The position numbers and the translations under genes were made by a program. A stretch of DNA of 64,000 nt, taken from positions 248,001 to 312,000 of the forward strand of contig NZ_JAUYTP010000008.1 in NCBI RefSeq assembly GCF_030695125.1, given 5' to 3'. Source of the stretch: Allobosea sp. Lineage in GTDB: Bacteria > Pseudomonadota > Alphaproteobacteria > Rhizobiales > Beijerinckiaceae. The stretch's first letter is position 1; each line of letters starts with the position of its first letter. Of this stretch, positions 1-64,000 are shown one piece after another. The notes beneath the pieces were generated by a model. That model was not told the origin of the DNA, made no database searches, and saw only the letters and a program-made list of their open reading frames with translations.

Positions 1-19
1 GAAGCTTGCGTCGAAGCCT

Positions 20-268
20 TCAAGTCTCGGGGTCGAGCAGGCGGTGCAGATGCACGATGAAATAGCGCGTCTGCGCCTGGTCGACCGTCGCCTGGGCCTT
101 CGCCTTCCAGGCGGTATGGGCGCTGGCATAGTTGGGGAACACGCCGACGACGTCGAGCTTGGCGAGATCCTTGAAGGTCACGCCCTCGAGCGAACTCAGC
201 TCGCCGCCGAAGACGAGGTGGAGAAGCTGTTTCTGTTCCGGTTCGGCAACCATCGATCCCTCCAGCAC
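20..268 (-). CDS. DUF4170-like small conserved protein
   Basis: 82 aa ORF; resembles the short alphaproteobacterial DUF4170 family (HLVFGGEL...FPNYASAHTAWKAKAQATVDQAQTRYFIVHLHRLLDP). Confidence 0.75.
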   Translation of the reverse strand: MLEGSMVAEPEQKQLLHLVFGGELSSLEGVTFKDLAKLDVVGVFPNYASAHTAWKAKAQATVDQAQTRYFIVHLHRLLDPET

Positions 269-383
269 GAATAGGCGCGGTTCGCGAACCGCGCGGCCTC
301 AGTTAAGCTATCCGGGCGTCGGGCGCGAGGGCTCCAGGGCGGGAAGCTGCACCCGATCGGCGATTTCTGAGACGATCGAGGCG

Positions 384-1211
384 TCAGCTGCGCTGCGGCT
401 GCGCATCGCGCAGGCGCTGCATGGCCGAGACCAGCGGCTTCGACAATCCGCCGCCACTCGCCACCAGCAGGCCGTGGACCGGGGTCGCTCGGTTGTAGAC
501 CACTGCCTCGCCGGCCGCGCCCGACATCCGGCCGCCGGCCTCCTGCAGGATCAGATCGGCCGCAGCGAGGTCCCAGTCGCGGGAATCCGCCGAGATCAGC
601 CCGGCATCGATCGAGCCGTCGGCGATCCGCGCGAGCCGCAGCGCCAGCGACGGGATCTTGTCGACAGGCTCGAAAGGCTCGATCCGGGCCAGTGCGTCGA
701 GCATTGGCTTGGGGCCTGCGATCCGGGCCACGCCGAGCGTGGTGATTGCGGTGGCCGCGATGTCGCTGCCGTTCTTCTGGGCGCCGCCGCCGCGCAGGGT
801 CGTGTAGGTCGCCTCGCTGGCCGGCGCATGGACCACGCCGAGGATCGGCACGCCCTCGTCGAGCAGCGCCACGCAGACCGCCCAGTCCGGCGAACCGCTC
901 ATATAGGCGCGCGTGCCGTCGATCGGATCGACCACCCAGACGAAGCGGCGCGACAGCCGCAAAGCGTCGTCGACCGTCTCCTCCGACAGCCAGGCCGCCT
1001 CCGGCAGCAGCACCGACAGCCGGATGCGCAGGAAGGTGTCGACGCCAATATCGGCTTCCGTCACGGGCGAGCCGCCGCTCTTCGACCAGGTCCGCGCCGC
1101 CGTCTTGGCGCCGGGCCGGAACAGGTCGGTGGCGATCGCGCCAGCCTCCAGGCAGCTCTCGCGGACCGCCCTGAGCAGATCCGGTGCGATGGGTAGCGGG
1201 GGCGTGCTCAT
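384..1211 (-). CDS. cysQ: 3'(2'),5'-bisphosphate nucleotidase / inositol monophosphatase family (CysQ-like)
   Basis: WVVDPIDGTRAYMSGSPDWAVCVALLDEG and WDLAAADLILQEAGG motifs; internal Met at 1211 chosen as start. Confidence 0.85.
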   Translation of the reverse strand: MSTPPLPIAPDLLRAVRESCLEAGAIATDLFRPGAKTAARTWSKSGGSPVTEADIGVDTFLRIRLSVLLPEAAWLSEETVDDALRLSRRFVWVVDPIDGTRAYMSGSPDWAVCVALLDEGVPILGVVHAPASEATYTTLRGGGAQKNGSDIAATAITTLGVARIAGPKPMLDALARIEPFEPVDKIPSLALRLARIADGSIDAGLISADSRDWDLAAADLILQEAGGRMSGAAGEAVVYNRATPVHGLLVASGGGLSKPLVSAMQRLRDAQPQRS

Positions 1212-1460
1212 GGGCTGTCCGTACGAATGGCGCTGCTGCGCTTCAAGCCGAAAATGCGCCCGCGCACCGAAAGATTCCGTCAATCATCATGCATGAAACA
1301 GGCCATCGGGGCGCTCGGAACGCCCGAAACACGGTCCCTTAACCCAACCGCTTAAGCGCTCGGAGAGAGCTGCGACGCAATCTCGACCTGCAAGCACGAG
1401 AGCCCCGCATTCGCACAGAGGGCTCCGCTGCGGCAGGGATTACAGAGAGGCGTTGAACCC

Positions 1461-1982
1461 ATGGCCAGAGTCACCACGGCCGCCGGGGAGCTCGGTTTCA
1501 TGCCGAGTCTCCCCGGCTGCGCGATCGATCCGACGATCGTTTCCAGCAACCCGATGCCGGCGCAGCCACAGGCGCCGCGCATCGAGCGTCTCGGCTCGGT
1601 CCGCATCCTGCGCGCCGGCGCCGGCTGGCGTGGCGTTTCGCTGCGGTTGGCCAATGCCACGGGCGACGACCAACTGTTCCAGCTCGCTTTGACGGCGGGC
1701 GACGGCCGCTCGGTCACGATCGCGACGGTCGACCAGGACGACGCCGTGGCGCTCTGGCGCGATTGCGGCCGGGCGAGCGGCATGCCGCTGCTGCTCGAAA
1801 CCAGCGATGGCGAGATCTCCGAGCCCTTTCCGCAGATCGGCCCGCTTGCGCTGGGGCCGATCCGGGTCCGGCGCCGCCATGCCTTCCTGAACGGCCGCCG
1901 CCCGCGCTTCCTGGTGCGGCGCAAGACCGGCAAGCTCGCCGAGCGGCCGGTCCTGGTCGGCGGCGACAGGCTGACGGACTGA
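1461..1982 (+). CDS. DUF6101-like conserved protein
   Basis: 173 aa ORF in an alphaproteobacterial-type context next to ubiA; family assignment from memory of sequence style. Confidence 0.6.
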   Translation: MARVTTAAGELGFMPSLPGCAIDPTIVSSNPMPAQPQAPRIERLGSVRILRAGAGWRGVSLRLANATGDDQLFQLALTAGDGRSVTIATVDQDDAVALWRDCGRASGMPLLLETSDGEISEPFPQIGPLALGPIRVRRRHAFLNGRRPRFLVRRKTGKLAERPVLVGGDRLTD

Positions 1983-1992
1983 GGGGCGCCCT

Positions 1993-2961
1993 TCAGAATG
2001 CGGATCGGGCGAACGCATCCAGCGCGAAGCCCGCCGCCAGCAGCAAGCCCGCATGCCAGTTCGAGCGGAAGAGCGAGAGCGCGACCTGCGCGCTCGCGCC
2101 CTTGAGCTTCGAGACCTGCCAGCCGAGATGGCCCGCAAAAGCGGCCAGACCCGCATAGGCGAGCGGCCCGCCGCCGGCGCTCCAGGTCGCGAGCCCCGCC
2201 AGCACCACCGCCAGCGCGAAGCACAGCGCGATTGCCTCCCGTCCATGCGCGCCGAAATAGCGCGCGCTCGACTTGATGCCGGCGATGACGTCGTCCTCGA
2301 TGTCCTGCATCGCGTAGATCGTGTCGTAGCCGACCGTCCAGACGACCGCCGCGGCGTAGATCAGATAGGCTGGCGCATCGAGCCGCCCGAACACCGCGCT
2401 CCAGCCGAGCAGCCCGCCCCAGGAGAAGGCCAGCCCCAGCACGAACTGGGGCATGTTCGTGATCCGCTTCATGAACGGGTAGACCGCCACGATCGCCAGC
2501 GACGCGATGCCGGCGGCGATGGTGAAGGCATTGAACTGCAGCAGCACCACGAAGCCGACGAGCGAGAGCCCGACCATGAACAGCGCCGCCGCCTTCGTCG
2601 TGATCTGGCCCGAGGGCAGGGGGCGGCCGCGCGTGCGCGCCACCTGCGCGTCGAGCTTGCGGTCGATGATGTCGTTGAAGGTGCAGCCGGCGCCCCGCAT
2701 CACGACCGCGCCGATCAGGAAGAGCAGGACATGCCACGGGTTCGGGTAAGGCTGCCCGGCGGCGATCGCCGCCAGCCCCGCCGCCCACCAGCATGGCAGC
2801 AGCAGGAGTTGCCAACCGATCGGGCGTTCGATTCGGGCCAGCTTCAGAAATGGACGAAACCGCCGCGGCGCGCGCGTATCGACCCAATGGCCCGTGAGGG
2901 CGTCGGGCAGGGGAGCGTCGGCGACCGGCACGTCAGGAATGGGCTTCCCAGGCGCCGGCAT
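1993..2961 (-). CDS. ubiA: 4-hydroxybenzoate octaprenyltransferase
   Basis: Multi-TM UbiA family; prenyltransferase motif GAGCTFNDIIDRKLD and second motif YDTIYAMQDIEDD. Confidence 0.93.
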   Translation of the reverse strand: MPAPGKPIPDVPVADAPLPDALTGHWVDTRAPRRFRPFLKLARIERPIGWQLLLLPCWWAAGLAAIAAGQPYPNPWHVLLFLIGAVVMRGAGCTFNDIIDRKLDAQVARTRGRPLPSGQITTKAAALFMVGLSLVGFVVLLQFNAFTIAAGIASLAIVAVYPFMKRITNMPQFVLGLAFSWGGLLGWSAVFGRLDAPAYLIYAAAVVWTVGYDTIYAMQDIEDDVIAGIKSSARYFGAHGREAIALCFALAVVLAGLATWSAGGGPLAYAGLAAFAGHLGWQVSKLKGASAQVALSLFRSNWHAGLLLAAGFALDAFARSAF

Positions 2962-2979
2962 GGCTGTCCCGTGTCGAGG

Positions 2980-3453
2980 TCAGAGCGCGCCCTGGGGGAT
3001 GCGCATGCCGCCCCCGGTGATCGCATCGCCGCCGCTGAACGGATTGCCGCGGCCCTGCGCCTGTTGCTGGGCCCGCCGCATCATCTCGGCCTGCTGCTTC
3101 ACGGCGTTGCAGGCCTGAGTGCGGACAGCGGCCGCCTTCTGGTTGTCCGCCTTCATGCCATCGATGAAGGAGGGCGGAATCTGGCACCAGTCCTGGTTGT
3201 CCGTGGCGAATTTGACGGTGGCCGTGCCGTTGTTGACCAGCCGGCCCATCGTGCTGCAGGCCTGCTGCGGCGTCAGCTTGCGCTTCGACTTTTGCGCGGC
3301 GTTGAGCGAAGCGACCAGCGACTGCCGCTCCTGGAGCAGCGACTGGATCTTCTCGCAGCCCGAGGCCTGCGCGCGCGCGGGAGCGGCGTCGATGAAAGCG
3401 GCCGTTGCGAGACCGATCGTCGCAAACACTCCGGATGCCAACCTGCGCCGCAT
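2980..3453 (-). CDS. hypothetical exported protein
   Basis: N-terminal signal peptide MRRRLASGVFATIGLATAAFIDAAPARAQA; conserved-looking Cys-containing remainder. Confidence 0.65.
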   Translation of the reverse strand: MRRRLASGVFATIGLATAAFIDAAPARAQASGCEKIQSLLQERQSLVASLNAAQKSKRKLTPQQACSTMGRLVNNGTATVKFATDNQDWCQIPPSFIDGMKADNQKAAAVRTQACNAVKQQAEMMRRAQQQAQGRGNPFSGGDAITGGGMRIPQGAL

Positions 3454-3709
3454 TGTGATTCCGCTCCGAACTCTCTGCGCGGGCGCCATGCCCCTCGCGA
3501 TTTCCTTAACAGCAAGGCCGTGATAGCGCCAAGAACCTTTGCAGGTCCACACCGACCATTGCAGATACCCTCGTCGCGTTCACGTGGCAGACAAGCTGAA
3601 GATTGCCAGATAGGCCCCGATTGTGGCGGTTTTCGCGCCATGGGCCGGGCGCTGCCGTCGCAGGGGCGCGAGATGGCCTGCCGGGCGGCCGAAAGGAACC
3701 AGTCTACCC

Positions 3710-4456
3710 ATGTCGATTCCAGATTTTGCCCGCTATCGTCTCTGCCTCGACCATGACCTCGCGGCGGATGTCAGGCTGCCGCTGGAGCGCGATCAGGCGA
3801 ACTATCTGATCAGCGTGCTGCGGATGAAGCAGGACGACACGGTCCTGGTCTTCAACGGGCGCGACGGCGAATGGCTCGCGGCGATCACGGTCGAGGGCCG
3901 CAAGCAGGCGAGCCTGACGCTGCTGAGGCCGACGCGCGCCCAGCCCCCCGCGCCCGATCTGCACTACCTCTTCGCGCCGCTGAAACAGGCCCGGCTTGAC
4001 TACATCGCCCAGAAGGCGGTCGAGATGGGGGCGGGCGTCATCCAGCCCGTCCTGACCCGACGGACCCAGGTGGCGCGGCTGAAGTTCGACCGCATGCGGG
4101 CCAACGCGATCGAGGCCGCCGAGCAGTGCGGGATCCTGTCCTTGCCGGAGATCCGGGCCGAGCAATCGCTCGACGCCGCCCTCGAAGCGCTCGATCCCGG
4201 CCGGATTCTGGTGTTCTGCGACGAGGCGATGGCGCAGGAGAGCCCGGTCGCGGCACTGTCGCGCGTCGCGCCGGGGCCGCTGGCCGTGCTGATCGGCCCC
4301 GAAGGCGGCTTCGATGCGGCCGAACGCGCCAGGATCCTGGCCAGGCCGGCGACGCTGCCGATCTCGCTGGGGCCGCGCATCCTGCGCGCCGATACGGCCG
4401 CCGTCGCCGCGCTGGCGCTGGTCCAGGCCGTGCTGGGCGACTGGCCGCGGGGCTGA
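3710..4456 (+). CDS. rsmE: 16S rRNA (uracil(1498)-N(3))-methyltransferase
   Basis: LIGPEGGFDAAERA and SLGPRILRADTAAVAAL motifs of RsmE SPOUT MTases. Confidence 0.93.
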   Translation: MSIPDFARYRLCLDHDLAADVRLPLERDQANYLISVLRMKQDDTVLVFNGRDGEWLAAITVEGRKQASLTLLRPTRAQPPAPDLHYLFAPLKQARLDYIAQKAVEMGAGVIQPVLTRRTQVARLKFDRMRANAIEAAEQCGILSLPEIRAEQSLDAALEALDPGRILVFCDEAMAQESPVAALSRVAPGPLAVLIGPEGGFDAAERARILARPATLPISLGPRILRADTAAVAALALVQAVLGDWPRG

Positions 4457-4657
4457 TCGCGTGCTTGTCGGCGCGGGGCGCCCCGTCCCAGCCCCGCGCG
4501 GCCTGCATGGCGGTTGCGGCGCCCGTCTTCCAACGCGTAGCGGAGGTCGTTGTCGCGCGTTCGCTCCTCGCCTATGTCTGGCGCTCCTGGAGCCTGATCC
4601 CCCCTGCCGTCGGCGCGGGCGGACGCCCGGCTGCCTTGTTGTTCTGCCGGAGCGCCC

Positions 4658-6055
4658 ATGGCTCGCGATGTGTCCGATTCGACCCCGATCGTTTCCAAGG
4701 ACGAACTGATGTCCTGGATGGCCGCCGGCGAAAAGCCGTCCTCGGCCTTCCGGCTCGGCACCGAGCACGAGAAATTCCCGTTCTACACCGACGATCTCTC
4801 GCCCGTTCCCTATGAGGGACGAGCGGCGGCCGAAGGGCGCCCGGCCGCGGGCGGCATCCGTCATCTCCTCGAAGGCATGCAGGCCAAGCTCGGCTGGGAG
4901 CCGATCGTCGATGCAGGCCACATCATCGGGCTGGCCGGTCCCGATGGCGGCGGCGCGATCTCGCTGGAGCCCGGCGGCCAGTTCGAGCTTTCGGGTGCCC
5001 CGGTCGAGACATTGCACCAGACGGCGGCCGAGCTCGCCGGGCATCTGGCGGATGTGAAGGCGGTCGCGCAGCCCCACGGCATCGGCTTCGTCTCGCTCGG
5101 CCATTCGCCGCTCTGGACCCGCGCCCAGACGCCGATGATGCCCAAGAGCCGCTACAAGATCATGGCGAACTACATGCCGAAGGTCGGCACGCGCGGCCTC
5201 GACATGATGTTTCGCACCTGCACCGTGCAGGTGAACCTCGATTTCGCCACCGAGGCCGACATGGTCAAGAAACTCAGGGTGTCGCTGGCCCTGCAGCCGC
5301 TGGCCACGGCGCTGTTCGCCGCCTCGCCCTTCAGCGAGGGCAGGCTCAATGGCCTCCAGTCGATGCGCTCGGAGATCTGGCGCGACACCGACAAGGCCCG
5401 CTCGGGCATGCTCGCCTTCGCTTTCGACGCGGCCATGTCCTACGAAGCCTATGTCGACTGGGCGCTGGACGTGCCGATGTATTTCGTCAAGCGCGGCGAC
5501 ACCTATCATGACGTCGCCGGCGCCTCCTTCCGCGATCTCCTGGCGGGAAAACTTCCGCAACTCCCGGGTGAGACGGCGACGATTTCCGACTGGGCAAACC
5601 ATCTCGGCACCCTGTTCCCCGAGGTCCGGCTCAAGCGCTTCCTCGAGATGCGCGGCGCCGATGCCGGCTCGCCGGAGATGCTGAACGCGCTGCCCGCCTT
5701 CTGGGTCGGCCTGCTTTACGACCAGGCGGCGCTCGATGCCGCCTGGGATCTGGTCAAGGGCTGGAGCGAGGACGAGCGCCAGGCGCTGCGCGACGCCGTT
5801 CCGTCGGCGGGACTCGCGGCGTCTGTCGCCGGCCGCACGCTGCGCGACTTGGCGCGCGAGGTGCTCGCCTTGTCGCGTGCCGGCCTGGTGCGCCGCGCCC
5901 GCCGCAGCGAGGCCGGCGCCGACGAAGCCGGTTTCCTCGACCCGCTCGACGCCATCGTCGCTGCGGATCGCACGGTGGCGCAGGACCTCGCCGCACGGTA
6001 CGGGGACGCCTGGGGCTCGCGCATCGAGCCGCTCTTTACCGAGCTGAAACTATAG
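4658..6055 (+). CDS. gshA: glutamate--cysteine ligase (plant/alphaproteobacterial type)
   Basis: FRLGTEHEKFPF..., SLEPGGQFELSGAP, MPKVGTRGLDMMFRTCTVQVNLDF. Confidence 0.93.
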   Translation: MARDVSDSTPIVSKDELMSWMAAGEKPSSAFRLGTEHEKFPFYTDDLSPVPYEGRAAAEGRPAAGGIRHLLEGMQAKLGWEPIVDAGHIIGLAGPDGGGAISLEPGGQFELSGAPVETLHQTAAELAGHLADVKAVAQPHGIGFVSLGHSPLWTRAQTPMMPKSRYKIMANYMPKVGTRGLDMMFRTCTVQVNLDFATEADMVKKLRVSLALQPLATALFAASPFSEGRLNGLQSMRSEIWRDTDKARSGMLAFAFDAAMSYEAYVDWALDVPMYFVKRGDTYHDVAGASFRDLLAGKLPQLPGETATISDWANHLGTLFPEVRLKRFLEMRGADAGSPEMLNALPAFWVGLLYDQAALDAAWDLVKGWSEDERQALRDAVPSAGLAASVAGRTLRDLAREVLALSRAGLVRRARRSEAGADEAGFLDPLDAIVAADRTVAQDLAARYGDAWGSRIEPLFTELKL

Positions 6056-6133
6056 GAGGCGGCGAGGCGGTTCGCTTCGCATTGTCGCGCCGGCATTAAC
6101 CGTACGTCAGTCTTCCCCGGTCAAAATGGCGAC

Positions 6134-6310
6134 ATGCGAACTGTGTCTGGCAAATGGCTCGATTTTCTCCGCGACGAGAGCGGCGCGACCGCCATCGAGT
6201 ATGGCCTGGTGGCCGTTCTGATCTCGACGACGATCATTATCTGGGCCGCGCAGATCGGCGACTCGGTCAAGGCGTTCTTCATAGCGGCCGCCACCGGCAT
6301 CAAATCCTGA
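6134..6310 (+). CDS. Flp family type IVb pilin (orphan)
   Basis: 58 aa ORF read directly (not in ORF track): MRTVSGKWLDFLRDESGATAIEYGLVAVLISTTIIIWAAQIGDSVKAFFIAAATGIKS; prepilin peptidase motif G/ATAIEYGL. Confidence 0.88.
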   Translation: MRTVSGKWLDFLRDESGATAIEYGLVAVLISTTIIIWAAQIGDSVKAFFIAAATGIKS

Positions 6311-6328
6311 GCCGGTCGGCCGGCGCCG

Positions 6329-7210
6329 CTACTCAGCAGCGGTCTTGAAACTCGCCAGATTGTCCAGGCTCTGGATGATGTGCTCGGCCAGCGCGTTCGA
6401 CAGCACCGAGGGGTCGAAACGCGTCCGCAGGAGCCCGATCTTGCATGAGGGCAGCGCCGCATAGCCCTCCGACGGCCCCAGGATCCGCATGCCGGGCCGC
6501 ACCGCGCTCTCCGGCAGCACCGACACTGCCAGCCCCGCGACGACGGCGGCGCCGACCGCGGTCGAGTTCCAGCTCGCATAGAGCACGCGGAAACGCCGCC
6601 CCTTGCTCTCCAGTGAATCGACGGCCGCCTGGCGCCAGTTGCAGTTCGGTCGCCCCAGCGCCAGCGGCAGCGGGTCTTCCTCATGCACGGCATGGCGCGC
6701 CGAGGTCACCCAGAGCAGGGGCTCGATGCGGATGATCTCGCCCTGGCCGCGGCTCTCGACATGGGTGACGATCGCCAGGTCGATGTCGCCGGTGGCGATC
6801 CGCTCGGCCAGCATCGGTGTCGGCTCGCAGACGACCGTGACCTCCGCGCGCGGGTTGGAGCGCGCGAAGCGCGCCAGGATCTCGGGCAGGTAGCGATCGG
6901 CATAGTCGTCGGGCACGCCGAGCCGGATGCGCCCCTTGAGGTCGGCATCGGTGAAGCTCGCGACGCATTCGAGGTTCAGCCGCACGATCCGCCGGGCATA
7001 GTCGAGCAGCCGCTCGCCATCCTCGGTCAGCTTGGCGTGACGTCCGTCACGGCCGAAGAGCGGCCGGCCGACGCGCTCTTCCAGCCGCTTCATCTGCATC
7101 GAGACCGCCGACTGCGTCTTGAAGACGATCTCCGCCGCGCGGGTGAAGGAGCCGGTGTCGGCGATGGCCACGAAGGTCTTGAGCTGGTCGGCATCGAGCA
7201 CATGAGCCAT
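6329..7210 (-). CDS. LysR family transcriptional regulator
   Basis: N-terminal HTH LKTFVAIADTGSFTRAAEIVFKTQSAVSMQMKRLEE; start uncertain. Confidence 0.9.
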   Translation of the reverse strand: MAHVLDADQLKTFVAIADTGSFTRAAEIVFKTQSAVSMQMKRLEERVGRPLFGRDGRHAKLTEDGERLLDYARRIVRLNLECVASFTDADLKGRIRLGVPDDYADRYLPEILARFARSNPRAEVTVVCEPTPMLAERIATGDIDLAIVTHVESRGQGEIIRIEPLLWVTSARHAVHEEDPLPLALGRPNCNWRQAAVDSLESKGRRFRVLYASWNSTAVGAAVVAGLAVSVLPESAVRPGMRILGPSEGYAALPSCKIGLLRTRFDPSVLSNALAEHIIQSLDNLASFKTAAE

Positions 7211-7381
7211 CGGGACCCCCGGCAATCGGTTCATCAATATCCGTGTTGTCCGGCATCATAAGCATTCGTTTGGCTGATGGCTAGGACAAAGCTATCGTCA
7301 CGCCAGTTCTTGGTCTCTGCCAGCGGCGCGTCCGGGCGGGGGCGAGGAATGCCTGTCGCTGTCGATCCAAAGGAGGCCGTC

Positions 7382-7813
7382 ATGCTGCTCATGACCATCG
7401 CCACGAAGTTGCTCTCGTCCGTTTCGGCCGGTGCCACGCGCGTTGTCACCCTCGCGATCAAGCCGGCGGCGTTCCTCGTGAAAGCGCTCATCCATCGCCG
7501 AGAGGTGATGCGCCTGGGCGAGCTCGACGAGCGGGGCTTGAAGGATATCGGCCTCGTCCGCTCCGATCTCGACGGCGCGCTCGCGGTGTCCTGGCTGTCG
7601 GACCCCTCCGTCATCCTGGCCGAGCGGTCCAGTGCGCGCTCGGGCGCCGCGTCCCTGCGTCGGCAGGTCGCGCTTCAGCAGATCGCGTTGCGGGAGGCCC
7701 CCGCGACAAAGGCGGCGAGCGCCGCGGCCCAGCCCGGCGAGGCTGGCCGCATGCCCGCCCGGCCCGCGGTCTCGCAGGCTCTCGAGGTTAATCCGGTTGC
7801 GTGCAGTGCCTGA
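7382..7813 (+). CDS. DUF1127 domain-containing protein
   Basis: VMRLGELDERGLKDIGLVRSDLDGAL; strong Shine-Dalgarno aaaggagg just upstream of ATG 7382. Confidence 0.8.
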   Translation: MLLMTIATKLLSSVSAGATRVVTLAIKPAAFLVKALIHRREVMRLGELDERGLKDIGLVRSDLDGALAVSWLSDPSVILAERSSARSGAASLRRQVALQQIALREAPATKAASAAAQPGEAGRMPARPAVSQALEVNPVACSA

Positions 7814-7837
7814 CCCCTTGGGGCTGCGCGTTCCTGC

Positions 7838-7868
7838 GGGCGGGGGCTTCGTGCCTCCGCCCTTTTTT
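7838..7868 (+). terminator. Rho-independent terminator downstream of the DUF1127 gene
   Basis: gggcgggggcttcgtgcctccgcccttttttat: GC stem, short loop, T6 tract. Confidence 0.8.
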
Positions 7869-7881
7869 ATGCCGTCCGCCG

Positions 7882-8787
7882 TCAGCGCTTCTGTCCGCCG
7901 AACATCGTGTCGAAGATCGACTTCATCGCCTGCTGATGGCTGTCCTGGACCTGGCGGCCGGTCTCGAACATCTGGTTGAGCGCGTCGAGGCCGATCGCGC
8001 CTGGCCCGGCCTCGGCCGGGGCGGGTGCGTCTTCGGCCTCGCGCTCCGGGGTGCGGCGCGGGGAAGGGGCGGCGCGCGGCGCCGGTTCGGGCTGCGGTTG
8101 CGCGCCGCCCAGCATCCCGGTCAGGATCTGGCCGAACATCCCGCCCATCTGGTCCATGCCCATCTGCCCGCCCGGCATCTGGCCGCCGCCGAAGGGGCCG
8201 CCGCCCTGCGTCTGGCCGCCGCTCGGCGCCTGTCCATTGCCGAACATGCTGCCGAGGATCGCCTCGAGCGGGTTGGCGGGGCTTTGCGGCTGCGGCGCCG
8301 GCTGCATCCCCGGCATCTGGCCGCGCATCATCTCGGAGAATTGTCCGAGAATGCCGCCGAGACCGTTGCTCTGCATCGATTTGGTCAGGCCGCCCATCAC
8401 CATCGCGGCGATGACCGGCAGCATCTGCTTCAGCACCGCCTGGGCGACGCCGCTGGTGGCCGCCGCCTGCGCGGCCACCGCATTGCTGACCTCCTTCGAG
8501 CCGAAGAGCTGGCTGAGGACATCGGTGCCGGCGCTGCGGGCATTGTCGGGGATGCCGTCGCCATTGGCGTCGAAGATGCGGCCGAAGGGCGAGGCCGTCA
8601 TCATCTGCGCCAGCGAGCCGAAGGCGTAAGGGTCCTGCGTCTGGCGCTGCAGCCCCATCGAAAAGGCCGGCAGCAGCGCCTCGATCGCGGCCTGCGTCTG
8701 CTGTGCATTGAGGCCGTATTGCCGCGACAGGTTCTGCATGGCCTGGCCGTTCTGGGCCTGCTGCATCATCTCGAACAGGTTCATCAT
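7882..8787 (-). CDS. DUF937 domain-containing protein with Gly/Gln/Met-rich linker
   Basis: MMNLFEMMQQAQNGQAMQNLSRQYGLNAQQTQAAIEALLPAFSMGLQ; low-complexity linker. Confidence 0.8.
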   Translation of the reverse strand: MMNLFEMMQQAQNGQAMQNLSRQYGLNAQQTQAAIEALLPAFSMGLQRQTQDPYAFGSLAQMMTASPFGRIFDANGDGIPDNARSAGTDVLSQLFGSKEVSNAVAAQAAATSGVAQAVLKQMLPVIAAMVMGGLTKSMQSNGLGGILGQFSEMMRGQMPGMQPAPQPQSPANPLEAILGSMFGNGQAPSGGQTQGGGPFGGGQMPGGQMGMDQMGGMFGQILTGMLGGAQPQPEPAPRAAPSPRRTPEREAEDAPAPAEAGPGAIGLDALNQMFETGRQVQDSHQQAMKSIFDTMFGGQKR

Positions 8788-8908
8788 GGCTTGGCCTTGG
8801 GCTGCTGCGCGGTCTCTCGCCGCCTGAGCGGCAAACGATAGCAGTGTCGGGGGGCGAGGCAAGGCGCAGCCTGCGCGCCGCGAGCCGGCGCAAGCGGTGC
8901 GTATGGCC

Positions 8909-10267
8909 TCAGCCGGTCGCCCTGGCCTCGCGTTCCAGCCGGGCGATGCCGCGATAGGCGAAGACCAGCGCCAGCACGCCGAAGGCGACGGCGCCGAGCG
9001 CCGAGCCGACCAGCGCGCCCTTGGGCCCGCCATACTGCGCGCCGAGCCAGGCCAGCGGCATCGTGCCGAGCGTGGCGCGCCCCCAGCTGAACAGCGTCGA
9101 CAGCAGCGGCATGCCGAGATTGTTGAAGGCGGCGTTGGCGACGAAGAGCAGCCCGACGAAGAGCCACATCGGCCCGGCGACGAGGCAGAAGAACATCAAC
9201 AGCTCGCCCGTCAGCCCGGTGGCGCCGAAGGCGCTCGCGATCGGCCCTCGCGCCAGCGCCAGGATCACCCCCGAGACGATGACGCAGCCGATCGCGAACT
9301 GGGCCGAGGCCGTCAGCCCGCCGCGCATCCGGTCGAAACGTCCCGCGCCCCAGTTCTGCGCCAGGATCGGCCCGACGGCGCCGGTCAGCGCAAACAGCAC
9401 CCCGAAGGCGACCGGCACGAGCCGGTCCATGATGGCGAGCGCGGCCATGGCGCCATCGCCGAAGCGGGCGAAGATGCCGGCGAAGACGGCGTTGGCGATC
9501 GGGTTGGAGAGGTTGGTCAGGATGGCCGGTCCCGCGATGGCGAGCGTGGCGCCCCCGTCCCGGCGCAGGGCGGCCAGGCTCGGCCGGGCGACCATGTCGT
9601 GGACGCGAATGGCCCCATACAGCCCGGTCGCGACGATGATGACGCGCGACATCACGATCGCCCAGGCCGCGCCGTCGGGCCCCAACCCGAAGCCGAAGAT
9701 CAGCAGCGGATCGAGCCCGGCCGTCGCGATGCCGCCGCCCAGCGTCACGAACATCGCCCGGCGCGCATCGCCGACGGCCCGCAGCACGCTCGACAGCCCC
9801 ATGCCGACCGCCATCAGGACATTGGAGGGCAGCACGATCCAGAGGAAGGAGAGCGCCACCGCATAGGCTTCGCCCCGGGCGCCGAGCAGGCGCAGGAGCC
9901 AGGGCAGGCAGGGCAGGGCGACGACCGTCAGCACGAGCGCCGCCAGCGCCATCAGCGTCAGCGTCGAGGCGGCGAGCCGCCGCGCCCCGGCGCGGTCCCC
10001 GGAGCCGAGCGCCCGCGCGGTGAGCGCCGCGACTGCGATCATCAGCCCGATATTGATGGAGATCATCAGGTAGAGCACAATCGTCGCGAAGCCGACGCCG
10101 GCCGTCGCTTCCGGCCGGCCGAGCCAGGACACGTAGAGCAGCGACAAAAGATCGACGACGAAGATCGCCATCAGGCCGATCGCGCCTGTCCCGGTCATCA
10201 CCGCGACATGCCCCATCAGCGAGCCGCTGACGAACAGGGCGGTGCTGGCGCCGGCCTTCGCGCTCAA
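8909..10267 (-). CDS. MATE family efflux transporter
   Basis: About 12 TM helices, two MATE repeats. Confidence 0.9.
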   Translation of the reverse strand: MSAKAGASTALFVSGSLMGHVAVMTGTGAIGLMAIFVVDLLSLLYVSWLGRPEATAGVGFATIVLYLMISINIGLMIAVAALTARALGSGDRAGARRLAASTLTLMALAALVLTVVALPCLPWLLRLLGARGEAYAVALSFLWIVLPSNVLMAVGMGLSSVLRAVGDARRAMFVTLGGGIATAGLDPLLIFGFGLGPDGAAWAIVMSRVIIVATGLYGAIRVHDMVARPSLAALRRDGGATLAIAGPAILTNLSNPIANAVFAGIFARFGDGAMAALAIMDRLVPVAFGVLFALTGAVGPILAQNWGAGRFDRMRGGLTASAQFAIGCVIVSGVILALARGPIASAFGATGLTGELLMFFCLVAGPMWLFVGLLFVANAAFNNLGMPLLSTLFSWGRATLGTMPLAWLGAQYGGPKGALVGSALGAVAFGVLALVFAYRGIARLEREARATG

Positions 10268-10549
10268 GCGGGGCTCCCGTCGCGCAGCCGGTCTGCGCCG
10301 ACTATCGGCGCCATCGGCAGGAAACTGGGGCGGGACATCTCGGCCATGCAGGCGTCATCCGGATCGATCGAGGAGGTCGCGGCGCAGGCGCAGCCGCCAT
10401 CGCCCCTGTCTAGGCTCGTCCGTGCGCGCAGGCGAGAGGCGATCTGCCGCTGGCGCCAGCCGCCGCCATGCGGGCAGCTCCGCGCCGGGCTTTCTTGACA
10501 TCGTCCGCGCCACGCCGAAAGAAGACGCCACGCCCACCGGATCGTTTTC

Positions 10550-11515
10550 GTGACCAAGCCGCCGCTCGACATCCTGCTCTGCGCGCCGCGTGGCTTCTGC
10601 GCCGGCGTCGTGCGCGCGATCGACGCCGTCGAGAAGGCGCTGACGCTGCATGGCGCGCCGGTCTATGTCCGCCACGAGATCGTTCACAACAAATACGTGG
10701 TCGAATCGCTGAAGCGGAAGGGCGCGGTCTTCGTCTCCGAACTGTCGCAGGTGCCCGATGCGACGCGGCCGGTGATCTTCTCCGCGCATGGCGTGGCGAA
10801 ATCCGTGCCCGCCGAGGCGCAGGCGCGCAATCTCTTCGCCATCGACGCGACCTGCCCGTTGGTGACGAAAGTCCATCGCGAGGCCGAGGTCCACCACAAG
10901 CGCGGGCGCCATATCCTGCTCGTCGGCCATGCCGGCCATCCCGAGGTGGTCGGCACCATGGGGCAGCTCCCGCCGGGGGCGATCACGCTGATCGAGACGC
11001 TCGAGGATGTCGCGGCGCTGGAGCCGCCCGCCGGCGCGCCGCTCGCCTTCGTCACGCAGACGACGCTCTCGGTGGACGACACGCGCGGCATCGTCGAGGC
11101 GCTGCAGGCGCGCTTTCCCGCGCTGATCGCGCCGCACAAGGAAGACATCTGCTACGCCACCACCAACCGCCAGGAGGCGGTGAAGCGCGTCGCCCCGCTG
11201 GTCGAGGCGCTGATCGTCGTCGGTTCGCCGAACTCCTCGAATTCCCAGCGCCTGCGCGAGGTTGCCGAGCGCGCCGGCTGCCCGGTGGCGCGCCTCGTGC
11301 TGCGCACCGACGAGATCGACTGGGCCGCCTTCGGCGCCATCCGCACGCTCGGCATCACGGCCGGCGCCAGCGCGCCCGAGGTTCTGGTCGAGGAAATCAT
11401 CGACGCGTTCGCGCAGCGCTACGAGGTCCGCGTCGAGACGGTCTCGACTGCCGACGAGAACGTCTTCTTCCCGCTGCCGCGCGCCCTGCGCGACGCTCCG
11501 GCCGCGGCCGAGTGA
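10550..11515 (+). CDS. ispH: 4-hydroxy-3-methylbut-2-enyl diphosphate reductase
   Basis: [39 protein letters not shown] motifs. Confidence 0.96.
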
Positions 11516-11539
11516 GCGGCTCCTTCAGAAAGCGATCCC

Positions 11540-12505
11540 TTGGCCGTCTATACCGAAGTTCCCGATGACGAACTGGCCGCTTTCGTGGCGCGCTACGGCA
11601 TCGGCGACCTGCTCGCCGTGAAGGGCATCGCCGAGGGCGTCTCCAACTCGAATTTCCTCCTGCACACGACGCAGGCCTTCTTCATCCTGACGCTCTATGA
11701 GGAGCGCGTCGATGCCGCCGACCTGCCGTTCTTCATCGGTTTGATGGAGCATCTGGCCGATCGCGGTCTGATCTGCCCGCAGCCGGTGCGGATGCGCGAC
11801 GGGCAGGCCGTCGGCCGGCTGGCGGGCCGCCCGGCGGCGATCGTGACGTTCCTGGACGGCATGTCGGTGCGCCGGCCCAACGCCGCCCATTGCGCCGAGG
11901 TCGGGCGCGGGCTTGCCTTGCTTCACCAGGCGGGGGCGGATTTCCCGATGGCGCGCGCCAATGCACTGGCCGTGGCCGACTGGCGACCGCTGGCGGAGCA
12001 GGCCGGCGCGGCGGCCGACACGGTCTCGCCCGGCCTGTCGCGCCGCATCGCCGCCGAGATCGACGCACATGAGCGGCACTGGCCGCAGGACCTGCCGCGC
12101 GGCGTCATCCATGCCGATCTCTTCCCCAACAACGTCTTCTTCATCAAGGACCGGCTGTCGGGCCTGATCGACTTCTACTTTGCCTGCACCGACGCCTTCG
12201 CCTACGATCTGGCGATCTGCCTGAATTCCTGGTGCTTCGAGGCGGATTCCTCCTTCAATCTGACCAAGGGCCAGGCGATGCTCGCCGGCTACGAGAGCGT
12301 GCGCCCGCTGACTCAAGCCGAGATCGAGGCCCTGCCGCAGCTCTGCCGCGGCTCGGCGCTGCGCTTCCTGCTGACGCGCCTGGTCGACTGGCTCAACGTC
12401 CCGCCAGGCGCGCTGGTGCGACCGCTCGACCCGCTCGAATACGACCGCAAGCTCGTCTTCCACCAGCGCGTCGCCGACGCGCGCGACTACGGGCTGAGAC
12501 GATGA
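11540..12505 (+). CDS. thrB: homoserine kinase (type II, APH fold)
   Basis: [11 protein letters not shown] and [13 protein letters not shown]; located between ispH and rnhA. Confidence 0.92.
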
Positions 12506-12963
12506 GCGGTGCGACCATGACTGACGCTGTGGAAGTCTGGACGGACGGCGCCTGCTCCGGAAACCCCGGCCCCGGCGGCTGGGGTGCGATCCTTTCCTAC
12601 AAGGGCACGCAGAAGGAGCTGTCGGGCGGCGAGGCGATGACCACCAACAACCGCATGGAGCTGATGGGCGCGATCGCGGCGCTGGAATCGCTGACGCGGC
12701 CCTGCACCGTCGCGCTCCACACCGACAGCCAGTATCTGCGCCAGGGCATCACCGCCTGGATCTTCGGCTGGAAGAAGAACGGCTGGAAGACCGCCGACCG
12801 CAAGCCGGTCAAGAACGAGGAACTCTGGAAGCGCCTCGACGCCGCGCTCAAGCAGCACAAGATCGAGTGGAAATGGGTCAAGGGCCATGCCGGCGACCCC
12901 ATGAACGAGCGCGCCGACGAACTGGCCCGCGCCGGCATGGCCCCGTTCAAGCCGGGGCGGTGA
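12502..12963 (+). CDS. rnhA: ribonuclease HI
   Basis: [42 protein letters not shown] overlap with thrB. Confidence 0.95.
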
Positions 12964-13087
12964 CGATCGCGGCCTGAGCACCGGGGCCGGACCCGCGCCC
13001 CATCCCTTCATTCGAATGGGGGATGTGCCGGCGGTGCTGCTACGCGACCCTGATCCGCTCCAGGTCGGGCGGCATGGAAAGCACGCG

Positions 13088-13441
13088 ATGAAGCACCTCT
13101 GCGTCCTGGCTCTGGCTCTCGCGGCCCCGCTGCCGGCCGTCGCGGAAGCCTTGTTCGTCTCCTGCGACAATGGACGACGCTGCGCACGCGCGCCCTGCCC
13201 GTCGCGGGACGTCGTCCTGTTGCCGTCGGGCAAGCGCTATGCGCTGACCGCCCCCCGCCTCGAGGATGTCTCGCCGGCCGATCTCCGACGGCTGGAGCAG
13301 GGGCATGGACTCTATGAGGGAACGATCGTCCTCGGCGGCATCGTCGAGGACGGGCCTCCGGTTCGGATCGTCGCCAGGCTGGTGGTCCGCGCCGCGACGG
13401 CACGGGAGGCGGCGCTGTGTCGCCGGAAGGCGTCGCGCTGA
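13088..13441 (+). CDS. small hypothetical exported protein
   Basis: Signal peptide MKHLCVLALALAAPLPAVAEA; four Cys in the mature region. Confidence 0.55.
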   Translation: MKHLCVLALALAAPLPAVAEALFVSCDNGRRCARAPCPSRDVVLLPSGKRYALTAPRLEDVSPADLRRLEQGHGLYEGTIVLGGIVEDGPPVRIVARLVVRAATAREAALCRRKASR

Positions 13442-13491
13442 CGTCCGATCGCGCCGCCGCGTTCGCGAAGAGGTCTTGCGTCGAAGCGGCC

Positions 13492-14490
13492 TCAGACCGC
13501 CAGCCGGTTGACGTCGATTCGCAGCGTGATGACGGCGCCGTCCTCGCTCCAGTCGCGCGTGACGCTGCCATTGAGTTGGGACTGCATGCTGCGCATCAGC
13601 ATCTTGCTGCCATAGCCGCTGGTCTCCGGCGGGGCGGTGATGCGCGGACCGCCATGCTCCGTCCAGACGAGGACGAGTTCCTCGCCATCGACGACGCAGG
13701 CGACGTCCAGCGTGCCGGACGCCGCCGACAGCGCCCCGTACTTCACCGAGTTGGTCGCCAGTTCGTGCAGCACCATGGCCAGCGACGTCGCGCCGCTCTC
13801 GCCGACCGACATGCGCGGCACCGAGACGCGGATGCGCCCGCTGAACGCGGCATCGTCGTTGTAGGGCGCCAGCAGGATGGTCAGCATGTCGCCCAGCAGC
13901 GCGCCGTTCTCCTTGCGCCCCGGCACCGGCCGGACGAGATCATGCGCCCGCCCCAGCGCCGAAAGCCGGCTGATCAGCTCGCCGGCCATATGCCCGGCCG
14001 AGGTGGCGGAGCGGGAGCTGATCGAGGTCAGGGCGGTGGCCATGCTCAGCAGGTTCTTGACCCTGTGGCTCATCTCGCCGGCGAGCAGTTCGTTGGCCTC
14101 CTCGGCCTGCTTGCGGCCGGTGACGTCGAGGAAGACGCCATACATGACGCGACCCTCGATGTCGGCGTCGTCGCCCTGGCCCCGCGCCGAGATCCATTTG
14201 ACCACGTCGCCGATCATGATCCGGAAATCGATTTCATAGGGCCCGACGATGGCGCGCGTCGCGGCGAAGGCTTCGCGCACCCGGTCGCGATCGGCGGGAT
14301 GGATCTTGGCCGAGAGCTCCTCGAACACCACGATCGGTGCGGGCGGCAGATCCCACATGTCGAAGCCGTGGCCGTCCATCGTGAACGCGTCGCTGTCGAC
14401 GTTCCACGACCACAGTGCGATTCCGGCGGCATCGATCGCCAGCCGGAGATGTCGGGGCGACCAGCGGGGCGGCTCGACGAGCGGCGCCAT
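13492..14490 (-). CDS. PAS domain sensor histidine kinase, HWE/HisKA_2 type
   Basis: EMSHRVKNLLSMATALTSIS H-box; LVLHELATNSVKYGAL N-box; EHGGPRI. Confidence 0.88.
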   Translation of the reverse strand: MAPLVEPPRWSPRHLRLAIDAAGIALWSWNVDSDAFTMDGHGFDMWDLPPAPIVVFEELSAKIHPADRDRVREAFAATRAIVGPYEIDFRIMIGDVVKWISARGQGDDADIEGRVMYGVFLDVTGRKQAEEANELLAGEMSHRVKNLLSMATALTSISSRSATSAGHMAGELISRLSALGRAHDLVRPVPGRKENGALLGDMLTILLAPYNDDAAFSGRIRVSVPRMSVGESGATSLAMVLHELATNSVKYGALSAASGTLDVACVVDGEELVLVWTEHGGPRITAPPETSGYGSKMLMRSMQSQLNGSVTRDWSEDGAVITLRIDVNRLAV

Positions 14491-14621
14491 TTTATCGAGT
14501 GCTTTCAATGAAGAAACCGCCAGGGCCGTATACGACAACGATGTATTACCATTATCGCGCTAAAATGCGTGAACTATATCGGTATCTGCCGGTTATGCTT
14601 TCCTAACGAGAGTTGTCGCAA

Positions 14622-15008
14622 ATGCCTGAAATTGTCGTTCTGATCGTGGATGACGAGCCCCTCATCAGGATGGACCTGGCCGACATGGTCAGGGACGCCG
14701 GCTATGCCGCGCTGGAAGCAGCCGATGCCGACGAGGCGATCAAGCTGCTCGAAACGCATCCGGCCATCCGCATCCTCGTCACCGATATCGAAATGCCGGG
14801 GTCGATGGACGGCCTTAAACTCGCCGCGGCCGTGCGCGAGCGCTGGCCGCCGGTGGCGATCATCGTGACCTCCGGTCGCATCCTTCCGGCCACCGCCGAA
14901 CTGCCGACCGCCACGGCCTTCCTTGGCAAGCCCTACAACAGCGCGAGCATGGCGGCTGCCCTCGGCAAGGCTGCCGAGACGGTCCGGCGCGCCGACGACG
15001 CCGCGTGA
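14622..15008 (+). CDS. stand-alone response regulator receiver protein
   Basis: VLIVDDEPLIRMDLADMV, VTDIEMPG, FLGKPY. Confidence 0.9.
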   Translation: MPEIVVLIVDDEPLIRMDLADMVRDAGYAALEAADADEAIKLLETHPAIRILVTDIEMPGSMDGLKLAAAVRERWPPVAIIVTSGRILPATAELPTATAFLGKPYNSASMAAALGKAAETVRRADDAA

Positions 15009-15053
15009 TAGCCCTCTGACGGGCGCCGCGCCGCGCGGTGCGAAACCCGCCCG

Positions 15054-16130
15054 TCAGATATAGGCGATGCCGTCCGTCTGCAGCATCTTGCGCTCGGCGG
15101 CGACGCCGAGCCCGTGGCGCAGCGTCACGACAGTGCCCGGCTGGGCGTCGGTGAAGCTGATCTCGGCGTCGAGCTGTTGGGCAATCGCCTTGACGATGCT
15201 CGTGCCGAGCCCGCCCTTCGTGTCTGCGGCGGTCGAAGGCATCCCGATGCCGTCATCGCTGACATTCAGCGCCCATTCGGTCTCGCCGGCGCGATAGGTC
15301 ACCTTGATCTTGCCGCCCTGGCCATCGGGATAGGCATGCTTGAGGGAGTTGATCACGAGCTCCGTGACGATGAGTCCGAGGCTGATCGACATGTCGGCAT
15401 CGACGGTGCTGTCGTCGATCTCGGTCTCGAGCATCAGCAGCGTGTGATCGGGGATCATCGAGGCCGCGATGCTGCGGCAGAGATTGGTCAGGTAACCCCG
15501 CAGAGGCACCCGCCCGAGTTGCGACGTCGCCAGCTGCTGCTGCAGCGAGGCGATCGACATCACCCGGCTATGGGCATCCTGCAGATGGCCCCGGGTTTCC
15601 TCCGACTGAACCTTGCGTGCGCTCTGCATCAGGATGCTGGCGATGATCTGCAGGCTGTTGGCGACGCGGTGCTGCAACTCCTGGAGCAGGATCGCCTTTT
15701 CGCGAAGCAGGTCGTCTTTCTGCTTTTCGCTGCGGCGGGCGTCGGTGACGTCGGTGACCGACAGCAGGATCTGGGCCTCCCCCGCCCCGGTATAGGCGAG
15801 CTTGTGAGCGTTGATGATCAGGCGCCGCGGATCGTTCGCGCCGCGTTGCAGGGTCATCTCATAGCCTTCCACCTCGGCGAAGCCCGAAGCCGTGGCTCTC
15901 AGAAGCCCGTCAAGCTGCGGCACTTTCCACTCGCCGGCCCCGATCATACCCATCTGCTGCCCGACGATACGGGCCGGATCGAGCTGAAAGGCGCGGCAGA
16001 AGGAGCGGCTGGCGACGACGACGGAGAGCTCCTGATCGAGGAGCAGGAGCGGAGCGTCGGATGTCGAAATGACCGCAAGGGCCAGCCCGAGGGCCAGTTC
16101 GGGCGGGGCCACGGTCGATGAGGGGGCCAT
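15054..16130 (-). CDS. PAS domain sensor histidine kinase, HisKA_2 type
   Basis: LLQELQHRVANSLQIIASIL H-box; LIVTELVINSLKHAYPDG N-box; SDDGIGMP. Confidence 0.88.
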   Translation of the reverse strand: MAPSSTVAPPELALGLALAVISTSDAPLLLLDQELSVVVASRSFCRAFQLDPARIVGQQMGMIGAGEWKVPQLDGLLRATASGFAEVEGYEMTLQRGANDPRRLIINAHKLAYTGAGEAQILLSVTDVTDARRSEKQKDDLLREKAILLQELQHRVANSLQIIASILMQSARKVQSEETRGHLQDAHSRVMSIASLQQQLATSQLGRVPLRGYLTNLCRSIAASMIPDHTLLMLETEIDDSTVDADMSISLGLIVTELVINSLKHAYPDGQGGKIKVTYRAGETEWALNVSDDGIGMPSTAADTKGGLGTSIVKAIAQQLDAEISFTDAQPGTVVTLRHGLGVAAERKMLQTDGIAYI

Positions 16131-16285
16131 GAATGGCCTTTATGACTGCCGTGAGCCTTCGGAGTGAAAGCGGAAACCACAGGTGTCACTGCGGATGTGG
16201 GCCGTCTCGACGGACGGACCTTCTCCTCGTTCGATCACTCTAGCACAACTGTGGGTGCAGCGCGGCACAATCGCACGGCAGGCCC

Positions 16286-16780
16286 TCAGGGCGAAGGGTG
16301 GCCATGCCCGGTCGCGGCCGCGCCATGCGGCATCAGTCTCAGCGCGCCCGCGATGATCAGGACCGCCGCCGGCAGCACCAGGTAACTCGCGTCGAGCGGG
16401 GTCTCGACGCTGGCCATGTCGGTCGCGAAATCGACGATCAGAAACACCAGGATCGCCTGGCAGAAGGTGCTCTTGAGCTCTCCCATCTCGCTCGGCTTGA
16501 TCCAGCCCGGCAGGCTGTGCGTGGCGAACACGCTCTCGTTGAGCACGAAGGAGGCCAGCACCTTCGTGCCGAGCAGCATGAGGATGATCGCAAACAGGCA
16601 TTCGTCGACCGTCTTCATGATCAGCGACACCGCGCTCTTGGCATGGTCCTGCGCGAGCATGGCGCGGGCGGCTGCGACGACATTCGCTCCGGCTTCACCG
16701 AGCAGGACGAGCGCGCCGCTCATCATGCCCAGGGCCGCCAGGGCGATGATCGCCCGAATGGCAAGGCTCGCTGCACGCAT
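16286..16780 (-). CDS. YqhA/UPF0114 family membrane protein
   Basis: VDECLFAIILMLLGTKVLASFV...LPGWIKPSEMGELKSTFCQAILVFLIVDF. Confidence 0.75.
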   Translation of the reverse strand: MRAASLAIRAIIALAALGMMSGALVLLGEAGANVVAAARAMLAQDHAKSAVSLIMKTVDECLFAIILMLLGTKVLASFVLNESVFATHSLPGWIKPSEMGELKSTFCQAILVFLIVDFATDMASVETPLDASYLVLPAAVLIIAGALRLMPHGAAATGHGHPSP

Positions 16781-16886
16781 TGTTTCGTCTCCCCCGTCAG
16801 CGCCTCACGTCCCTGCGGGGACCGGAACGGGATAGGGATCGAGGCGCGGCCCGTCCATGGCTTTCGCGCACCGCGCTCTCGGACTG

Positions 16887-17336
16887 TCAGCCCAGCGGCT
16901 GGCGATAGACGATGAAGCCGGACTTGTCGGCGACCTTGTCGTAGAGCGCCTGCGCCTGCGCGTTGCTCTCATGCGTCTGCCAGTAGACACGAAAGCACCC
17001 CTTGGCCTGCGCCATCTGCCTGCCCGCCTCGATCAGCGCCCGTCCCGCGCCGGTGCCGCGCGCTTCGGGCGCGGTGAACAGATCCTGCAGGTAGCAGATG
17101 TCCTTCGTGTTCCAGGTGGTGCGGTGGATCACCCAATGCACGAGGCCGATCAAAGCGCCCTCGCGCTCGGCCACGAAGCCGCCCATCGGCTCGGCACCGC
17201 CGGTCAGCCGCGCAAAGGTGGCATCGCTGATGTCGGACGCAATCGAGGCTTTGTAAAAAGTCAGGTAGCCCTGCCAGAGCGGGTCCCAGGCGGCGCGGTC
17301 ATCGGTGGTGAGCGGGCGGATGGTGAGGGCGGTCAT
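16887..17336 (-). CDS. GNAT family N-acetyltransferase
   Basis: YLQDLFTAPEARGTGAGRALIEAGRQMAQAKGCFRVYWQTHESNAQAQALYDKVADKSGF. Confidence 0.9.
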   Translation of the reverse strand: MTALTIRPLTTDDRAAWDPLWQGYLTFYKASIASDISDATFARLTGGAEPMGGFVAEREGALIGLVHWVIHRTTWNTKDICYLQDLFTAPEARGTGAGRALIEAGRQMAQAKGCFRVYWQTHESNAQAQALYDKVADKSGFIVYRQPLG

Positions 17337-17447
17337 GGCTTAGCTCCGGCAATGATCCCCAACGCTAAGGCGGGCCGCGCCGGCTGTCTCATGACGAAGC
17401 GAGATCGGATCGATCAGCGGTGGGAGAGGGGTGCGGGTGGGGCGAGC

Positions 17448-17473
17448 TTCTGCTTCCGACCCGTTGCGGACAT
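17448..17473 (+). repeat. Copy 1 of a short islet-bounding repeat
   Basis: ttctgcttccgacccgttgcggacat; same core as the copies at 18072 and 18526. Confidence 0.6.
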
Positions 17474-17565
17474 GTTTTGAACAGCGCCGCTTGATGCGAC
17501 GAACCCAACTTGTCGCTAGATGTGATATCGATCGAGCCAGCGAGACAGCCCTACAGCATTTCTCA

Positions 17566-18067
17566 TATGACGAACTCATCCTATCGCGTGTTTGGCACGC
17601 TGTTATGTTCATTACTGGCTGCGCTATCGCTCTATTGCGCCTCGCGGTTAGATTGGCTTGCTATCCCGCTCGCCCTATTCGCCATTTTATCAGCAATATC
17701 GGTTGGTCGTTACGCCGCTTTTGCCTTGATTATCGTGGCCGCTTTCGTGCTGGTCGGATATTTTTCGAATGCGTTTTACTTCATCGATTTTGCGGCTTCA
17801 CAGGTACGCGGGTTAGATGCGGCCAAGCTCGCCGGCAGTCATTCGATGAAAGGGCGCTATATTTTGAATAGCGGCTTCCTCGACGTTTCGCGGCATATTG
17901 CGGTGATTGAAGGCGATGCTGCAGACCTCGATGCCTTTCAACGCCAATCGTCGCTATATCTGACCGATCTAAGCCGAGGAGCCTGCAGAAACACAATCGT
18001 CCGGGTCACACAGCGTGCCACGGTCGTCGACTCGTCCTGTCAAGATGGTGCAGAGCGCAAGAATTAA
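17566..18067 (+). CDS. orphan multi-TM membrane protein, low GC
   Basis: MTNSSYRVFGTLLCSLLAALSLYCASRLDWLAIPLALFAILSAISVGRYAAFALIIVAAFVLVGYF; composition markedly lower in GC than neighbours; no family recognised. Confidence 0.6.
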
Positions 18068-18071
18068 ATGT

Positions 18072-18097
18072 CAGCTCCCGACCCATAGCGGACGGGA
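18072..18097 (+). repeat. Copy 2 of a short islet-bounding repeat
   Basis: cagctcccgacccatagcggacggga. Confidence 0.6.
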
Positions 18098-18107
18098 TGT
18101 ACGGCCC

Positions 18108-18506
18108 TCAGCAGTCACGTTGCCGCATAGATGGCGGGATGTAGAAGCTCGATGCGATGATAGGCGTGATCGCGGACGATGGATCATCTAACGGTCCGGC
18201 GCATGCCATTATCACGCCCGTCCTTCCAATTTGAGGAATCTGAGGGCATGAGCCTTGACGTTTTATCTTCAAAACAGAAGCATCAGAATTGCCACGAACT
18301 ATGGATACAATTCGTGCTTCAAACGCGAACTCAGCATTCTTTTCGAAAATGCTGACTACCATGACTTCAGCTATAAAATTACCTCTCAAGTATGAGGCGC
18401 TGCTGTGGAGATAGCCTGACGCTACCCTGCATGCGCTCGCTGGGGTCGAGACGGCGGCTGATGCTACAGCTAAGATGATCACATAAAGGATTCTTGCGAA
18501 CGCCAT
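18108..18506 (-). CDS. orphan small exported protein, low GC
   Basis: Signal peptide MAFARILYVIILAVASAAVSTPASA followed by CRVASGYLHSSASYLRGNFIAEVMVV...; no family recognised. Confidence 0.55.
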   Translation of the reverse strand: MAFARILYVIILAVASAAVSTPASACRVASGYLHSSASYLRGNFIAEVMVVSIFEKNAEFAFEARIVSIVRGNSDASVLKIKRQGSCPQIPQIGRTGVIMACAGPLDDPSSAITPIIASSFYIPPSMRQRDC

Positions 18507-18525
18507 ACGCACTCCACCTGTGTTT

Positions 18526-18553
18526 TGCCTGCTTCTGACCCATAGCCGACGGA
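18526..18553 (+). repeat. Copy 3 of a short islet-bounding repeat
   Basis: tgcctgcttctgacccatagccgacgga. Confidence 0.6.
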
Positions 18554-18593
18554 CGCGCCCCTCAGACGGATCACCCCCTCCCACACAGCAAAA

Positions 18594-18625
18594 AGCCCGC
18601 GCCACCCTTGCAGACGACGCGGGCT
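18594..18625 (-). terminator. Rho-independent terminator of the peroxiredoxin gene
   Basis: Minus strand agcccgcg...cgcgggct followed by tttt. Confidence 0.65.
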
Positions 18626-18645
18626 CGATGAGGGAACGCCTGCGC

Positions 18646-19131
18646 TCAGAGCTGCTTGAGCAGCGCCTCGGCGCCGGAGATCTCGGCCTTGCCCGGGCCT
18701 TCCTCGATGTTGAGCGCGGTGACGACACCGTCGTCGACGATCATCGAATAACGCTGCGAGCGGGTGCCCAGGCCGAAGCCCGAACCGTCGAGCGAGAGGC
18801 CGATCTCCTTGGCGAAATCGGCATTGCCGTCAGACAGGAATTCGATCACGCCGGCAGCGCCGGTGGCCTTGGCCCAGGCGTCCATGACGAAGACGTCGTT
18901 GGTGCTGGTCACCATGATCGCGTCGACGCCCTTGGCCGTGATCTCGGCGGCCTTCTCGATATAGCCGGGCAGGTGGTTCTTGTGGCAGGTCGGCGTGAAA
19001 GCGCCGGGAACCGCGAAGAGCACGACCTTCTTGCCCTTGAACAGATCGTCCGTGGTCTTGGCCGCCGGGCCGTCGGCCGTCATCAGCCGGAAGGTCGCCT
19101 GCGGAAGCTTGTCGCCCACCTTGATGGTCAT
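18646..19131 (-). CDS. peroxiredoxin (Prx5/AhpE-like)
   Basis: VPGAFTPTCHKNHLPGYIEKAAEITAKGVDAIMVTSTNDVFVMDAWAK. Confidence 0.92.
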   Translation of the reverse strand: MTIKVGDKLPQATFRLMTADGPAAKTTDDLFKGKKVVLFAVPGAFTPTCHKNHLPGYIEKAAEITAKGVDAIMVTSTNDVFVMDAWAKATGAAGVIEFLSDGNADFAKEIGLSLDGSGFGLGTRSQRYSMIVDDGVVTALNIEEGPGKAEISGAEALLKQL

Positions 19132-19180
19132 CGTGCCTGTTCTCCGTGAAGCCTGCGGCCAGCGCCGCAAGGCTGACGAA

Positions 19181-20032
19181 TTAGGGCTTGGCGGCTGGTA
19201 TGTCGAGGTCGAGCCGGGTCTCGATCGCCGATGGCTTGCCGCGCACCGTGATGATGAAAGGGACGGGGCCCGCGCTGCCCTTGGGCCGATCGACGATGCG
19301 CAGCAGCGCCACCGTCGTGCCGTCCGGCTGGGCGCTCAAGGTCGGCTTGCCGAAGGACCACATCCCGGCCCCCTCGATGAAGACGTCCTCGACCTTGCCC
19401 TCTGGCGGGGCCTGCAGCAGGAGGCGCAGGCCGGGCTCGATCGCGCCCTCGTCGAGCTTGGCTTCCAGAATCGCGAGCTTGCTCTTGCTGGCGCCCAGCT
19501 TGACCGGCGCCGGCACGCGCGCCTCGAAGCTCTCCAGGCGCGGCGAGGTCACGGAGGTGACCCCCGGCTCCAGCCAGAGGCGCGCCTCGCCCTTCACGGG
19601 AATACAGATCTTTTCGCAGACGGCGAAGTCGAGCTTCAGCACCAGCATGACCGGCTTGGCCGGGTCGGCGGGCTGGACGGAGACCGGGATCACCACTTCG
19701 CCGACATAGCCCAGCGAGTGGCCATTGCCGTCCTCGAATCGCTCGGGCGCCGGCCAGCGCACGTCTAGGCCGCCGATATTGGTCGATCCGCTCCAGTCGA
19801 ACACCGGCGGCACGCCGAAATCGCCGGGGCTGCGCCAATAGGTCTTGTAGCCCGGTGCCATCACGATCTCGACGCCGACCCGCTGCTTGCCCGAGGCCGC
19901 GGTGGCGCCCGCGATCAGCCGCAGCGATGCGTGGTCGCCCTTCGACCACGGCGACATCGCCGCCTCCTGCGCCTGCACGGGAGCGGCCAGGACGACGGCG
20001 ACGAGCGCCAGAAGGGTCAGAATACGTTTCAC
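19181..20032 (-). CDS. exported protein with DsbD N-terminal-like (thiol:disulfide interchange) domain
   Basis: Signal peptide; VMLVLKLDFAVCEKICIPVKGEARLWLEPG typical of the nDsbD-like domain. Confidence 0.8.
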   Translation of the reverse strand: MKRILTLLALVAVVLAAPVQAQEAAMSPWSKGDHASLRLIAGATAASGKQRVGVEIVMAPGYKTYWRSPGDFGVPPVFDWSGSTNIGGLDVRWPAPERFEDGNGHSLGYVGEVVIPVSVQPADPAKPVMLVLKLDFAVCEKICIPVKGEARLWLEPGVTSVTSPRLESFEARVPAPVKLGASKSKLAILEAKLDEGAIEPGLRLLLQAPPEGKVEDVFIEGAGMWSFGKPTLSAQPDGTTVALLRIVDRPKGSAGPVPFIITVRGKPSAIETRLDLDIPAAKP

Positions 20033-20236
20033 GCCCGATATTTAAGGGCTGCGGTTGGAAAATGCGACCGAAACCCGCGCGCCCGGCCGAACAATCGCGT
20101 GATCGCCCCGTCGCCGCTGCGTCCGGTCGCGCTTGCGCCTGCGGACCGGCCTGGCCTTGCGGCACAGTGCCCGCCGATGATTTTCAGCGCGGCCACCCTG
20201 TTTCCAGCGCGAGGGAAAGTGATCTAGCATGATGTC

Positions 20237-20848
20237 ATGAAGATCGGCTCCCACCAGCGACTCAGCGGCCGCAGCTACCTCGACGGGCAGTGCCTGATCG
20301 CGATGCCCGGCATGGCCGACACGCGCTTCAGCCGCAGCGTCGTCTATGTCTGCGCCCATTCCGAGGATGGGGCGATGGGCATCATCGTCAACAAACCGGC
20401 TGCCGATACGCGCTTTCCCGATCTCCTGGTCCAGCTCGACGTCATCCCCTCCGACGAGCTGATTCGGCTGCCGAGCCAGGCGGAAAAGCTCCAGGTGCTG
20501 CGCGGCGGCCCGGTCGAGACCAAGCGCGGCTTCGTCCTCCACACCGCCGATTTCTTCCTGGAATCGGCGACGCTGCCGATCGATGACGGCATCTGCCTGA
20601 CCGCGACGCTCGACATCCTCAGGGCCATCGCCATCGGCAGCGGGCCCGAAAGCGCGGTGCTGGCGCTGGGCTATGCCGGCTGGGGCGCCGGCCAGCTCGA
20701 ATCCGAGATCCAGGCCAATGGCTGGCTGCACTGCGCCGCCGACCCCGCTTTGCTCTTCGACGACGGCATCGACACGAAATACACCCGCGCGCTCGGCAAG
20801 ATCGGGATCGACCCGGCGTTCCTGTCGAGCGAAGCCGGACACGCCTGA
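20237..20848 (+). CDS. YqgE/AlgH family protein
   Basis: [42 protein letters not shown]. Confidence 0.93.
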
Positions 20849-20861
20849 GGCGATTGGCCGT

Positions 20862-21452
20862 CTACGGCCTCCGCCGATCGGGTTCGGACAGCAGAGCCGC
20901 GTGGATGCAGTCGGCAAACGGCCCGTAGCGCCCGGCATGCGCGGCCTTCGACGCCTCCATCCAGCTCTCGCGGGCGATGCGGGTCAGGTCGATCGGGTGT
21001 CCGGCCTGTCGCGCCAGAGCCTCGAGGTAGAGCGCCTGCGTGCGCCCATTCCCTTCGCGAAAGGGATGGACATAGTTGAGGTCGCCGATGAACTCGCCGG
21101 CCTTGTCGGCGAAGGCGCGCGCCGAGAGGTTGCGAAGGTAGCCGGCCGCGACGATGCGCCGGTGAACATCGGCCATCCCGGTGGTGATGTACTGGCGGAA
21201 CTGGAACTGGTTGCCGCCCTTGGCGATCTCCACGGTGCGAAGCTCGCCGGCCCAGTCGTAGACATCCTGGAACAGGTGGCGGTGGATCGCGCGGAGGTGA
21301 GCGAGATCGAAGGTGCCGGAGGGGATGCCGTCCTCGATTCGCTGGACGACCGAGCGTCTTTCGTAACGATCGAGCTCGATGGGGTCGGTCAGACCAAGCT
21401 TGTTCTTTAGGACCCTGTAGTCGGGCGGATAGCAGTAAACGGGGTCGCTCAT
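20862..21452 (-). CDS. fic: Fic/DOC family protein (putative AMP-transferase toxin) with variant Fic motif
   Basis: YCYPPDYRVLKNKLGLTDPIELDRYE; HPFREGNGRTQA, last motif residue A instead of R. Confidence 0.9.
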   Translation of the reverse strand: MSDPVYCYPPDYRVLKNKLGLTDPIELDRYERRSVVQRIEDGIPSGTFDLAHLRAIHRHLFQDVYDWAGELRTVEIAKGGNQFQFRQYITTGMADVHRRIVAAGYLRNLSARAFADKAGEFIGDLNYVHPFREGNGRTQALYLEALARQAGHPIDLTRIARESWMEASKAAHAGRYGPFADCIHAALLSEPDRRRP

Positions 21453-21679
21453 TCTGCCGCGACTGCGGACTGCGCTTTCACCGCTTGATCGCGGATATAG
21501 GCCCGCCGCCTGTCCGGCGACCAGCCTTCGCGCTCGAACATCTCAAACATCTCGATATCGGCGGCATCGAGCGGATTGTCCTCGATCGCCTGCAGATGCA
21601 TAGCGACCCGCCGCCGCTCGCGTGCGCGTTCGGCGTCCGCCTCTGCCAATCGATCCGGCGCGTGATCCATGGCTCGCAC
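21449..21679 (-). CDS. small Fic-linked partner (putative antitoxin)
   Basis: 76 aa ORF overlapping fic start by 4 nt (ATGA); NPLDAADIEMFEMFEREGWSPDRRRAYI. Confidence 0.75.
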   Translation of the reverse strand: MRAMDHAPDRLAEADAERARERRRVAMHLQAIEDNPLDAADIEMFEMFEREGWSPDRRRAYIRDQAVKAQSAVAAE

Positions 21680-21726
21680 CTTACCAGATGGGCCCTCTGA
21701 GAGCCACCGGCTTCATCACCGCGCGC

Positions 21727-24669
21727 TTACGCCGCCTCGCTGGCACTCGCAGCCGCCGCGCCCATCAGTCGGCGCGCTTCGGCGGCGCTCATCGGCTGGC
21801 CGAAGATGTAGCCCTGCGCGTACTGGCAGCCGAGCTGGTAGAGCTCGATCGCATCCGACTCCGTCTCGGCGCCTTCCGCCACCACATCCATACGCAGATC
21901 GGCGGCGAGCTGGACGATCGAGCGCAGGATCACCGGCGGCTTGCCGTTGCCCATCTGGCGCACGAAGCTCTGGTCGACCTTGATCGTGTCGAACGGAAAG
22001 CGCTGCAGATAGGACAGCGAGGAATAGCCGGTGCCGAAATCGTCGAGCGAAAGCCCCGCGCCGAGATCGCGGATGCGCGAGAGCATCTGCGCGGCATATT
22101 CCGGGTTCTCCATCACCAGGCTCTCGGTGATCTCGAGCTTGAGCGTGCCGGGCAGGATGCGCCGCCGCGCCAGCACGGTCTTCACGTCATGCAGCAGATC
22201 GTGGCGCAGCAGCTGCCGGCTGGAGACGTTGACGCTGGCGAAGATCGGCGGGTCGACGTCGAGCGCCGCCTGCCAGGCCTCGAGCTCGCGCGCGGTCCGG
22301 TCCATCACATAGACGCCGAGATCGACGATCAGCCCGGTTTCCTCGGCGATGGCGAGGAAGTCCTGCGGCATCAGCCGGCCCTCGCGCGGATGGTCCCAGC
22401 GCACCAGCGCCTCGAACCCGGCGATGGTGCGGTCCTCCAGCCGGACGATCGGCTGGTACATCACCTGGATCTCGCCGCGCTCGATGGCCCGGCGCAGATC
22501 GCTCTCCAGCGCCAGCCGGTCGTTGCGGTCGGTCCGCATCGCCGGCACGAAGACCTCGATCTTGTTGCCGCCCTGGCGCTTGGCATGGCCCATCGCGAGT
22601 TCGGCGTTCTTGAGCGCATCGTCCTTGCGGGCGGCGGGCGCGGGGTCGAACAGGGCGAGCCCCACCGAGGGCGTCAGCAGGATTTCGCGCTCGGCGAAGG
22701 TGATCGGCGTCGAGACGGCGCGGCGCACCAGTTCCGCCAGCGCCAGGATGCGCTCGGGGTCGCGCTCGGAGACCAGGATCATCGCGAAGATGTCGCCGCC
22801 GATGCGCGCCAGCGTGTCCTGCGCCCGCAGCAGACGGCCGAGCCGCCGCGCCAGCGTCAGCAGGATCGAATCGCCCGCCGAGAAGCCGACCGATTCGTTG
22901 ACTTGCTTGAAGCGGTCGATGTCGATCACCAGCACGGTCGGGCGGATGTTCTCATCGGCGCTGGTGAAGCCGAACACCGCCGTCAGCCGGTCCTGGAACA
23001 GCTTGCGGTTGGGCAGGCCGGTCAAATTGTCGTGGACGGCGTCGTGCAGCATCCGCTCCTGGGCGGTGCGCTGCTCGGTGACGTCGGCGAGCGTGCCGAT
23101 GACGCGGATGACCTCGCCGTCCGAGCCGATCACCGGCCGCGCCTTGAGGTTGAACCAGTGGTAGTTGCCGCCGGCCGCGCGCAGGCGCAGGTCGAGATTG
23201 AGCTTGCCGCGGCGCTGCTCCAGCACGGCGTCGAGCGAGACGCGGTAGCGGTCGCGATCGGCGACATGCATGTGCTCGAACCAGCGCGAGGCCGAACCTT
23301 CGAGCGAGCCGCGCGGCAGCCCCAGCAGCGTCTCGATCTGCGGCGAGACGAAGATCTTGTCGGCGCTGACGTCCCAGTCGAAGACGAGGTCGCCCGAGCC
23401 CGACAGCGCCAGCGCCCGCCGCTCGGTGTCGGAGACCAGCCCCTGCGACAGGCCGCTGCCGGCAAAGGCATGCTGGATCACGGTGAAGCCGATCAGCAGA
23501 ACGATCAGCACGAGCCCGCCGAGCAGGGCAGGCGCGACCAGATCGCGCTGGAACTGGCCGGTGACGGTGAAGCCGGCCGCGGTCACCCAGACCGCGAGCA
23601 GGAACCAGGTCGGGATCAGCATCACCGCGCGCTCGTAGCCATGCGTCGCCAGATGCAGGATCAGCACGAAGCCGACCGCCGCCACGGCCGCGATCGATAT
23701 CCGCGCAATGCCCGACGCCATCGGCGCATCGAACACCGCCAGCCCGACGAGAGCGCCGAGCCCCAGCATCCAGACGATGGTGACGTGGCTGTAGCGCACA
23801 TGCCAGCGCGCCAGATTGAGATAGGCGAACAGGAAGACCAAAAGCGTTGCCGCCAGCACCACCTCGGCACCGGCGCGATAGATCCGCTCGATCGCCGGCG
23901 TGAGGGGGAAGATGCGCTGGAAGAAGCCGAAATCGAGGCCGGCATAGGCGAGCACCGCCCAGGCCAGCGCCGCGGCCGCGGGAAAGATCACCGCGCCCTT
24001 GACCACGAAGATGATCGTCAAGAACAGCGCCAGCAGCCCGGCGATGCCGATGATGATGCCCTTGTAGAGCGTCAGCCCGTTTGTTTTCTGGCGATAGGCC
24101 TCCTGCTCGTAGAGATAGAGCTGCGGCAGGTTGGCGGATTTCAGCTCGGCGACGAAGGTCACCGTCGTGCCGGGGTCGAGCGTGATCAGGAAGACGTCGG
24201 CGTCGGGGCTCGCCTCGCGATCGGGCGAAAGGCCCTGGCTCGCGGTCACGGCTTCGATCCGGCTGTCGCCGAGATCGGGCCAGATCACGCCCGAGCCGAT
24301 CAGCCGGTGAAACGGCGCGACCAGAAGCCGGTCGATTTGCTCGTCGGAATCATTGGTCAGCGCGAACACGATCCAGTCCGGACGCGCGCCTGATTCGCGC
24401 GCCCGCACCGCGATGCGGCGCACGATCCCGTCGGGCCCCGGCGCGGTCGAGATCTGGATGACGTCGCCGTCGGATTTGTTGCGTTCGACGACATTGGTCA
24501 GGTCGAGCACGGCGGCATCGACGGGCACGCGCACGGCCTCGACGGCGGCTGCGGGCCCGGCTGCCGTGAGGACGAGCCAGAGCACGAGCCCGACAAGGCT
24601 GAGGCCGAACCGGCACACTCGGTCGGGGAGGGTCAAGCTGCGCTCGGGTCTGTGGCGGGGAACGGTCAT
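21727..24669 (-). CDS. 7TM-type membrane PAS-GGDEF-EAL protein; EAL intact, GGDEF degenerate (GGDIF)
   Basis: Signal peptide plus extracellular region plus about 7 [46 protein letters not shown]; start at Met 24669 (track ORF is over-extended). Confidence 0.9.
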
Positions 24670-24758
24670 GCGGTCTTCGGCGTCAGTCCTATCGGCGGCT
24701 CGTGGCAAGGGCAAGGCATCGGCGGAGGGGCATGGCCGGCCCTGCACCGACGAATCCG

Positions 24759-25358
24759 TCACCGCGCCTCGCCCGGCAGCCTGTCGCTCGCCAGCGCCGC
24801 GTAAAGCAGGTGGTCGGCCCAGGCGCCGTTGATGCGCAGATAGGACCGGGCCAGCCCCTCCCGCTGGAAGCCGACGCGCTCGAGCAGGCGGCGCGAAGGC
24901 TCGTTTTCGGGCAGGCAGGCGGCCTCGACGCGGTGCAGCGCCAGATCCTGGAAGGCGAAGCGCAAAGCCCCGCGCACGGCCTCGCTCATATGTCCCTTGC
25001 CGGCATGGCGCGCGCCCATCCAGTAGCCGAGCGTGCAGGCCTGGGCGACGCCGCGCCGGACGAGCCCGAGCGTCAGCCCACCCAGCAGCGTCTCGCTGTG
25101 TCCGTCGAGGATGAACAGCGAATAGGCCTCGTCGGACGCGATCTCGCGGGCGGCGCGCTTGACCCGTAGCCGAAACGAGGTCCGCGTCAGGTCGTCCTCG
25201 TTCCAGACCGGCTCCCAAGGCGTCAGGAAGGCGCGGCTTTCGGTTCGCAGCACGGCCCAGGCGGCATAATCGCTGGCGGCCGGCGCACGCAGGATCAGGT
25301 TGGGCGTGCGGATCAGCGGTCGAGACGGTGGGTCGGTCGCGAAGCGGAAGAGCGCCAT
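24759..25358 (-). CDS. GNAT family N-acetyltransferase (RimJ/RimL-like)
   Basis: [21 protein letters not shown]...[59 protein letters not shown]. Confidence 0.92.
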
Positions 25359-25363
25359 CCCCG

Positions 25364-26737
25364 TCAGTCCGTCGCCCGGGCCGCGTGCTTGAGCCGCTGG
25401 GCCGGCGGCAAGCCCTGCAGGGGGCCCACCGCCGCGATCGTCGGCTGGTGGCCGAGCAGCGAGCGCCCGGCGGCCCGCACATCCTCCAGCGTCACGGCGT
25501 CGAGCCGCGCCGCCAGCTCCTCACGCGGAATCGCGCGTCCAAACAGCAGCACCTGGCGGGCCATCTGCTCAAGCTTGCCGCCGGGGCTCTCCAGCGATGC
25601 CAGCAGGCCGAGCTTCATCTGGGCCCGCGCGCGCGCCACCTCGGCCTCGGTGGTGTCTTCCGCGGCCTGCCGCAGGCAGGCGAGCGCGACCTCGATCAAC
25701 TCGCCGACATCCTCCGGCGCCGTGCCGGCGCCGATGCCGAAGACGCCGCAATCCGAGAAGGGCCAGTGGAAGGCATCGACCGCATAGGCGAGCCCGCGCT
25801 TTTCGCGCACCTCCTGGAACAGCCGCGACGACAACCCGCCGCCCAGCACCGAGGAGAAGATCTGCAGCGGGTAATGCGCGCCGTCCTTGAAGGCCTGGCC
25901 GGGGAAGCCGAGCACCAGATGGACCTGCTCCTCGTCGCTGCCGATCCGGGCTTCGCCGCCGCGATAGTGCCCGTCCTCGCGAGCCGGCAGGGTGGCGGGG
26001 CTGGGCGGCAGGGCGGAGAGGTGCTCTTGCGCCAGCGCCACCAGCTCCTCGTGATCGACGGCGCCGGAGGCCGCCAGCACCATGTTGCCGGCATGGTAGT
26101 TGCGGGCGAGATAGCCGCGGATCGCGTCGGGCGTGAAGCCCTTGACCGTCTTGGCGGTGCCCAGGATCGGTCGGCCCAGCGGCTGGTCGGGGAAGGCCGC
26201 CTGCAGGAAGCGGTCATAGACGAGATCGTCGGGCGTATCCTGGACGGCGCCGATCTCCTGCAGGATGACGCCCTTCTCGCGCTTCAGCTCCTCTTCGGTG
26301 AGAGAGGAGGCGGTCAGGATGTCCGCGAGGATGTCGACCGCGAGCGGCAGGTCGGAGCCGAGCACGCGGGCGGTGTAGCAGGTGTATTCGACCGATGTCG
26401 CGGCGTTGAGATCGCCGCCGACGCTTTCGATCTCCTCGGCGATCTGGAGGGCGCTGCGCCGGGCCGTGCCTTTGAAGGCCATATGCTCGAGCAAATGCGC
26501 CAGCCCATGCTCATGAGGCAGCTCGTCACGCGAGCCCGAGCCGATCCAGATGCCCAGCGAAACCGTCGCCGCATGCGCCATGCGCTGCGAGACGACGCGC
26601 AGGCCAGACGGAAGCGTGGTCAGTCCGACATCGGGATCATGCGCGCCGCGCACGCCGGTCGCCGCGACCTCGGCCGCCTCGGCGGGCCCCGTTGCGCTCA
26701 TCTCAGCCTGTATCTCCACAATCGTTTTCGCACTCAT
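25364..26737 (-). CDS. M16 family zinc peptidase (mitochondrial processing peptidase-like)
   Basis: [20 protein letters not shown]; downstream E-rich motif; follows thrC as commonly seen in Rhizobiales. Confidence 0.93.
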
Positions 26738-28149
26738 GCCGCGGCGCTCCGGACGGCCCGGGCCTTGGCCCGCACGAAGGCCTCGATCGCGCCTTGGTCG
26801 TTGGGCAGCGAGGAGAACCGCTCCTGCCGCTCCATCAGATCGGCAAGATGGGCCGGGAGAGCCGGCGTCTCGCCGCTGGCGAGCTTCACAGCGGCCGGGA
26901 ACTTGGCGGGGTGCGCGGTCCCCAGCACAATCATCGGCGTCGCGAGGTCCTTCAGCAGACCCCCGCGCGCGGCCGCGACGCCCACCGCCGTATGCGGATC
27001 GAGCAGATAGCCTGCCTCGCGCCAGGTCCGGCCGATCTCGGCAGAGGTCGCCGCCTCGTCGATGCCGACGGCGTCGAACTCGGCGCGGATGGCGGCCAGC
27101 GGTTCGGCTGCGATCTCGAAGCGCCCCGATTGCTGGAGGGACTGCATCAGCCGGCGCACGGCTGCGCCGTCCCGGCCATGCACCTCGAACAGCAGCCGCT
27201 CGAAATTCGAGGAGATCTGGATGTCCATCGAGGGCGAGGTTGTCGCGTGCACGCCCTTCATCTCATAGGCGCCGGTGGCGAGCGTGCGCGCCAGGATGTC
27301 GTTGCTGTTGGTGCCGATCAGCAGGCGCTCGATCGGCAGACCCATGCGCTTGGCGACAAAGCCGGCCAGCACGTCGCCGAAATTCCCGGTCGGCACGGCA
27401 AACGAGACCTTGCGGCCAGGGGCACCGAGCGAGACGGCCGCGGTGAAGTAATACACCACCTGCGCGGCGATCCGGGCCCAGTTGATCGAGTTCACGCCCG
27501 ACAGGCCGATCTCGTCGCGGAAGGCGTGGTGGTTGAACAGCGCCTTCACCAGGTTCTGGCAGTCGTCGAAGGTGCCGTCGACCGCGATGGCATGGACATT
27601 GTCGGCCTCGACCGTCGTCATCTGCCGACGCTGCACGTCCGAGACGCGGCCCTGCGGATAGAGGATGAAAATGTCGACCCGCTCGAGCCCCTTGAAGGCG
27701 TCGATCGCTGCGCCGCCGGTGTCGCCTGAGGTCGCGCCGACGATGGTGGCTCGCTCGCCGCGCAGCTTCAGGACATGGTCCATCAGCCGCCCGAGCAGCT
27801 GCATCGCGACGTCCTTGAAGGCGAGCGTCGGGCCGTGGAACAGCTCCAGCACGAAGAGATTGTCGCCGATCTGGTTCAGCGGGCAGACTGCCGGGTGCCG
27901 GAAGGTGCCGTAGGCCTCCGCGATCATCGCAGACAGCGCGGCCCCCTCGACATCGCCATCCGCCAGCGCGCCAATGACCCGCTCCGCGACCTGCGCATAG
28001 CTCTGACCGGAGAAGCCGGCGATCTCGTCCTGCGTTATCGCAGGCCAGCTCTCGGGCACATAAAGCCCGCCATCGCGGGCGAGCCCGGCGAGCAGCGCAT
28101 CGGAAAAGGAGAGGGCGGGAGCCTCCCCGCGGGTGGACACATGCAGCAC
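26734..28149 (-). CDS. thrC: threonine synthase (GTG start)
   Basis: VLHVSTRGEAPALSFSDALLAGLARDGGLYVPE; GPTLAFKDVAMQLLG; VGATSGDTGGAAIDAF. Confidence 0.94.
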   Translation of the reverse strand: MLHVSTRGEAPALSFSDALLAGLARDGGLYVPESWPAITQDEIAGFSGQSYAQVAERVIGALADGDVEGAALSAMIAEAYGTFRHPAVCPLNQIGDNLFVLELFHGPTLAFKDVAMQLLGRLMDHVLKLRGERATIVGATSGDTGGAAIDAFKGLERVDIFILYPQGRVSDVQRRQMTTVEADNVHAIAVDGTFDDCQNLVKALFNHHAFRDEIGLSGVNSINWARIAAQVVYYFTAAVSLGAPGRKVSFAVPTGNFGDVLAGFVAKRMGLPIERLLIGTNSNDILARTLATGAYEMKGVHATTSPSMDIQISSNFERLLFEVHGRDGAAVRRLMQSLQQSGRFEIAAEPLAAIRAEFDAVGIDEAATSAEIGRTWREAGYLLDPHTAVGVAAARGGLLKDLATPMIVLGTAHPAKFPAAVKLASGETPALPAHLADLMERQERFSSLPNDQGAIEAFVRAKARAVRSAAA

Positions 28150-28288
28150 GGCGTCTTGTCTCGGTGATCGGGGCAGGGCGTGATCGTGGGGGAAGCTATA
28201 GGCCCGTGGGTCGCGGAGGGCAAAGGGCGAGCGGCACGCAAAGCGGCTAGAGACAGGGCACTCCGTCATGCTCGCCCTCGTGGCGAGC

Positions 28289-28330
28289 ATCCACGTCTCG
28301 ATCATAGGGCTCGACGCAAGAGACGTGGAT
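28289..28330. repeat. intergenic palindrome
   Basis: atccacgtctc ... gagacgtggat, 11-bp inverted repeat between SURF1 and thrC. Confidence 0.6.
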
Positions 28331-28364
28331 GGTCGGGACAAGCCCGACCATGACGGCGAGTAGG

Positions 28365-29150
28365 CTATGGATTGCCTTGTCCGTCTTTCCCGCGCCCCTG
28401 CCAGGCAAACGCCGCAAACACCCCGATCAGCGTCGCCGCCAGCCCGAACCAGGTCAGCGCATAGGAGAGGTGGTTGTCGGGGATGCGCGCGATCAGCTCG
28501 TTGGCATCGACGCCGGCCGGGGGCGTCAGCCCGTCGCCCTGGCGCTCGGCCTCGAGATAGAACGGTGCCGCTGCCCCGATACCCAGCGAGGCGGCGATCG
28601 CTGCCGGATCTCGGGTGTAGAACTCGCGATTGGCCGGCAGATCGGCCGGCGTGAAGGAGCCGCGGCCTTCCGGCGCGCGCAGGAAGCCGGTGACGGTCGC
28701 AGGCCCCGAGGCCGGCTTGATCTCGCGCAGCCGCCCTTCCGGCACGAAGCCGCGATTGACCAGGATGACGCCGCCATCGGCGAGCCTAAACCCCTGGAAG
28801 ATCCAGCGGCCGAAGCCGGCAAGCTGGCGTGTTCCCCGTTCGCCGGCGGCGATGGTCGTGCGGACCCCGGCGAAGGGGCCATCGATGAAGGTTCCCAGTG
28901 CGCTCACCCGCGTCAGGTCGAGCGTGGCGGGATCGAGAGAAGCCCAGTTCGCGGCGGCCGGCATGGCGGCGGGCGCGCCGGCGGCCTGCGCGGCGAGCCG
29001 GTCGATGAAGACGCGCTTCTCGCTCATCCGCGCGATCTGCCACGCCCCGAGTGTGCACAGGATGGCAACACCGAGGATCGACAGCAGCGCCGGCCAGAGC
29101 AGGCGGGGACGGCGCGGGGAGAGGGCGGCCGAGGGGGCGGTCTCGCTCAC
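28365..29150 (-). CDS. SURF1 family cytochrome oxidase biogenesis protein
   Basis: LGAWQIARMSEKRVFIDRL ... NHLSYALTWFGLAATLIGVF. Confidence 0.92.
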   Translation of the reverse strand: MSETAPSAALSPRRPRLLWPALLSILGVAILCTLGAWQIARMSEKRVFIDRLAAQAAGAPAAMPAAANWASLDPATLDLTRVSALGTFIDGPFAGVRTTIAAGERGTRQLAGFGRWIFQGFRLADGGVILVNRGFVPEGRLREIKPASGPATVTGFLRAPEGRGSFTPADLPANREFYTRDPAAIAASLGIGAAAPFYLEAERQGDGLTPPAGVDANELIARIPDNHLSYALTWFGLAATLIGVFAAFAWQGRGKDGQGNP

Positions 29151-29521
29151 TTTTCGAGCCTGCCTTCCTGCGCCTTGTGGACATATTGCAGCGACACCGC
29201 GAGGCCTTTCATCGGGCGCAGCAGGGCGAGGCAGACGATCACCGCCAGCGGCAGCCAGATCGCCAGATGCAGCCAGATCGGCGGCTCATAGGCGATCTCG
29301 ACATAAAGCGCCGCGCCCAGCACCGAAAAGCCCGCGATCAGCATGATGAACACCGCCGGCCCGTCGGCCGAATCGGCGAAGCTGAAGTCCAGCCCGCAGG
29401 CCGCGCAGCGCGGGCGCACCTTCAGGAAGCCTTCGAACAACAGGCCCTCGCCACAGCGGGGGCAGCGCCCGGCGAGGCCGGTCTTGTAGGGCGAGGGCAG
29501 GTGGACGTGATCGTCGGCCAT
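29147..29521 (-). CDS. DUF983 domain-containing protein
   Basis: CPRCGEGLLFEGFLKVRPRCAACGLDF...ADGPAVFIML. Confidence 0.9.
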   Translation of the reverse strand: MADDHVHLPSPYKTGLAGRCPRCGEGLLFEGFLKVRPRCAACGLDFSFADSADGPAVFIMLIAGFSVLGAALYVEIAYEPPIWLHLAIWLPLAVIVCLALLRPMKGLAVSLQYVHKAQEGRLEK

Positions 29522-29571
29522 GGCGGCCTCCTGGAGTGTCATGCCAGAGCACGACGACACCGGTCGAAAAC

Positions 29572-29690
29572 GCGACCGTCATCCTGGACAAGCCGCGAAG
29601 CGGCGCAGCTCCGGGATCCATCATCGGGCGACATCCTGCCCGATGATGGATCCCGGGACGACCTGCGGTCGCCCAGGATGACGACGTGGT
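29572..29690. repeat. large imperfect intergenic palindrome
   Basis: gaccgtcatcctgg ... ccgggatccatcatcgggc gacatcct gcccgatgatggatcccggg ... cccaggatgacgacg. Confidence 0.7.
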
Positions 29691-29720
29691 TCAACGCGAA
29701 ATCATCAGCTCTAGAAAGCG

Positions 29721-29746
29721 CAAAGGCGGCCGCGAGGCCGCCTTTG
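29721..29746 (-). terminator. Terminator-like hairpin downstream of ctaE
   Basis: caaaggcggcc gcga ggccgcctttg perfect 11-bp stem. Confidence 0.65.
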
Positions 29747-29767
29747 CCGTTGCGATGTCGTTGCAGC

Positions 29768-30625
29768 TCAGTGCGCGCCGGGCGTGCCGGCCGCCCAGAC
29801 ATAGATCGCGGCGAACAGGAACAGCCAGACCACGTCGACGAAATGCCAGTACCAGGCTGCGAACTCGAAGCCGAGATGCTGGGCCGGCTTGAAGTGGCCG
29901 AGATAGACCCGGTACAGGCAGACCGCCAGGAAGATCGTGCCGATCACCACATGCGCGCCGTGGAAGCCGGTCGCCATGAAGAAGGTCGCGCCGTAGATAT
30001 GGCCGGCGAAGGCGAAGGAGGCGTGCGAGTATTCGTAGATCTGGCAGATCGTGAACAGCACGCCGAGAATGACGGTCAGCCACAGCGCCTGCTTCAGCCC
30101 GGCCCGGTCGTTATGGATCAGGGCGTGGTGGGCCCAGGTCACGGTCGTGCCCGAGGTCAGCAGGATCAGCGTGTTGAGCAGCGGCAGGTGCCAGGGATCG
30201 AAGGTCTGGATGCCGGTCGGGGGCCAGACGCCGCCGGTGAATTCCTTGCGGGTGTAGTTGATGGCCTCGCCGGCGAACAGGCTGGCGTCGAAGAAGGCCC
30301 AGAACCAGGCGACGAAGAACATCACCTCGGAGGCGATGAACATCAGCATGCCGTAGCGGTGATGCATCTGCACGACGCGGGTGTGGTGGCCCTCATGCTC
30401 GGCCTCGCGCACCACATCCATCCACCAGGCGAGGAAGGTGTAGAGCACGCCGAGCGTGCCGATCCCGAAGACGAGCGGGCCGAGCTTCATGCCGCCCAGT
30501 TCCATCGCCTTCATCCACATCACGGCGCCGGTCGCCATGATCGTCGCGCTGGCCGAGCCGACGAGCGGCCACGGGCTCGGATCGACGAGGTGGTAGTCGT
30601 GGTTCTTGGTGTTGGCCCCGGCCAT
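29768..30625 (-). CDS. ctaE: cytochrome c oxidase subunit III
   Basis: YHLVDPSPWPLVGSASA; GFHGAHVVIGT; FAAWYWHFVDVVWLFLF. Confidence 0.96.
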   Translation of the reverse strand: MAGANTKNHDYHLVDPSPWPLVGSASATIMATGAVMWMKAMELGGMKLGPLVFGIGTLGVLYTFLAWWMDVVREAEHEGHHTRVVQMHHRYGMLMFIASEVMFFVAWFWAFFDASLFAGEAINYTRKEFTGGVWPPTGIQTFDPWHLPLLNTLILLTSGTTVTWAHHALIHNDRAGLKQALWLTVILGVLFTICQIYEYSHASFAFAGHIYGATFFMATGFHGAHVVIGTIFLAVCLYRVYLGHFKPAQHLGFEFAAWYWHFVDVVWLFLFAAIYVWAAGTPGAH

Positions 30626-30677
30626 CGTGATCAGTCTCCGCGTCCGACTATGTAGCGCTCGTTTCCGGCGCCGATCT

Positions 30678-31310
30678 CTACAGGTTCGATTTGCCCGCGT
30701 CACCCTTGACGGGGGCTGCTGCACCCTGGGCGAGGGGTTGCCCGCCCTTCGAGGCGAAATAGGTATACGACAAGGTCACCGCCTTGAGCCCGTCGAGTTC
30801 GCGCTTATCGGCGATTTCGGGGTCGATGTAGAACACCACCGGGGCCTCCAGGCTCTCGCCGGGCTGCAGCGTATGCTCGGTGAAGCAGAAGCACTGGATC
30901 TTGACGAAGAAGGCGGCACCCTTGTCAGGCGCGATGTTGTAGCTCGCGATGCCGGTCGAGGGCCGGTCGGTGCGGTTGGTGATCTTGTAGAACACCGTCT
31001 TGGTCTCGCCGACGCGCAGGGTGACCTCGGGGCTTTCGGCCTCGAACTTCCAGCCCAGATTGGGCGCGACATTGGCGTCGAACCGCACCGACATCGTCCG
31101 GTCCAGGATCGTGCTGGCGCCGGCCGTCCCGACCATGGGCGTGCCGCCGAAGCCCGTCACCCGGCAGAACATGTCGTAGAGCGGCACGGCGGCGAAGGAC
31201 AGGCCGGTCATGCCCATCACGACGCCGAGGCACACCAGCACGGTGCGGCTGTTCTTGTGAGACCGCCCCTGCGGCGGCGTCGGTGCGGTTTTCGCAGATA
31301 TGTCCATCAC
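30678..31310 (-). CDS. ctaG: cytochrome c oxidase assembly protein CtaG/Cox11
   Basis: VPLYDMFCRVTGFGGT; FVKIQCFCFTEHTLQPGE. Confidence 0.95.
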   Translation of the reverse strand: MMDISAKTAPTPPQGRSHKNSRTVLVCLGVVMGMTGLSFAAVPLYDMFCRVTGFGGTPMVGTAGASTILDRTMSVRFDANVAPNLGWKFEAESPEVTLRVGETKTVFYKITNRTDRPSTGIASYNIAPDKGAAFFVKIQCFCFTEHTLQPGESLEAPVVFYIDPEIADKRELDGLKAVTLSYTYFASKGGQPLAQGAAAPVKGDAGKSNL

Positions 31311-31480
31311 AGCGGCCTGTTGAGGATGGCGGGACCCGTCTTGACCAACGTTACGATGAAGAAAAACACCACGAGCCCACCGAGCACGAGTGCGAGTGCG
31401 ATCGAACGACGGCGGCGGCGCGCCATGTCCTCCGGCGAAAAGGCCGCGGGGACGATGGGCTGCTTGACGGGTTCGGTCAT
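31307..31480 (-). CDS. small single-TM protein in cox operon (CoxF-like)
   Basis: 57 aa: [57 protein letters not shown]; overlaps ctaG start and ctaB end by 4 nt. Confidence 0.8.
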
Positions 31481-32451
31481 CCGATCACCTTGGGCAGCGC
31501 CCACATCAGGCCGAGGCCGTTCTCGACCAGCAGGACGGCAAAGAGACCGAACAGATACAGGATCGAAAAGCCGAACAGGCGGTAGCAGGCCTTGGTCGCG
31601 GCCTCGCCCTCGGTCGTCCGCCAGACGCGAATGGAGAGCGCGATCATCACCAGCCCGGTCGCGATCGAGACGATGAGATAGGCCAGCCCGCCGAAGCCCA
31701 TCAGGGCGGGCAGCACGGCGACCGGGGCCATCGCCAGCGTGTACAGCACGATCTGGCGGCGCGTCGCGGCGGGGCCTGCGGCGTTGGGCATCATCGGGAT
31801 GCCGGCGCGGCCGTAATCGGCCGCCTTGACCAGCGCCAGCGCCCAGAAATGCGGCGGCGTCCACAGGAATATGATCGCAAACAGCACGATCGAATGAATG
31901 CCGAGATCGCCGGTGACGACCGCCTCGCCGATCATCGGCGGAAAGGCGCCCGCCGCACCGCCGATGACGATGTTCTGCGGCGTCCAGCGCTTCAGCCACA
32001 TCGAATAGACCACGGCGTAGAAGAAGATCGTGAAGGCGAGCATCGCCGCCGAGAGCAGATTGGCGACCAGCCCCAGCACGATCACCGACCCGACCGACAG
32101 CGTCAGCCCGAAGGCGAGCGCCTCCGAGGGCAGCACGCGGCCCGCCGGAATCGGGCGCTTGGCGGTGCGGCTCATCAATTGGTCGATGTCGGCGTCGTAC
32201 CACATGTTGAGGCAGCCCGACGCGCCGGCGCCCACGGCGATTGCCAGCAGGGCCGCGAACGCGATCACCGGATGCACCGAGCCCGGCGCGGTCGCCATGC
32301 CGGCCATCGCCGTGATCACGACCAGCGACATCACGCGCGGCTTGAGCAGCGCAAAGAAATCGCGCGCCTCCCCGGTGGAGGTCAGCGTGGCGCTATCGGT
32401 CTGGGTGTCGAAAGCAGCAGACATCGGCTTTGTGGTCTCGATTCCCGTCAA
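31477..32451 (-). CDS. ctaB: protoheme IX farnesyltransferase (heme o synthase)
   Basis: [37 protein letters not shown]. Confidence 0.95.
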
Positions 32452-32570
32452 CGCGTCGGATGCGCGTTCCGGTCAGGTTCAGCGGCATTGGCCGCCCGTC
32501 TCCGGAACGCCTGCGCGAGGCGCTCGGGGGAGGGGCGGCGGCGGGCCCTGGGGCCCGCCGCCTGTGACGA

Positions 32571-34202
32571 TCAGTGGTCCGAGCCGGCGATGCGCGGCAG
32601 CGTCTCGAACTGGTGGAAGGGCGGCGGCGAGGACAGCGTCCACTCCAGCGTGGTGGCGCCTTCGCCCCACGGATTGTCGCCGGCGAGCTCCTTGCGGGTG
32701 AAGGCGACATAGAGGCCGTAGAAGAAGATCAGCAGGCCGCCGGCGAAGATGTAGGAGCCGATCGACGACCAGTAGTGCCAGCCCGCGAAGGCGTCGGGAT
32801 AGTCCACATAGTGACGCGGCATGCCGGCCAGCCCGAGGAAGTGCTGCGGGAAGAACAGCAGGTTCGAGCCGAAGAAGGCCACCCAGAAATGCAGCTTTCC
32901 GATCCAGTCCGGGATGATGTAGCCGCTCATCTTCGGGAACCAGTAGTAGAAGCCGGCGAAGATGCCGAACACGGCGCCCAGCGACAGCACGTAGTGGAAA
33001 TGCGCCACGACGTAGTAGGTCGCATGCAGCGAGCGATCGACGCCGGCATTGGCCAGCACGACGCCGGTGACGCCGCCGACTGTGAACAGGAAGATGAAGC
33101 CGATCGCCCAGACCATCGGCGCGGTAAAGCGAATCGAGCCGCCCCACATCGTCGCGATCCAGGAGAAGATCTTGATGCCGGTCGGCACCGCGATGACCAT
33201 CGTCGCGAACACGAAATAGCGCTGCGTGTTGAGCGACAGGCCGGCGGTGTACATGTGGTGCGCCCACACGATGAAGCCGACGACGCCGATCGCCACCATG
33301 GCGTAGGCCATGCCGAGATAGCCGAAGATCGGCTTGCGCGAGAAGGTCGAGATGATGTGGCTGATGATGCCGAAGGCCGGCAGGATCATGATGTAGACTT
33401 CCGGGTGCCCGAAGAACCAGAACAGGTGCTGGTACAGGATCGGGTCGCCGCCGCCGGCCGGGTCGTAGAAGGTCGTGCCGAAGTTGCGGTCGGTCAGCAG
33501 CATGGTGATCGCGCCCGCCAGAACCGGCAGCGCCAGCAGCAGCAGGAAGGCCGTCACCAGCACGCCCCAGGCGAACAGCGGCATCTTGTGCATGGTCATG
33601 CCGGGCGCGCGCATGTTCAGGATCGTGGTGATGAAGTTGATCGCGCCGAGGATCGAGGCCGCACCCGCCAGGTGCAGCGCGAAGATGCCGAAATCCACCG
33701 CCGGGCCCGGATGTCCGGAGGATGAGAAGGGCGGATAGATCGTCCAGCCGGTTCCGACGCCCTTGGCGCCCGGGGCGCCGTCCATGAACATCGACATGAT
33801 CAGCAGGATGAAGGCGGCGACCGTCAGCCAGAACGAGACGTTGTTCATGCGCGGGAACGCCATGTCCGGCGCGCCGATCATCAGCGGCACGAACCAGTTG
33901 CCGAAGCCGCCGATGACGGCGGGCATGACCATGAAGAAGATCATGATCAGGCCGTGGCCGGTGACGAAGACGTTGTAGCTCTGGCCGTTGGCGAAGATCT
34001 GCAGGCCCGGCTGCTGCAACTCGATGCGCATCATGATCGAGAGGAAACCGCCGACCAGCCCCGCCACGATCGAGAAGATCAGGTAGAGCGTGCCGATATC
34101 CTTGTGGTTGGTCGACATCAGCCAACGGCGCCACCCGGTCGGGTGGGCATGTTCGGCGTCGTGATGTCCGTGGGCGGGAGCGTGCGGAGCCGCTGTTGCC
34201 AT
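32571..34202 (-). CDS. ctaD: cytochrome c oxidase subunit I
   Basis: [39 protein letters not shown]. Confidence 0.97.
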
Positions 34203-34286
34203 CGCCTTGGTCTCCTCGTGCGAAATCGGTTCGCGACAGTCAGTCAAATCGGGGTCGATGCGGGCATCGCCCGCATGATGGGAAGG

Positions 34287-35195
34287 CTACTGGCCGGCGA
34301 CCGCGACCTTGCCGGCCGCGTCGCCGGCATTGGCGAATTTCTGCTTCGATTCGGCCAGCCACGCGGTGTAGCGCTCCTGGCTGACGACGCGGAAGGCGAT
34401 CGGCATGTAGGCGTGATTCTGCCCGCAGATGAACGAGCACTGGCCGTAATAGATGCCTTCGCGATCGGCCTTGAACCAGGTTTCGTTCAGGCGGCCGGGG
34501 ATGGCGTCGATCTTGATGCCGAAGGACGGCACGGTGAACTTGTGGATCACGTCGGCGGCGGTGACCTGGACGCGAACGATCTTGCCGACCGGCACCAGGG
34601 CCTCGTTGTCGACGGCGAGCAGGCGAGGCGCCTCTGCGGCGGCGATCTTGTTGCCCGCGATCGCCTCGGCGCGCTGCTTCTCGTCGAGCATCAGCGAATC
34701 GAAGGTGAAGGCGGCGCCGTCCTGCGGGTACTCATAGGACCAGTACCACTGCTTGCCGGTCACCTTCACGGTGATGTCGGCCTGCGGGATTTCGAGCTGG
34801 AGCTTGAGCAGCCGGAAGGACGGGATGGCGATGACGACCAGGATCAGCACCGGAACGACCGTCCAGGCGACCTCGAGCAGCGCGTTATGCGTCGTCTTCG
34901 ACGGGGTCGGGTTGGCCTTCTCGTTGAAGCGCCAGGCCACATAGATCAGCAGCCCCAGCACGAAAATCGTGATCGCGAAGATGATGACGTTCAGCCAGTC
35001 GCTGAACCAGCGGATATAGGCGGCGACTTCGGTCGCGGCGCCCTGCAGGTTGAGCTGCCACGGGCTCGGCATGCCGGTCCCGGCGGTGGCGACGTCGGGA
35101 AGCAGCGTCGTCGCGCAGACGGCGAGGGCCGATGCGGCCACGGTGGCTAAGGTCCTGCTCATAAATCGCATCGATCCGACATAGCTCCTCATCAC
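34287..35195 (-). CDS. ctaC: cytochrome c oxidase subunit II
   Basis: TGKQWYWSYEYP; CuA-site YYGQCSFICGQNHAYMPI; start uncertain. Confidence 0.95.
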   Translation of the reverse strand: MMRSYVGSMRFMSRTLATVAASALAVCATTLLPDVATAGTGMPSPWQLNLQGAATEVAAYIRWFSDWLNVIIFAITIFVLGLLIYVAWRFNEKANPTPSKTTHNALLEVAWTVVPVLILVVIAIPSFRLLKLQLEIPQADITVKVTGKQWYWSYEYPQDGAAFTFDSLMLDEKQRAEAIAGNKIAAAEAPRLLAVDNEALVPVGKIVRVQVTAADVIHKFTVPSFGIKIDAIPGRLNETWFKADREGIYYGQCSFICGQNHAYMPIAFRVVSQERYTAWLAESKQKFANAGDAAGKVAVAGQ

Positions 35196-35297
35196 GCCGC
35201 GCCCGGGCAGTGTGCTTTGGCATCCCCCGGGATGTCCGTCGCCCGCTTCAACCCATGCACGACCATTGCGACCGCGAGGTCACCTTGCTCTTCGGGA

Positions 35298-35311
35298 TTG
35301 CGATAAATCAA
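35298..35311. promoter_or_regulatory. FNR/FixK-like site upstream of ctaC
   Basis: TTGC-GATAAA-TCAA, matches TTG(A/C)-N6-(T/G)CAA; about 100 bp from the annotated ctaC start. Confidence 0.4.
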
Positions 35312-35580
35312 AGATCACGCTTGCGCCAGAGGGGCAATGCGAGGCGCCGACGCATCCTATGCGGCATAATCGCGCGAGATCGAGCCCGCCGCGACGGGTG
35401 ACGAGCGGGCTGCGCCTTGACAGGGCGGAGCCTGCATGGTCCCAACGCAATCGATTGATCAGCCGCGGCGGGCTTCCCTTTGCGGGGTCGCCATGATGCC
35501 CCAATCCTCCTCATAGACATGCGAGGCGGGATATGGAGGCGGGCCCGGCATAAGTCCGCCGGTTTGGAGGAAACGCAGCG

Positions 35581-36090
35581 ATGGGTAGGATCATCGGACC
35601 TGTCTGCGCCGCCGCGCTGTCGCTGGCCGCCATGGGCATGACGGCCGGCACGGCGCTGGCGCAGGGCGCCGTCAAGTCGACGCATGGCGACTGGCAGATG
35701 CGCTGCGAGGTGCCGCCCGGCGCCAAGACCGAGCAATGCGCGCTCGTCCAGAACGTCGCGGCCGAGGACCGGCCGAACCTGACGCTGCTCGTGATCGTGC
35801 TCAAGACCGCCGATCAGAAGAGCCGGCTCCTGCGCGTGGTCGCCCCGCTCGGCGTGCTGCTGCCGTCGGGGCTCGGCCTCAAGATCGACGACAAGGACAT
35901 CGGCCGCGCCGGCTTCGTGCGCTGCCTGACCACCGGCTGTGTCGCCGAGGTGGTGATGGACGACACGCTGCTCGGGCAGCTCAAGGGCGGCAAGAGCGCC
36001 ACCTTCATCGTGTTTCAGACGCCGGAAGAGGGGGTGGGCGTTCCCGTCTCCCTCAACGGCTTTGGCCCCGGCGTGGAGACCCTGCCGTGA
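35581..36090 (+). CDS. invasion-associated locus B (IalB) family protein
   Basis: Signal peptide; THGDWQMRCEVPPGAKTEQCALVQ. Confidence 0.9.
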   Translation: MGRIIGPVCAAALSLAAMGMTAGTALAQGAVKSTHGDWQMRCEVPPGAKTEQCALVQNVAAEDRPNLTLLVIVLKTADQKSRLLRVVAPLGVLLPSGLGLKIDDKDIGRAGFVRCLTTGCVAEVVMDDTLLGQLKGGKSATFIVFQTPEEGVGVPVSLNGFGPGVETLP

Positions 36091-36692
36091 GTGATGCGCT
36101 TTTTCGTCGGCCCAGCCTGCTGGCCGTCCCTTTCCTCTGCCTCGGCCTCGCCGGCTGCGGTTCGTCGGGCTCGTCCTCGGGGCAGCCGAGCGCGATGCAG
36201 ACGTTCGGCAACGTCGTGATGTTCCAGTCGACGACGCCTCCGCCGGCCGACCAACTGCCGAAGGACGAGGAGGATGAGCGCCTGATCTGCCCGGAGGTGG
36301 TCATCGCCGATGGCGGCGCCGCGGTGCGAGCCCAGTCCGGCCAGGACAGTGGCGGCCTGCGCCACCAGATCTCGATCCTGAACGTTGCGCGCGAATGCAC
36401 GCCCACCGGCAATGGCGGCTATCGCCTCAAGGTCGGCGTCGAAGGCCGCATCCTGCTCGGCCCCGCCGGCGGCCCCGGCACCTATGGCGCGACGCTGACG
36501 ACGCTCGTCACCCGCGGCACGACGCAGATCGCCCGCCGCAGCGCGCGCGTCGGCGGCACGGTCGCATTGGGGCAGGGCGGCACCGATTTCTCGCATGTCG
36601 AGGACGGCATCGTGGTCCCCGCCGGTCGCGGCGAGGTCGAGATCATCGTCGGCCTCGGCGCTGGCGCGGCCATGCCGGCGCGTCGGCGCTGA
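36087..36692 (+). CDS. hypothetical lipoprotein (GTG start)
   Basis: Lipobox LGLAGCGSSG; GTGA overlap with upstream ialB-like gene. Confidence 0.7.
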   Translation: MSDALFRRPSLLAVPFLCLGLAGCGSSGSSSGQPSAMQTFGNVVMFQSTTPPPADQLPKDEEDERLICPEVVIADGGAAVRAQSGQDSGGLRHQISILNVARECTPTGNGGYRLKVGVEGRILLGPAGGPGTYGATLTTLVTRGTTQIARRSARVGGTVALGQGGTDFSHVEDGIVVPAGRGEVEIIVGLGAGAAMPARRR

Positions 36693-36854
36693 GCAGCGGA
36701 AAGCCGCGGCAAGACCTGATTGCCTCCCACCGCAAGCGGGGGAGGGAATTCGAAGCCTGCGCTGCAAAGAGTCGCGCGGGTTGCCTGTTAAGAAGGCAGC
36801 GCCGCGATTGACTTGGGCGGGGCGTCTAGTATCTCTGCCCCCAGCCGCAACATC

Positions 36855-37055
36855 CCCGCGGGAGAGACCGGGACTGGTTCAGGCCAGACCCGGCGCCGAA
36901 GGCGCAACCGCCCCGGAAACGCTCAGGCAAACGGACCGCGTGGGAACTGGCACTCTGGAAAGCGGCGGGAGAAATCCCGTCCACCGACGGGTGTAACCTG
37001 TCCGGCGCCACCATGCCGGCTCGGGGAAATCTCTCAGGTTCCAAGACAGAGGGGG
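36855..37055 (+). ncRNA. tandem glycine riboswitch controlling the gcv operon
   Basis: Two aptamer-like segments: cgcgggagagacc...gcgccgaaggcgcaa...cgctcaggcaaacggaccgcg...actctgga and gcgggagaaatcccgtccaccgacgggtgtaacc...ctctcaggttccaagacagagggg; immediately upstream of gcvT. Confidence 0.92.
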
Positions 37056-37110
37056 CGCGTTCCGGACACATCCGTCCGGGGCTTGCGCTCGACTCTGGAA
37101 GGGGCCGTCG

Positions 37111-38268
37111 ATGGATGCCGCTGTTGCCGATGCCGGGGCTTCGCCCGAGGCCATCGTACTCAAGACCCCCCTCCATGCCCGCCATGTCGCGCTCGGCGCC
37201 CGCATGGTGCCCTTCGCCGGCTACGACATGCCGGTGCAGTACCCCACTGGCATCCTGACCGAGCACAACTGGACCCGCGAGAAGGCCGGTCTCTTCGACG
37301 TCTCGCATATGGGCCAGTGCTTCCTGGTCGGCCCCGATCACGAGACCACGGCGCGCGCCCTCGAGGCGCTGATTCCCGCCGATATCGTCAATCTCGCGCC
37401 GGGCAAGCAGCGCTATTCGCAGCTCCTGAACGAGGAGGGCGGCATTCTCGACGATCTGATGGTGACGCGCTCGATCGATCCCGACGAGGACGGCGCGCTC
37501 TATCTCGTCGTCAACGCCGCCTGCAAGACGGACGACTACGCCCATATCGAGGCGCGCCTGCCGGCAAACGTGAAGCTGATCCGGGCCGAGCATCGCGGCC
37601 TGATCGCGATCCAGGGCCCGGCGGCCGAAGCGGCGCTGGCCGCGATCGCCCCCGAGGCCCGCGAGATGGCCTTCATGACCTCGCGCACCATGAAGGTCGC
37701 CGGCATCAAGGCCAATGTCAGCCGTTCCGGCTACACCGGCGAGGACGGCTACGAGATTTCGGCCGCAGCCACCAAGATCGGCGAGATCTGGGACACGCTG
37801 CTGCTCGACGCCACGGTCAAGCCGATCGGGCTTGGCGCGCGTGATTCGCTGCGGCTGGAAGCCGGCCTGTGCCTCTACGGGCACGACATCGACACCACGA
37901 CATCCCCCGTCGAGGCCGCGCTGACCTGGTCGATCCAGAAGCGCCGCCGCGAGGAGGGGGGCTTCCCCGGTGCCGCCCGCATCCAGCGCGAATTTGCCGA
38001 GGGCGTCGGCCGCGTCCGCGTCGGCCTGCTGCCGGAAGGCCGGGCTCCCGCTCGCGAGGGCGCCGAGATCGCCACCCCCGAGGGCGAGATCGTCGGCAAG
38101 GTCACCTCCGGGGGCTTCGGCCCGACGCTGAACGCCCCCTGCGCCATGGGCTATGTCGCCAAGGCGCACAGCGCGCCGGGCACCCCGCTCCACCTGATCG
38201 TGCGCGGCAAGCCTCTGCCGGCCGTCGTGGCGGCGATGCCCTTCGTCCCCAACGGCTACAAGCGCTGA
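37111..38268 (+). CDS. gcvT: glycine cleavage system aminomethyltransferase T
   Basis: MVPFAGYDMPVQYPTGILTEHNWTREKAGLFDVSHMGQ. Confidence 0.96.
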   Translation: MDAAVADAGASPEAIVLKTPLHARHVALGARMVPFAGYDMPVQYPTGILTEHNWTREKAGLFDVSHMGQCFLVGPDHETTARALEALIPADIVNLAPGKQRYSQLLNEEGGILDDLMVTRSIDPDEDGALYLVVNAACKTDDYAHIEARLPANVKLIRAEHRGLIAIQGPAAEAALAAIAPEAREMAFMTSRTMKVAGIKANVSRSGYTGEDGYEISAAATKIGEIWDTLLLDATVKPIGLGARDSLRLEAGLCLYGHDIDTTTSPVEAALTWSIQKRRREEGGFPGAARIQREFAEGVGRVRVGLLPEGRAPAREGAEIATPEGEIVGKVTSGGFGPTLNAPCAMGYVAKAHSAPGTPLHLIVRGKPLPAVVAAMPFVPNGYKR

Positions 38269-38304
38269 ACCTCACCCCGTTTTCTGTTCCCGGAGACTGA
38301 ACTC

Positions 38305-38679
38305 ATGTCCGAGACCCGCTACACCAAGGACCACGAATACATCCGCATCGAGGGCGATACCGGCATCGTCGGCATCACCGACTTCGCCCAGGGCCAGCTC
38401 GGCGACGTCGTCTTCGTCGAATTGCCCAGCCTCGGAAAGACCGTCGCCAAGGGCGGCGAGGCGGCCGTGGTCGAGAGCGTGAAGGCGGCCTCCGAGGTCT
38501 ACGCGCCGGTCTCCGGCGAGGTCGTGGCCGTCAACAGCGAACTCGAAGGCGCGCCCGGCACGGTCAACGAGGATCCCTCCGGCAAGGGCTGGTTCCTGAA
38601 GCTCAAGCTCAGCGACGCCGCCGAGCTGGAGGGCCTGATGAGCGAGGCCGAGTACCAGAACTACCTCAAGACGCTGTGA
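38305..38679 (+). CDS. gcvH: glycine cleavage system H protein
   Basis: [36 protein letters not shown]; lipoyl site [11 protein letters not shown]. Confidence 0.97.
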
Positions 38680-38695
38680 GCCGAACCTCCCCGTC

Positions 38696-38781
38696 ATTCT
38701 CGGACGCAGCGAAGCGGAGATCCGAGAATCTCGTGAGGAGAGGGCACTGGTTGAAGAGATGCTCGGGTCAGGCCCGAGCAT
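38696..38781. repeat. intergenic palindromic element in gcvH-gcvPA spacer
   Basis: attctcgga...tccgagaat and atgctcggg tcag gcccgagcat hairpins. Confidence 0.65.
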
Positions 38782-38802
38782 GACGCCATTCGAGGAAAAC
38801 CC

Positions 38803-40143
38803 ATGCGCTATCTCCCCCTGACCGACACCGACCGCGAGGACATGCTCGCCCGCATCGGCGTCGCGGATGTCGATGCCCTGTTCTCCGACGTGCCGGCCGA
38901 CAAGTTGCTGAAGGCGCCCGTCGATCTGCCGCGTGCCCGGGGCGAGCTCGAAGTCGAGCGCATCATGGCCAAGATGTCGGCCCGCAACGTCGCGGCCTCC
39001 TCAGTGCCCTTCTTCGTCGGCGCCGGTGCCTACAAGCACCATGTCCCGGCGACGGTCGACCATCTGATCCAGCGCTCGGAATTCCTGACAAGCTACACGC
39101 CCTACCAGCCCGAGATCGCGCAAGGGACCCTGCAATATCTCTTCGAATTCCAGACGCAGGTCGCGGCGCTGACCGGCATGGATGTCGCCAACGCCTCGAT
39201 GTATGACGGCTCGACCGGCACCGGCGAGGCCGTGCTGATGGCGCACCGCGTCACCAAGCGCAAAAAGGCCGTGCTGTCGGGCGGCCTCCACCCGCACTAT
39301 GCCGATGTCGTGCGCACGCTGTCGGAGATGGCGAGCGACACGGTCGTCTCGCTGCCGCCCGATGTGACGGCCGGCGAGGACATCCTCGCCCAGATCGATG
39401 ACGAGACCTCCTGCGTCGTCGTCCAGAATCCCGACGTCTTCGGCAATCTGCGCGACCTGAAGCCGATCGCCGCCAAGGCCCATGCCCATGGCGCGCTGCT
39501 GATCGCGGTCTTCACCGAGGTCGTCTCGCTGGGCGCCATCGAGCCGCCGGGCGCGCAGGACGCCGACATCGTCGTCGGCGAGGGCCAGTCGATCGGCAAT
39601 GCCCTGAACTTCGGCGGCCCCTATGTCGGGCTCTTCGCCGCCAAGTCGAAATACATCCGCCAGATGCCGGGCCGGCTCTGCGGCGAGACGGTCGATGCCG
39701 CCGGCCAGCGCGGCTTCGTGCTGACGCTCTCGACGCGCGAGCAGCATATCCGCAGGGACAAGGCGACCTCGAACATCTGCACGAATTCCGGCCTCTGCTG
39801 CCTGGCCTTCACCATCCATATGACGTTGCTCGGCCAGACGGGGCTGGAGCGCCTCGCTGAGGTCAACCACGCCAATGCCGTGGCGCTCGCCGACGCGCTG
39901 GCCGGTGTGAAGGGCGTGTCTGTGCTCAACGACAGCTTCTTCAACGAGTTCACCGTGAAGCTGCCCAGGCCGGCGGCCGATGTGGTCGAAGCGCTCGCAG
40001 CGAAGGGCATTCTCGGCGGCGTGCCGGTGTCGCGCCTGCTGCCGCAGGCGGGGCTCGACGACCTGCTCCTGATCGCTTCGACCGAAGTCAACACGAACGA
40101 GGATCGGGCGGCCTTCGTGGCGGCGCTCGCGGAGGTGCTGTGA
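38803..40143 (+). CDS. gcvPA: glycine dehydrogenase (aminomethyl-transferring) subunit 1
   Basis: [63 protein letters not shown]. Confidence 0.96.
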
Positions 40144-40541
40144 TGGCACTGGATAATCGAGAAATACTAATCGATTTTACATCGAAAAAGACTCCGGAAG
40201 CCTGGAAAAATTTAGTAATCGATTTTTCCTATAATTTTACCGACATGTACTTCAAGTTAATCGGATGGTTAATTGCTTTGTCGGCGCTCTTATTGTTATT
40301 TTCTAGGACAAAATCAATATTAATATTAGCAATATACATGATAGGTCAGTCGCTAGTAATATTATTTTTATATAATTTGTTTATAAATAGACTGACAATT
40401 AAGGTTTCTTCGTCGAACGATAATATAAATTTGGTATTAACGGTATTTATAGGGTTAATTGGTGCGGCTGCTTCGGTGTTCGTTCCGTTGAAAATCCTGT
40501 CGTATTTCGCGATGGCTCAAATCGTGCCGACTTCAAAGTAG
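40143..40541 (+). CDS. AT-rich orphan membrane protein inserted between gcvPA and gcvPB
   Basis: TGATG overlap with gcvPA stop; 132 aa, 3-4 hydrophobic segments; extremely AT-rich against a GC-rich background; no recognised family. Confidence 0.7.
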   Translation: MALDNREILIDFTSKKTPEAWKNLVIDFSYNFTDMYFKLIGWLIALSALLLLFSRTKSILILAIYMIGQSLVILFLYNLFINRLTIKVSSSNDNINLVLTVFIGLIGAAASVFVPLKILSYFAMAQIVPTSK

Positions 40542-40551
40542 GATCTTAAAG

Positions 40552-42126
40552 ATGCTGAACCGTCAGGGACGTCCCACCCAGGGCACCGTGTCCGCCCATG
40601 AGCCGCATGCGACCTTCACCGGCAACCGCGCGCTGCAGCAGATCGAGCCGCTGATCTTCGAGATCGGCCATCCCGAGACCACCGGCGTCGACATCGACGC
40701 GCCCGCGCCGTTCAAGAGCCGCCTCGGCAGCCACGCCCGCAAGGGCGAGATCGGCCTGCCCGGCCTCTCCGAGCCCGAGGCGATGCGCCACTATGTGCGC
40801 CTCAGCCAGAAGAACTACGGCATCGACACCGGGCTCTTCCCGCTCGGCTCCTGCACGATGAAGCACAATGCCCGCCTCAACGAGAAGACGGCGCGCATGC
40901 CCGGCTTCTCCGACGTGCACCCGCTTCAGCCGGTCTCGACCGTGCCGGGCGCGCTCGAGGTCATGCTCGAGCTCTCGCGCTATCTGATGACGCTGACCGG
41001 CATGCCGGCCGTCGCCCTGTCACCCAAGGCCGGTGCCCATGGCGAGGCCTGTGGCATGATGGCGATCAAGGCCGCCATCGCCGCCAAGGGCGAGGGCGCG
41101 ACCCGCAATGTCGTGCTCGTCCCCGAATCGGCGCACGGCACCAACCCGGCGACCGCAGCCCTGATCGGCTTCTCGGTGCGCTCCGTCCCGGCGCGCCCGG
41201 ACGGCACCGTCGCGGTCGAGGACGTCAAGGCCCTGCTGGGCCCCGACATCGCCGCGATCATGCTGACCAACCCCAACACCTGCGGCATCTTCGAGCCGCA
41301 GATCGTCGAGATCGCCGCCGCGATGCATGAGGCCGGCGCGTATTTCTACTGCGACGGCGCCAATTTCAACGCCATCGTCGGCAAGGCCCGGCCGGGTGAT
41401 CTCGGCGTCGACGCCATGCACATCAACCTGCACAAGACCTTCTCGACGCCCCATGGCGGCGGCGGCCCAGGCTCGGGCCCGGTCGTGCTGTCGGAGCGGC
41501 TTGCGCCCTTCGCGCCGATGCCGTTCATCCATGTCGAGGGCGGCGCGGCCCGCCTGGTCGAGAACGCCGCCGATGCGCCCGAGGGCAACCAGCCCTTCGG
41601 CCGCATGACCGCCTTCCATGGCCAGATGGGCATGTATGTCCGCGCGCTCACCTACATGCTCAGCCATGGTTCGGATGGCATGAAGCAGGCCTCAGAGGAC
41701 GCGGTTCTGAACGCCAATTACATCCGCGCCGGCCTCTCGGACCTGATGTCGCTGCCGTTCCCGGATCACCCTTCGATGCACGAGGCGCTGTTCGACGATG
41801 AGTGGCTGAAGGGCACCGGCGTCACCACGCTCGACTTCGCCAAGGCGATGATCGACGAGGGCTATCACCCGATGACGGTGTATTTCCCGCTGGTCGTCCA
41901 TGGCGCCATGCTGATCGAGCCGACCGAATCGGAATCGAAGGCCTCGCTCGACCTCTTCATCGCGACACTGCGCGACCTCGCCATGGCCGCCAAGGGCAAC
42001 GACAAGCAGCGCTTCACCGGCGCCCCGCACCACGCCCCGCTGCGCCGCCTGGACGAGACCCGTGCCGCGCGCCAGCCCGTGCTGAAATGGGTCGCCCCGG
42101 CGCCGCTGGCGGAGGCGGCCGAGTAG
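40552..42126 (+). CDS. gcvPB: glycine dehydrogenase (aminomethyl-transferring) subunit 2
   Basis: GLFPLGSCTMKHNARLNE; PLP-Lys motif MHINLHKTFSTPHGGGGPGSGP. Confidence 0.97.
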   Translation: MLNRQGRPTQGTVSAHEPHATFTGNRALQQIEPLIFEIGHPETTGVDIDAPAPFKSRLGSHARKGEIGLPGLSEPEAMRHYVRLSQKNYGIDTGLFPLGSCTMKHNARLNEKTARMPGFSDVHPLQPVSTVPGALEVMLELSRYLMTLTGMPAVALSPKAGAHGEACGMMAIKAAIAAKGEGATRNVVLVPESAHGTNPATAALIGFSVRSVPARPDGTVAVEDVKALLGPDIAAIMLTNPNTCGIFEPQIVEIAAAMHEAGAYFYCDGANFNAIVGKARPGDLGVDAMHINLHKTFSTPHGGGGPGSGPVVLSERLAPFAPMPFIHVEGGAARLVENAADAPEGNQPFGRMTAFHGQMGMYVRALTYMLSHGSDGMKQASEDAVLNANYIRAGLSDLMSLPFPDHPSMHEALFDDEWLKGTGVTTLDFAKAMIDEGYHPMTVYFPLVVHGAMLIEPTESESKASLDLFIATLRDLAMAAKGNDKQRFTGAPHHAPLRRLDETRAARQPVLKWVAPAPLAEAAE

Positions 42127-42132
42127 GGGGCG

Positions 42133-42558
42133 TCAGGCCGCGTCCCAGGGGTTTAGGATCGGCAACCCGAGCCGTGCGAAATCCCGGACATTTCGCGTTA
42201 CCAGGGTCAACCCATGAACCACGGCGGTGGCCGCCAGCATGGCGTCCATCATCTGGAGGTTCAGGCCGTCGCGACGCGACGCGGCCATGATGTCACCCCA
42301 AGCTGCCGCCGTCGGCAGGTCGAAGGGAAGCAGTCGTTCGCCGAAGCGGGAGGGCAGTTCCGTTTCGATCCAGTGCGCCAGCCGGTCACGACGGCGGCCG
42401 CTGTCCATCAGCGCCAGGCCGCGATGGAGTTCGGCCATGGTGACGACGCTGAGGTAGAGGCTGTCTTCGTTCACCTGCGCCAGGAACTGGATGACCTCGG
42501 CATTTGGCGCCGGCTTCTCGCCCTCGGAGATGACGTTCGTATCCAGCAGGAAGGTCAC
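42133..42558 (-). CDS. vapC: type II toxin, PIN domain (VapC family)
   Basis: MTFLLDTNVISE; VVTMAELHRGL; MMDAMLAATA; TRNVRDFARLGL. Confidence 0.92.
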   Translation of the reverse strand: MTFLLDTNVISEGEKPAPNAEVIQFLAQVNEDSLYLSVVTMAELHRGLALMDSGRRRDRLAHWIETELPSRFGERLLPFDLPTAAAWGDIMAASRRDGLNLQMMDAMLAATAVVHGLTLVTRNVRDFARLGLPILNPWDAA

Positions 42559-42818
42559 AGATCGATATCGCGCGGCGGCTGATCGTCACGCGTCAGGTCA
42601 ATTCCGGAGCCGCGCAAGGGCGAATTGAGCAGGAAGTCAGCGAAGGTCCCCTTGCGGGTCGTCCTGCGTTCCCACTCCTCGACAGACACCACAACGGCGG
42701 TCGGTCTCCCGTTGCGGGTCACTGTTTGCGGACCCTCATTCGCCGCCTTCTCCATCAATTCGGAGAATCGTGCCTTTGCCGCGGCGACGCTCCAGAGGTG
42801 GTTCACAGCTATGGTCAC
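42555..42818 (-). CDS. type II antitoxin, Phd/YefM family
   Basis: WSVAAAKARFSELMEKAANEGPQTVTRNGRPTAVVVSVEEWERR; ATGA overlap with vapC. Confidence 0.92.
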   Translation of the reverse strand: MTIAVNHLWSVAAAKARFSELMEKAANEGPQTVTRNGRPTAVVVSVEEWERRTTRKGTFADFLLNSPLRGSGIDLTRDDQPPRDIDL

Positions 42819-42993
42819 GTGTGCCTCCTACGATGAAATGACCTAGATGGTCATGATAGTCACCGGCGGGAGATGCGACAAGACTCCCCAGCAACACTCC
42901 GACACCAAATCCTGCCACCGCCTTAAGCCTTCCTTGACCATGCGCGAGGGATGCTTCCGCTATGCGTCTGTGACGCTGTGTGGGATCACGTCC

Positions 42994-44226
42994 ATGTCCG
43001 TGCGTTTCGTCAAAGCCTCCGTCGCCGCCCTGGCCCTTCTGCTCGGCGGCGTGGGAGCGCGGGCCACCGAGCCCAGCTACGGCCCCAACACCTATGATCG
43101 CACCCTCGAGGCGCTGATCGCCCATGAGGACATCGCCATCCGCGGTGGCTGGCCGAAGGTGCCCGCCAGCGTCACCGCGCTGAAGCCGGACGCTCAGGGG
43201 CCCGACGTTGCGGCGCTGAAGCAGCGCCTGGTGCTGAGCGGCGATCTGCCCGCCGACGCGCTGCCGGGTGACGTCTACGACGCGAATGTCGTCGCGGCCG
43301 TGAAGCGCTTCCAGGTCCGGCACGGCCTGTCGGATCTCGGCACCGTCGGGCGCCTCACGCTGAAGGCCATGAACACCCCCGTCGAAATGCGCCTCAACCA
43401 GCTCACCGCCACGCTGGAGCGGCTGAAGGGCAACGGCTTTTCCTTCGCCGAGCGCTATGTCGTGGTCAACATCCCCGGCGCCAGCGTCGAGGCGGTGGAG
43501 AACGGCCTCGTCCAGCGCCGCCACCTCGCCATCGTCGGCCGGCCCGACAGGCCCTCGCCGGTGCTGCAGGCCAACATCACCTCGGTCAATCTCAACCCGA
43601 CCTGGACGGTGCCGACCTCGATCGTGAAGGCCGACATCATCCCGCATATGCGCAAGAATCCGGGCTTCCTCGCCAAGTCGCACATGAAGCTGCTCGGCGC
43701 CGAGAACCGCGAGATCGACCCCGCCACGGTCAACTGGGCTGGCCTGACCGCGCCCTATTTCACCGTGAGGCAGGATCCCGGCCCCGACAATGCGCTCGGC
43801 CAGATGAAGATCGACATGCCCAATACGGAAGCCGTCTATCTCCACGACACGCCGAAGCAATCGTTGTTCCGCAACGATGTCCGCTTCAACTCATCGGGCT
43901 GCGCCCGCGTCGAGGGCGTGCGCGATCTCGGCGCCTGGCTGCTGGAGGGCACCGAATGGACCACGCCGGCGCTGGAGGCGGAGATCGCCAAGGGGGAGCG
44001 CAAGAACATCCCCTTGAAGAAGTCCGTTCCCGTCGCCTGGGTCTATCTCACCGGCTGGCAGGGGGCCGACGGGCTGGTCCAGTTCCGCGAGGACATCTAC
44101 GGGCTCGACACGCCGCAGGGCATCGTCACCTCGACCATTCCCGCCCGCAAGCCCAAGCCGAAGCTGATCGGCACCGGCGAGCCGAAGCCCGCCCCGCGCG
44201 CCCCGTCGAAGACCGCCGCGAACTGA
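42994..44226 (+). CDS. L,D-transpeptidase (YcbB-like) with peptidoglycan-binding domain
   Basis: LKQRLVLSGDLPADALPGDVYDANVVAAVKRFQVRHGLSDLGTVGRLT; YkuD-type HDTPKQSLF...NSSGCARVEG. Confidence 0.92.
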   Translation: MSVRFVKASVAALALLLGGVGARATEPSYGPNTYDRTLEALIAHEDIAIRGGWPKVPASVTALKPDAQGPDVAALKQRLVLSGDLPADALPGDVYDANVVAAVKRFQVRHGLSDLGTVGRLTLKAMNTPVEMRLNQLTATLERLKGNGFSFAERYVVVNIPGASVEAVENGLVQRRHLAIVGRPDRPSPVLQANITSVNLNPTWTVPTSIVKADIIPHMRKNPGFLAKSHMKLLGAENREIDPATVNWAGLTAPYFTVRQDPGPDNALGQMKIDMPNTEAVYLHDTPKQSLFRNDVRFNSSGCARVEGVRDLGAWLLEGTEWTTPALEAEIAKGERKNIPLKKSVPVAWVYLTGWQGADGLVQFREDIYGLDTPQGIVTSTIPARKPKPKLIGTGEPKPAPRAPSKTAAN

Positions 44227-44312
44227 AGAGCCCCGAAACTGCCGGCTGTGGCGGCGTCACGGCGGCCTTCGCCAGAGCGCATTGATCCGGAAACGCTCCG
44301 GCGTCGGTGAGA

Positions 44313-44345
44313 ACGAAAAACGGCGCGACCCGAAGGTCGCGCCGT
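44313..44345 (-). terminator. Rho-independent terminator of the Fo operon
   Basis: Minus strand acggcgcgacc-ttcg-ggtcgcgccgt followed by tttt, perfect 11-bp stem. Confidence 0.85.
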
Positions 44346-44386
44346 TGATCGACTTTATGGTGTCCGAGACACCGACGCTGGCGCGC

Positions 44387-44863
44387 TCAGTTCAGCTTGG
44401 CCTTGACCTCGTCGAGGCCGGTGGCGAACAGTGCGTCGCCGGCCTTGCCGCCGACCTGGGCGCGGATGATGATCTCCGCAGCCTTCGTCGCAGCCTCGGC
44501 GGCGGCGGCGCGAACATCGGCCTCGGCCTGGCTTTCGGCCTGCGCGATCTTCTCCTGTGCCGATTTCGTCCGGCGGGTGACGAAGTCGTTCAGCTTGGCC
44601 TCCGCCTCGGCAGCGAGGCGCTGGGCCTCCTCACCGGCGGCCGCGATGATCGAGGCGGCTTCGGTTTCGGCGGCCTTGCGCTTGGCCTCGTACTCCGCCA
44701 GCAGCTTCTCCGCTTCCAAGCGCAAGCGGCGCGCCTCGGCGAGCTCCTGCGCGACCTTCTCGCCGCGCCCGTCGAGCGCGGCGATGATCGCCTTCGGCAC
44801 CCCGAAATAGGTCAGGATGCCGAGGAAGATGAAAAACGAGACGCCAACCCAGAAAGTATCCAT
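44387..44863 (-). CDS. atpF: F0F1 ATP synthase subunit b
   Basis: FWVGVSFFIFLGILTYFGVPKAIIAALDGRGEKVAQELAEARRLRLEAEKLLAEYEAKRK. Confidence 0.93.
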   Translation of the reverse strand: MDTFWVGVSFFIFLGILTYFGVPKAIIAALDGRGEKVAQELAEARRLRLEAEKLLAEYEAKRKAAETEAASIIAAAGEEAQRLAAEAEAKLNDFVTRRTKSAQEKIAQAESQAEADVRAAAAEAATKAAEIIIRAQVGGKAGDALFATGLDEVKAKLN

Positions 44864-44874
44864 CGGTCTTCTCC

Positions 44875-45492
44875 TCAGCCGCGCGCCAGAACCTGATCGA
44901 CCGCCTCGGACGCCTCGGTGGCGCTCGGGGTCTGGCCGGTCAGCTTGGTGACGATCGCGACCGCGACCTCGCTGCCGAGACCGCGAACATTGGTCATGGC
45001 GCTGGTCTTGGTGGCGGCGATGGTGGCTTCGGCCTGGGCCAGCTTGGCGGCGAGTTCGCCCTCGACGGTGTGGCGGCGGGCGTCGGACGCCTTGGTGCTG
45101 GTGTCGCGCGCAGCCTGGGCGATGCCCTGGGCGTTCTTGCGGGCCTCTGTCAGGGCCGTCTCATAGGCGAGGGCGGTCGCTTCCGCCTTGGCCTGCATCT
45201 GCGCGGCATTGTCGAGATCGCGCGCGATGGTGGTCGCCCGCTCGTCAAGGATCGCGCCGACGCGCGGCAGGGCGATGGTCGACATCAGCCAGTAGAGCGC
45301 GCCGAAGGTGATGGCGAGCCAGAACAGCTGGCCGGCAAAGGTCGTGACGTCGAAGGGAGGGAAGGCGGCCTTCTCGCCGCTCAGCGACGGCGTGGCCGCG
45401 CCGGCCGCGCTCACCACCAGCGGCGCGGTCAGCACCGAGGCGACGAAGCCGGCCAAACCTTGCCTGACGAACCGTGAAGATCGAACCGGCAT
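44875..45492 (-). CDS. F0F1 ATP synthase subunit b'
   Basis: FPPFDVTTFAGQLFWLAITFGALYWLMSTIALPRVGAILDERATTIARDLD. Confidence 0.93.
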   Translation of the reverse strand: MPVRSSRFVRQGLAGFVASVLTAPLVVSAAGAATPSLSGEKAAFPPFDVTTFAGQLFWLAITFGALYWLMSTIALPRVGAILDERATTIARDLDNAAQMQAKAEATALAYETALTEARKNAQGIAQAARDTSTKASDARRHTVEGELAAKLAQAEATIAATKTSAMTNVRGLGSEVAVAIVTKLTGQTPSATEASEAVDQVLARG

Positions 45493-45584
45493 GGGCTGCC
45501 TTTCAGCGGAAGAGAATGGAAAGTCGCGCCCGATCCCGCGATCGGGAGTTCGGGCGCGACGGGAAGCCGGTGGTCGAAACGCGT

Positions 45585-45812
45585 TCAGACCACGAAGAGC
45601 AGGATCAGCGCGACGACGAAGGAGAAAATGCCCAGACCTTCGGCGAGCGCCGCGCCGATGAAGGCGCGCGGGAACTGGCCGTCGGCGGCCGACGGGTTGC
45701 GCAGCGCGCCCGAGAGGAAGTTGCCGAAGATCGTGCCGACGGCAATGGCGGCGAGGCCCATGCCGAGACAGGCGATACCCGCAGCGATGAATTTGGCAGC
45801 GACAGGATCCAT
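45585..45812 (-). CDS. atpE: F0F1 ATP synthase subunit c
   Basis: [42 protein letters not shown]...[25 protein letters not shown]. Confidence 0.97.
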
Positions 45813-45876
45813 AACTTTTCTCCAGGTGACAGGTTTGCGTAAAGGGAGGGGGTGAACGGGGGCTCGCCTCGGGCCG

Positions 45877-46638
45877 TCAGTGGCCCGGGTGGAGGGCGTC
45901 GTTGAGATAGACGCAGGCGAGGATGGCGAAGACATAGGCCTGCAGGAACGCCACCAGGAATTCCAGGGCCGTCAGGGCGATCGCGAGGATCATCGGCAGC
46001 GGCGCCAGCACGGTGAAGATGCTCACCTGCGCCGTCAGCATCACCACGAAGCCGCCGAAGACCTTGAGACCGATATGGCCGGCCAGCATGTTGCCGAACA
46101 GGCGCAGCGCCAGAGAGATCGGCCGCGACGCGAAGGAGACGACCTCGATCAGCACCATGAAGGGGATGAGCCAGGCCGGCGCACCGGACGGCACGAACAG
46201 CCCGAAGAAATGGCTGCCATGCTTGGCGATGCCGTAGATCAGCACGACGCTGATCACCAGGACCGCAAGGCCGGTGGTGACGATGATGTGGCTGGTGACC
46301 GTGAACGAACCCGGGATCATGCCGAGCAGGTTCGCCGTCAGCACGAACATGAACAGCGAGAACACCAGCGGGAAGAACTTCATGCCTTCGCGGCCCATCA
46401 CACCGGTGACGGTGGAGGCGACGAACTCATAGGTAATCTCGGCGAGCGACTGAAGGCGGCCGGGAACGACGGCGCGCTGGCTCGAGCCATAGATCATGAT
46501 CGCCGAGATCACGCCGACGGCGAAGACCATGAACAGCGACGCGTTGCTGAACGACAGGTCGAGGCCGAACGGCCGCAAGCCGATGATCGGCTTGATCTGG
46601 AATTGGGAAATCGGATCAATTCCGACGCCAGCCGCCAT
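45877..46638 (-). CDS. atpB: F0F1 ATP synthase subunit a
   Basis: [46 protein letters not shown]. Confidence 0.97.
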
Positions 46639-46684
46639 GTCGTTTCAGCCCCTTGTCGTGCGGCCTCTCGGCCGCCAGCCTTGG

Positions 46685-47035
46685 TCAGTCCTTTGGTGCG
46701 TCGTCTGTCGACCCGGAGGTCGGACGCGAACCGAGCCGATAGACGGAACGCAGCCCCGCAATGGCGCCGATCACCAGAAAGATGATCAGCAGGAACGGTG
46801 AGGTTCCCAGCCACCGGTCTGCGAGGATCCCGATCAGGGCGCCTGCGATGATGCCGCCTGCCAGATCCGTTGCGGCGCGAAAGCCTGAAGATACTGCGCC
46901 AGCCATGGCGCCGTCTCGTCCAGCCGGGCTCGCGCCCGGCTTTTCGTTCCCTTCCGCCTGCCCAAGGGCCGTCTTCAGGGAACCCAGTCTTGCGCGCAAC
47001 TCCGAGTCTGAAGCGTTTTTGTCGGGTTCGGACAT
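46685..47035 (-). CDS. atpI: ATP synthase protein I (AtpI)
   Basis: GFRAATDLAGGIIAGALIGILADRWLGTSPFLLIIFLVIGAIAGLRSVYRLG. Confidence 0.88.
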   Translation of the reverse strand: MSEPDKNASDSELRARLGSLKTALGQAEGNEKPGASPAGRDGAMAGAVSSGFRAATDLAGGIIAGALIGILADRWLGTSPFLLIIFLVIGAIAGLRSVYRLGSRPTSGSTDDAPKD

Positions 47036-47266
47036 GGCGCTGGCCCCCTGAGAGATCGTGAAATGGCCACGATCCTGCAGAAAACCACACGATCCCTGTT
47101 CGAGCCCGCGCATCGAGCCGTCGTCAGCAGGGCCTCCTTTATTGCCCGCTCCCCACGCTGTCAAGGCAGGGTGGTGGAGCCTAACGCATTGGAATATCTA
47201 TAAATTCGGCTCGGGTGCGACATTCTTGCCGCACTGCGAAGACGATTGTGGCGCTTTTTCACCGGC

Positions 47267-50200
47267 TCAGACCGCCTCGCGGATGCGCTCGGCCGTCGCG
47301 AGATCGACCGAGACCATCTGGCTGACGCCGCGCTCGGCCATGGTGACCCCGAAGAGACGGTCCATCCGGGCCATGGTGATCGGGTTGTGGGTGATCAGGA
47401 TGAAGCGCGTCTGCGTATCGCGCGCCATTTCGTCGAGCAGGTTGCAGTAGCGTTCGACATTGGCGTCGTCGAGCGGCGCATCGACCTCGTCGAGCACGCA
47501 GATCGGCGACGGGTTGGTCAGGAACACCGCGAAAATGAGGGCGATCGCGGTGAGCGCCTGCTCCCCGCCCGAGAGGAGCGTCATCACCTGCGGCTTCTTG
47601 CCGGGCGGGCGGGCGAAGATCTCGAGCCCGGCATCGAGCGGGTCCTCGGCGTCGACCAGCTTCAGTTCCGCCGTGCCGCCGCCAAACAGCACGCCAAACA
47701 GCCTCTGGAACTGTGCGTTGACGATCTCGAAGGCGGCCAGCAGCCTTTCGCGGCCCTCGCGGTTGAGCGCGCCGATCGCCTGCCGCAGCCGGCGGATGGC
47801 CTCGCTCAGATCGTCGCGCTCGGCGGTGAGCCCCTCGCGCTTGGCCTTGATCGCCGTCAGCTCGTCCTCGGCCCGCAGATTGACCGCGCCGAGCCGCTCG
47901 CGCTCGGCCTTGAGCCCCGAAAGGCGCCGCTCGACGCCGTCGGGCTCGGGCGGCGTGTCGCCGGCTTTCAGGCCTGCCATCGCGCTGAGGCCGTCGAGCC
48001 CGGTTTCCAGCCCGTCCTCGATCTGCCGTGTCACATCCGCGACGCGCTGGCGCGCCGCATCGCGCCTCGCCTCGGCGGCGGCCCGGACTTCGCGGGCGCC
48101 GGCCAGCCCGTCGAGCGCGATTCGCGCCTGGCGGTCGGCCTCAGCCAGCGCCGCCTCGCCGACTGCCAGCCGGTCGGCCGCCGCGCGCCGCGCCGCCTCC
48201 GCAGTCTCGATCTCCGCGACGAGCCGGCGCCTTTCGGTGAGAAAGCTGTCGGGCGCTTCCTGCAGCGCCCGCTGCTCGGCGGCGACCGTCTCGATCCGGC
48301 TGCGCGTCTCGTCGGCGGTCTGGCTGCTGCGCGCCGCCCGTTCTCGCCAGGCGGCCATATCGGTTGCGATCGCGCTGCGGCGCTGCGCCCGCAACTCCGC
48401 CTCGCGCGACAGGGTCTGCACCCGCGCCCGCGCATCCGACGCCGCGATGCGCTGCTCGCCGAGCGCCACGCGTGCCGTCAGCAGCGTGCTGTCCAGCTCC
48501 GCCGAGGGCGGCAGCGCGGCCACCGCCTGTGCCTGGGTCGCGGCCTGCGCCGCGGCCTCGGCGATGGAGCGGCCGAGGCGTTCGATCGCCTCGGTCAGGG
48601 CCGAGCGCCGTGCCGCCGTCTCGGCCGCCTTGCGTTCGGCCGCGGCGAGCTGCTCGCGTGACTGGTCGAGCGTCCGCCGGGCCAGCCGCGCAACCTCCAG
48701 CGCCGCAGCCTCGGCCTGGCCGGCCGCCCTGGCGTCGCGCGTTGCGGCGTCGAGTGCGTCGCGGGCCGCTTCGGCGGCCTCCTGGGCGGCCTGGGCCTCG
48801 CGCTCGAGATCGTCGAGCCGGTTCTTCTCGGCCAGACGGCGCGCGGCGGGCGAGGGCGCCTCGGCCGCGCCGGTGAAACCGTCCCAGCGCCAGACGTCGC
48901 CCTCGCGCGACACCAGCCGCTGCCCGGGTTGCAGCGCCGCACGCAGGCGGGGGCCGTCCATGCGGGCGACGACGCCGATCTGCGCCAGCCGCCGACGCAG
49001 CGCCGCAGGCCCACGCACATGCGCGGCCAGGGGCTGAGCGCCCTCGGGCAAGGCGGGATCATCGGCGCCGGGGCCGGTATCGTGCCAATGGCTGGGTGCG
49101 GCGGTGTCCGTCGCCGCGTCGAGATCATCGCCCAGCGCCGCCCCGAGCGCGATCTCGAAGCCCTTGGCCACGGTCACCGCATCGAGGATCGCCGGCCAGC
49201 GCCCGCCGCCGGTCGGCGCAAGCAGCTTTTTCAGCGTCCGGATCTCGGTTTCGAGCCGCTGCGCCAGGCGGTCGGCCTCGGCGAGCGGCGCGCGCAGCTG
49301 CGTCTCGCGCTCGCGGGCGGTGGCCAGGGCTGTCCGGGCCGCGGCCGCGCCGGCATCGGCCTCGCGCATGGCGCTCTCGGCGGCCGCGAGCGCGCCACGC
49401 AAGCCGTCCAGCGGCACGGCGGCGCTGCCGGCGTCCAGCGCCGCCTGGTCGCGCAGCAGGCGCTCGCGCTCGGAGGCCGCACGGGCCTCGCGCTCCTGCG
49501 TCTCGCGCAGCGCCCGCTCGAGCGCGCCGCGTCGCGCGCCGAGCTCGGACAGGGCCGCCTGCGCCGCGCCATGTGCGGCCTCCGCCGCGGCCAGCGCCGC
49601 TTCGGCCTGCGTTAGCGTAGCGGTGGCGGCTTCGGCGCTCCCGGCCGCGCCCTCGCCGTCGCGGGCGAGCGCCGCATCCTCCTGGGCCAGGCGCGCCAGG
49701 CTCTCGCTGGCGTCGCGCGCCAGGCTGTCCTGCCGGGCGAGATCGCCCTGCAATTCGGCCAGCCGCCGGCCCAGTTCCTCCATGCGCTGCTTGGCGCGCC
49801 GGTTCTCGGCCACCAGCTCGTCGAGTCCGCGCTTGAGCCGCACCAATGCGGCAGCGGCTGCCGCCTCGCCGTCGCGCAGCGCCGGAAGCTCATGGGCGGC
49901 CACCGCCTGCCGCTTGGCGGCCTCCGCCTGGATGCCGGTCTGGTCGGCCACTGCGCGCTGCGCCGCATCGAGCGCCTGGCCCGCCTGCGCCTCCTGCAGC
50001 CGCGCCTCGTGGTGGGAGATCAGCGCCAGCGTCGCCTCGGCCCGGCGGATGTCGGCGGCGAGGCTGCGATAGCGCGAGGCCTGCCGCGCCTGGCGCTGCA
50101 GCGCCTCGATCTGCCCGTCGATTTCGCCGAGCACGTCTTCGAGCCGCGTCAGGTTCTCTTCCGCGCCCTTCAGCCGCAGCTCCGCCTCATGGCGGCGGCT

Positions 50201-50722
50201 GTGGAGGCCGGCGATGCCGGCGGCGTCCTCGAGGATGCGCCGGCGCGATTGCGGCTTGGCGGAGATGATCTCGGCGATCTGGCCCTGGCGCACGAGCGCC
50301 GGCGAGCGCGCGCCCGTCGCCGCATCGGCGAAGAGCAGCTGCACGTCGCGCGCGCGGACCTCCTTGCCGTTGACGCGGTAGGTCGAGCCTTCCTCCCGCT
50401 CGATCCGGCGGGTGACCTCGAGCACATCGGTCTCGTTGAAGGCGGCCGGCGCCTTGCGGTCGGCATTGTCGAGCGTCAGCGCGACCTCGGCCATGTTGCG
50501 GCCGGGGCGCTCGTTCGAGCCGGCGAAGATGACGTCGTCCATCCCCGAGCCGCGCATATTCTTGAACGAGCTTTCGCCCATCACCCAGCGCAGCGCTTCG
50601 ACGAGGTTGGACTTGCCGCAGCCATTGGGGCCGACGACGCCGGTCAGCCCCGGCTCGATCAGGAATTCCGTTGGCTCGACGAAGGTCTTGAAGCCGGTGA
50701 GCTTGAGGCGCGTCAGCTGCAT
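47267..50722 (-). CDS. smc: chromosome segregation protein SMC
   Basis: MQLTRLKLTGFKTFVEPTEFLIEPGLTGVVGPNGCGKSNLVEALRWVMGE; MTLLSGGEQALTAIALIFAVF; CVLDEVDAPLDDANV. Confidence 0.97.
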   Translation of the reverse strand: MQLTRLKLTGFKTFVEPTEFLIEPGLTGVVGPNGCGKSNLVEALRWVMGESSFKNMRGSGMDDVIFAGSNERPGRNMAEVALTLDNADRKAPAAFNETDVLEVTRRIEREEGSTYRVNGKEVRARDVQLLFADAATGARSPALVRQGQIAEIISAKPQSRRRILEDAAGIAGLHSRRHEAELRLKGAEENLTRLEDVLGEIDGQIEALQRQARQASRYRSLAADIRRAEATLALISHHEARLQEAQAGQALDAAQRAVADQTGIQAEAAKRQAVAAHELPALRDGEAAAAAALVRLKRGLDELVAENRRAKQRMEELGRRLAELQGDLARQDSLARDASESLARLAQEDAALARDGEGAAGSAEAATATLTQAEAALAAAEAAHGAAQAALSELGARRGALERALRETQEREARAASERERLLRDQAALDAGSAAVPLDGLRGALAAAESAMREADAGAAAARTALATARERETQLRAPLAEADRLAQRLETEIRTLKKLLAPTGGGRWPAILDAVTVAKGFEIALGAALGDDLDAATDTAAPSHWHDTGPGADDPALPEGAQPLAAHVRGPAALRRRLAQIGVVARMDGPRLRAALQPGQRLVSREGDVWRWDGFTGAAEAPSPAARRLAEKNRLDDLEREAQAAQEAAEAARDALDAATRDARAAGQAEAAALEVARLARRTLDQSREQLAAAERKAAETAARRSALTEAIERLGRSIAEAAAQAATQAQAVAALPPSAELDSTLLTARVALGEQRIAASDARARVQTLSREAELRAQRRSAIATDMAAWRERAARSSQTADETRSRIETVAAEQRALQEAPDSFLTERRRLVAEIETAEAARRAAADRLAVGEAALAEADRQARIALDGLAGAREVRAAAEARRDAARQRVADVTRQIEDGLETGLDGLSAMAGLKAGDTPPEPDGVERRLSGLKAERERLGAVNLRAEDELTAIKAKREGLTAERDDLSEAIRRLRQAIGALNREGRERLLAAFEIVNAQFQRLFGVLFGGGTAELKLVDAEDPLDAGLEIFARPPGKKPQVMTLLSGGEQALTAIALIFAVFLTNPSPICVLDEVDAPLDDANVERYCNLLDEMARDTQTRFILITHNPITMARMDRLFGVTMAERGVSQMVSVDLATAERIREAV

Positions 50723-50750
50723 CGGCGCGCCCGGTCTTTGTGACCCTCCG

Positions 50751-50850
50751 CCGTCATCCCGGGCGATCGAAGATCGACCCGGGATCCATTCCGGAACGGT
50801 TCAGGCATGGATCCCGGATCGGCGCGGCTGCGCCGCTGGTCCGGGATGAC
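50751..50850. repeat. intergenic palindromic element between smc and DsbA-like gene
   Basis: gccgtcatcccggg...cccgggatccatt...catggatcccggat...gtccgggatgac. Confidence 0.65.
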
Positions 50851-50878
50851 CGCGCGGATGGTTGGAGGCCAGCCGCCC

Positions 50879-51499
50879 TCAGCCCGCCAGGAGCGGCTCG
50901 AGGATCTTGTCGAATTCGGCCATCGAGAGCGCACCTGAACGCTTCTGCCCGTTGATGAAGAAGGTCGGCGTGGAATCCACGCCGGCCTTGGCTCCACGAT
51001 CCTTCACGACTGTGACGGCGTCATAGATATCCTGCCTTTTCAAGCAGGCTTCAAACGAATCCTGTGTGAAACCGGCCTGTTTGACCATGGTCGAGAGCGC
51101 GTCGACCGGCTTGTCGGTGAAAGCCCAGACCCGCTGCTGGGCGAACAGCAGATCGGTCATCGCGACATATTTGTCGTTGCCGTTGCAGCGCGCCAGCATG
51201 AAGCCGGCCGTCGCCAGCGGGTCGAGCGGGAATTCGCGCAGCGTGAAGCGCACCTTGCCGGTGTCGATGTACTTCGCCTTCAGCGCCGGCCAGGTGTCCT
51301 TGTGGAAGGTCGCGCAATGGCCGCAGGTCAGCGAGGCGTACTCGATGATCGTGACCTTCGCGTCGGCCGAGCCGATCCAGACATCGCCGAGCGGGCCGGG
51401 CGTGGCCAGATCGGCCTGGGCCCGCGCGGCGGGCGCGCCCAGCATCGCGGTGGCCGCGAGCCCGGCTGTCGCCGTCAGAAGCTGTCGCCTGTTCGTCAT
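50879..51499 (-). CDS. DsbA family exported thioredoxin-fold protein (CGHC active site)
   Basis: VTIIEYASLTCGHCATFHKDTWPALKAKYIDTGKVRF; Tat-like MTNRRQLLTATAG leader. Confidence 0.92.
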   Translation of the reverse strand: MTNRRQLLTATAGLAATAMLGAPAARAQADLATPGPLGDVWIGSADAKVTIIEYASLTCGHCATFHKDTWPALKAKYIDTGKVRFTLREFPLDPLATAGFMLARCNGNDKYVAMTDLLFAQQRVWAFTDKPVDALSTMVKQAGFTQDSFEACLKRQDIYDAVTVVKDRGAKAGVDSTPTFFINGQKRSGALSMAEFDKILEPLLAG

Positions 51500-51624
51500 C
51501 GTCGCTGTTCCCGAGAAGTGCAGAGGTTTGGAAGTGCAGAGGCTTGAAAGCCGGCATGCGGTTGCGCGGACCATAGAGGCAGCGACGATTGTGGCAAGAT
51601 CGTCACCGCGCAGGCGGCGCCCGC

Positions 51625-52122
51625 TCACGAAGCCGTGTCGATGGCGCGGCGCTTCGTGTTCTGGGCAACATGGACACCAAGTCGTGCCAGCGCCGCCCGC
51701 AGATCCGGATCCGCGATTCCGGCGACCTGCTCGCCCACGCGCGCCGCCAGCGCCGGGTCGGGCGGCGGTGGGGCACGCCGGGGCGCCGGCGCCTCGACCG
51801 GGCCCTGCTTGAGCACGAGCTTGCCGACCGCACGCCAGCCGAGATGGGTGTTGACCCGCTCCAGAACGATCGGCGCGAGCTGCTGCATTTCGAGCGCGAA
51901 CGCGCTTTCGACCCGCACCACCATCGTCGCCGGCTCGGAGGCTTCGCCCGGGGCGGGTCGGCGGCGCGGCCAGTCGATCTTCAGCGGCCGCGTCCGCGCC
52001 GCCAGGCGTTCGCCGACGATCTCCGGCCAGAGCGAGACCACGGCGCGCCCGGCAAAGCCCTGCGCGGCCAGCGCGGGCGCCAGCAGCGTGTCGATCAGAT
52101 CGGCGAGGGGTTTGACGGCCAT
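51625..52122 (-). CDS. DUF721 (DciA-like) domain protein
   Basis: PLADLIDTLLAPALAAQGFAGRAVVSLWPEIVGERLAARTRPLKI. Confidence 0.85.
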   Translation of the reverse strand: MAVKPLADLIDTLLAPALAAQGFAGRAVVSLWPEIVGERLAARTRPLKIDWPRRRPAPGEASEPATMVVRVESAFALEMQQLAPIVLERVNTHLGWRAVGKLVLKQGPVEAPAPRRAPPPPDPALAARVGEQVAGIADPDLRAALARLGVHVAQNTKRRAIDTAS

Positions 52123-52178
52123 GAGTCATTCTGGGGCGGCGGGGCAGGGGGCGCAAGCCGGCCGGTCCGCCCGCTTGG

Positions 52179-52667
52179 TCAGCCGGCGGCGCGCTCACGC
52201 CCGACCGAGAGCCGCTGCGGCGTCGCGCCCAGGCGCCCCGCCAGCGCATGGCCCTTGGGCAGGATCAGCCCCGGCCGCAGCCGGCGCGGCCCCAGCGACA
52301 GGCCCGCCCGCTCGCGCAGCGAGCCGGAGAGGCCGCGCAGCGGGATCAGCGCCGGCCGCTGCGGGGCGAGAATGAGATGGCGCTCGACCGCCTGCGCCCA
52401 ATGCAGCTCCGGCACGTCGCCGGCTTCGAGCAGGAAGAGCCAGTCCCCGCGCGCCTGGGCGGCGCCGGCGAGCCAGCTTTCCGCACCGTCGGCCCGCAGA
52501 TAGCTCGCGCCTGTCCCGTCGGCGAGGCGCTCGACATCGGCCGTCCCCACGCCGTCGATCACCACGGCATGGCCGAGGAAACCGTCGGCGACGGCCGGAA
52601 TCAGGACGGAGAAGGTCGCGGCGAGCGCCTCAGTCGAACCAGCGACGCGTATGACCGCAGTGAGCAT
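52179..52667 (-). CDS. glycosyltransferase-like conserved protein
   Basis: GARGDWLFLLEAGDVPELHWAQAVERHL-like GT-A segment; conserved Rhizobiales neighbour of smc/DsbA. Confidence 0.6.
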   Translation of the reverse strand: MLTAVIRVAGSTEALAATFSVLIPAVADGFLGHAVVIDGVGTADVERLADGTGASYLRADGAESWLAGAAQARGDWLFLLEAGDVPELHWAQAVERHLILAPQRPALIPLRGLSGSLRERAGLSLGPRRLRPGLILPKGHALAGRLGATPQRLSVGRERAAG

Positions 52668-52721
52668 ACGCAAACCCATATGACGCAGCGCAGCATGTCG
52701 CAATCCTGTCACTTGCAATCT

Positions 52722-52736
52722 GTTCCCTTTATGTTC
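52722..52736. promoter_or_regulatory. LexA/SOS-box-like site
   Basis: GTTC-CCTTTAT-GTTC, exact GTTC-N7-GTTC, 58 nt upstream of the radical SAM ATG. Confidence 0.6.
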
Positions 52737-52793
52737 ACATAGATCGACACCGAATCCGCCGATTCCCGGCGAGGATCAGGCAGGTCCAGCGCC

Positions 52794-53984
52794 ATGCGCC
52801 AGAGCACACCCTCGTCGAGGCCGATTTCAGCGCAGCCGCTGAAGCAGCACGGCAGCCTGCCGATGGCGGTCTCGGCGCGTGTGGCGCCGGTCGAGCCGCT
52901 GGCCTATGCCGGCCACCGCATCGACCCCGAGCGTCGGCGTGGGCGCGGTGCGACGATCAATCCCGGCGGGCGCTACGAGGCGCAGCAACGCATCAGCGAG
53001 GATGATGGCTGGGGCTCGCTGGGCGAGCTCGAACCCTTCAAGACCGAGGTCGCGGTCGAGAAGCCCCGGACGATCATCACGAAGAACGATTCCCCGGATA
53101 TCTCCTTCGACCGCTCGATCAACCCCTATCGCGGCTGCGAGCATGGCTGCGTCTACTGCTTCGCGCGGCCGACCCATGCCTATCTCGGTTTGTCGCCGGG
53201 TCTCGATTTCGAGAGCAAGCTGACCGCCAAGCCCGACGCCGCGCTCCTGCTGGAGAAGGAATTGTCAGCGGCCTCCTACCAGCCGCGCACCATCGCGATC
53301 GGCACCAACACCGACGCCTACCAGCCAATCGAGAAGAAGCTGCGGATCATGCGCAGCATCCTCGAGGTGCTGGAGCGCTTCAACCACCCGGTCGGCATCG
53401 TCACCAAATCGGCGCTGGTTCAGCGCGACATCGACATCCTCGCGCCGATGGCGGCCAAGGGGCTGGCCAAGGTCGCGATCTCGCTGACGACGCTCGACCC
53501 CAAGGTCGCGCGCGGCATGGAGCCGCGCGCTGCCTCGCCCGCCAAGCGGCTGGAGACGATCAAGGCGCTGACGGATGCCGGCATCCCCGTCACTGTGCTG
53601 GTCGCCCCGATCATCCCGGCGATCAACGAGCACGAGATCGAGCGGATTCTGGAAGCGGCGCAGGCGGCCGGCGCGCGCGAGGCCGGCTATGTCCTGCTGC
53701 GCCTGCCGCTGGAGGTGAAGGACCTCGTCCAGGACTGGCTCCTGACCCACCATCCCGACAAGCTGCGCCATGTCGTCTCGCTGATCCGCTCGACCCGCGA
53801 CGGCAAGGATTACGACGCGGCCTGGGGCCAGCGGCAGGTGGGCTCGGGCCCTTACGCCTGGATGATCGGCCGGCGTTTCGAGATGGCGGCCGAGCGTTTC
53901 GGCTTCAACGGCGCGCGGACGCGGCTGCGCAGCGACCTGTTCGTGAAGCCGGAGAAGGATAAGGCGCAGTTGAGCCTGTTTTGA
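52794..53984 (+). CDS. PA0069-family radical SAM protein (SPL-like)
   Basis: INPYRGCEHGCVYCFARPTHAYLGLSPGLDFESKL (CX3CX2C). Confidence 0.92.
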   Translation: MRQSTPSSRPISAQPLKQHGSLPMAVSARVAPVEPLAYAGHRIDPERRRGRGATINPGGRYEAQQRISEDDGWGSLGELEPFKTEVAVEKPRTIITKNDSPDISFDRSINPYRGCEHGCVYCFARPTHAYLGLSPGLDFESKLTAKPDAALLLEKELSAASYQPRTIAIGTNTDAYQPIEKKLRIMRSILEVLERFNHPVGIVTKSALVQRDIDILAPMAAKGLAKVAISLTTLDPKVARGMEPRAASPAKRLETIKALTDAGIPVTVLVAPIIPAINEHEIERILEAAQAAGAREAGYVLLRLPLEVKDLVQDWLLTHHPDKLRHVVSLIRSTRDGKDYDAAWGQRQVGSGPYAWMIGRRFEMAAERFGFNGARTRLRSDLFVKPEKDKAQLSLF

Positions 53985-54008
53985 GCCGGTCGCTCGTGAC
54001 GTTTGAGA

Positions 54009-54317
54009 TCAGGCCGCGACCTCCAGCGGCTGTGCCCGCTCGATGCGGGCGCGTTCCGCGGGCGAATGCAGCGTCTCCCAGAGATCGGTCCGTCGCTGCA
54101 CATTGAGCCAGAACTCGGCGGAATTGCCGAAGACGCGGGCGAGGATGAGCGCGGTGGCGGCCGTCAGGCCCCGGCGATCCCGGCAGAGTTCGTTGACATG
54201 CTTGCGGGGCACGCCCATCGCCTGGGCCAGCCGAATCTGCGTCAGCCCCAACGGCCGCATGAACTCCTCGACCAGGATTTCGCCGACCGTGGCGGGTTTG
54301 CGTTTCGTCGTCAGCAT
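54009..54317 (-). CDS. higA: HigA family antitoxin (XRE)
   Basis: TVGEILVEEFMRPLGLTQIRLAQAMGVPRKHVNELCRDRRGLTAATALILARVFGNSAEFWLNVQ. Confidence 0.94.
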   Translation of the reverse strand: MLTTKRKPATVGEILVEEFMRPLGLTQIRLAQAMGVPRKHVNELCRDRRGLTAATALILARVFGNSAEFWLNVQRRTDLWETLHSPAERARIERAQPLEVAA

Positions 54318-54324
54318 GGGCCAC

Positions 54325-54621
54325 CTATCGATAGCTGTGGTCGTCGAGATACAGGCCGCGCGCCTCGCCGCGGCGCCCGTCCCAGGCAAAGATCAGCCGC
54401 CACTGTTGGTTGACCCGGATGCTGTGCAGCCCATCCAGCGCACCCCGCAGTTTCTCGAAATGGTTGCTCGGCGGCACGCGCAGATCAGAATCGGTCGCCG
54501 CGTCGTCGATCATCTGCAGTTTGCGGAACAGGCGCGCCTCGATCTCGGGCGGAATCTGTTTCGCGTGGACGTCATCGACGAAGAAGGCCCGCAGCCAGTC
54601 ATCCCGAAAACTGACGATCAT
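54325..54621 (-). CDS. higB: HigB/RelE family toxin
   Basis: ARLFRKLQMIDDAATDSDLRVPPSNHFEKLRGALDGLHSIRVNQQWRLIFAW. Confidence 0.93.
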   Translation of the reverse strand: MIVSFRDDWLRAFFVDDVHAKQIPPEIEARLFRKLQMIDDAATDSDLRVPPSNHFEKLRGALDGLHSIRVNQQWRLIFAWDGRRGEARGLYLDDHSYR

Positions 54622-54731
54622 GCCATTCTCCGCCTGAGATGATGTACCATATCATGGGTCACATCTCAAGCCGTGACGACAGGGCTGACGCTCTTGTTGC
54701 GTGCGCCGCCTCTGCGGCATAAGCCCCGGCC

Positions 54732-55343
54732 ATGACCGCCACCTTTCATCGCGAGACCCACGCCATCGCCCGCGGGCTCTGGCCGCTCGCCGGGGTCGAT
54801 GAGGTCGGGCGCGGGCCGCTGGCCGGGCCGGTGGTGGCGGCGGCCGTGATTCTCGATCCGCAGGCGGTGCCGGACGGGCTCGACGATTCGAAGAATCTGA
54901 GCGCGGCGCGGCGGGAGGAGCTGTTTGCGCTGATCGCGCAATCGGCGCTCGCCATCGGCGTCGCCAGCGCGACCGCCGCCGAGATCGACGTCATCAACAT
55001 CCGCCAGGCGACCCTGCTGGCGATGCGGCGCGCCGTGGCGGCGCTGGCGATCAGGCCCGTTTGTGTGCTGGTCGACGGCAATGATCCGCCCGTGCTGCCC
55101 TGCGCCTGCGAATCCGTTATCGGCGGCGATGCGCAGATCGCCTCGATCGCGGCGGCCTCGATCATCGCCAAGGTGACGCGTGACGCGATGATGGCGCGGC
55201 TGTGCGCGCGTTATCCGGCCTACGGCTTTTCCGCCCATGCCGGCTACGGCACGCCGCAGCATCGCGCCGCCCTGCTGGCGCAGGGCCCCTGTCCCGAGCA
55301 CCGCTATTCCTTTGCGCCGGTGAAGGGCGTCTGGCGGCGGTAA
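54732..55343 (+). CDS. rnhB: ribonuclease HII
   Basis: [40 protein letters not shown]. Confidence 0.96.
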
Positions 55344-55363
55344 GCCGGCATCGGAACCACGCC

Positions 55364-55401
55364 GTCATCCCGGATCTCCGCTTCGCTTCGTCCGGGATGA
55401 C
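55364..55401. repeat. intergenic palindrome in rnhB-ccrM spacer
   Basis: gtcatcccgga-tctccgcttcgcttcg-tccgggatgac, perfect 11-bp stem. Confidence 0.75.
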
Positions 55402-55428
55402 CCGCGCGTGTTGCACGGGAGAGAGGCG

Positions 55429-55443
55429 TTAACTCCGGATTAG
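55429..55443. promoter_or_regulatory. CtrA-like site upstream of ccrM
   Basis: TTAA-CTCCGGA-TTAG, one mismatch to TTAA-N7-TTAA; about 140 bp upstream of ATG. Confidence 0.5.
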
Positions 55444-55569
55444 CAATTCCCCATATCCGCCAAGGGGCTGGGCAATAACTGCAGCCCCAGAATGGGACGC
55501 ATTTTTTTCGTCCCGGAAACGCGGCTTTTACCCTGACTGGCCAATATCGCGACTGTTCAAGTTGCGTAA

Positions 55570-56784
<1,215 letters not shown>

Positions 56785-56791
56785 GAACGGA

Positions 56792-57850
56792 TCAGGCGTC
56801 TGCGCGGCTCCTAATTCCCGCCGTCTCCAGAACCTTCAGCATCACGCTGGAAAAGGGCTCCTCGCCCAGCGCCGCGAGCAGCGTGAACCGCATCCCCTCC
56901 GGAGCCTGCGTCCGCGCCGGCGCGCTCGCCCTGAACACCGTCAGCTCCAGCGGGAAATGCGTGAAGACATGGCGCACCGGGGGGCCAATCTGCTCCCAGC
57001 GCGTCACCACCGGCGCATCCTGCCAGGCGCCGTCCAGCTCGTAATCGGCGCGCCAGTCGCTCGTCGGCACCTCGGCCATGCCGCCGAGCAGCCCCTTGGG
57101 CGGGCGGGTGCGCAGCAGCAGCGCGCCGTCCTCGCGCTGCAGCACGAAGGCCGCGCCGAACCGCATCGCACCGGCCTTCTTGGCGGCCTTGCGGGGAAAG
57201 CTCTCCTGCGTTCCCGCCTGTCTCGCTTGGCAGGGCTCGCGCCAGGGGCACAGGCCACAAGCCGGGTTGCGCGGCGTGCAGATGGTGGCGCCGAGATCCA
57301 TCAGCGCCTGCGCGAAATCGCCGGGCCTGTCCTGAGGCATCATCGCCAGCACGCGCTCGCGCACCAGCGGGCGCGCGCCTGGCAATTGCTCCTCGATCGC
57401 GAAGAGCCGCGTCATTACCCGCTCGACATTGCCGTCCACCGCCGCGGCCGGCCGGTTGAAGGCGATCGCCGCCACGGCGCCGGCCGTATAGGCGCCGATG
57501 CCGGGCAGGGCGCGCAGGCCTTCCTCGCTGTCGGGAAAGCGCCCGCCATGCTCGGCGACGACGGCGATGGCGCAGGCATGCAGGTTGCGGGCGCGGGAAT
57601 AGTAGCCGAGCCCGGCCCAGGCCTGCATCACCTCTTCCGACGGCGCGGCGGCCAGCGCCGCCACCGTCGGAAAACGCGCCATGAAGCGCTCGAAATAGGG
57701 CTTCACGGCGGTAACCGTGGTCTGCTGCAGCATGATCTCGGAGGCCCAGACCCGGTAGGGGTCGGCGCTCTCGCCGGGCCCGGCGCGCCAGGGCAGGGCC
57801 CGGCGGTGGCGGTCGTACCAGGCGAGGAGGTCGGCGGCTGCAGGGCTCAT
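56792..57850 (-). CDS. mutY: A/G-specific adenine glycosylase
   Basis: WASEIMLQQTTVTAVKPYFERFMARFPT; Fe-S CTPRNPACGLCPWREPC. Confidence 0.96.
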   Translation of the reverse strand: MSPAAADLLAWYDRHRRALPWRAGPGESADPYRVWASEIMLQQTTVTAVKPYFERFMARFPTVAALAAAPSEEVMQAWAGLGYYSRARNLHACAIAVVAEHGGRFPDSEEGLRALPGIGAYTAGAVAAIAFNRPAAAVDGNVERVMTRLFAIEEQLPGARPLVRERVLAMMPQDRPGDFAQALMDLGATICTPRNPACGLCPWREPCQARQAGTQESFPRKAAKKAGAMRFGAAFVLQREDGALLLRTRPPKGLLGGMAEVPTSDWRADYELDGAWQDAPVVTRWEQIGPPVRHVFTHFPLELTVFRASAPARTQAPEGMRFTLLAALGEEPFSSVMLKVLETAGIRSRADA

Positions 57851-57900
57851 CGGCCGGGTCTATAGCCGCCCGGTGCGCGCCTGCAAGCGGCTGCCGCCGC

Positions 57901-58305
57901 TCAATCCTGTTTGGGTCGGTCGCGTGCGTGCTGCGAGGCCTCGGCCTGGGGCGCGAGCCAGTGTTCGCGCCGGATGGTCCAGAGCTCGTAGCCCGGTGCG
58001 ATGGAACTCGGCCCGCCATCCAGCGTGCCGAGCTTGATCTCGATTTCGTCGGACCCCTCTTCCCAGCAAAACAGCGAGGATCCGCAGTGCGGGCAGAACC
58101 GGTCGCCCCCCGCGCGGCTCTGCCAGCAGGCGAGATCGCCCGACAGCGTCACGCTCGCCCGGGGCCAGACGCCGAAGAAGGAGAAGGCCGATCCCGACGA
58201 CTTCCGGCAGCTCTCGCAATGACAGAGCCCGGTGCGGATCGGCTCGCCCTCGATCGCATAGCGGACCTGCCCGCAATTGCAGCCACCGGAGAGTGTCATC
58301 GCCAT
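57901..58305 (-). CDS. GFA family (CENP-V/GFA domain) protein
   Basis: LSGGCNCGQVRYAIEGEPIRTGLCHCESCRKSSGSAF; FCPHCGSSLF. Confidence 0.92.
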   Translation of the reverse strand: MAMTLSGGCNCGQVRYAIEGEPIRTGLCHCESCRKSSGSAFSFFGVWPRASVTLSGDLACWQSRAGGDRFCPHCGSSLFCWEEGSDEIEIKLGTLDGGPSSIAPGYELWTIRREHWLAPQAEASQHARDRPKQD

Positions 58306-58366
58306 CCTCGCACGCGATCGCCCATCGAGCATCCTGCAATGAGGGTACACCCTTCGCCCGGGCTCG

Positions 58367-60583
58367 CTAGCGGGCGCCGCGTTGGAGCGGGGCATGCGCC
58401 GGCATGGCCTCCGGTGCGGCGTCGTCGGCATCGAGCGCCAGGACCGTGCGCAGCAGAACCGTCTGCAGCGCCGCCAGGTCCACCGCCTCCTGGGCTTCGG
58501 CCGAGCGCTGGGCTGCCTGGGCCGCGGCCTCGACGGCGCTGAAGCCCAGCGTTGCGGCGACGCCCTTGAGCGTGTGGAACTCGCGGATGGCGACGCGGGT
58601 CTCGCCGCGGGCGCAGGCCTTGCCGGCTTCCGCGACCATTCGCGTCGCGTCCTCCCAGAAGCCGCGCGTCAGTTCGTCGAGAAGGGCGTCTCCGACCTCG
58701 CGCCGCAATTCCGCCCGCGCGCCCTGGTCGATCAGCGCGGGCCCGCTGTCGGGATCGCGCGATCCTGCCTGTGCCGGCGGCGCGCGCTCCTCGGCGACCA
58801 TGGTGTCGACGCGCAGCCATTTGGCGAGGATCGCCGCGATCTTCTCCCGGTTGATCGGCTTGGCGACGAAGTCGCTCATGCCGGCCTCCAGGCACGCCTC
58901 CCGGTCGCTGGCGAACGCATTGGCCGTCAGCCCGACGATCGGGAGATCGGCCAGGCCCCGCGCGCGCATCATTTGCGTCGCTTCCAACCCGCTCATGACG
59001 GGCATCTGCATGTCCATCAGGACCAGATCGTAAGGGGTGGCGCAGGCGAGATGGACGGCGATCTCGCCATCGGGCGCATGATCCACCGCGACGCCGAAGC
59101 GCTGCAGCAGCTCGCGCGCCACGGTGAAGTTGACGAGATTGTCTTCCGCCACGAGCACGCGGCCGGAAAACGCGCCGGCAGGGAGGGCGTCGGGCCGGGG
59201 TTGCGCCTGCCCTTGCGAGGCCATTACCGGGCCGACCGGCAAGGTGAACCAGAAACGGGTGCCGCCGCCTTCGCGCGGACTGACGCCGATCTCGCCGCCG
59301 AGCGCGCCGATCAGCCGCCGGCAGATCGCCAGGCCGAGACCCGTGCCGCCGAAGCGTCGGTTGATCGTGATGTCGAGCTGGCTGAAATCCTGGAACAGCC
59401 GGTCGCGGGCCTCCTGCGGAATGCCGATGCCGGTATCCTCGATCTCGACATGCAGCCGGTCCGCCGCCAGGGTGCAGACCACCCTGACCCAGCCCGTATC
59501 GGTGAATTTCACCGCATTGCCGACGAGGTTGAACAGAATCTGGCGCAGCCGCGTCGCATCCGTCGTGACGAGTGCTTGCGGGTTGTCGACATGAAGCGCG
59601 ATCCCCTTGTCCTGCGCACGCTGCCCCATCACGTCGCCGACGGCGGAAAAGACCTCGCCCAGCTCGAACGACGCCATCTCGAAATCGACCGCGCCCGATT
59701 CGAGCTTCGAAAAATCGAGGATGTCGTCGATGAGCGCCAGCAGCGTGTCGCTGCAGTGGCCGATGATCCCGAGCTGGTCGCGCTGGCCCGCGCTCATGGT
59801 GGAATCGCGCATCACGTCCACCATGCCGATGATGCCGTTCAGCGGCGTCCGGATTTCATGGCTCATGGTCGCCAGGAAGATCGACTTGGCGCGCGCGCCC
59901 GCCTCGGCCCGCCTGGCCGCATCCGCATTCTCGTTGCTCAGCCGCTCGAAGCGTCGGCGGGCGCTGCGGATGAAATAGAGCTGGACCGCAAGATAGACCA
60001 CGATCAGGCCCAGCGACGCGATCAGCGCCGTCAAGGCGTTGGCGAGCTGGCTGTAGGCCGCACCCAGCTCGGCGCGGTCCTGCACCCGGATGCGCGACTG
60101 GGCGAGATTGGAGACGTTCAGCAGCCGCTCGGAAACCTGCGCCATGGGATCGAGCGCGACCAGCAATGCGGCCATGTCCGAAGGGCCGGCCTGGTCCAGC
60201 GCATCGACCAGCGGCGCCAGCGCCAGTATGCGCTGCCTCGCCTCTCGCGCGAGGATGGTGATCTCGATGTCCTGGCCGAACTTCGTGGCGTAGTGGTCGC
60301 TCGTGAGCACGGTGGTGCGGCTGTAGAGAATGTCGTAGCGCAGGGTCACGTCGGCGCGCCGGTCGCTGGAGAACCCGGCGTCCAGTTCGCGGACCGCGTG
60401 GACGAGCTTCTTGACCTCCCGATCGAGCTGGTAGGCAGCCCAGACGACGTCCTCCCGCACGCTTTCGTCGCTGGCGCGATGGCGCGTTCCCAGCGCGGAG
60501 AACGTCGACAGCACGACGCCGCCGAGCAGGAGGCTGACGCAGAGCAGCGCCAGAATGCCGATGTTGAGCAGCCGCGTCTGCAT
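58367..60583 (-). CDS. hybrid sensor histidine kinase with receiver and HPt domains (BarA-like)
   Basis: ATMSHEIRTPLNGIIGMVDVM; RVLVAEDNLVNFTVARELL...LVLMDMQMPVMSG; HPt EFHTLKGVAATLG. Confidence 0.95.
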   Translation of the reverse strand: MQTRLLNIGILALLCVSLLLGGVVLSTFSALGTRHRASDESVREDVVWAAYQLDREVKKLVHAVRELDAGFSSDRRADVTLRYDILYSRTTVLTSDHYATKFGQDIEITILAREARQRILALAPLVDALDQAGPSDMAALLVALDPMAQVSERLLNVSNLAQSRIRVQDRAELGAAYSQLANALTALIASLGLIVVYLAVQLYFIRSARRRFERLSNENADAARRAEAGARAKSIFLATMSHEIRTPLNGIIGMVDVMRDSTMSAGQRDQLGIIGHCSDTLLALIDDILDFSKLESGAVDFEMASFELGEVFSAVGDVMGQRAQDKGIALHVDNPQALVTTDATRLRQILFNLVGNAVKFTDTGWVRVVCTLAADRLHVEIEDTGIGIPQEARDRLFQDFSQLDITINRRFGGTGLGLAICRRLIGALGGEIGVSPREGGGTRFWFTLPVGPVMASQGQAQPRPDALPAGAFSGRVLVAEDNLVNFTVARELLQRFGVAVDHAPDGEIAVHLACATPYDLVLMDMQMPVMSGLEATQMMRARGLADLPIVGLTANAFASDREACLEAGMSDFVAKPINREKIAAILAKWLRVDTMVAEERAPPAQAGSRDPDSGPALIDQGARAELRREVGDALLDELTRGFWEDATRMVAEAGKACARGETRVAIREFHTLKGVAATLGFSAVEAAAQAAQRSAEAQEAVDLAALQTVLLRTVLALDADDAAPEAMPAHAPLQRGAR

Positions 60584-60609
60584 CAGCTGCAGCCTCTCCC
60601 GTTGGCGCT

Positions 60610-61113
60610 TCAGCGCACCTCGATCGACTTGAGCTGCCAGGCCGACCGGCCGAAATAGAGTTCGTTGTACAGGCTCGGCTCCTCGTCGAAGGGGTAGATC
60701 ACGAAGAGCGGGCCCTTCTCGCGCACGGAGATCGGCTTGCCGTCAATTTTTGTCGCCAGGATCACCGGCCATTTGCGCAGATCGGCGACCGGGATCTCGA
60801 CGGCATAGTCGTTGAGCGCGGTGACCCGCAGGACGGTCCCGGTCGCGCCGACCAGATCGAGCAGGGCGGCGCCGAGCGGCCCCTCGAAGCGGGTCTTCTG
60901 CGGATACCAGGGCGTCGTGGCGACGGTCACCCGGCTCGGCAGGGCCTCCAGCATGGCGGCGTCGAGCGTCACGCCGGCCGGGCCGTTGCTGTTGGAGATC
61001 TTGCCGCTGACGGTCAGGATGACCGGGCCTTTGGGCGTAGGAATGTCCGCGGCGGTCGCCAGGCTGGCGGTTCCCAGCAATGCGAGGCAGACGATGAGGA
61101 GACGCTTGAGCAT
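60610..61113 (-). CDS. exported protein with molybdopterin-oxidoreductase-like fold, lacking Cys in the mature region
   Basis: Signal peptide; PKGPVILTVSGKISN...LEALPSRVTVATTPWYPQKTRFEGPLGAALLDLVG...ALNDYAVEIPVADLRKWPVILATKIDGKPI. Confidence 0.7.
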   Translation of the reverse strand: MLKRLLIVCLALLGTASLATAADIPTPKGPVILTVSGKISNSNGPAGVTLDAAMLEALPSRVTVATTPWYPQKTRFEGPLGAALLDLVGATGTVLRVTALNDYAVEIPVADLRKWPVILATKIDGKPISVREKGPLFVIYPFDEEPSLYNELYFGRSAWQLKSIEVR

Positions 61114-61145
61114 GGGACGATCCCTTGGGTGACGGGTGCGCGACA

Positions 61146-62222
61146 TCAGCTTGCGAGCGCGACGGGGGTGACGGGAGCCGGCGAGGCGGCCTGCGACGAG
61201 GGGGCCTGCATCAGGGCCGCGATCTTGTTCCAGTTCGCCTCGAAGGCCGCCACGCAGGCGGGATCGAAGTGGCGGCCTGAGCCGGACCGGATGAAGGCGC
61301 GCGCCGTCTCGATCGGCTGTCCGGGCCGGTAGACCCGGTCGGCGCAGAGGGCCTCGAAGACATCGGCCACGGCCGCGATCCGGCCTTCGATCGGGATGGC
61401 GTCGCCGGCCAGCCCGCGCGGGTAGCCCTGGCCGTCCCAGCGCTCGTGATGGGAGCTAGCGATCCGCTCGGCGCAGCGCATCAGCGCCGAGCGCCCATTC
61501 GCCAGGATGGCCTCGCCGATCGAGACATGCGTGCGCATCACGGCCATTTCCTCGTCGCTGAGGCGGGAGGGCTTCTGCAGGATGTGATCGGGGATGCCGA
61601 TCTTGCCGACATCATGCATCGGCGCAGCCGCATAGATCGTGTCGCACTGCGTCTCATCGAGGCCCAGCCCCTCGGCGATCAGCCGGCACAGCGCCGCCAT
61701 CCGCGCGACATGGTCGCCGGTATGGCCGTCGCGGCACTCGATTGCGCGCCCCAGGCGCCTGGCCATGTCGCGCTGACTTTCGGAGAGCTCCCGCGTCGCC
61801 TGCCGCACCGCCTGCGCCAGCCAGGTGGCCTTGTCGCGCATCGCCGTCTGCGCCTCGCGCAGGTTGAGCAGGTTCTGCACCCTCACGCGCAGCTCGACCG
61901 GCTCGATCGGCTTGCGCAGGAAATCGGTCGCGCCGGCATCCAGCGCCGCGATCCGCGTCTCCCGCTGCTCGGCGGTGGTGACCATGACGATCGGCTGGTC
62001 GCGATGGTTCGGCAGTTGCCGCAGGGCCTGGATGAAGGCGATGCCATCCATTTCAGGCATCATGTAGTCGACCAGCACCAGGTCGAACTCCGTGCTTCCC
62101 GCCGCCTCCAGCGCCTCCAGCGGATTGGAGAACACGAAGATCGCGTGATTGCCGATGTTGTGCACGATGCTGCGCAACAGCATCAGATAGGTGTGGTTGT
62201 CGTCGACGATCAGGACCTTCAT
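61146..62222 (-). CDS. response regulator with HD-GYP domain (c-di-GMP phosphodiesterase)
   Basis: REC LVDYMMPEMDG; MHDVGKIGIPDHILQKP; HHERWDGQGYPRGLAGDAIPIEGRIAAVADVFEAL. Confidence 0.95.
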   Translation of the reverse strand: MKVLIVDDNHTYLMLLRSIVHNIGNHAIFVFSNPLEALEAAGSTEFDLVLVDYMMPEMDGIAFIQALRQLPNHRDQPIVMVTTAEQRETRIAALDAGATDFLRKPIEPVELRVRVQNLLNLREAQTAMRDKATWLAQAVRQATRELSESQRDMARRLGRAIECRDGHTGDHVARMAALCRLIAEGLGLDETQCDTIYAAAPMHDVGKIGIPDHILQKPSRLSDEEMAVMRTHVSIGEAILANGRSALMRCAERIASSHHERWDGQGYPRGLAGDAIPIEGRIAAVADVFEALCADRVYRPGQPIETARAFIRSGSGRHFDPACVAAFEANWNKIAALMQAPSSQAASPAPVTPVALAS

Positions 62223-62425
62223 GCGCGGTGGCCCGCGACGATGGATCTCGCGCCGCGATCGGCCGAGCGGCCCTCGGTGGGGCGGCGACGACAGGCCAGG
62301 GCAAACAACATGGACAAGCCTCTCGCAACGGAAACTTATGATCCCGCAATAATAGCGTGACGTCGCTGATAGGCTTCGAAACTTAAAATAAGTTCAATTC
62401 AATCTCAGAAATGACGACGACTACG

Positions 62426-63826
62426 TCACTTTTGTTCTCGCAGGCCGCCTGTCGCCGCTCGCCTGCCGGCTTCGGCGCGCGGACCGTGGAACCGCATCGA
62501 GACGAGGGCGCCGCCGCCGGGCGCATCGGCGATGCTCACCTGCGCCTGATGGGCTTCCGCGATGCGCTTGACGATGGCCAGGCCGAGGCCGGTGCCGCCG
62601 AGATCCGAGGCCGCGCCGCGCCAGAAGCGCTTGAAGACGGCCTCGCGACGGTCTGCGGGAATGCCGGGTCCGTGGTCGCGCACGCTCGCGAGGCCGTTCT
62701 CCTGAACGCTGAGGGTGACCTCGGTTCCGGCCGGCGTGAAGCGCAGGCCGTTGTCGACGAGGTTGCGCAGCGCATGGGCTATGGCGTCGGCATCGCCCAT
62801 GACGGGGCAGGAATCGGGCCCCTCATAGGCGATCTGCCGCCCCGCCGCGATCGCGATCGGGGCCATGTCGGCGGCGACGGCGCGGGCGATGGCCGCAAGG
62901 TCCGACTGCATCGCCGGATCGACCACCAGCGTATCCGCCTGGGCGGCCGAGAGCATCTGCTCGACGAGCCGGGTCAAACTCGCGACGTCGTCGCGCAACG
63001 GGTGCGCGCCGGGTATCTGCGGCAGCTGCGCCACGCGGGCGGAGAGGACGGCGAGCGGAGTGCGCAGGGCATGGGCAGCCTCGGCGGTGAAGGCGCGTTC
63101 GGCCTCGAGCGCGTCTTCGAGCCGGCCGAGGGCGTCGTTGATCGCTTCGACCATGTCGAGGATCTCGGCCGGCAATCCCGCCGTCGGCAGGCGCCGCGTC
63201 GTCGTGCCGTGGCCGGTCTCGCGGGCGGCGCGGGCGGCCTCGATCAGCGGCCGCATCGACTGCCGGACGGTGACGATGTTGACCAGCAGCAGGCAGACGG
63301 CAAAGGGCAGCAGCGCGACGAAGACATGCACGAACAATTCGTCGAAGAAGACGAACAGCACGAGGCGCGAGGGGTCGCCGACCGAGGCAAAGCCGATCCG
63401 CGCCGGGCGTCCGCCGACGACGACTTTCTGCGAGCCGACGAGCACGGTGCGCCCCTGGTGTTCCACGCTCGACGAGGCGGCGTCGGACGCGGCGACCCCC
63501 GCCCAGACGTCTGGGGACACCAGGCCCGGATTGGCTTCGCTGACCAGCCGGCCGTCATGGTCGAGGATCCGGTAGGCATAGGCGTCCGGATAGTCGCGGA
63601 AGTCGTCGATGAGCCGGTCCCCCGGCGAGAACCGCAGCGCGCCATCGGGTCCGCGCGAGAGTGCCGCCTCGATCCGGCTGATCTGCCGGAAGATCTTCGC
63701 GCGCTGGAGTTCGTCCCGATCCAGGCTGTAATAGCCCATCACCAGGGCGATGTTGACCAGCGTCAGCAGCACGCTGCCGAGGACCAGCCGGCGCGTCAGG
63801 ACCGTGATCAGCGAACGCGGCGTCAC
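62426..63826 (-). CDS. two-component sensor histidine kinase (GTG start)
   Basis: TAEAAHALRTPLAVLSARVAQL; GTGLGLAIVKRIAEAHQA; GTGA overlap with the upstream regulator gene. Confidence 0.9.
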   Translation of the reverse strand: MTPRSLITVLTRRLVLGSVLLTLVNIALVMGYYSLDRDELQRAKIFRQISRIEAALSRGPDGALRFSPGDRLIDDFRDYPDAYAYRILDHDGRLVSEANPGLVSPDVWAGVAASDAASSSVEHQGRTVLVGSQKVVVGGRPARIGFASVGDPSRLVLFVFFDELFVHVFVALLPFAVCLLLVNIVTVRQSMRPLIEAARAARETGHGTTTRRLPTAGLPAEILDMVEAINDALGRLEDALEAERAFTAEAAHALRTPLAVLSARVAQLPQIPGAHPLRDDVASLTRLVEQMLSAAQADTLVVDPAMQSDLAAIARAVAADMAPIAIAAGRQIAYEGPDSCPVMGDADAIAHALRNLVDNGLRFTPAGTEVTLSVQENGLASVRDHGPGIPADRREAVFKRFWRGAASDLGGTGLGLAIVKRIAEAHQAQVSIADAPGGGALVSMRFHGPRAEAGRRAATGGLREQK

Positions 63827-64000
63827 CGGGGCGCCTCCGTCAGGAGATAGCCGACGCCTCGGACCGTGTGCAGAACCACCTTGGCGCCGGCCTCTGTCAG
63901 GCATTTGCGCAGGCGCGACACGGACGCCTCCAGCGCATTGGGCCCCGGCGCTTCGTCGATCGTGTAGATCGCGGCCTCGATGGCGGGGCGCGGCACCACC
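63823..64000 (-). CDS. OmpR-family response regulator, C-terminal part (truncated by window edge)
   Basis: Translated by eye from the edge: ...NALEASVSRLRKCLTEAGAKVVLHTVRGVGYLLTEAPR*. Confidence 0.85.
   Translation of the reverse strand, partial: VVPRPAIEAAIYTIDEAPGPNALEASVSRLRKCLTEAGAKVVLHTVRGVGYLLTEAPR

Follow-up and report, generated by a model that had tools for sequence, protein, structure and literature searches.

The locus examined here raises two questions: whether a short direct repeat between two divergent genes places a radical-SAM gene under the control of LexA, and what kind of enzyme that gene encodes. We analyzed a 64,000-nt stretch of Allobosea sp. DNA (the window) from a genome whose nearest named relatives are Bosea. 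A sequence-only reading of the window had placed the repeat at 52722, its start 72 nt before the radical-SAM ATG, and had noted a divergent gene starting at 52667; we verified the coordinates and the distance, and such an open reading frame is present. The features of the locus are as follows.

52179..52667, minus strand: divergent open reading frame of 162 aa, its start 55 nt from the box
52712..52718, plus strand: CTTGCAA, candidate −35 element of the radical-SAM promoter; CTTGC does not vary among 30 Bosea-group loci aligned at the box
52722..52736, plus strand: putative LexA operator (SOS box) GTTC-CCTTTAT-GTTC, sequence GTTCCCTTTATGTTC; half-sites invariant in the 30 Bosea-group loci
52737..52740, plus strand: ACAT, putative part of the operator or promoter, directly 3′ of the box and invariant in the genus
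52794..53984, plus strand: PA0069-family radical-SAM gene, 396 aa (NF033668; Pfam PF04055)
54009–54621, minus strand: HigB/HigA-type toxin–antitoxin pair (PF05015, PF01381), between the radical-SAM gene and rnhB

The repeat has the form of the alphaproteobacterial LexA operator, GTTC-N7-GTTC, and lies on the plus strand upstream of ATG 52794, the earliest in-frame start codon following a stop. By itself the motif does not exceed chance: the window holds two copies, with at least two also present in 20 of 100 shuffles, and the 5.13-Mb genome holds 76 copies, against 68 for the reversed pattern. The spacer is atypical, with TAT instead of TTT ahead of the second GTTC. In a spacer matrix built on six canonical SOS boxes of the same genome, the box at 52722 ranks tenth among the 76 genome sites, and its score is only moderate; because this small matrix was trained on six of the nine sites that outrank the box, we treat this ranking as a consistency check only.

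Read locus by locus, the host genome (G000) both encodes LexA and uses this motif at core SOS genes. The LexA gene (TIGR00498) lies on contig C84 and is preceded by a box at a distance of 68 nt, and boxes also precede recA, an ImuA-like gene (45.5 bits, under its model's cut-off), ssb, comM/yifB and dnaB. The genome contains a second radical-SAM gene, a member of TIGR03916 (rSAM_link_UDG, 562.7 bits; L145:815–2047, minus strand, contig C71), with a box, GTTCATTATTTGTTC, at L145:2061–2075, about 13 nt upstream of the gene start. Like the gene at 52794, it has a consensus LexA box just upstream, but it belongs to another family, described as 'putative DNA modification/repair' and linked to uracil-DNA glycosylase. 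It is likely also an SOS member, and with this box two radical-SAM genes of the host genome appear to be SOS-controlled. Elsewhere, a consensus-like box, GTTCCTGATTTGTTC, in the region L146:207–1639 (contig C77, near the contig end) adjoins a ferritin-like (Dps-type) gene and a Fur-family gene. Another, GTTCTTGTTTCGTTC (L142/L314, contig C51:30682–32220), lies ~1.2 kb from an S24-peptidase domain of the LexA/UmuD/phage-repressor type; the open reading frames tested beside it gave no family match.

The box at 52722 is promoter-proximal and conserved at orthologues. Among close orthologue loci from Bosea and other Hyphomicrobiales, an exact box lies near the gene start in 109 of 110, a set that includes the window's own locus and may count a few genomes twice. 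In most of these 109 loci the box is at most about 200 nt upstream of the start; in a few of the 110, the aligned start falls after or before the true one, which makes the box seem slightly internal. The sole locus lacking the exact box, L097, has GTTTATTTTTTGTTC upstream. Across the class, the exact box is found in 29 of the 30 top-scoring loci and in 52 of another 60 loci from Alphaproteobacteria, most of them the single representative of a family (reversed pattern, 1/60). Seven of the eight without it carry a one-mismatch version 50–92 nt upstream of the model start. Kinship among these genomes means that the counts cannot be treated as independent; even so, chance is untenable given how many families the box spans. 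The sequence-only reading had named conservation of the box upstream of orthologues in relatives as its check, which these loci bear out.

In beta- and gammaproteobacteria, the LexA site is CTGT-N8-ACAG instead of GTTC-N7-GTTC. This second motif lies 35–103 nt upstream of the model start in 23 of 32 orthologues from non-alphaproteobacterial Pseudomonadota, among which neither the alphaproteobacterial box nor a control palindrome occurs (0/32 each); the other nine have no CTGT-N8-ACAG within 350 nt upstream, even at one mismatch. The motif has thus changed while a LexA site has been kept at the gene, which indicates that LexA regulation follows the radical-SAM gene. The idea that the box at 52722 is a functionless chance match, which the near-equal genome counts of motif and reversed pattern would favor, is refuted by its positional conservation in nearly all orthologues of the class and by the operator switch in other classes, and we regard it as vanishingly improbable.

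LexA control of the radical-SAM gene is thereby supported as far as sequence comparison reaches, and LexA presumably binds 52722–52736. The suggestion of the sequence-only reading that the enzyme may be damage-inducible gains strong support from this comparison, since LexA control makes inducibility probable; we consider induction of the gene by damage very likely.

What does the gene encode? The protein belongs to the PA0069 family, matching NF033668 over profile positions 1–348 of 348 at 557.5 bits (cut-off, 360). Seven control genomes have a match to this model, and one, presumably Caulobacter, exceeds the cut-off. The next closest curated model, that of the Rv2578c family (NF038135), is matched at 219.7 bits over residues 99–333, far under its cut-off of 430 bits, and PADLOC gave no match. 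The protein holds exactly three cysteines, in the arrangement C115-X3-C119-X2-C122; all three are cluster ligands and are invariant across 70 sequences, forming the CX3CX2C motif of spore photoproduct (SP) lyase (SPL). We modeled the structure from 70 related sequences (mean pLDDT of 76.8, pTM of 0.77, with low confidence at residues 1–41 and 123–128). The six best PDB fold matches to the model are all SPL (E of about 1e-7, TM of about 0.5, 15–16% identity), and a profile comparison with SPL aligned one local stretch, residues 201–276 (E of 1.6e-5). SPL appeared among PDB entries in the fold search only; querying the PDB with the protein sequence alone returned nothing, and a profile search matched SkfB and NifB and not SPL. 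Together, the fold matches and the local profile match make it likely that the modeled enzyme is remotely related to SPL, with which it also shares TK and EP...RL...VAPI stretches (PDB 4FHC and 4K9R).

Kinship probably does not extend to SPL's known catalysis. SPL depends on a fourth cysteine, which in Bacillus subtilis is C141, for hydrogen-atom return, and its Y99 sits in the radical path (PMC3742179). The PA0069-family protein lacks this fourth cysteine, and no further cysteine column is conserved in the family alignment; at the position after the third cysteine, which corresponds to Y99, 61 of 70 sequences have F and 9 have Y. Aligned by eye, the SPL cysteine falls at T171, beside a strictly conserved NTDxYQPxE stretch. 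The SPL family model, TIGR04070, was unmatched by the window protein at E 0.001 and by any protein of the host genome, and its cut-off was reached in none of 249 Pseudomonadota genomes. The earlier description of the enzyme as 'SPL-like' therefore stands for the fold and fails for the catalysis. We observed a separate near-SPL protein besides the PA0069-family gene in a few relatives (L310 and L311; genomes G349 and G502, of the same family); it scores about 282 bits to TIGR04070 and E 2.6e-60 to PDB 4FHC, and it retains the extra SPL cysteine.

The published record bears on the same point. A 2012 study predicted that LexA controls splB in alpha- and betaproteobacteria, stressed the change of motif and termed the gene a predicted photolyase (PMC3323433); SplB (COG1533) has been listed among SOS-regulated genes in several groups (PMC8565304), and SplB-like radical-SAM proteins have been tied to SOS operons (PMC3765255). 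The Caulobacter and Dinoroseobacter papers on the SOS response that we searched do not mention a PA0069-family gene under the terms used. Because none of the 249 Pseudomonadota genomes reached the cut-off of the SPL model, what the SOS literature on these bacteria calls splB is very probably the PA0069 family (NF033668). Like the present gene, the splB of PMC3323433 is an SPL homolog with GTTC-N7-GTTC in alphaproteobacteria and another LexA motif in betaproteobacteria; that prediction concerned species with several chromosomes, whereas ours covers many more families, is tied to NF033668 and includes the absence of the SPL cysteine. With the LexA–splB prediction already in print, what the sequence-only reading proposed was mostly known; what is new here is the quantified spread with controls, the NF033668 assignment and the absence of the catalytic cysteine. 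With that cysteine missing, the usual 'photolyase' label is not to be trusted. A true SPL that repairs 5-thyminyl-5,6-dihydrothymine in dried or UV-exposed cells, as the name splB implies, would accord with the fold and profile matches and with the published label, but the missing cysteine, the prevalence of F at the Y99 position and the unmatched family model make it improbable, and SPL activity as known is unlikely in the enzyme.

The position of the box also admits control of the divergent gene. In the 30 Bosea-group loci, both GTTC halves, ACAT and the upstream CTTGC are invariant, and bases vary from about +20. CTTGCAA plausibly serves as the −35 element, and LexA would cover the spacer. 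Class-wide, the distance from the box to the radical-SAM start clusters at 36–42 nt, with a mode of 39 nt; this mode suggests, as a conjecture, that outside Bosea the −35 element coincides with the second half-site and the leader is very short or absent. By a similar conjecture, the Bosea leader is longer, possibly in connection with its unusual spacer. The divergent open reading frame, for which a longer form from TTG at 52718 is possible, has no match in Pfam or NCBIfam; of 110 loci, 76 have it detectably beside the radical-SAM gene and 99 have rnhB downstream. Of the other 109 loci examined, only 4 have the HigB/HigA-type pair, which is therefore a recent or patchy insertion. Conservation of 52677–52711, between box and divergent gene, runs at about 90% among Bosea relatives, with no obvious codon pattern; this stretch is perhaps the promoter or leader of the divergent gene.

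This conserved neighborhood means that LexA control could be shared. The proximity of the divergent start, the frequency of the gene and the conservation of the intervening stretch would fit a box that acts mainly on 52179–52667, or on both genes rather than the radical-SAM gene alone. Against this, the box is kept at loci without a detectable divergent gene, its class-wide distance to the radical-SAM start is clustered, and non-alphaproteobacterial orthologues retain a LexA box with no significant divergent-gene match, which indicates that the box tracks the radical-SAM gene. We consider control centered on the divergent gene, or divided between the two, rather unlikely.

Our favored explanation, in which we place high confidence, is that the box is a LexA operator repressing the PA0069-family gene and that the product is an SOS enzyme of the SPL superfamily with chemistry unlike that of SPL. 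LexA bound across the promoter would block transcription; upon DNA damage, single-stranded DNA would give rise to RecA filaments and LexA self-cleavage, and the gene would be induced alongside recA, imuA and ssb. The enzyme would most likely act on damaged DNA or nucleotides by means of SAM and a 4Fe–4S cluster and would work without SPL's cysteine-based hydrogen return.

The alternative that survives best accepts SOS induction and places the product outside DNA repair, with RNA, the nucleotide pool or protein as examples of its target. Non-repair genes do occur in SOS regulons, the PA0069 family is uncharacterized, and the model bears a likeness to other radical-SAM enzymes as well, among them SkfB and NifB. 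The nearest fold, however, is that of a DNA repair enzyme, and the other boxes identified in the genome are found mainly upstream of genes for repair and replication. We therefore hold a product acting outside repair to be a minority possibility, if a real one, and a DNA-repair role to be plausible and unproven.

Starting from a lone motif, these analyses firmly assign an uncharacterized enzyme family to the SOS regulon; the family appears to be under LexA through two operator types. More tentatively, and with somewhat less than even confidence, we propose that the PA0069 family forms its own branch of the SPL superfamily, cysteine-independent, and reverses or processes a non-SP DNA lesion, that it is among the most consistently LexA-controlled uncharacterized genes of Pseudomonadota and that the name splB, or photolyase, hides it. 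The missing cysteine makes the question of its substrate concrete and testable in an alphaproteobacterium such as Caulobacter.
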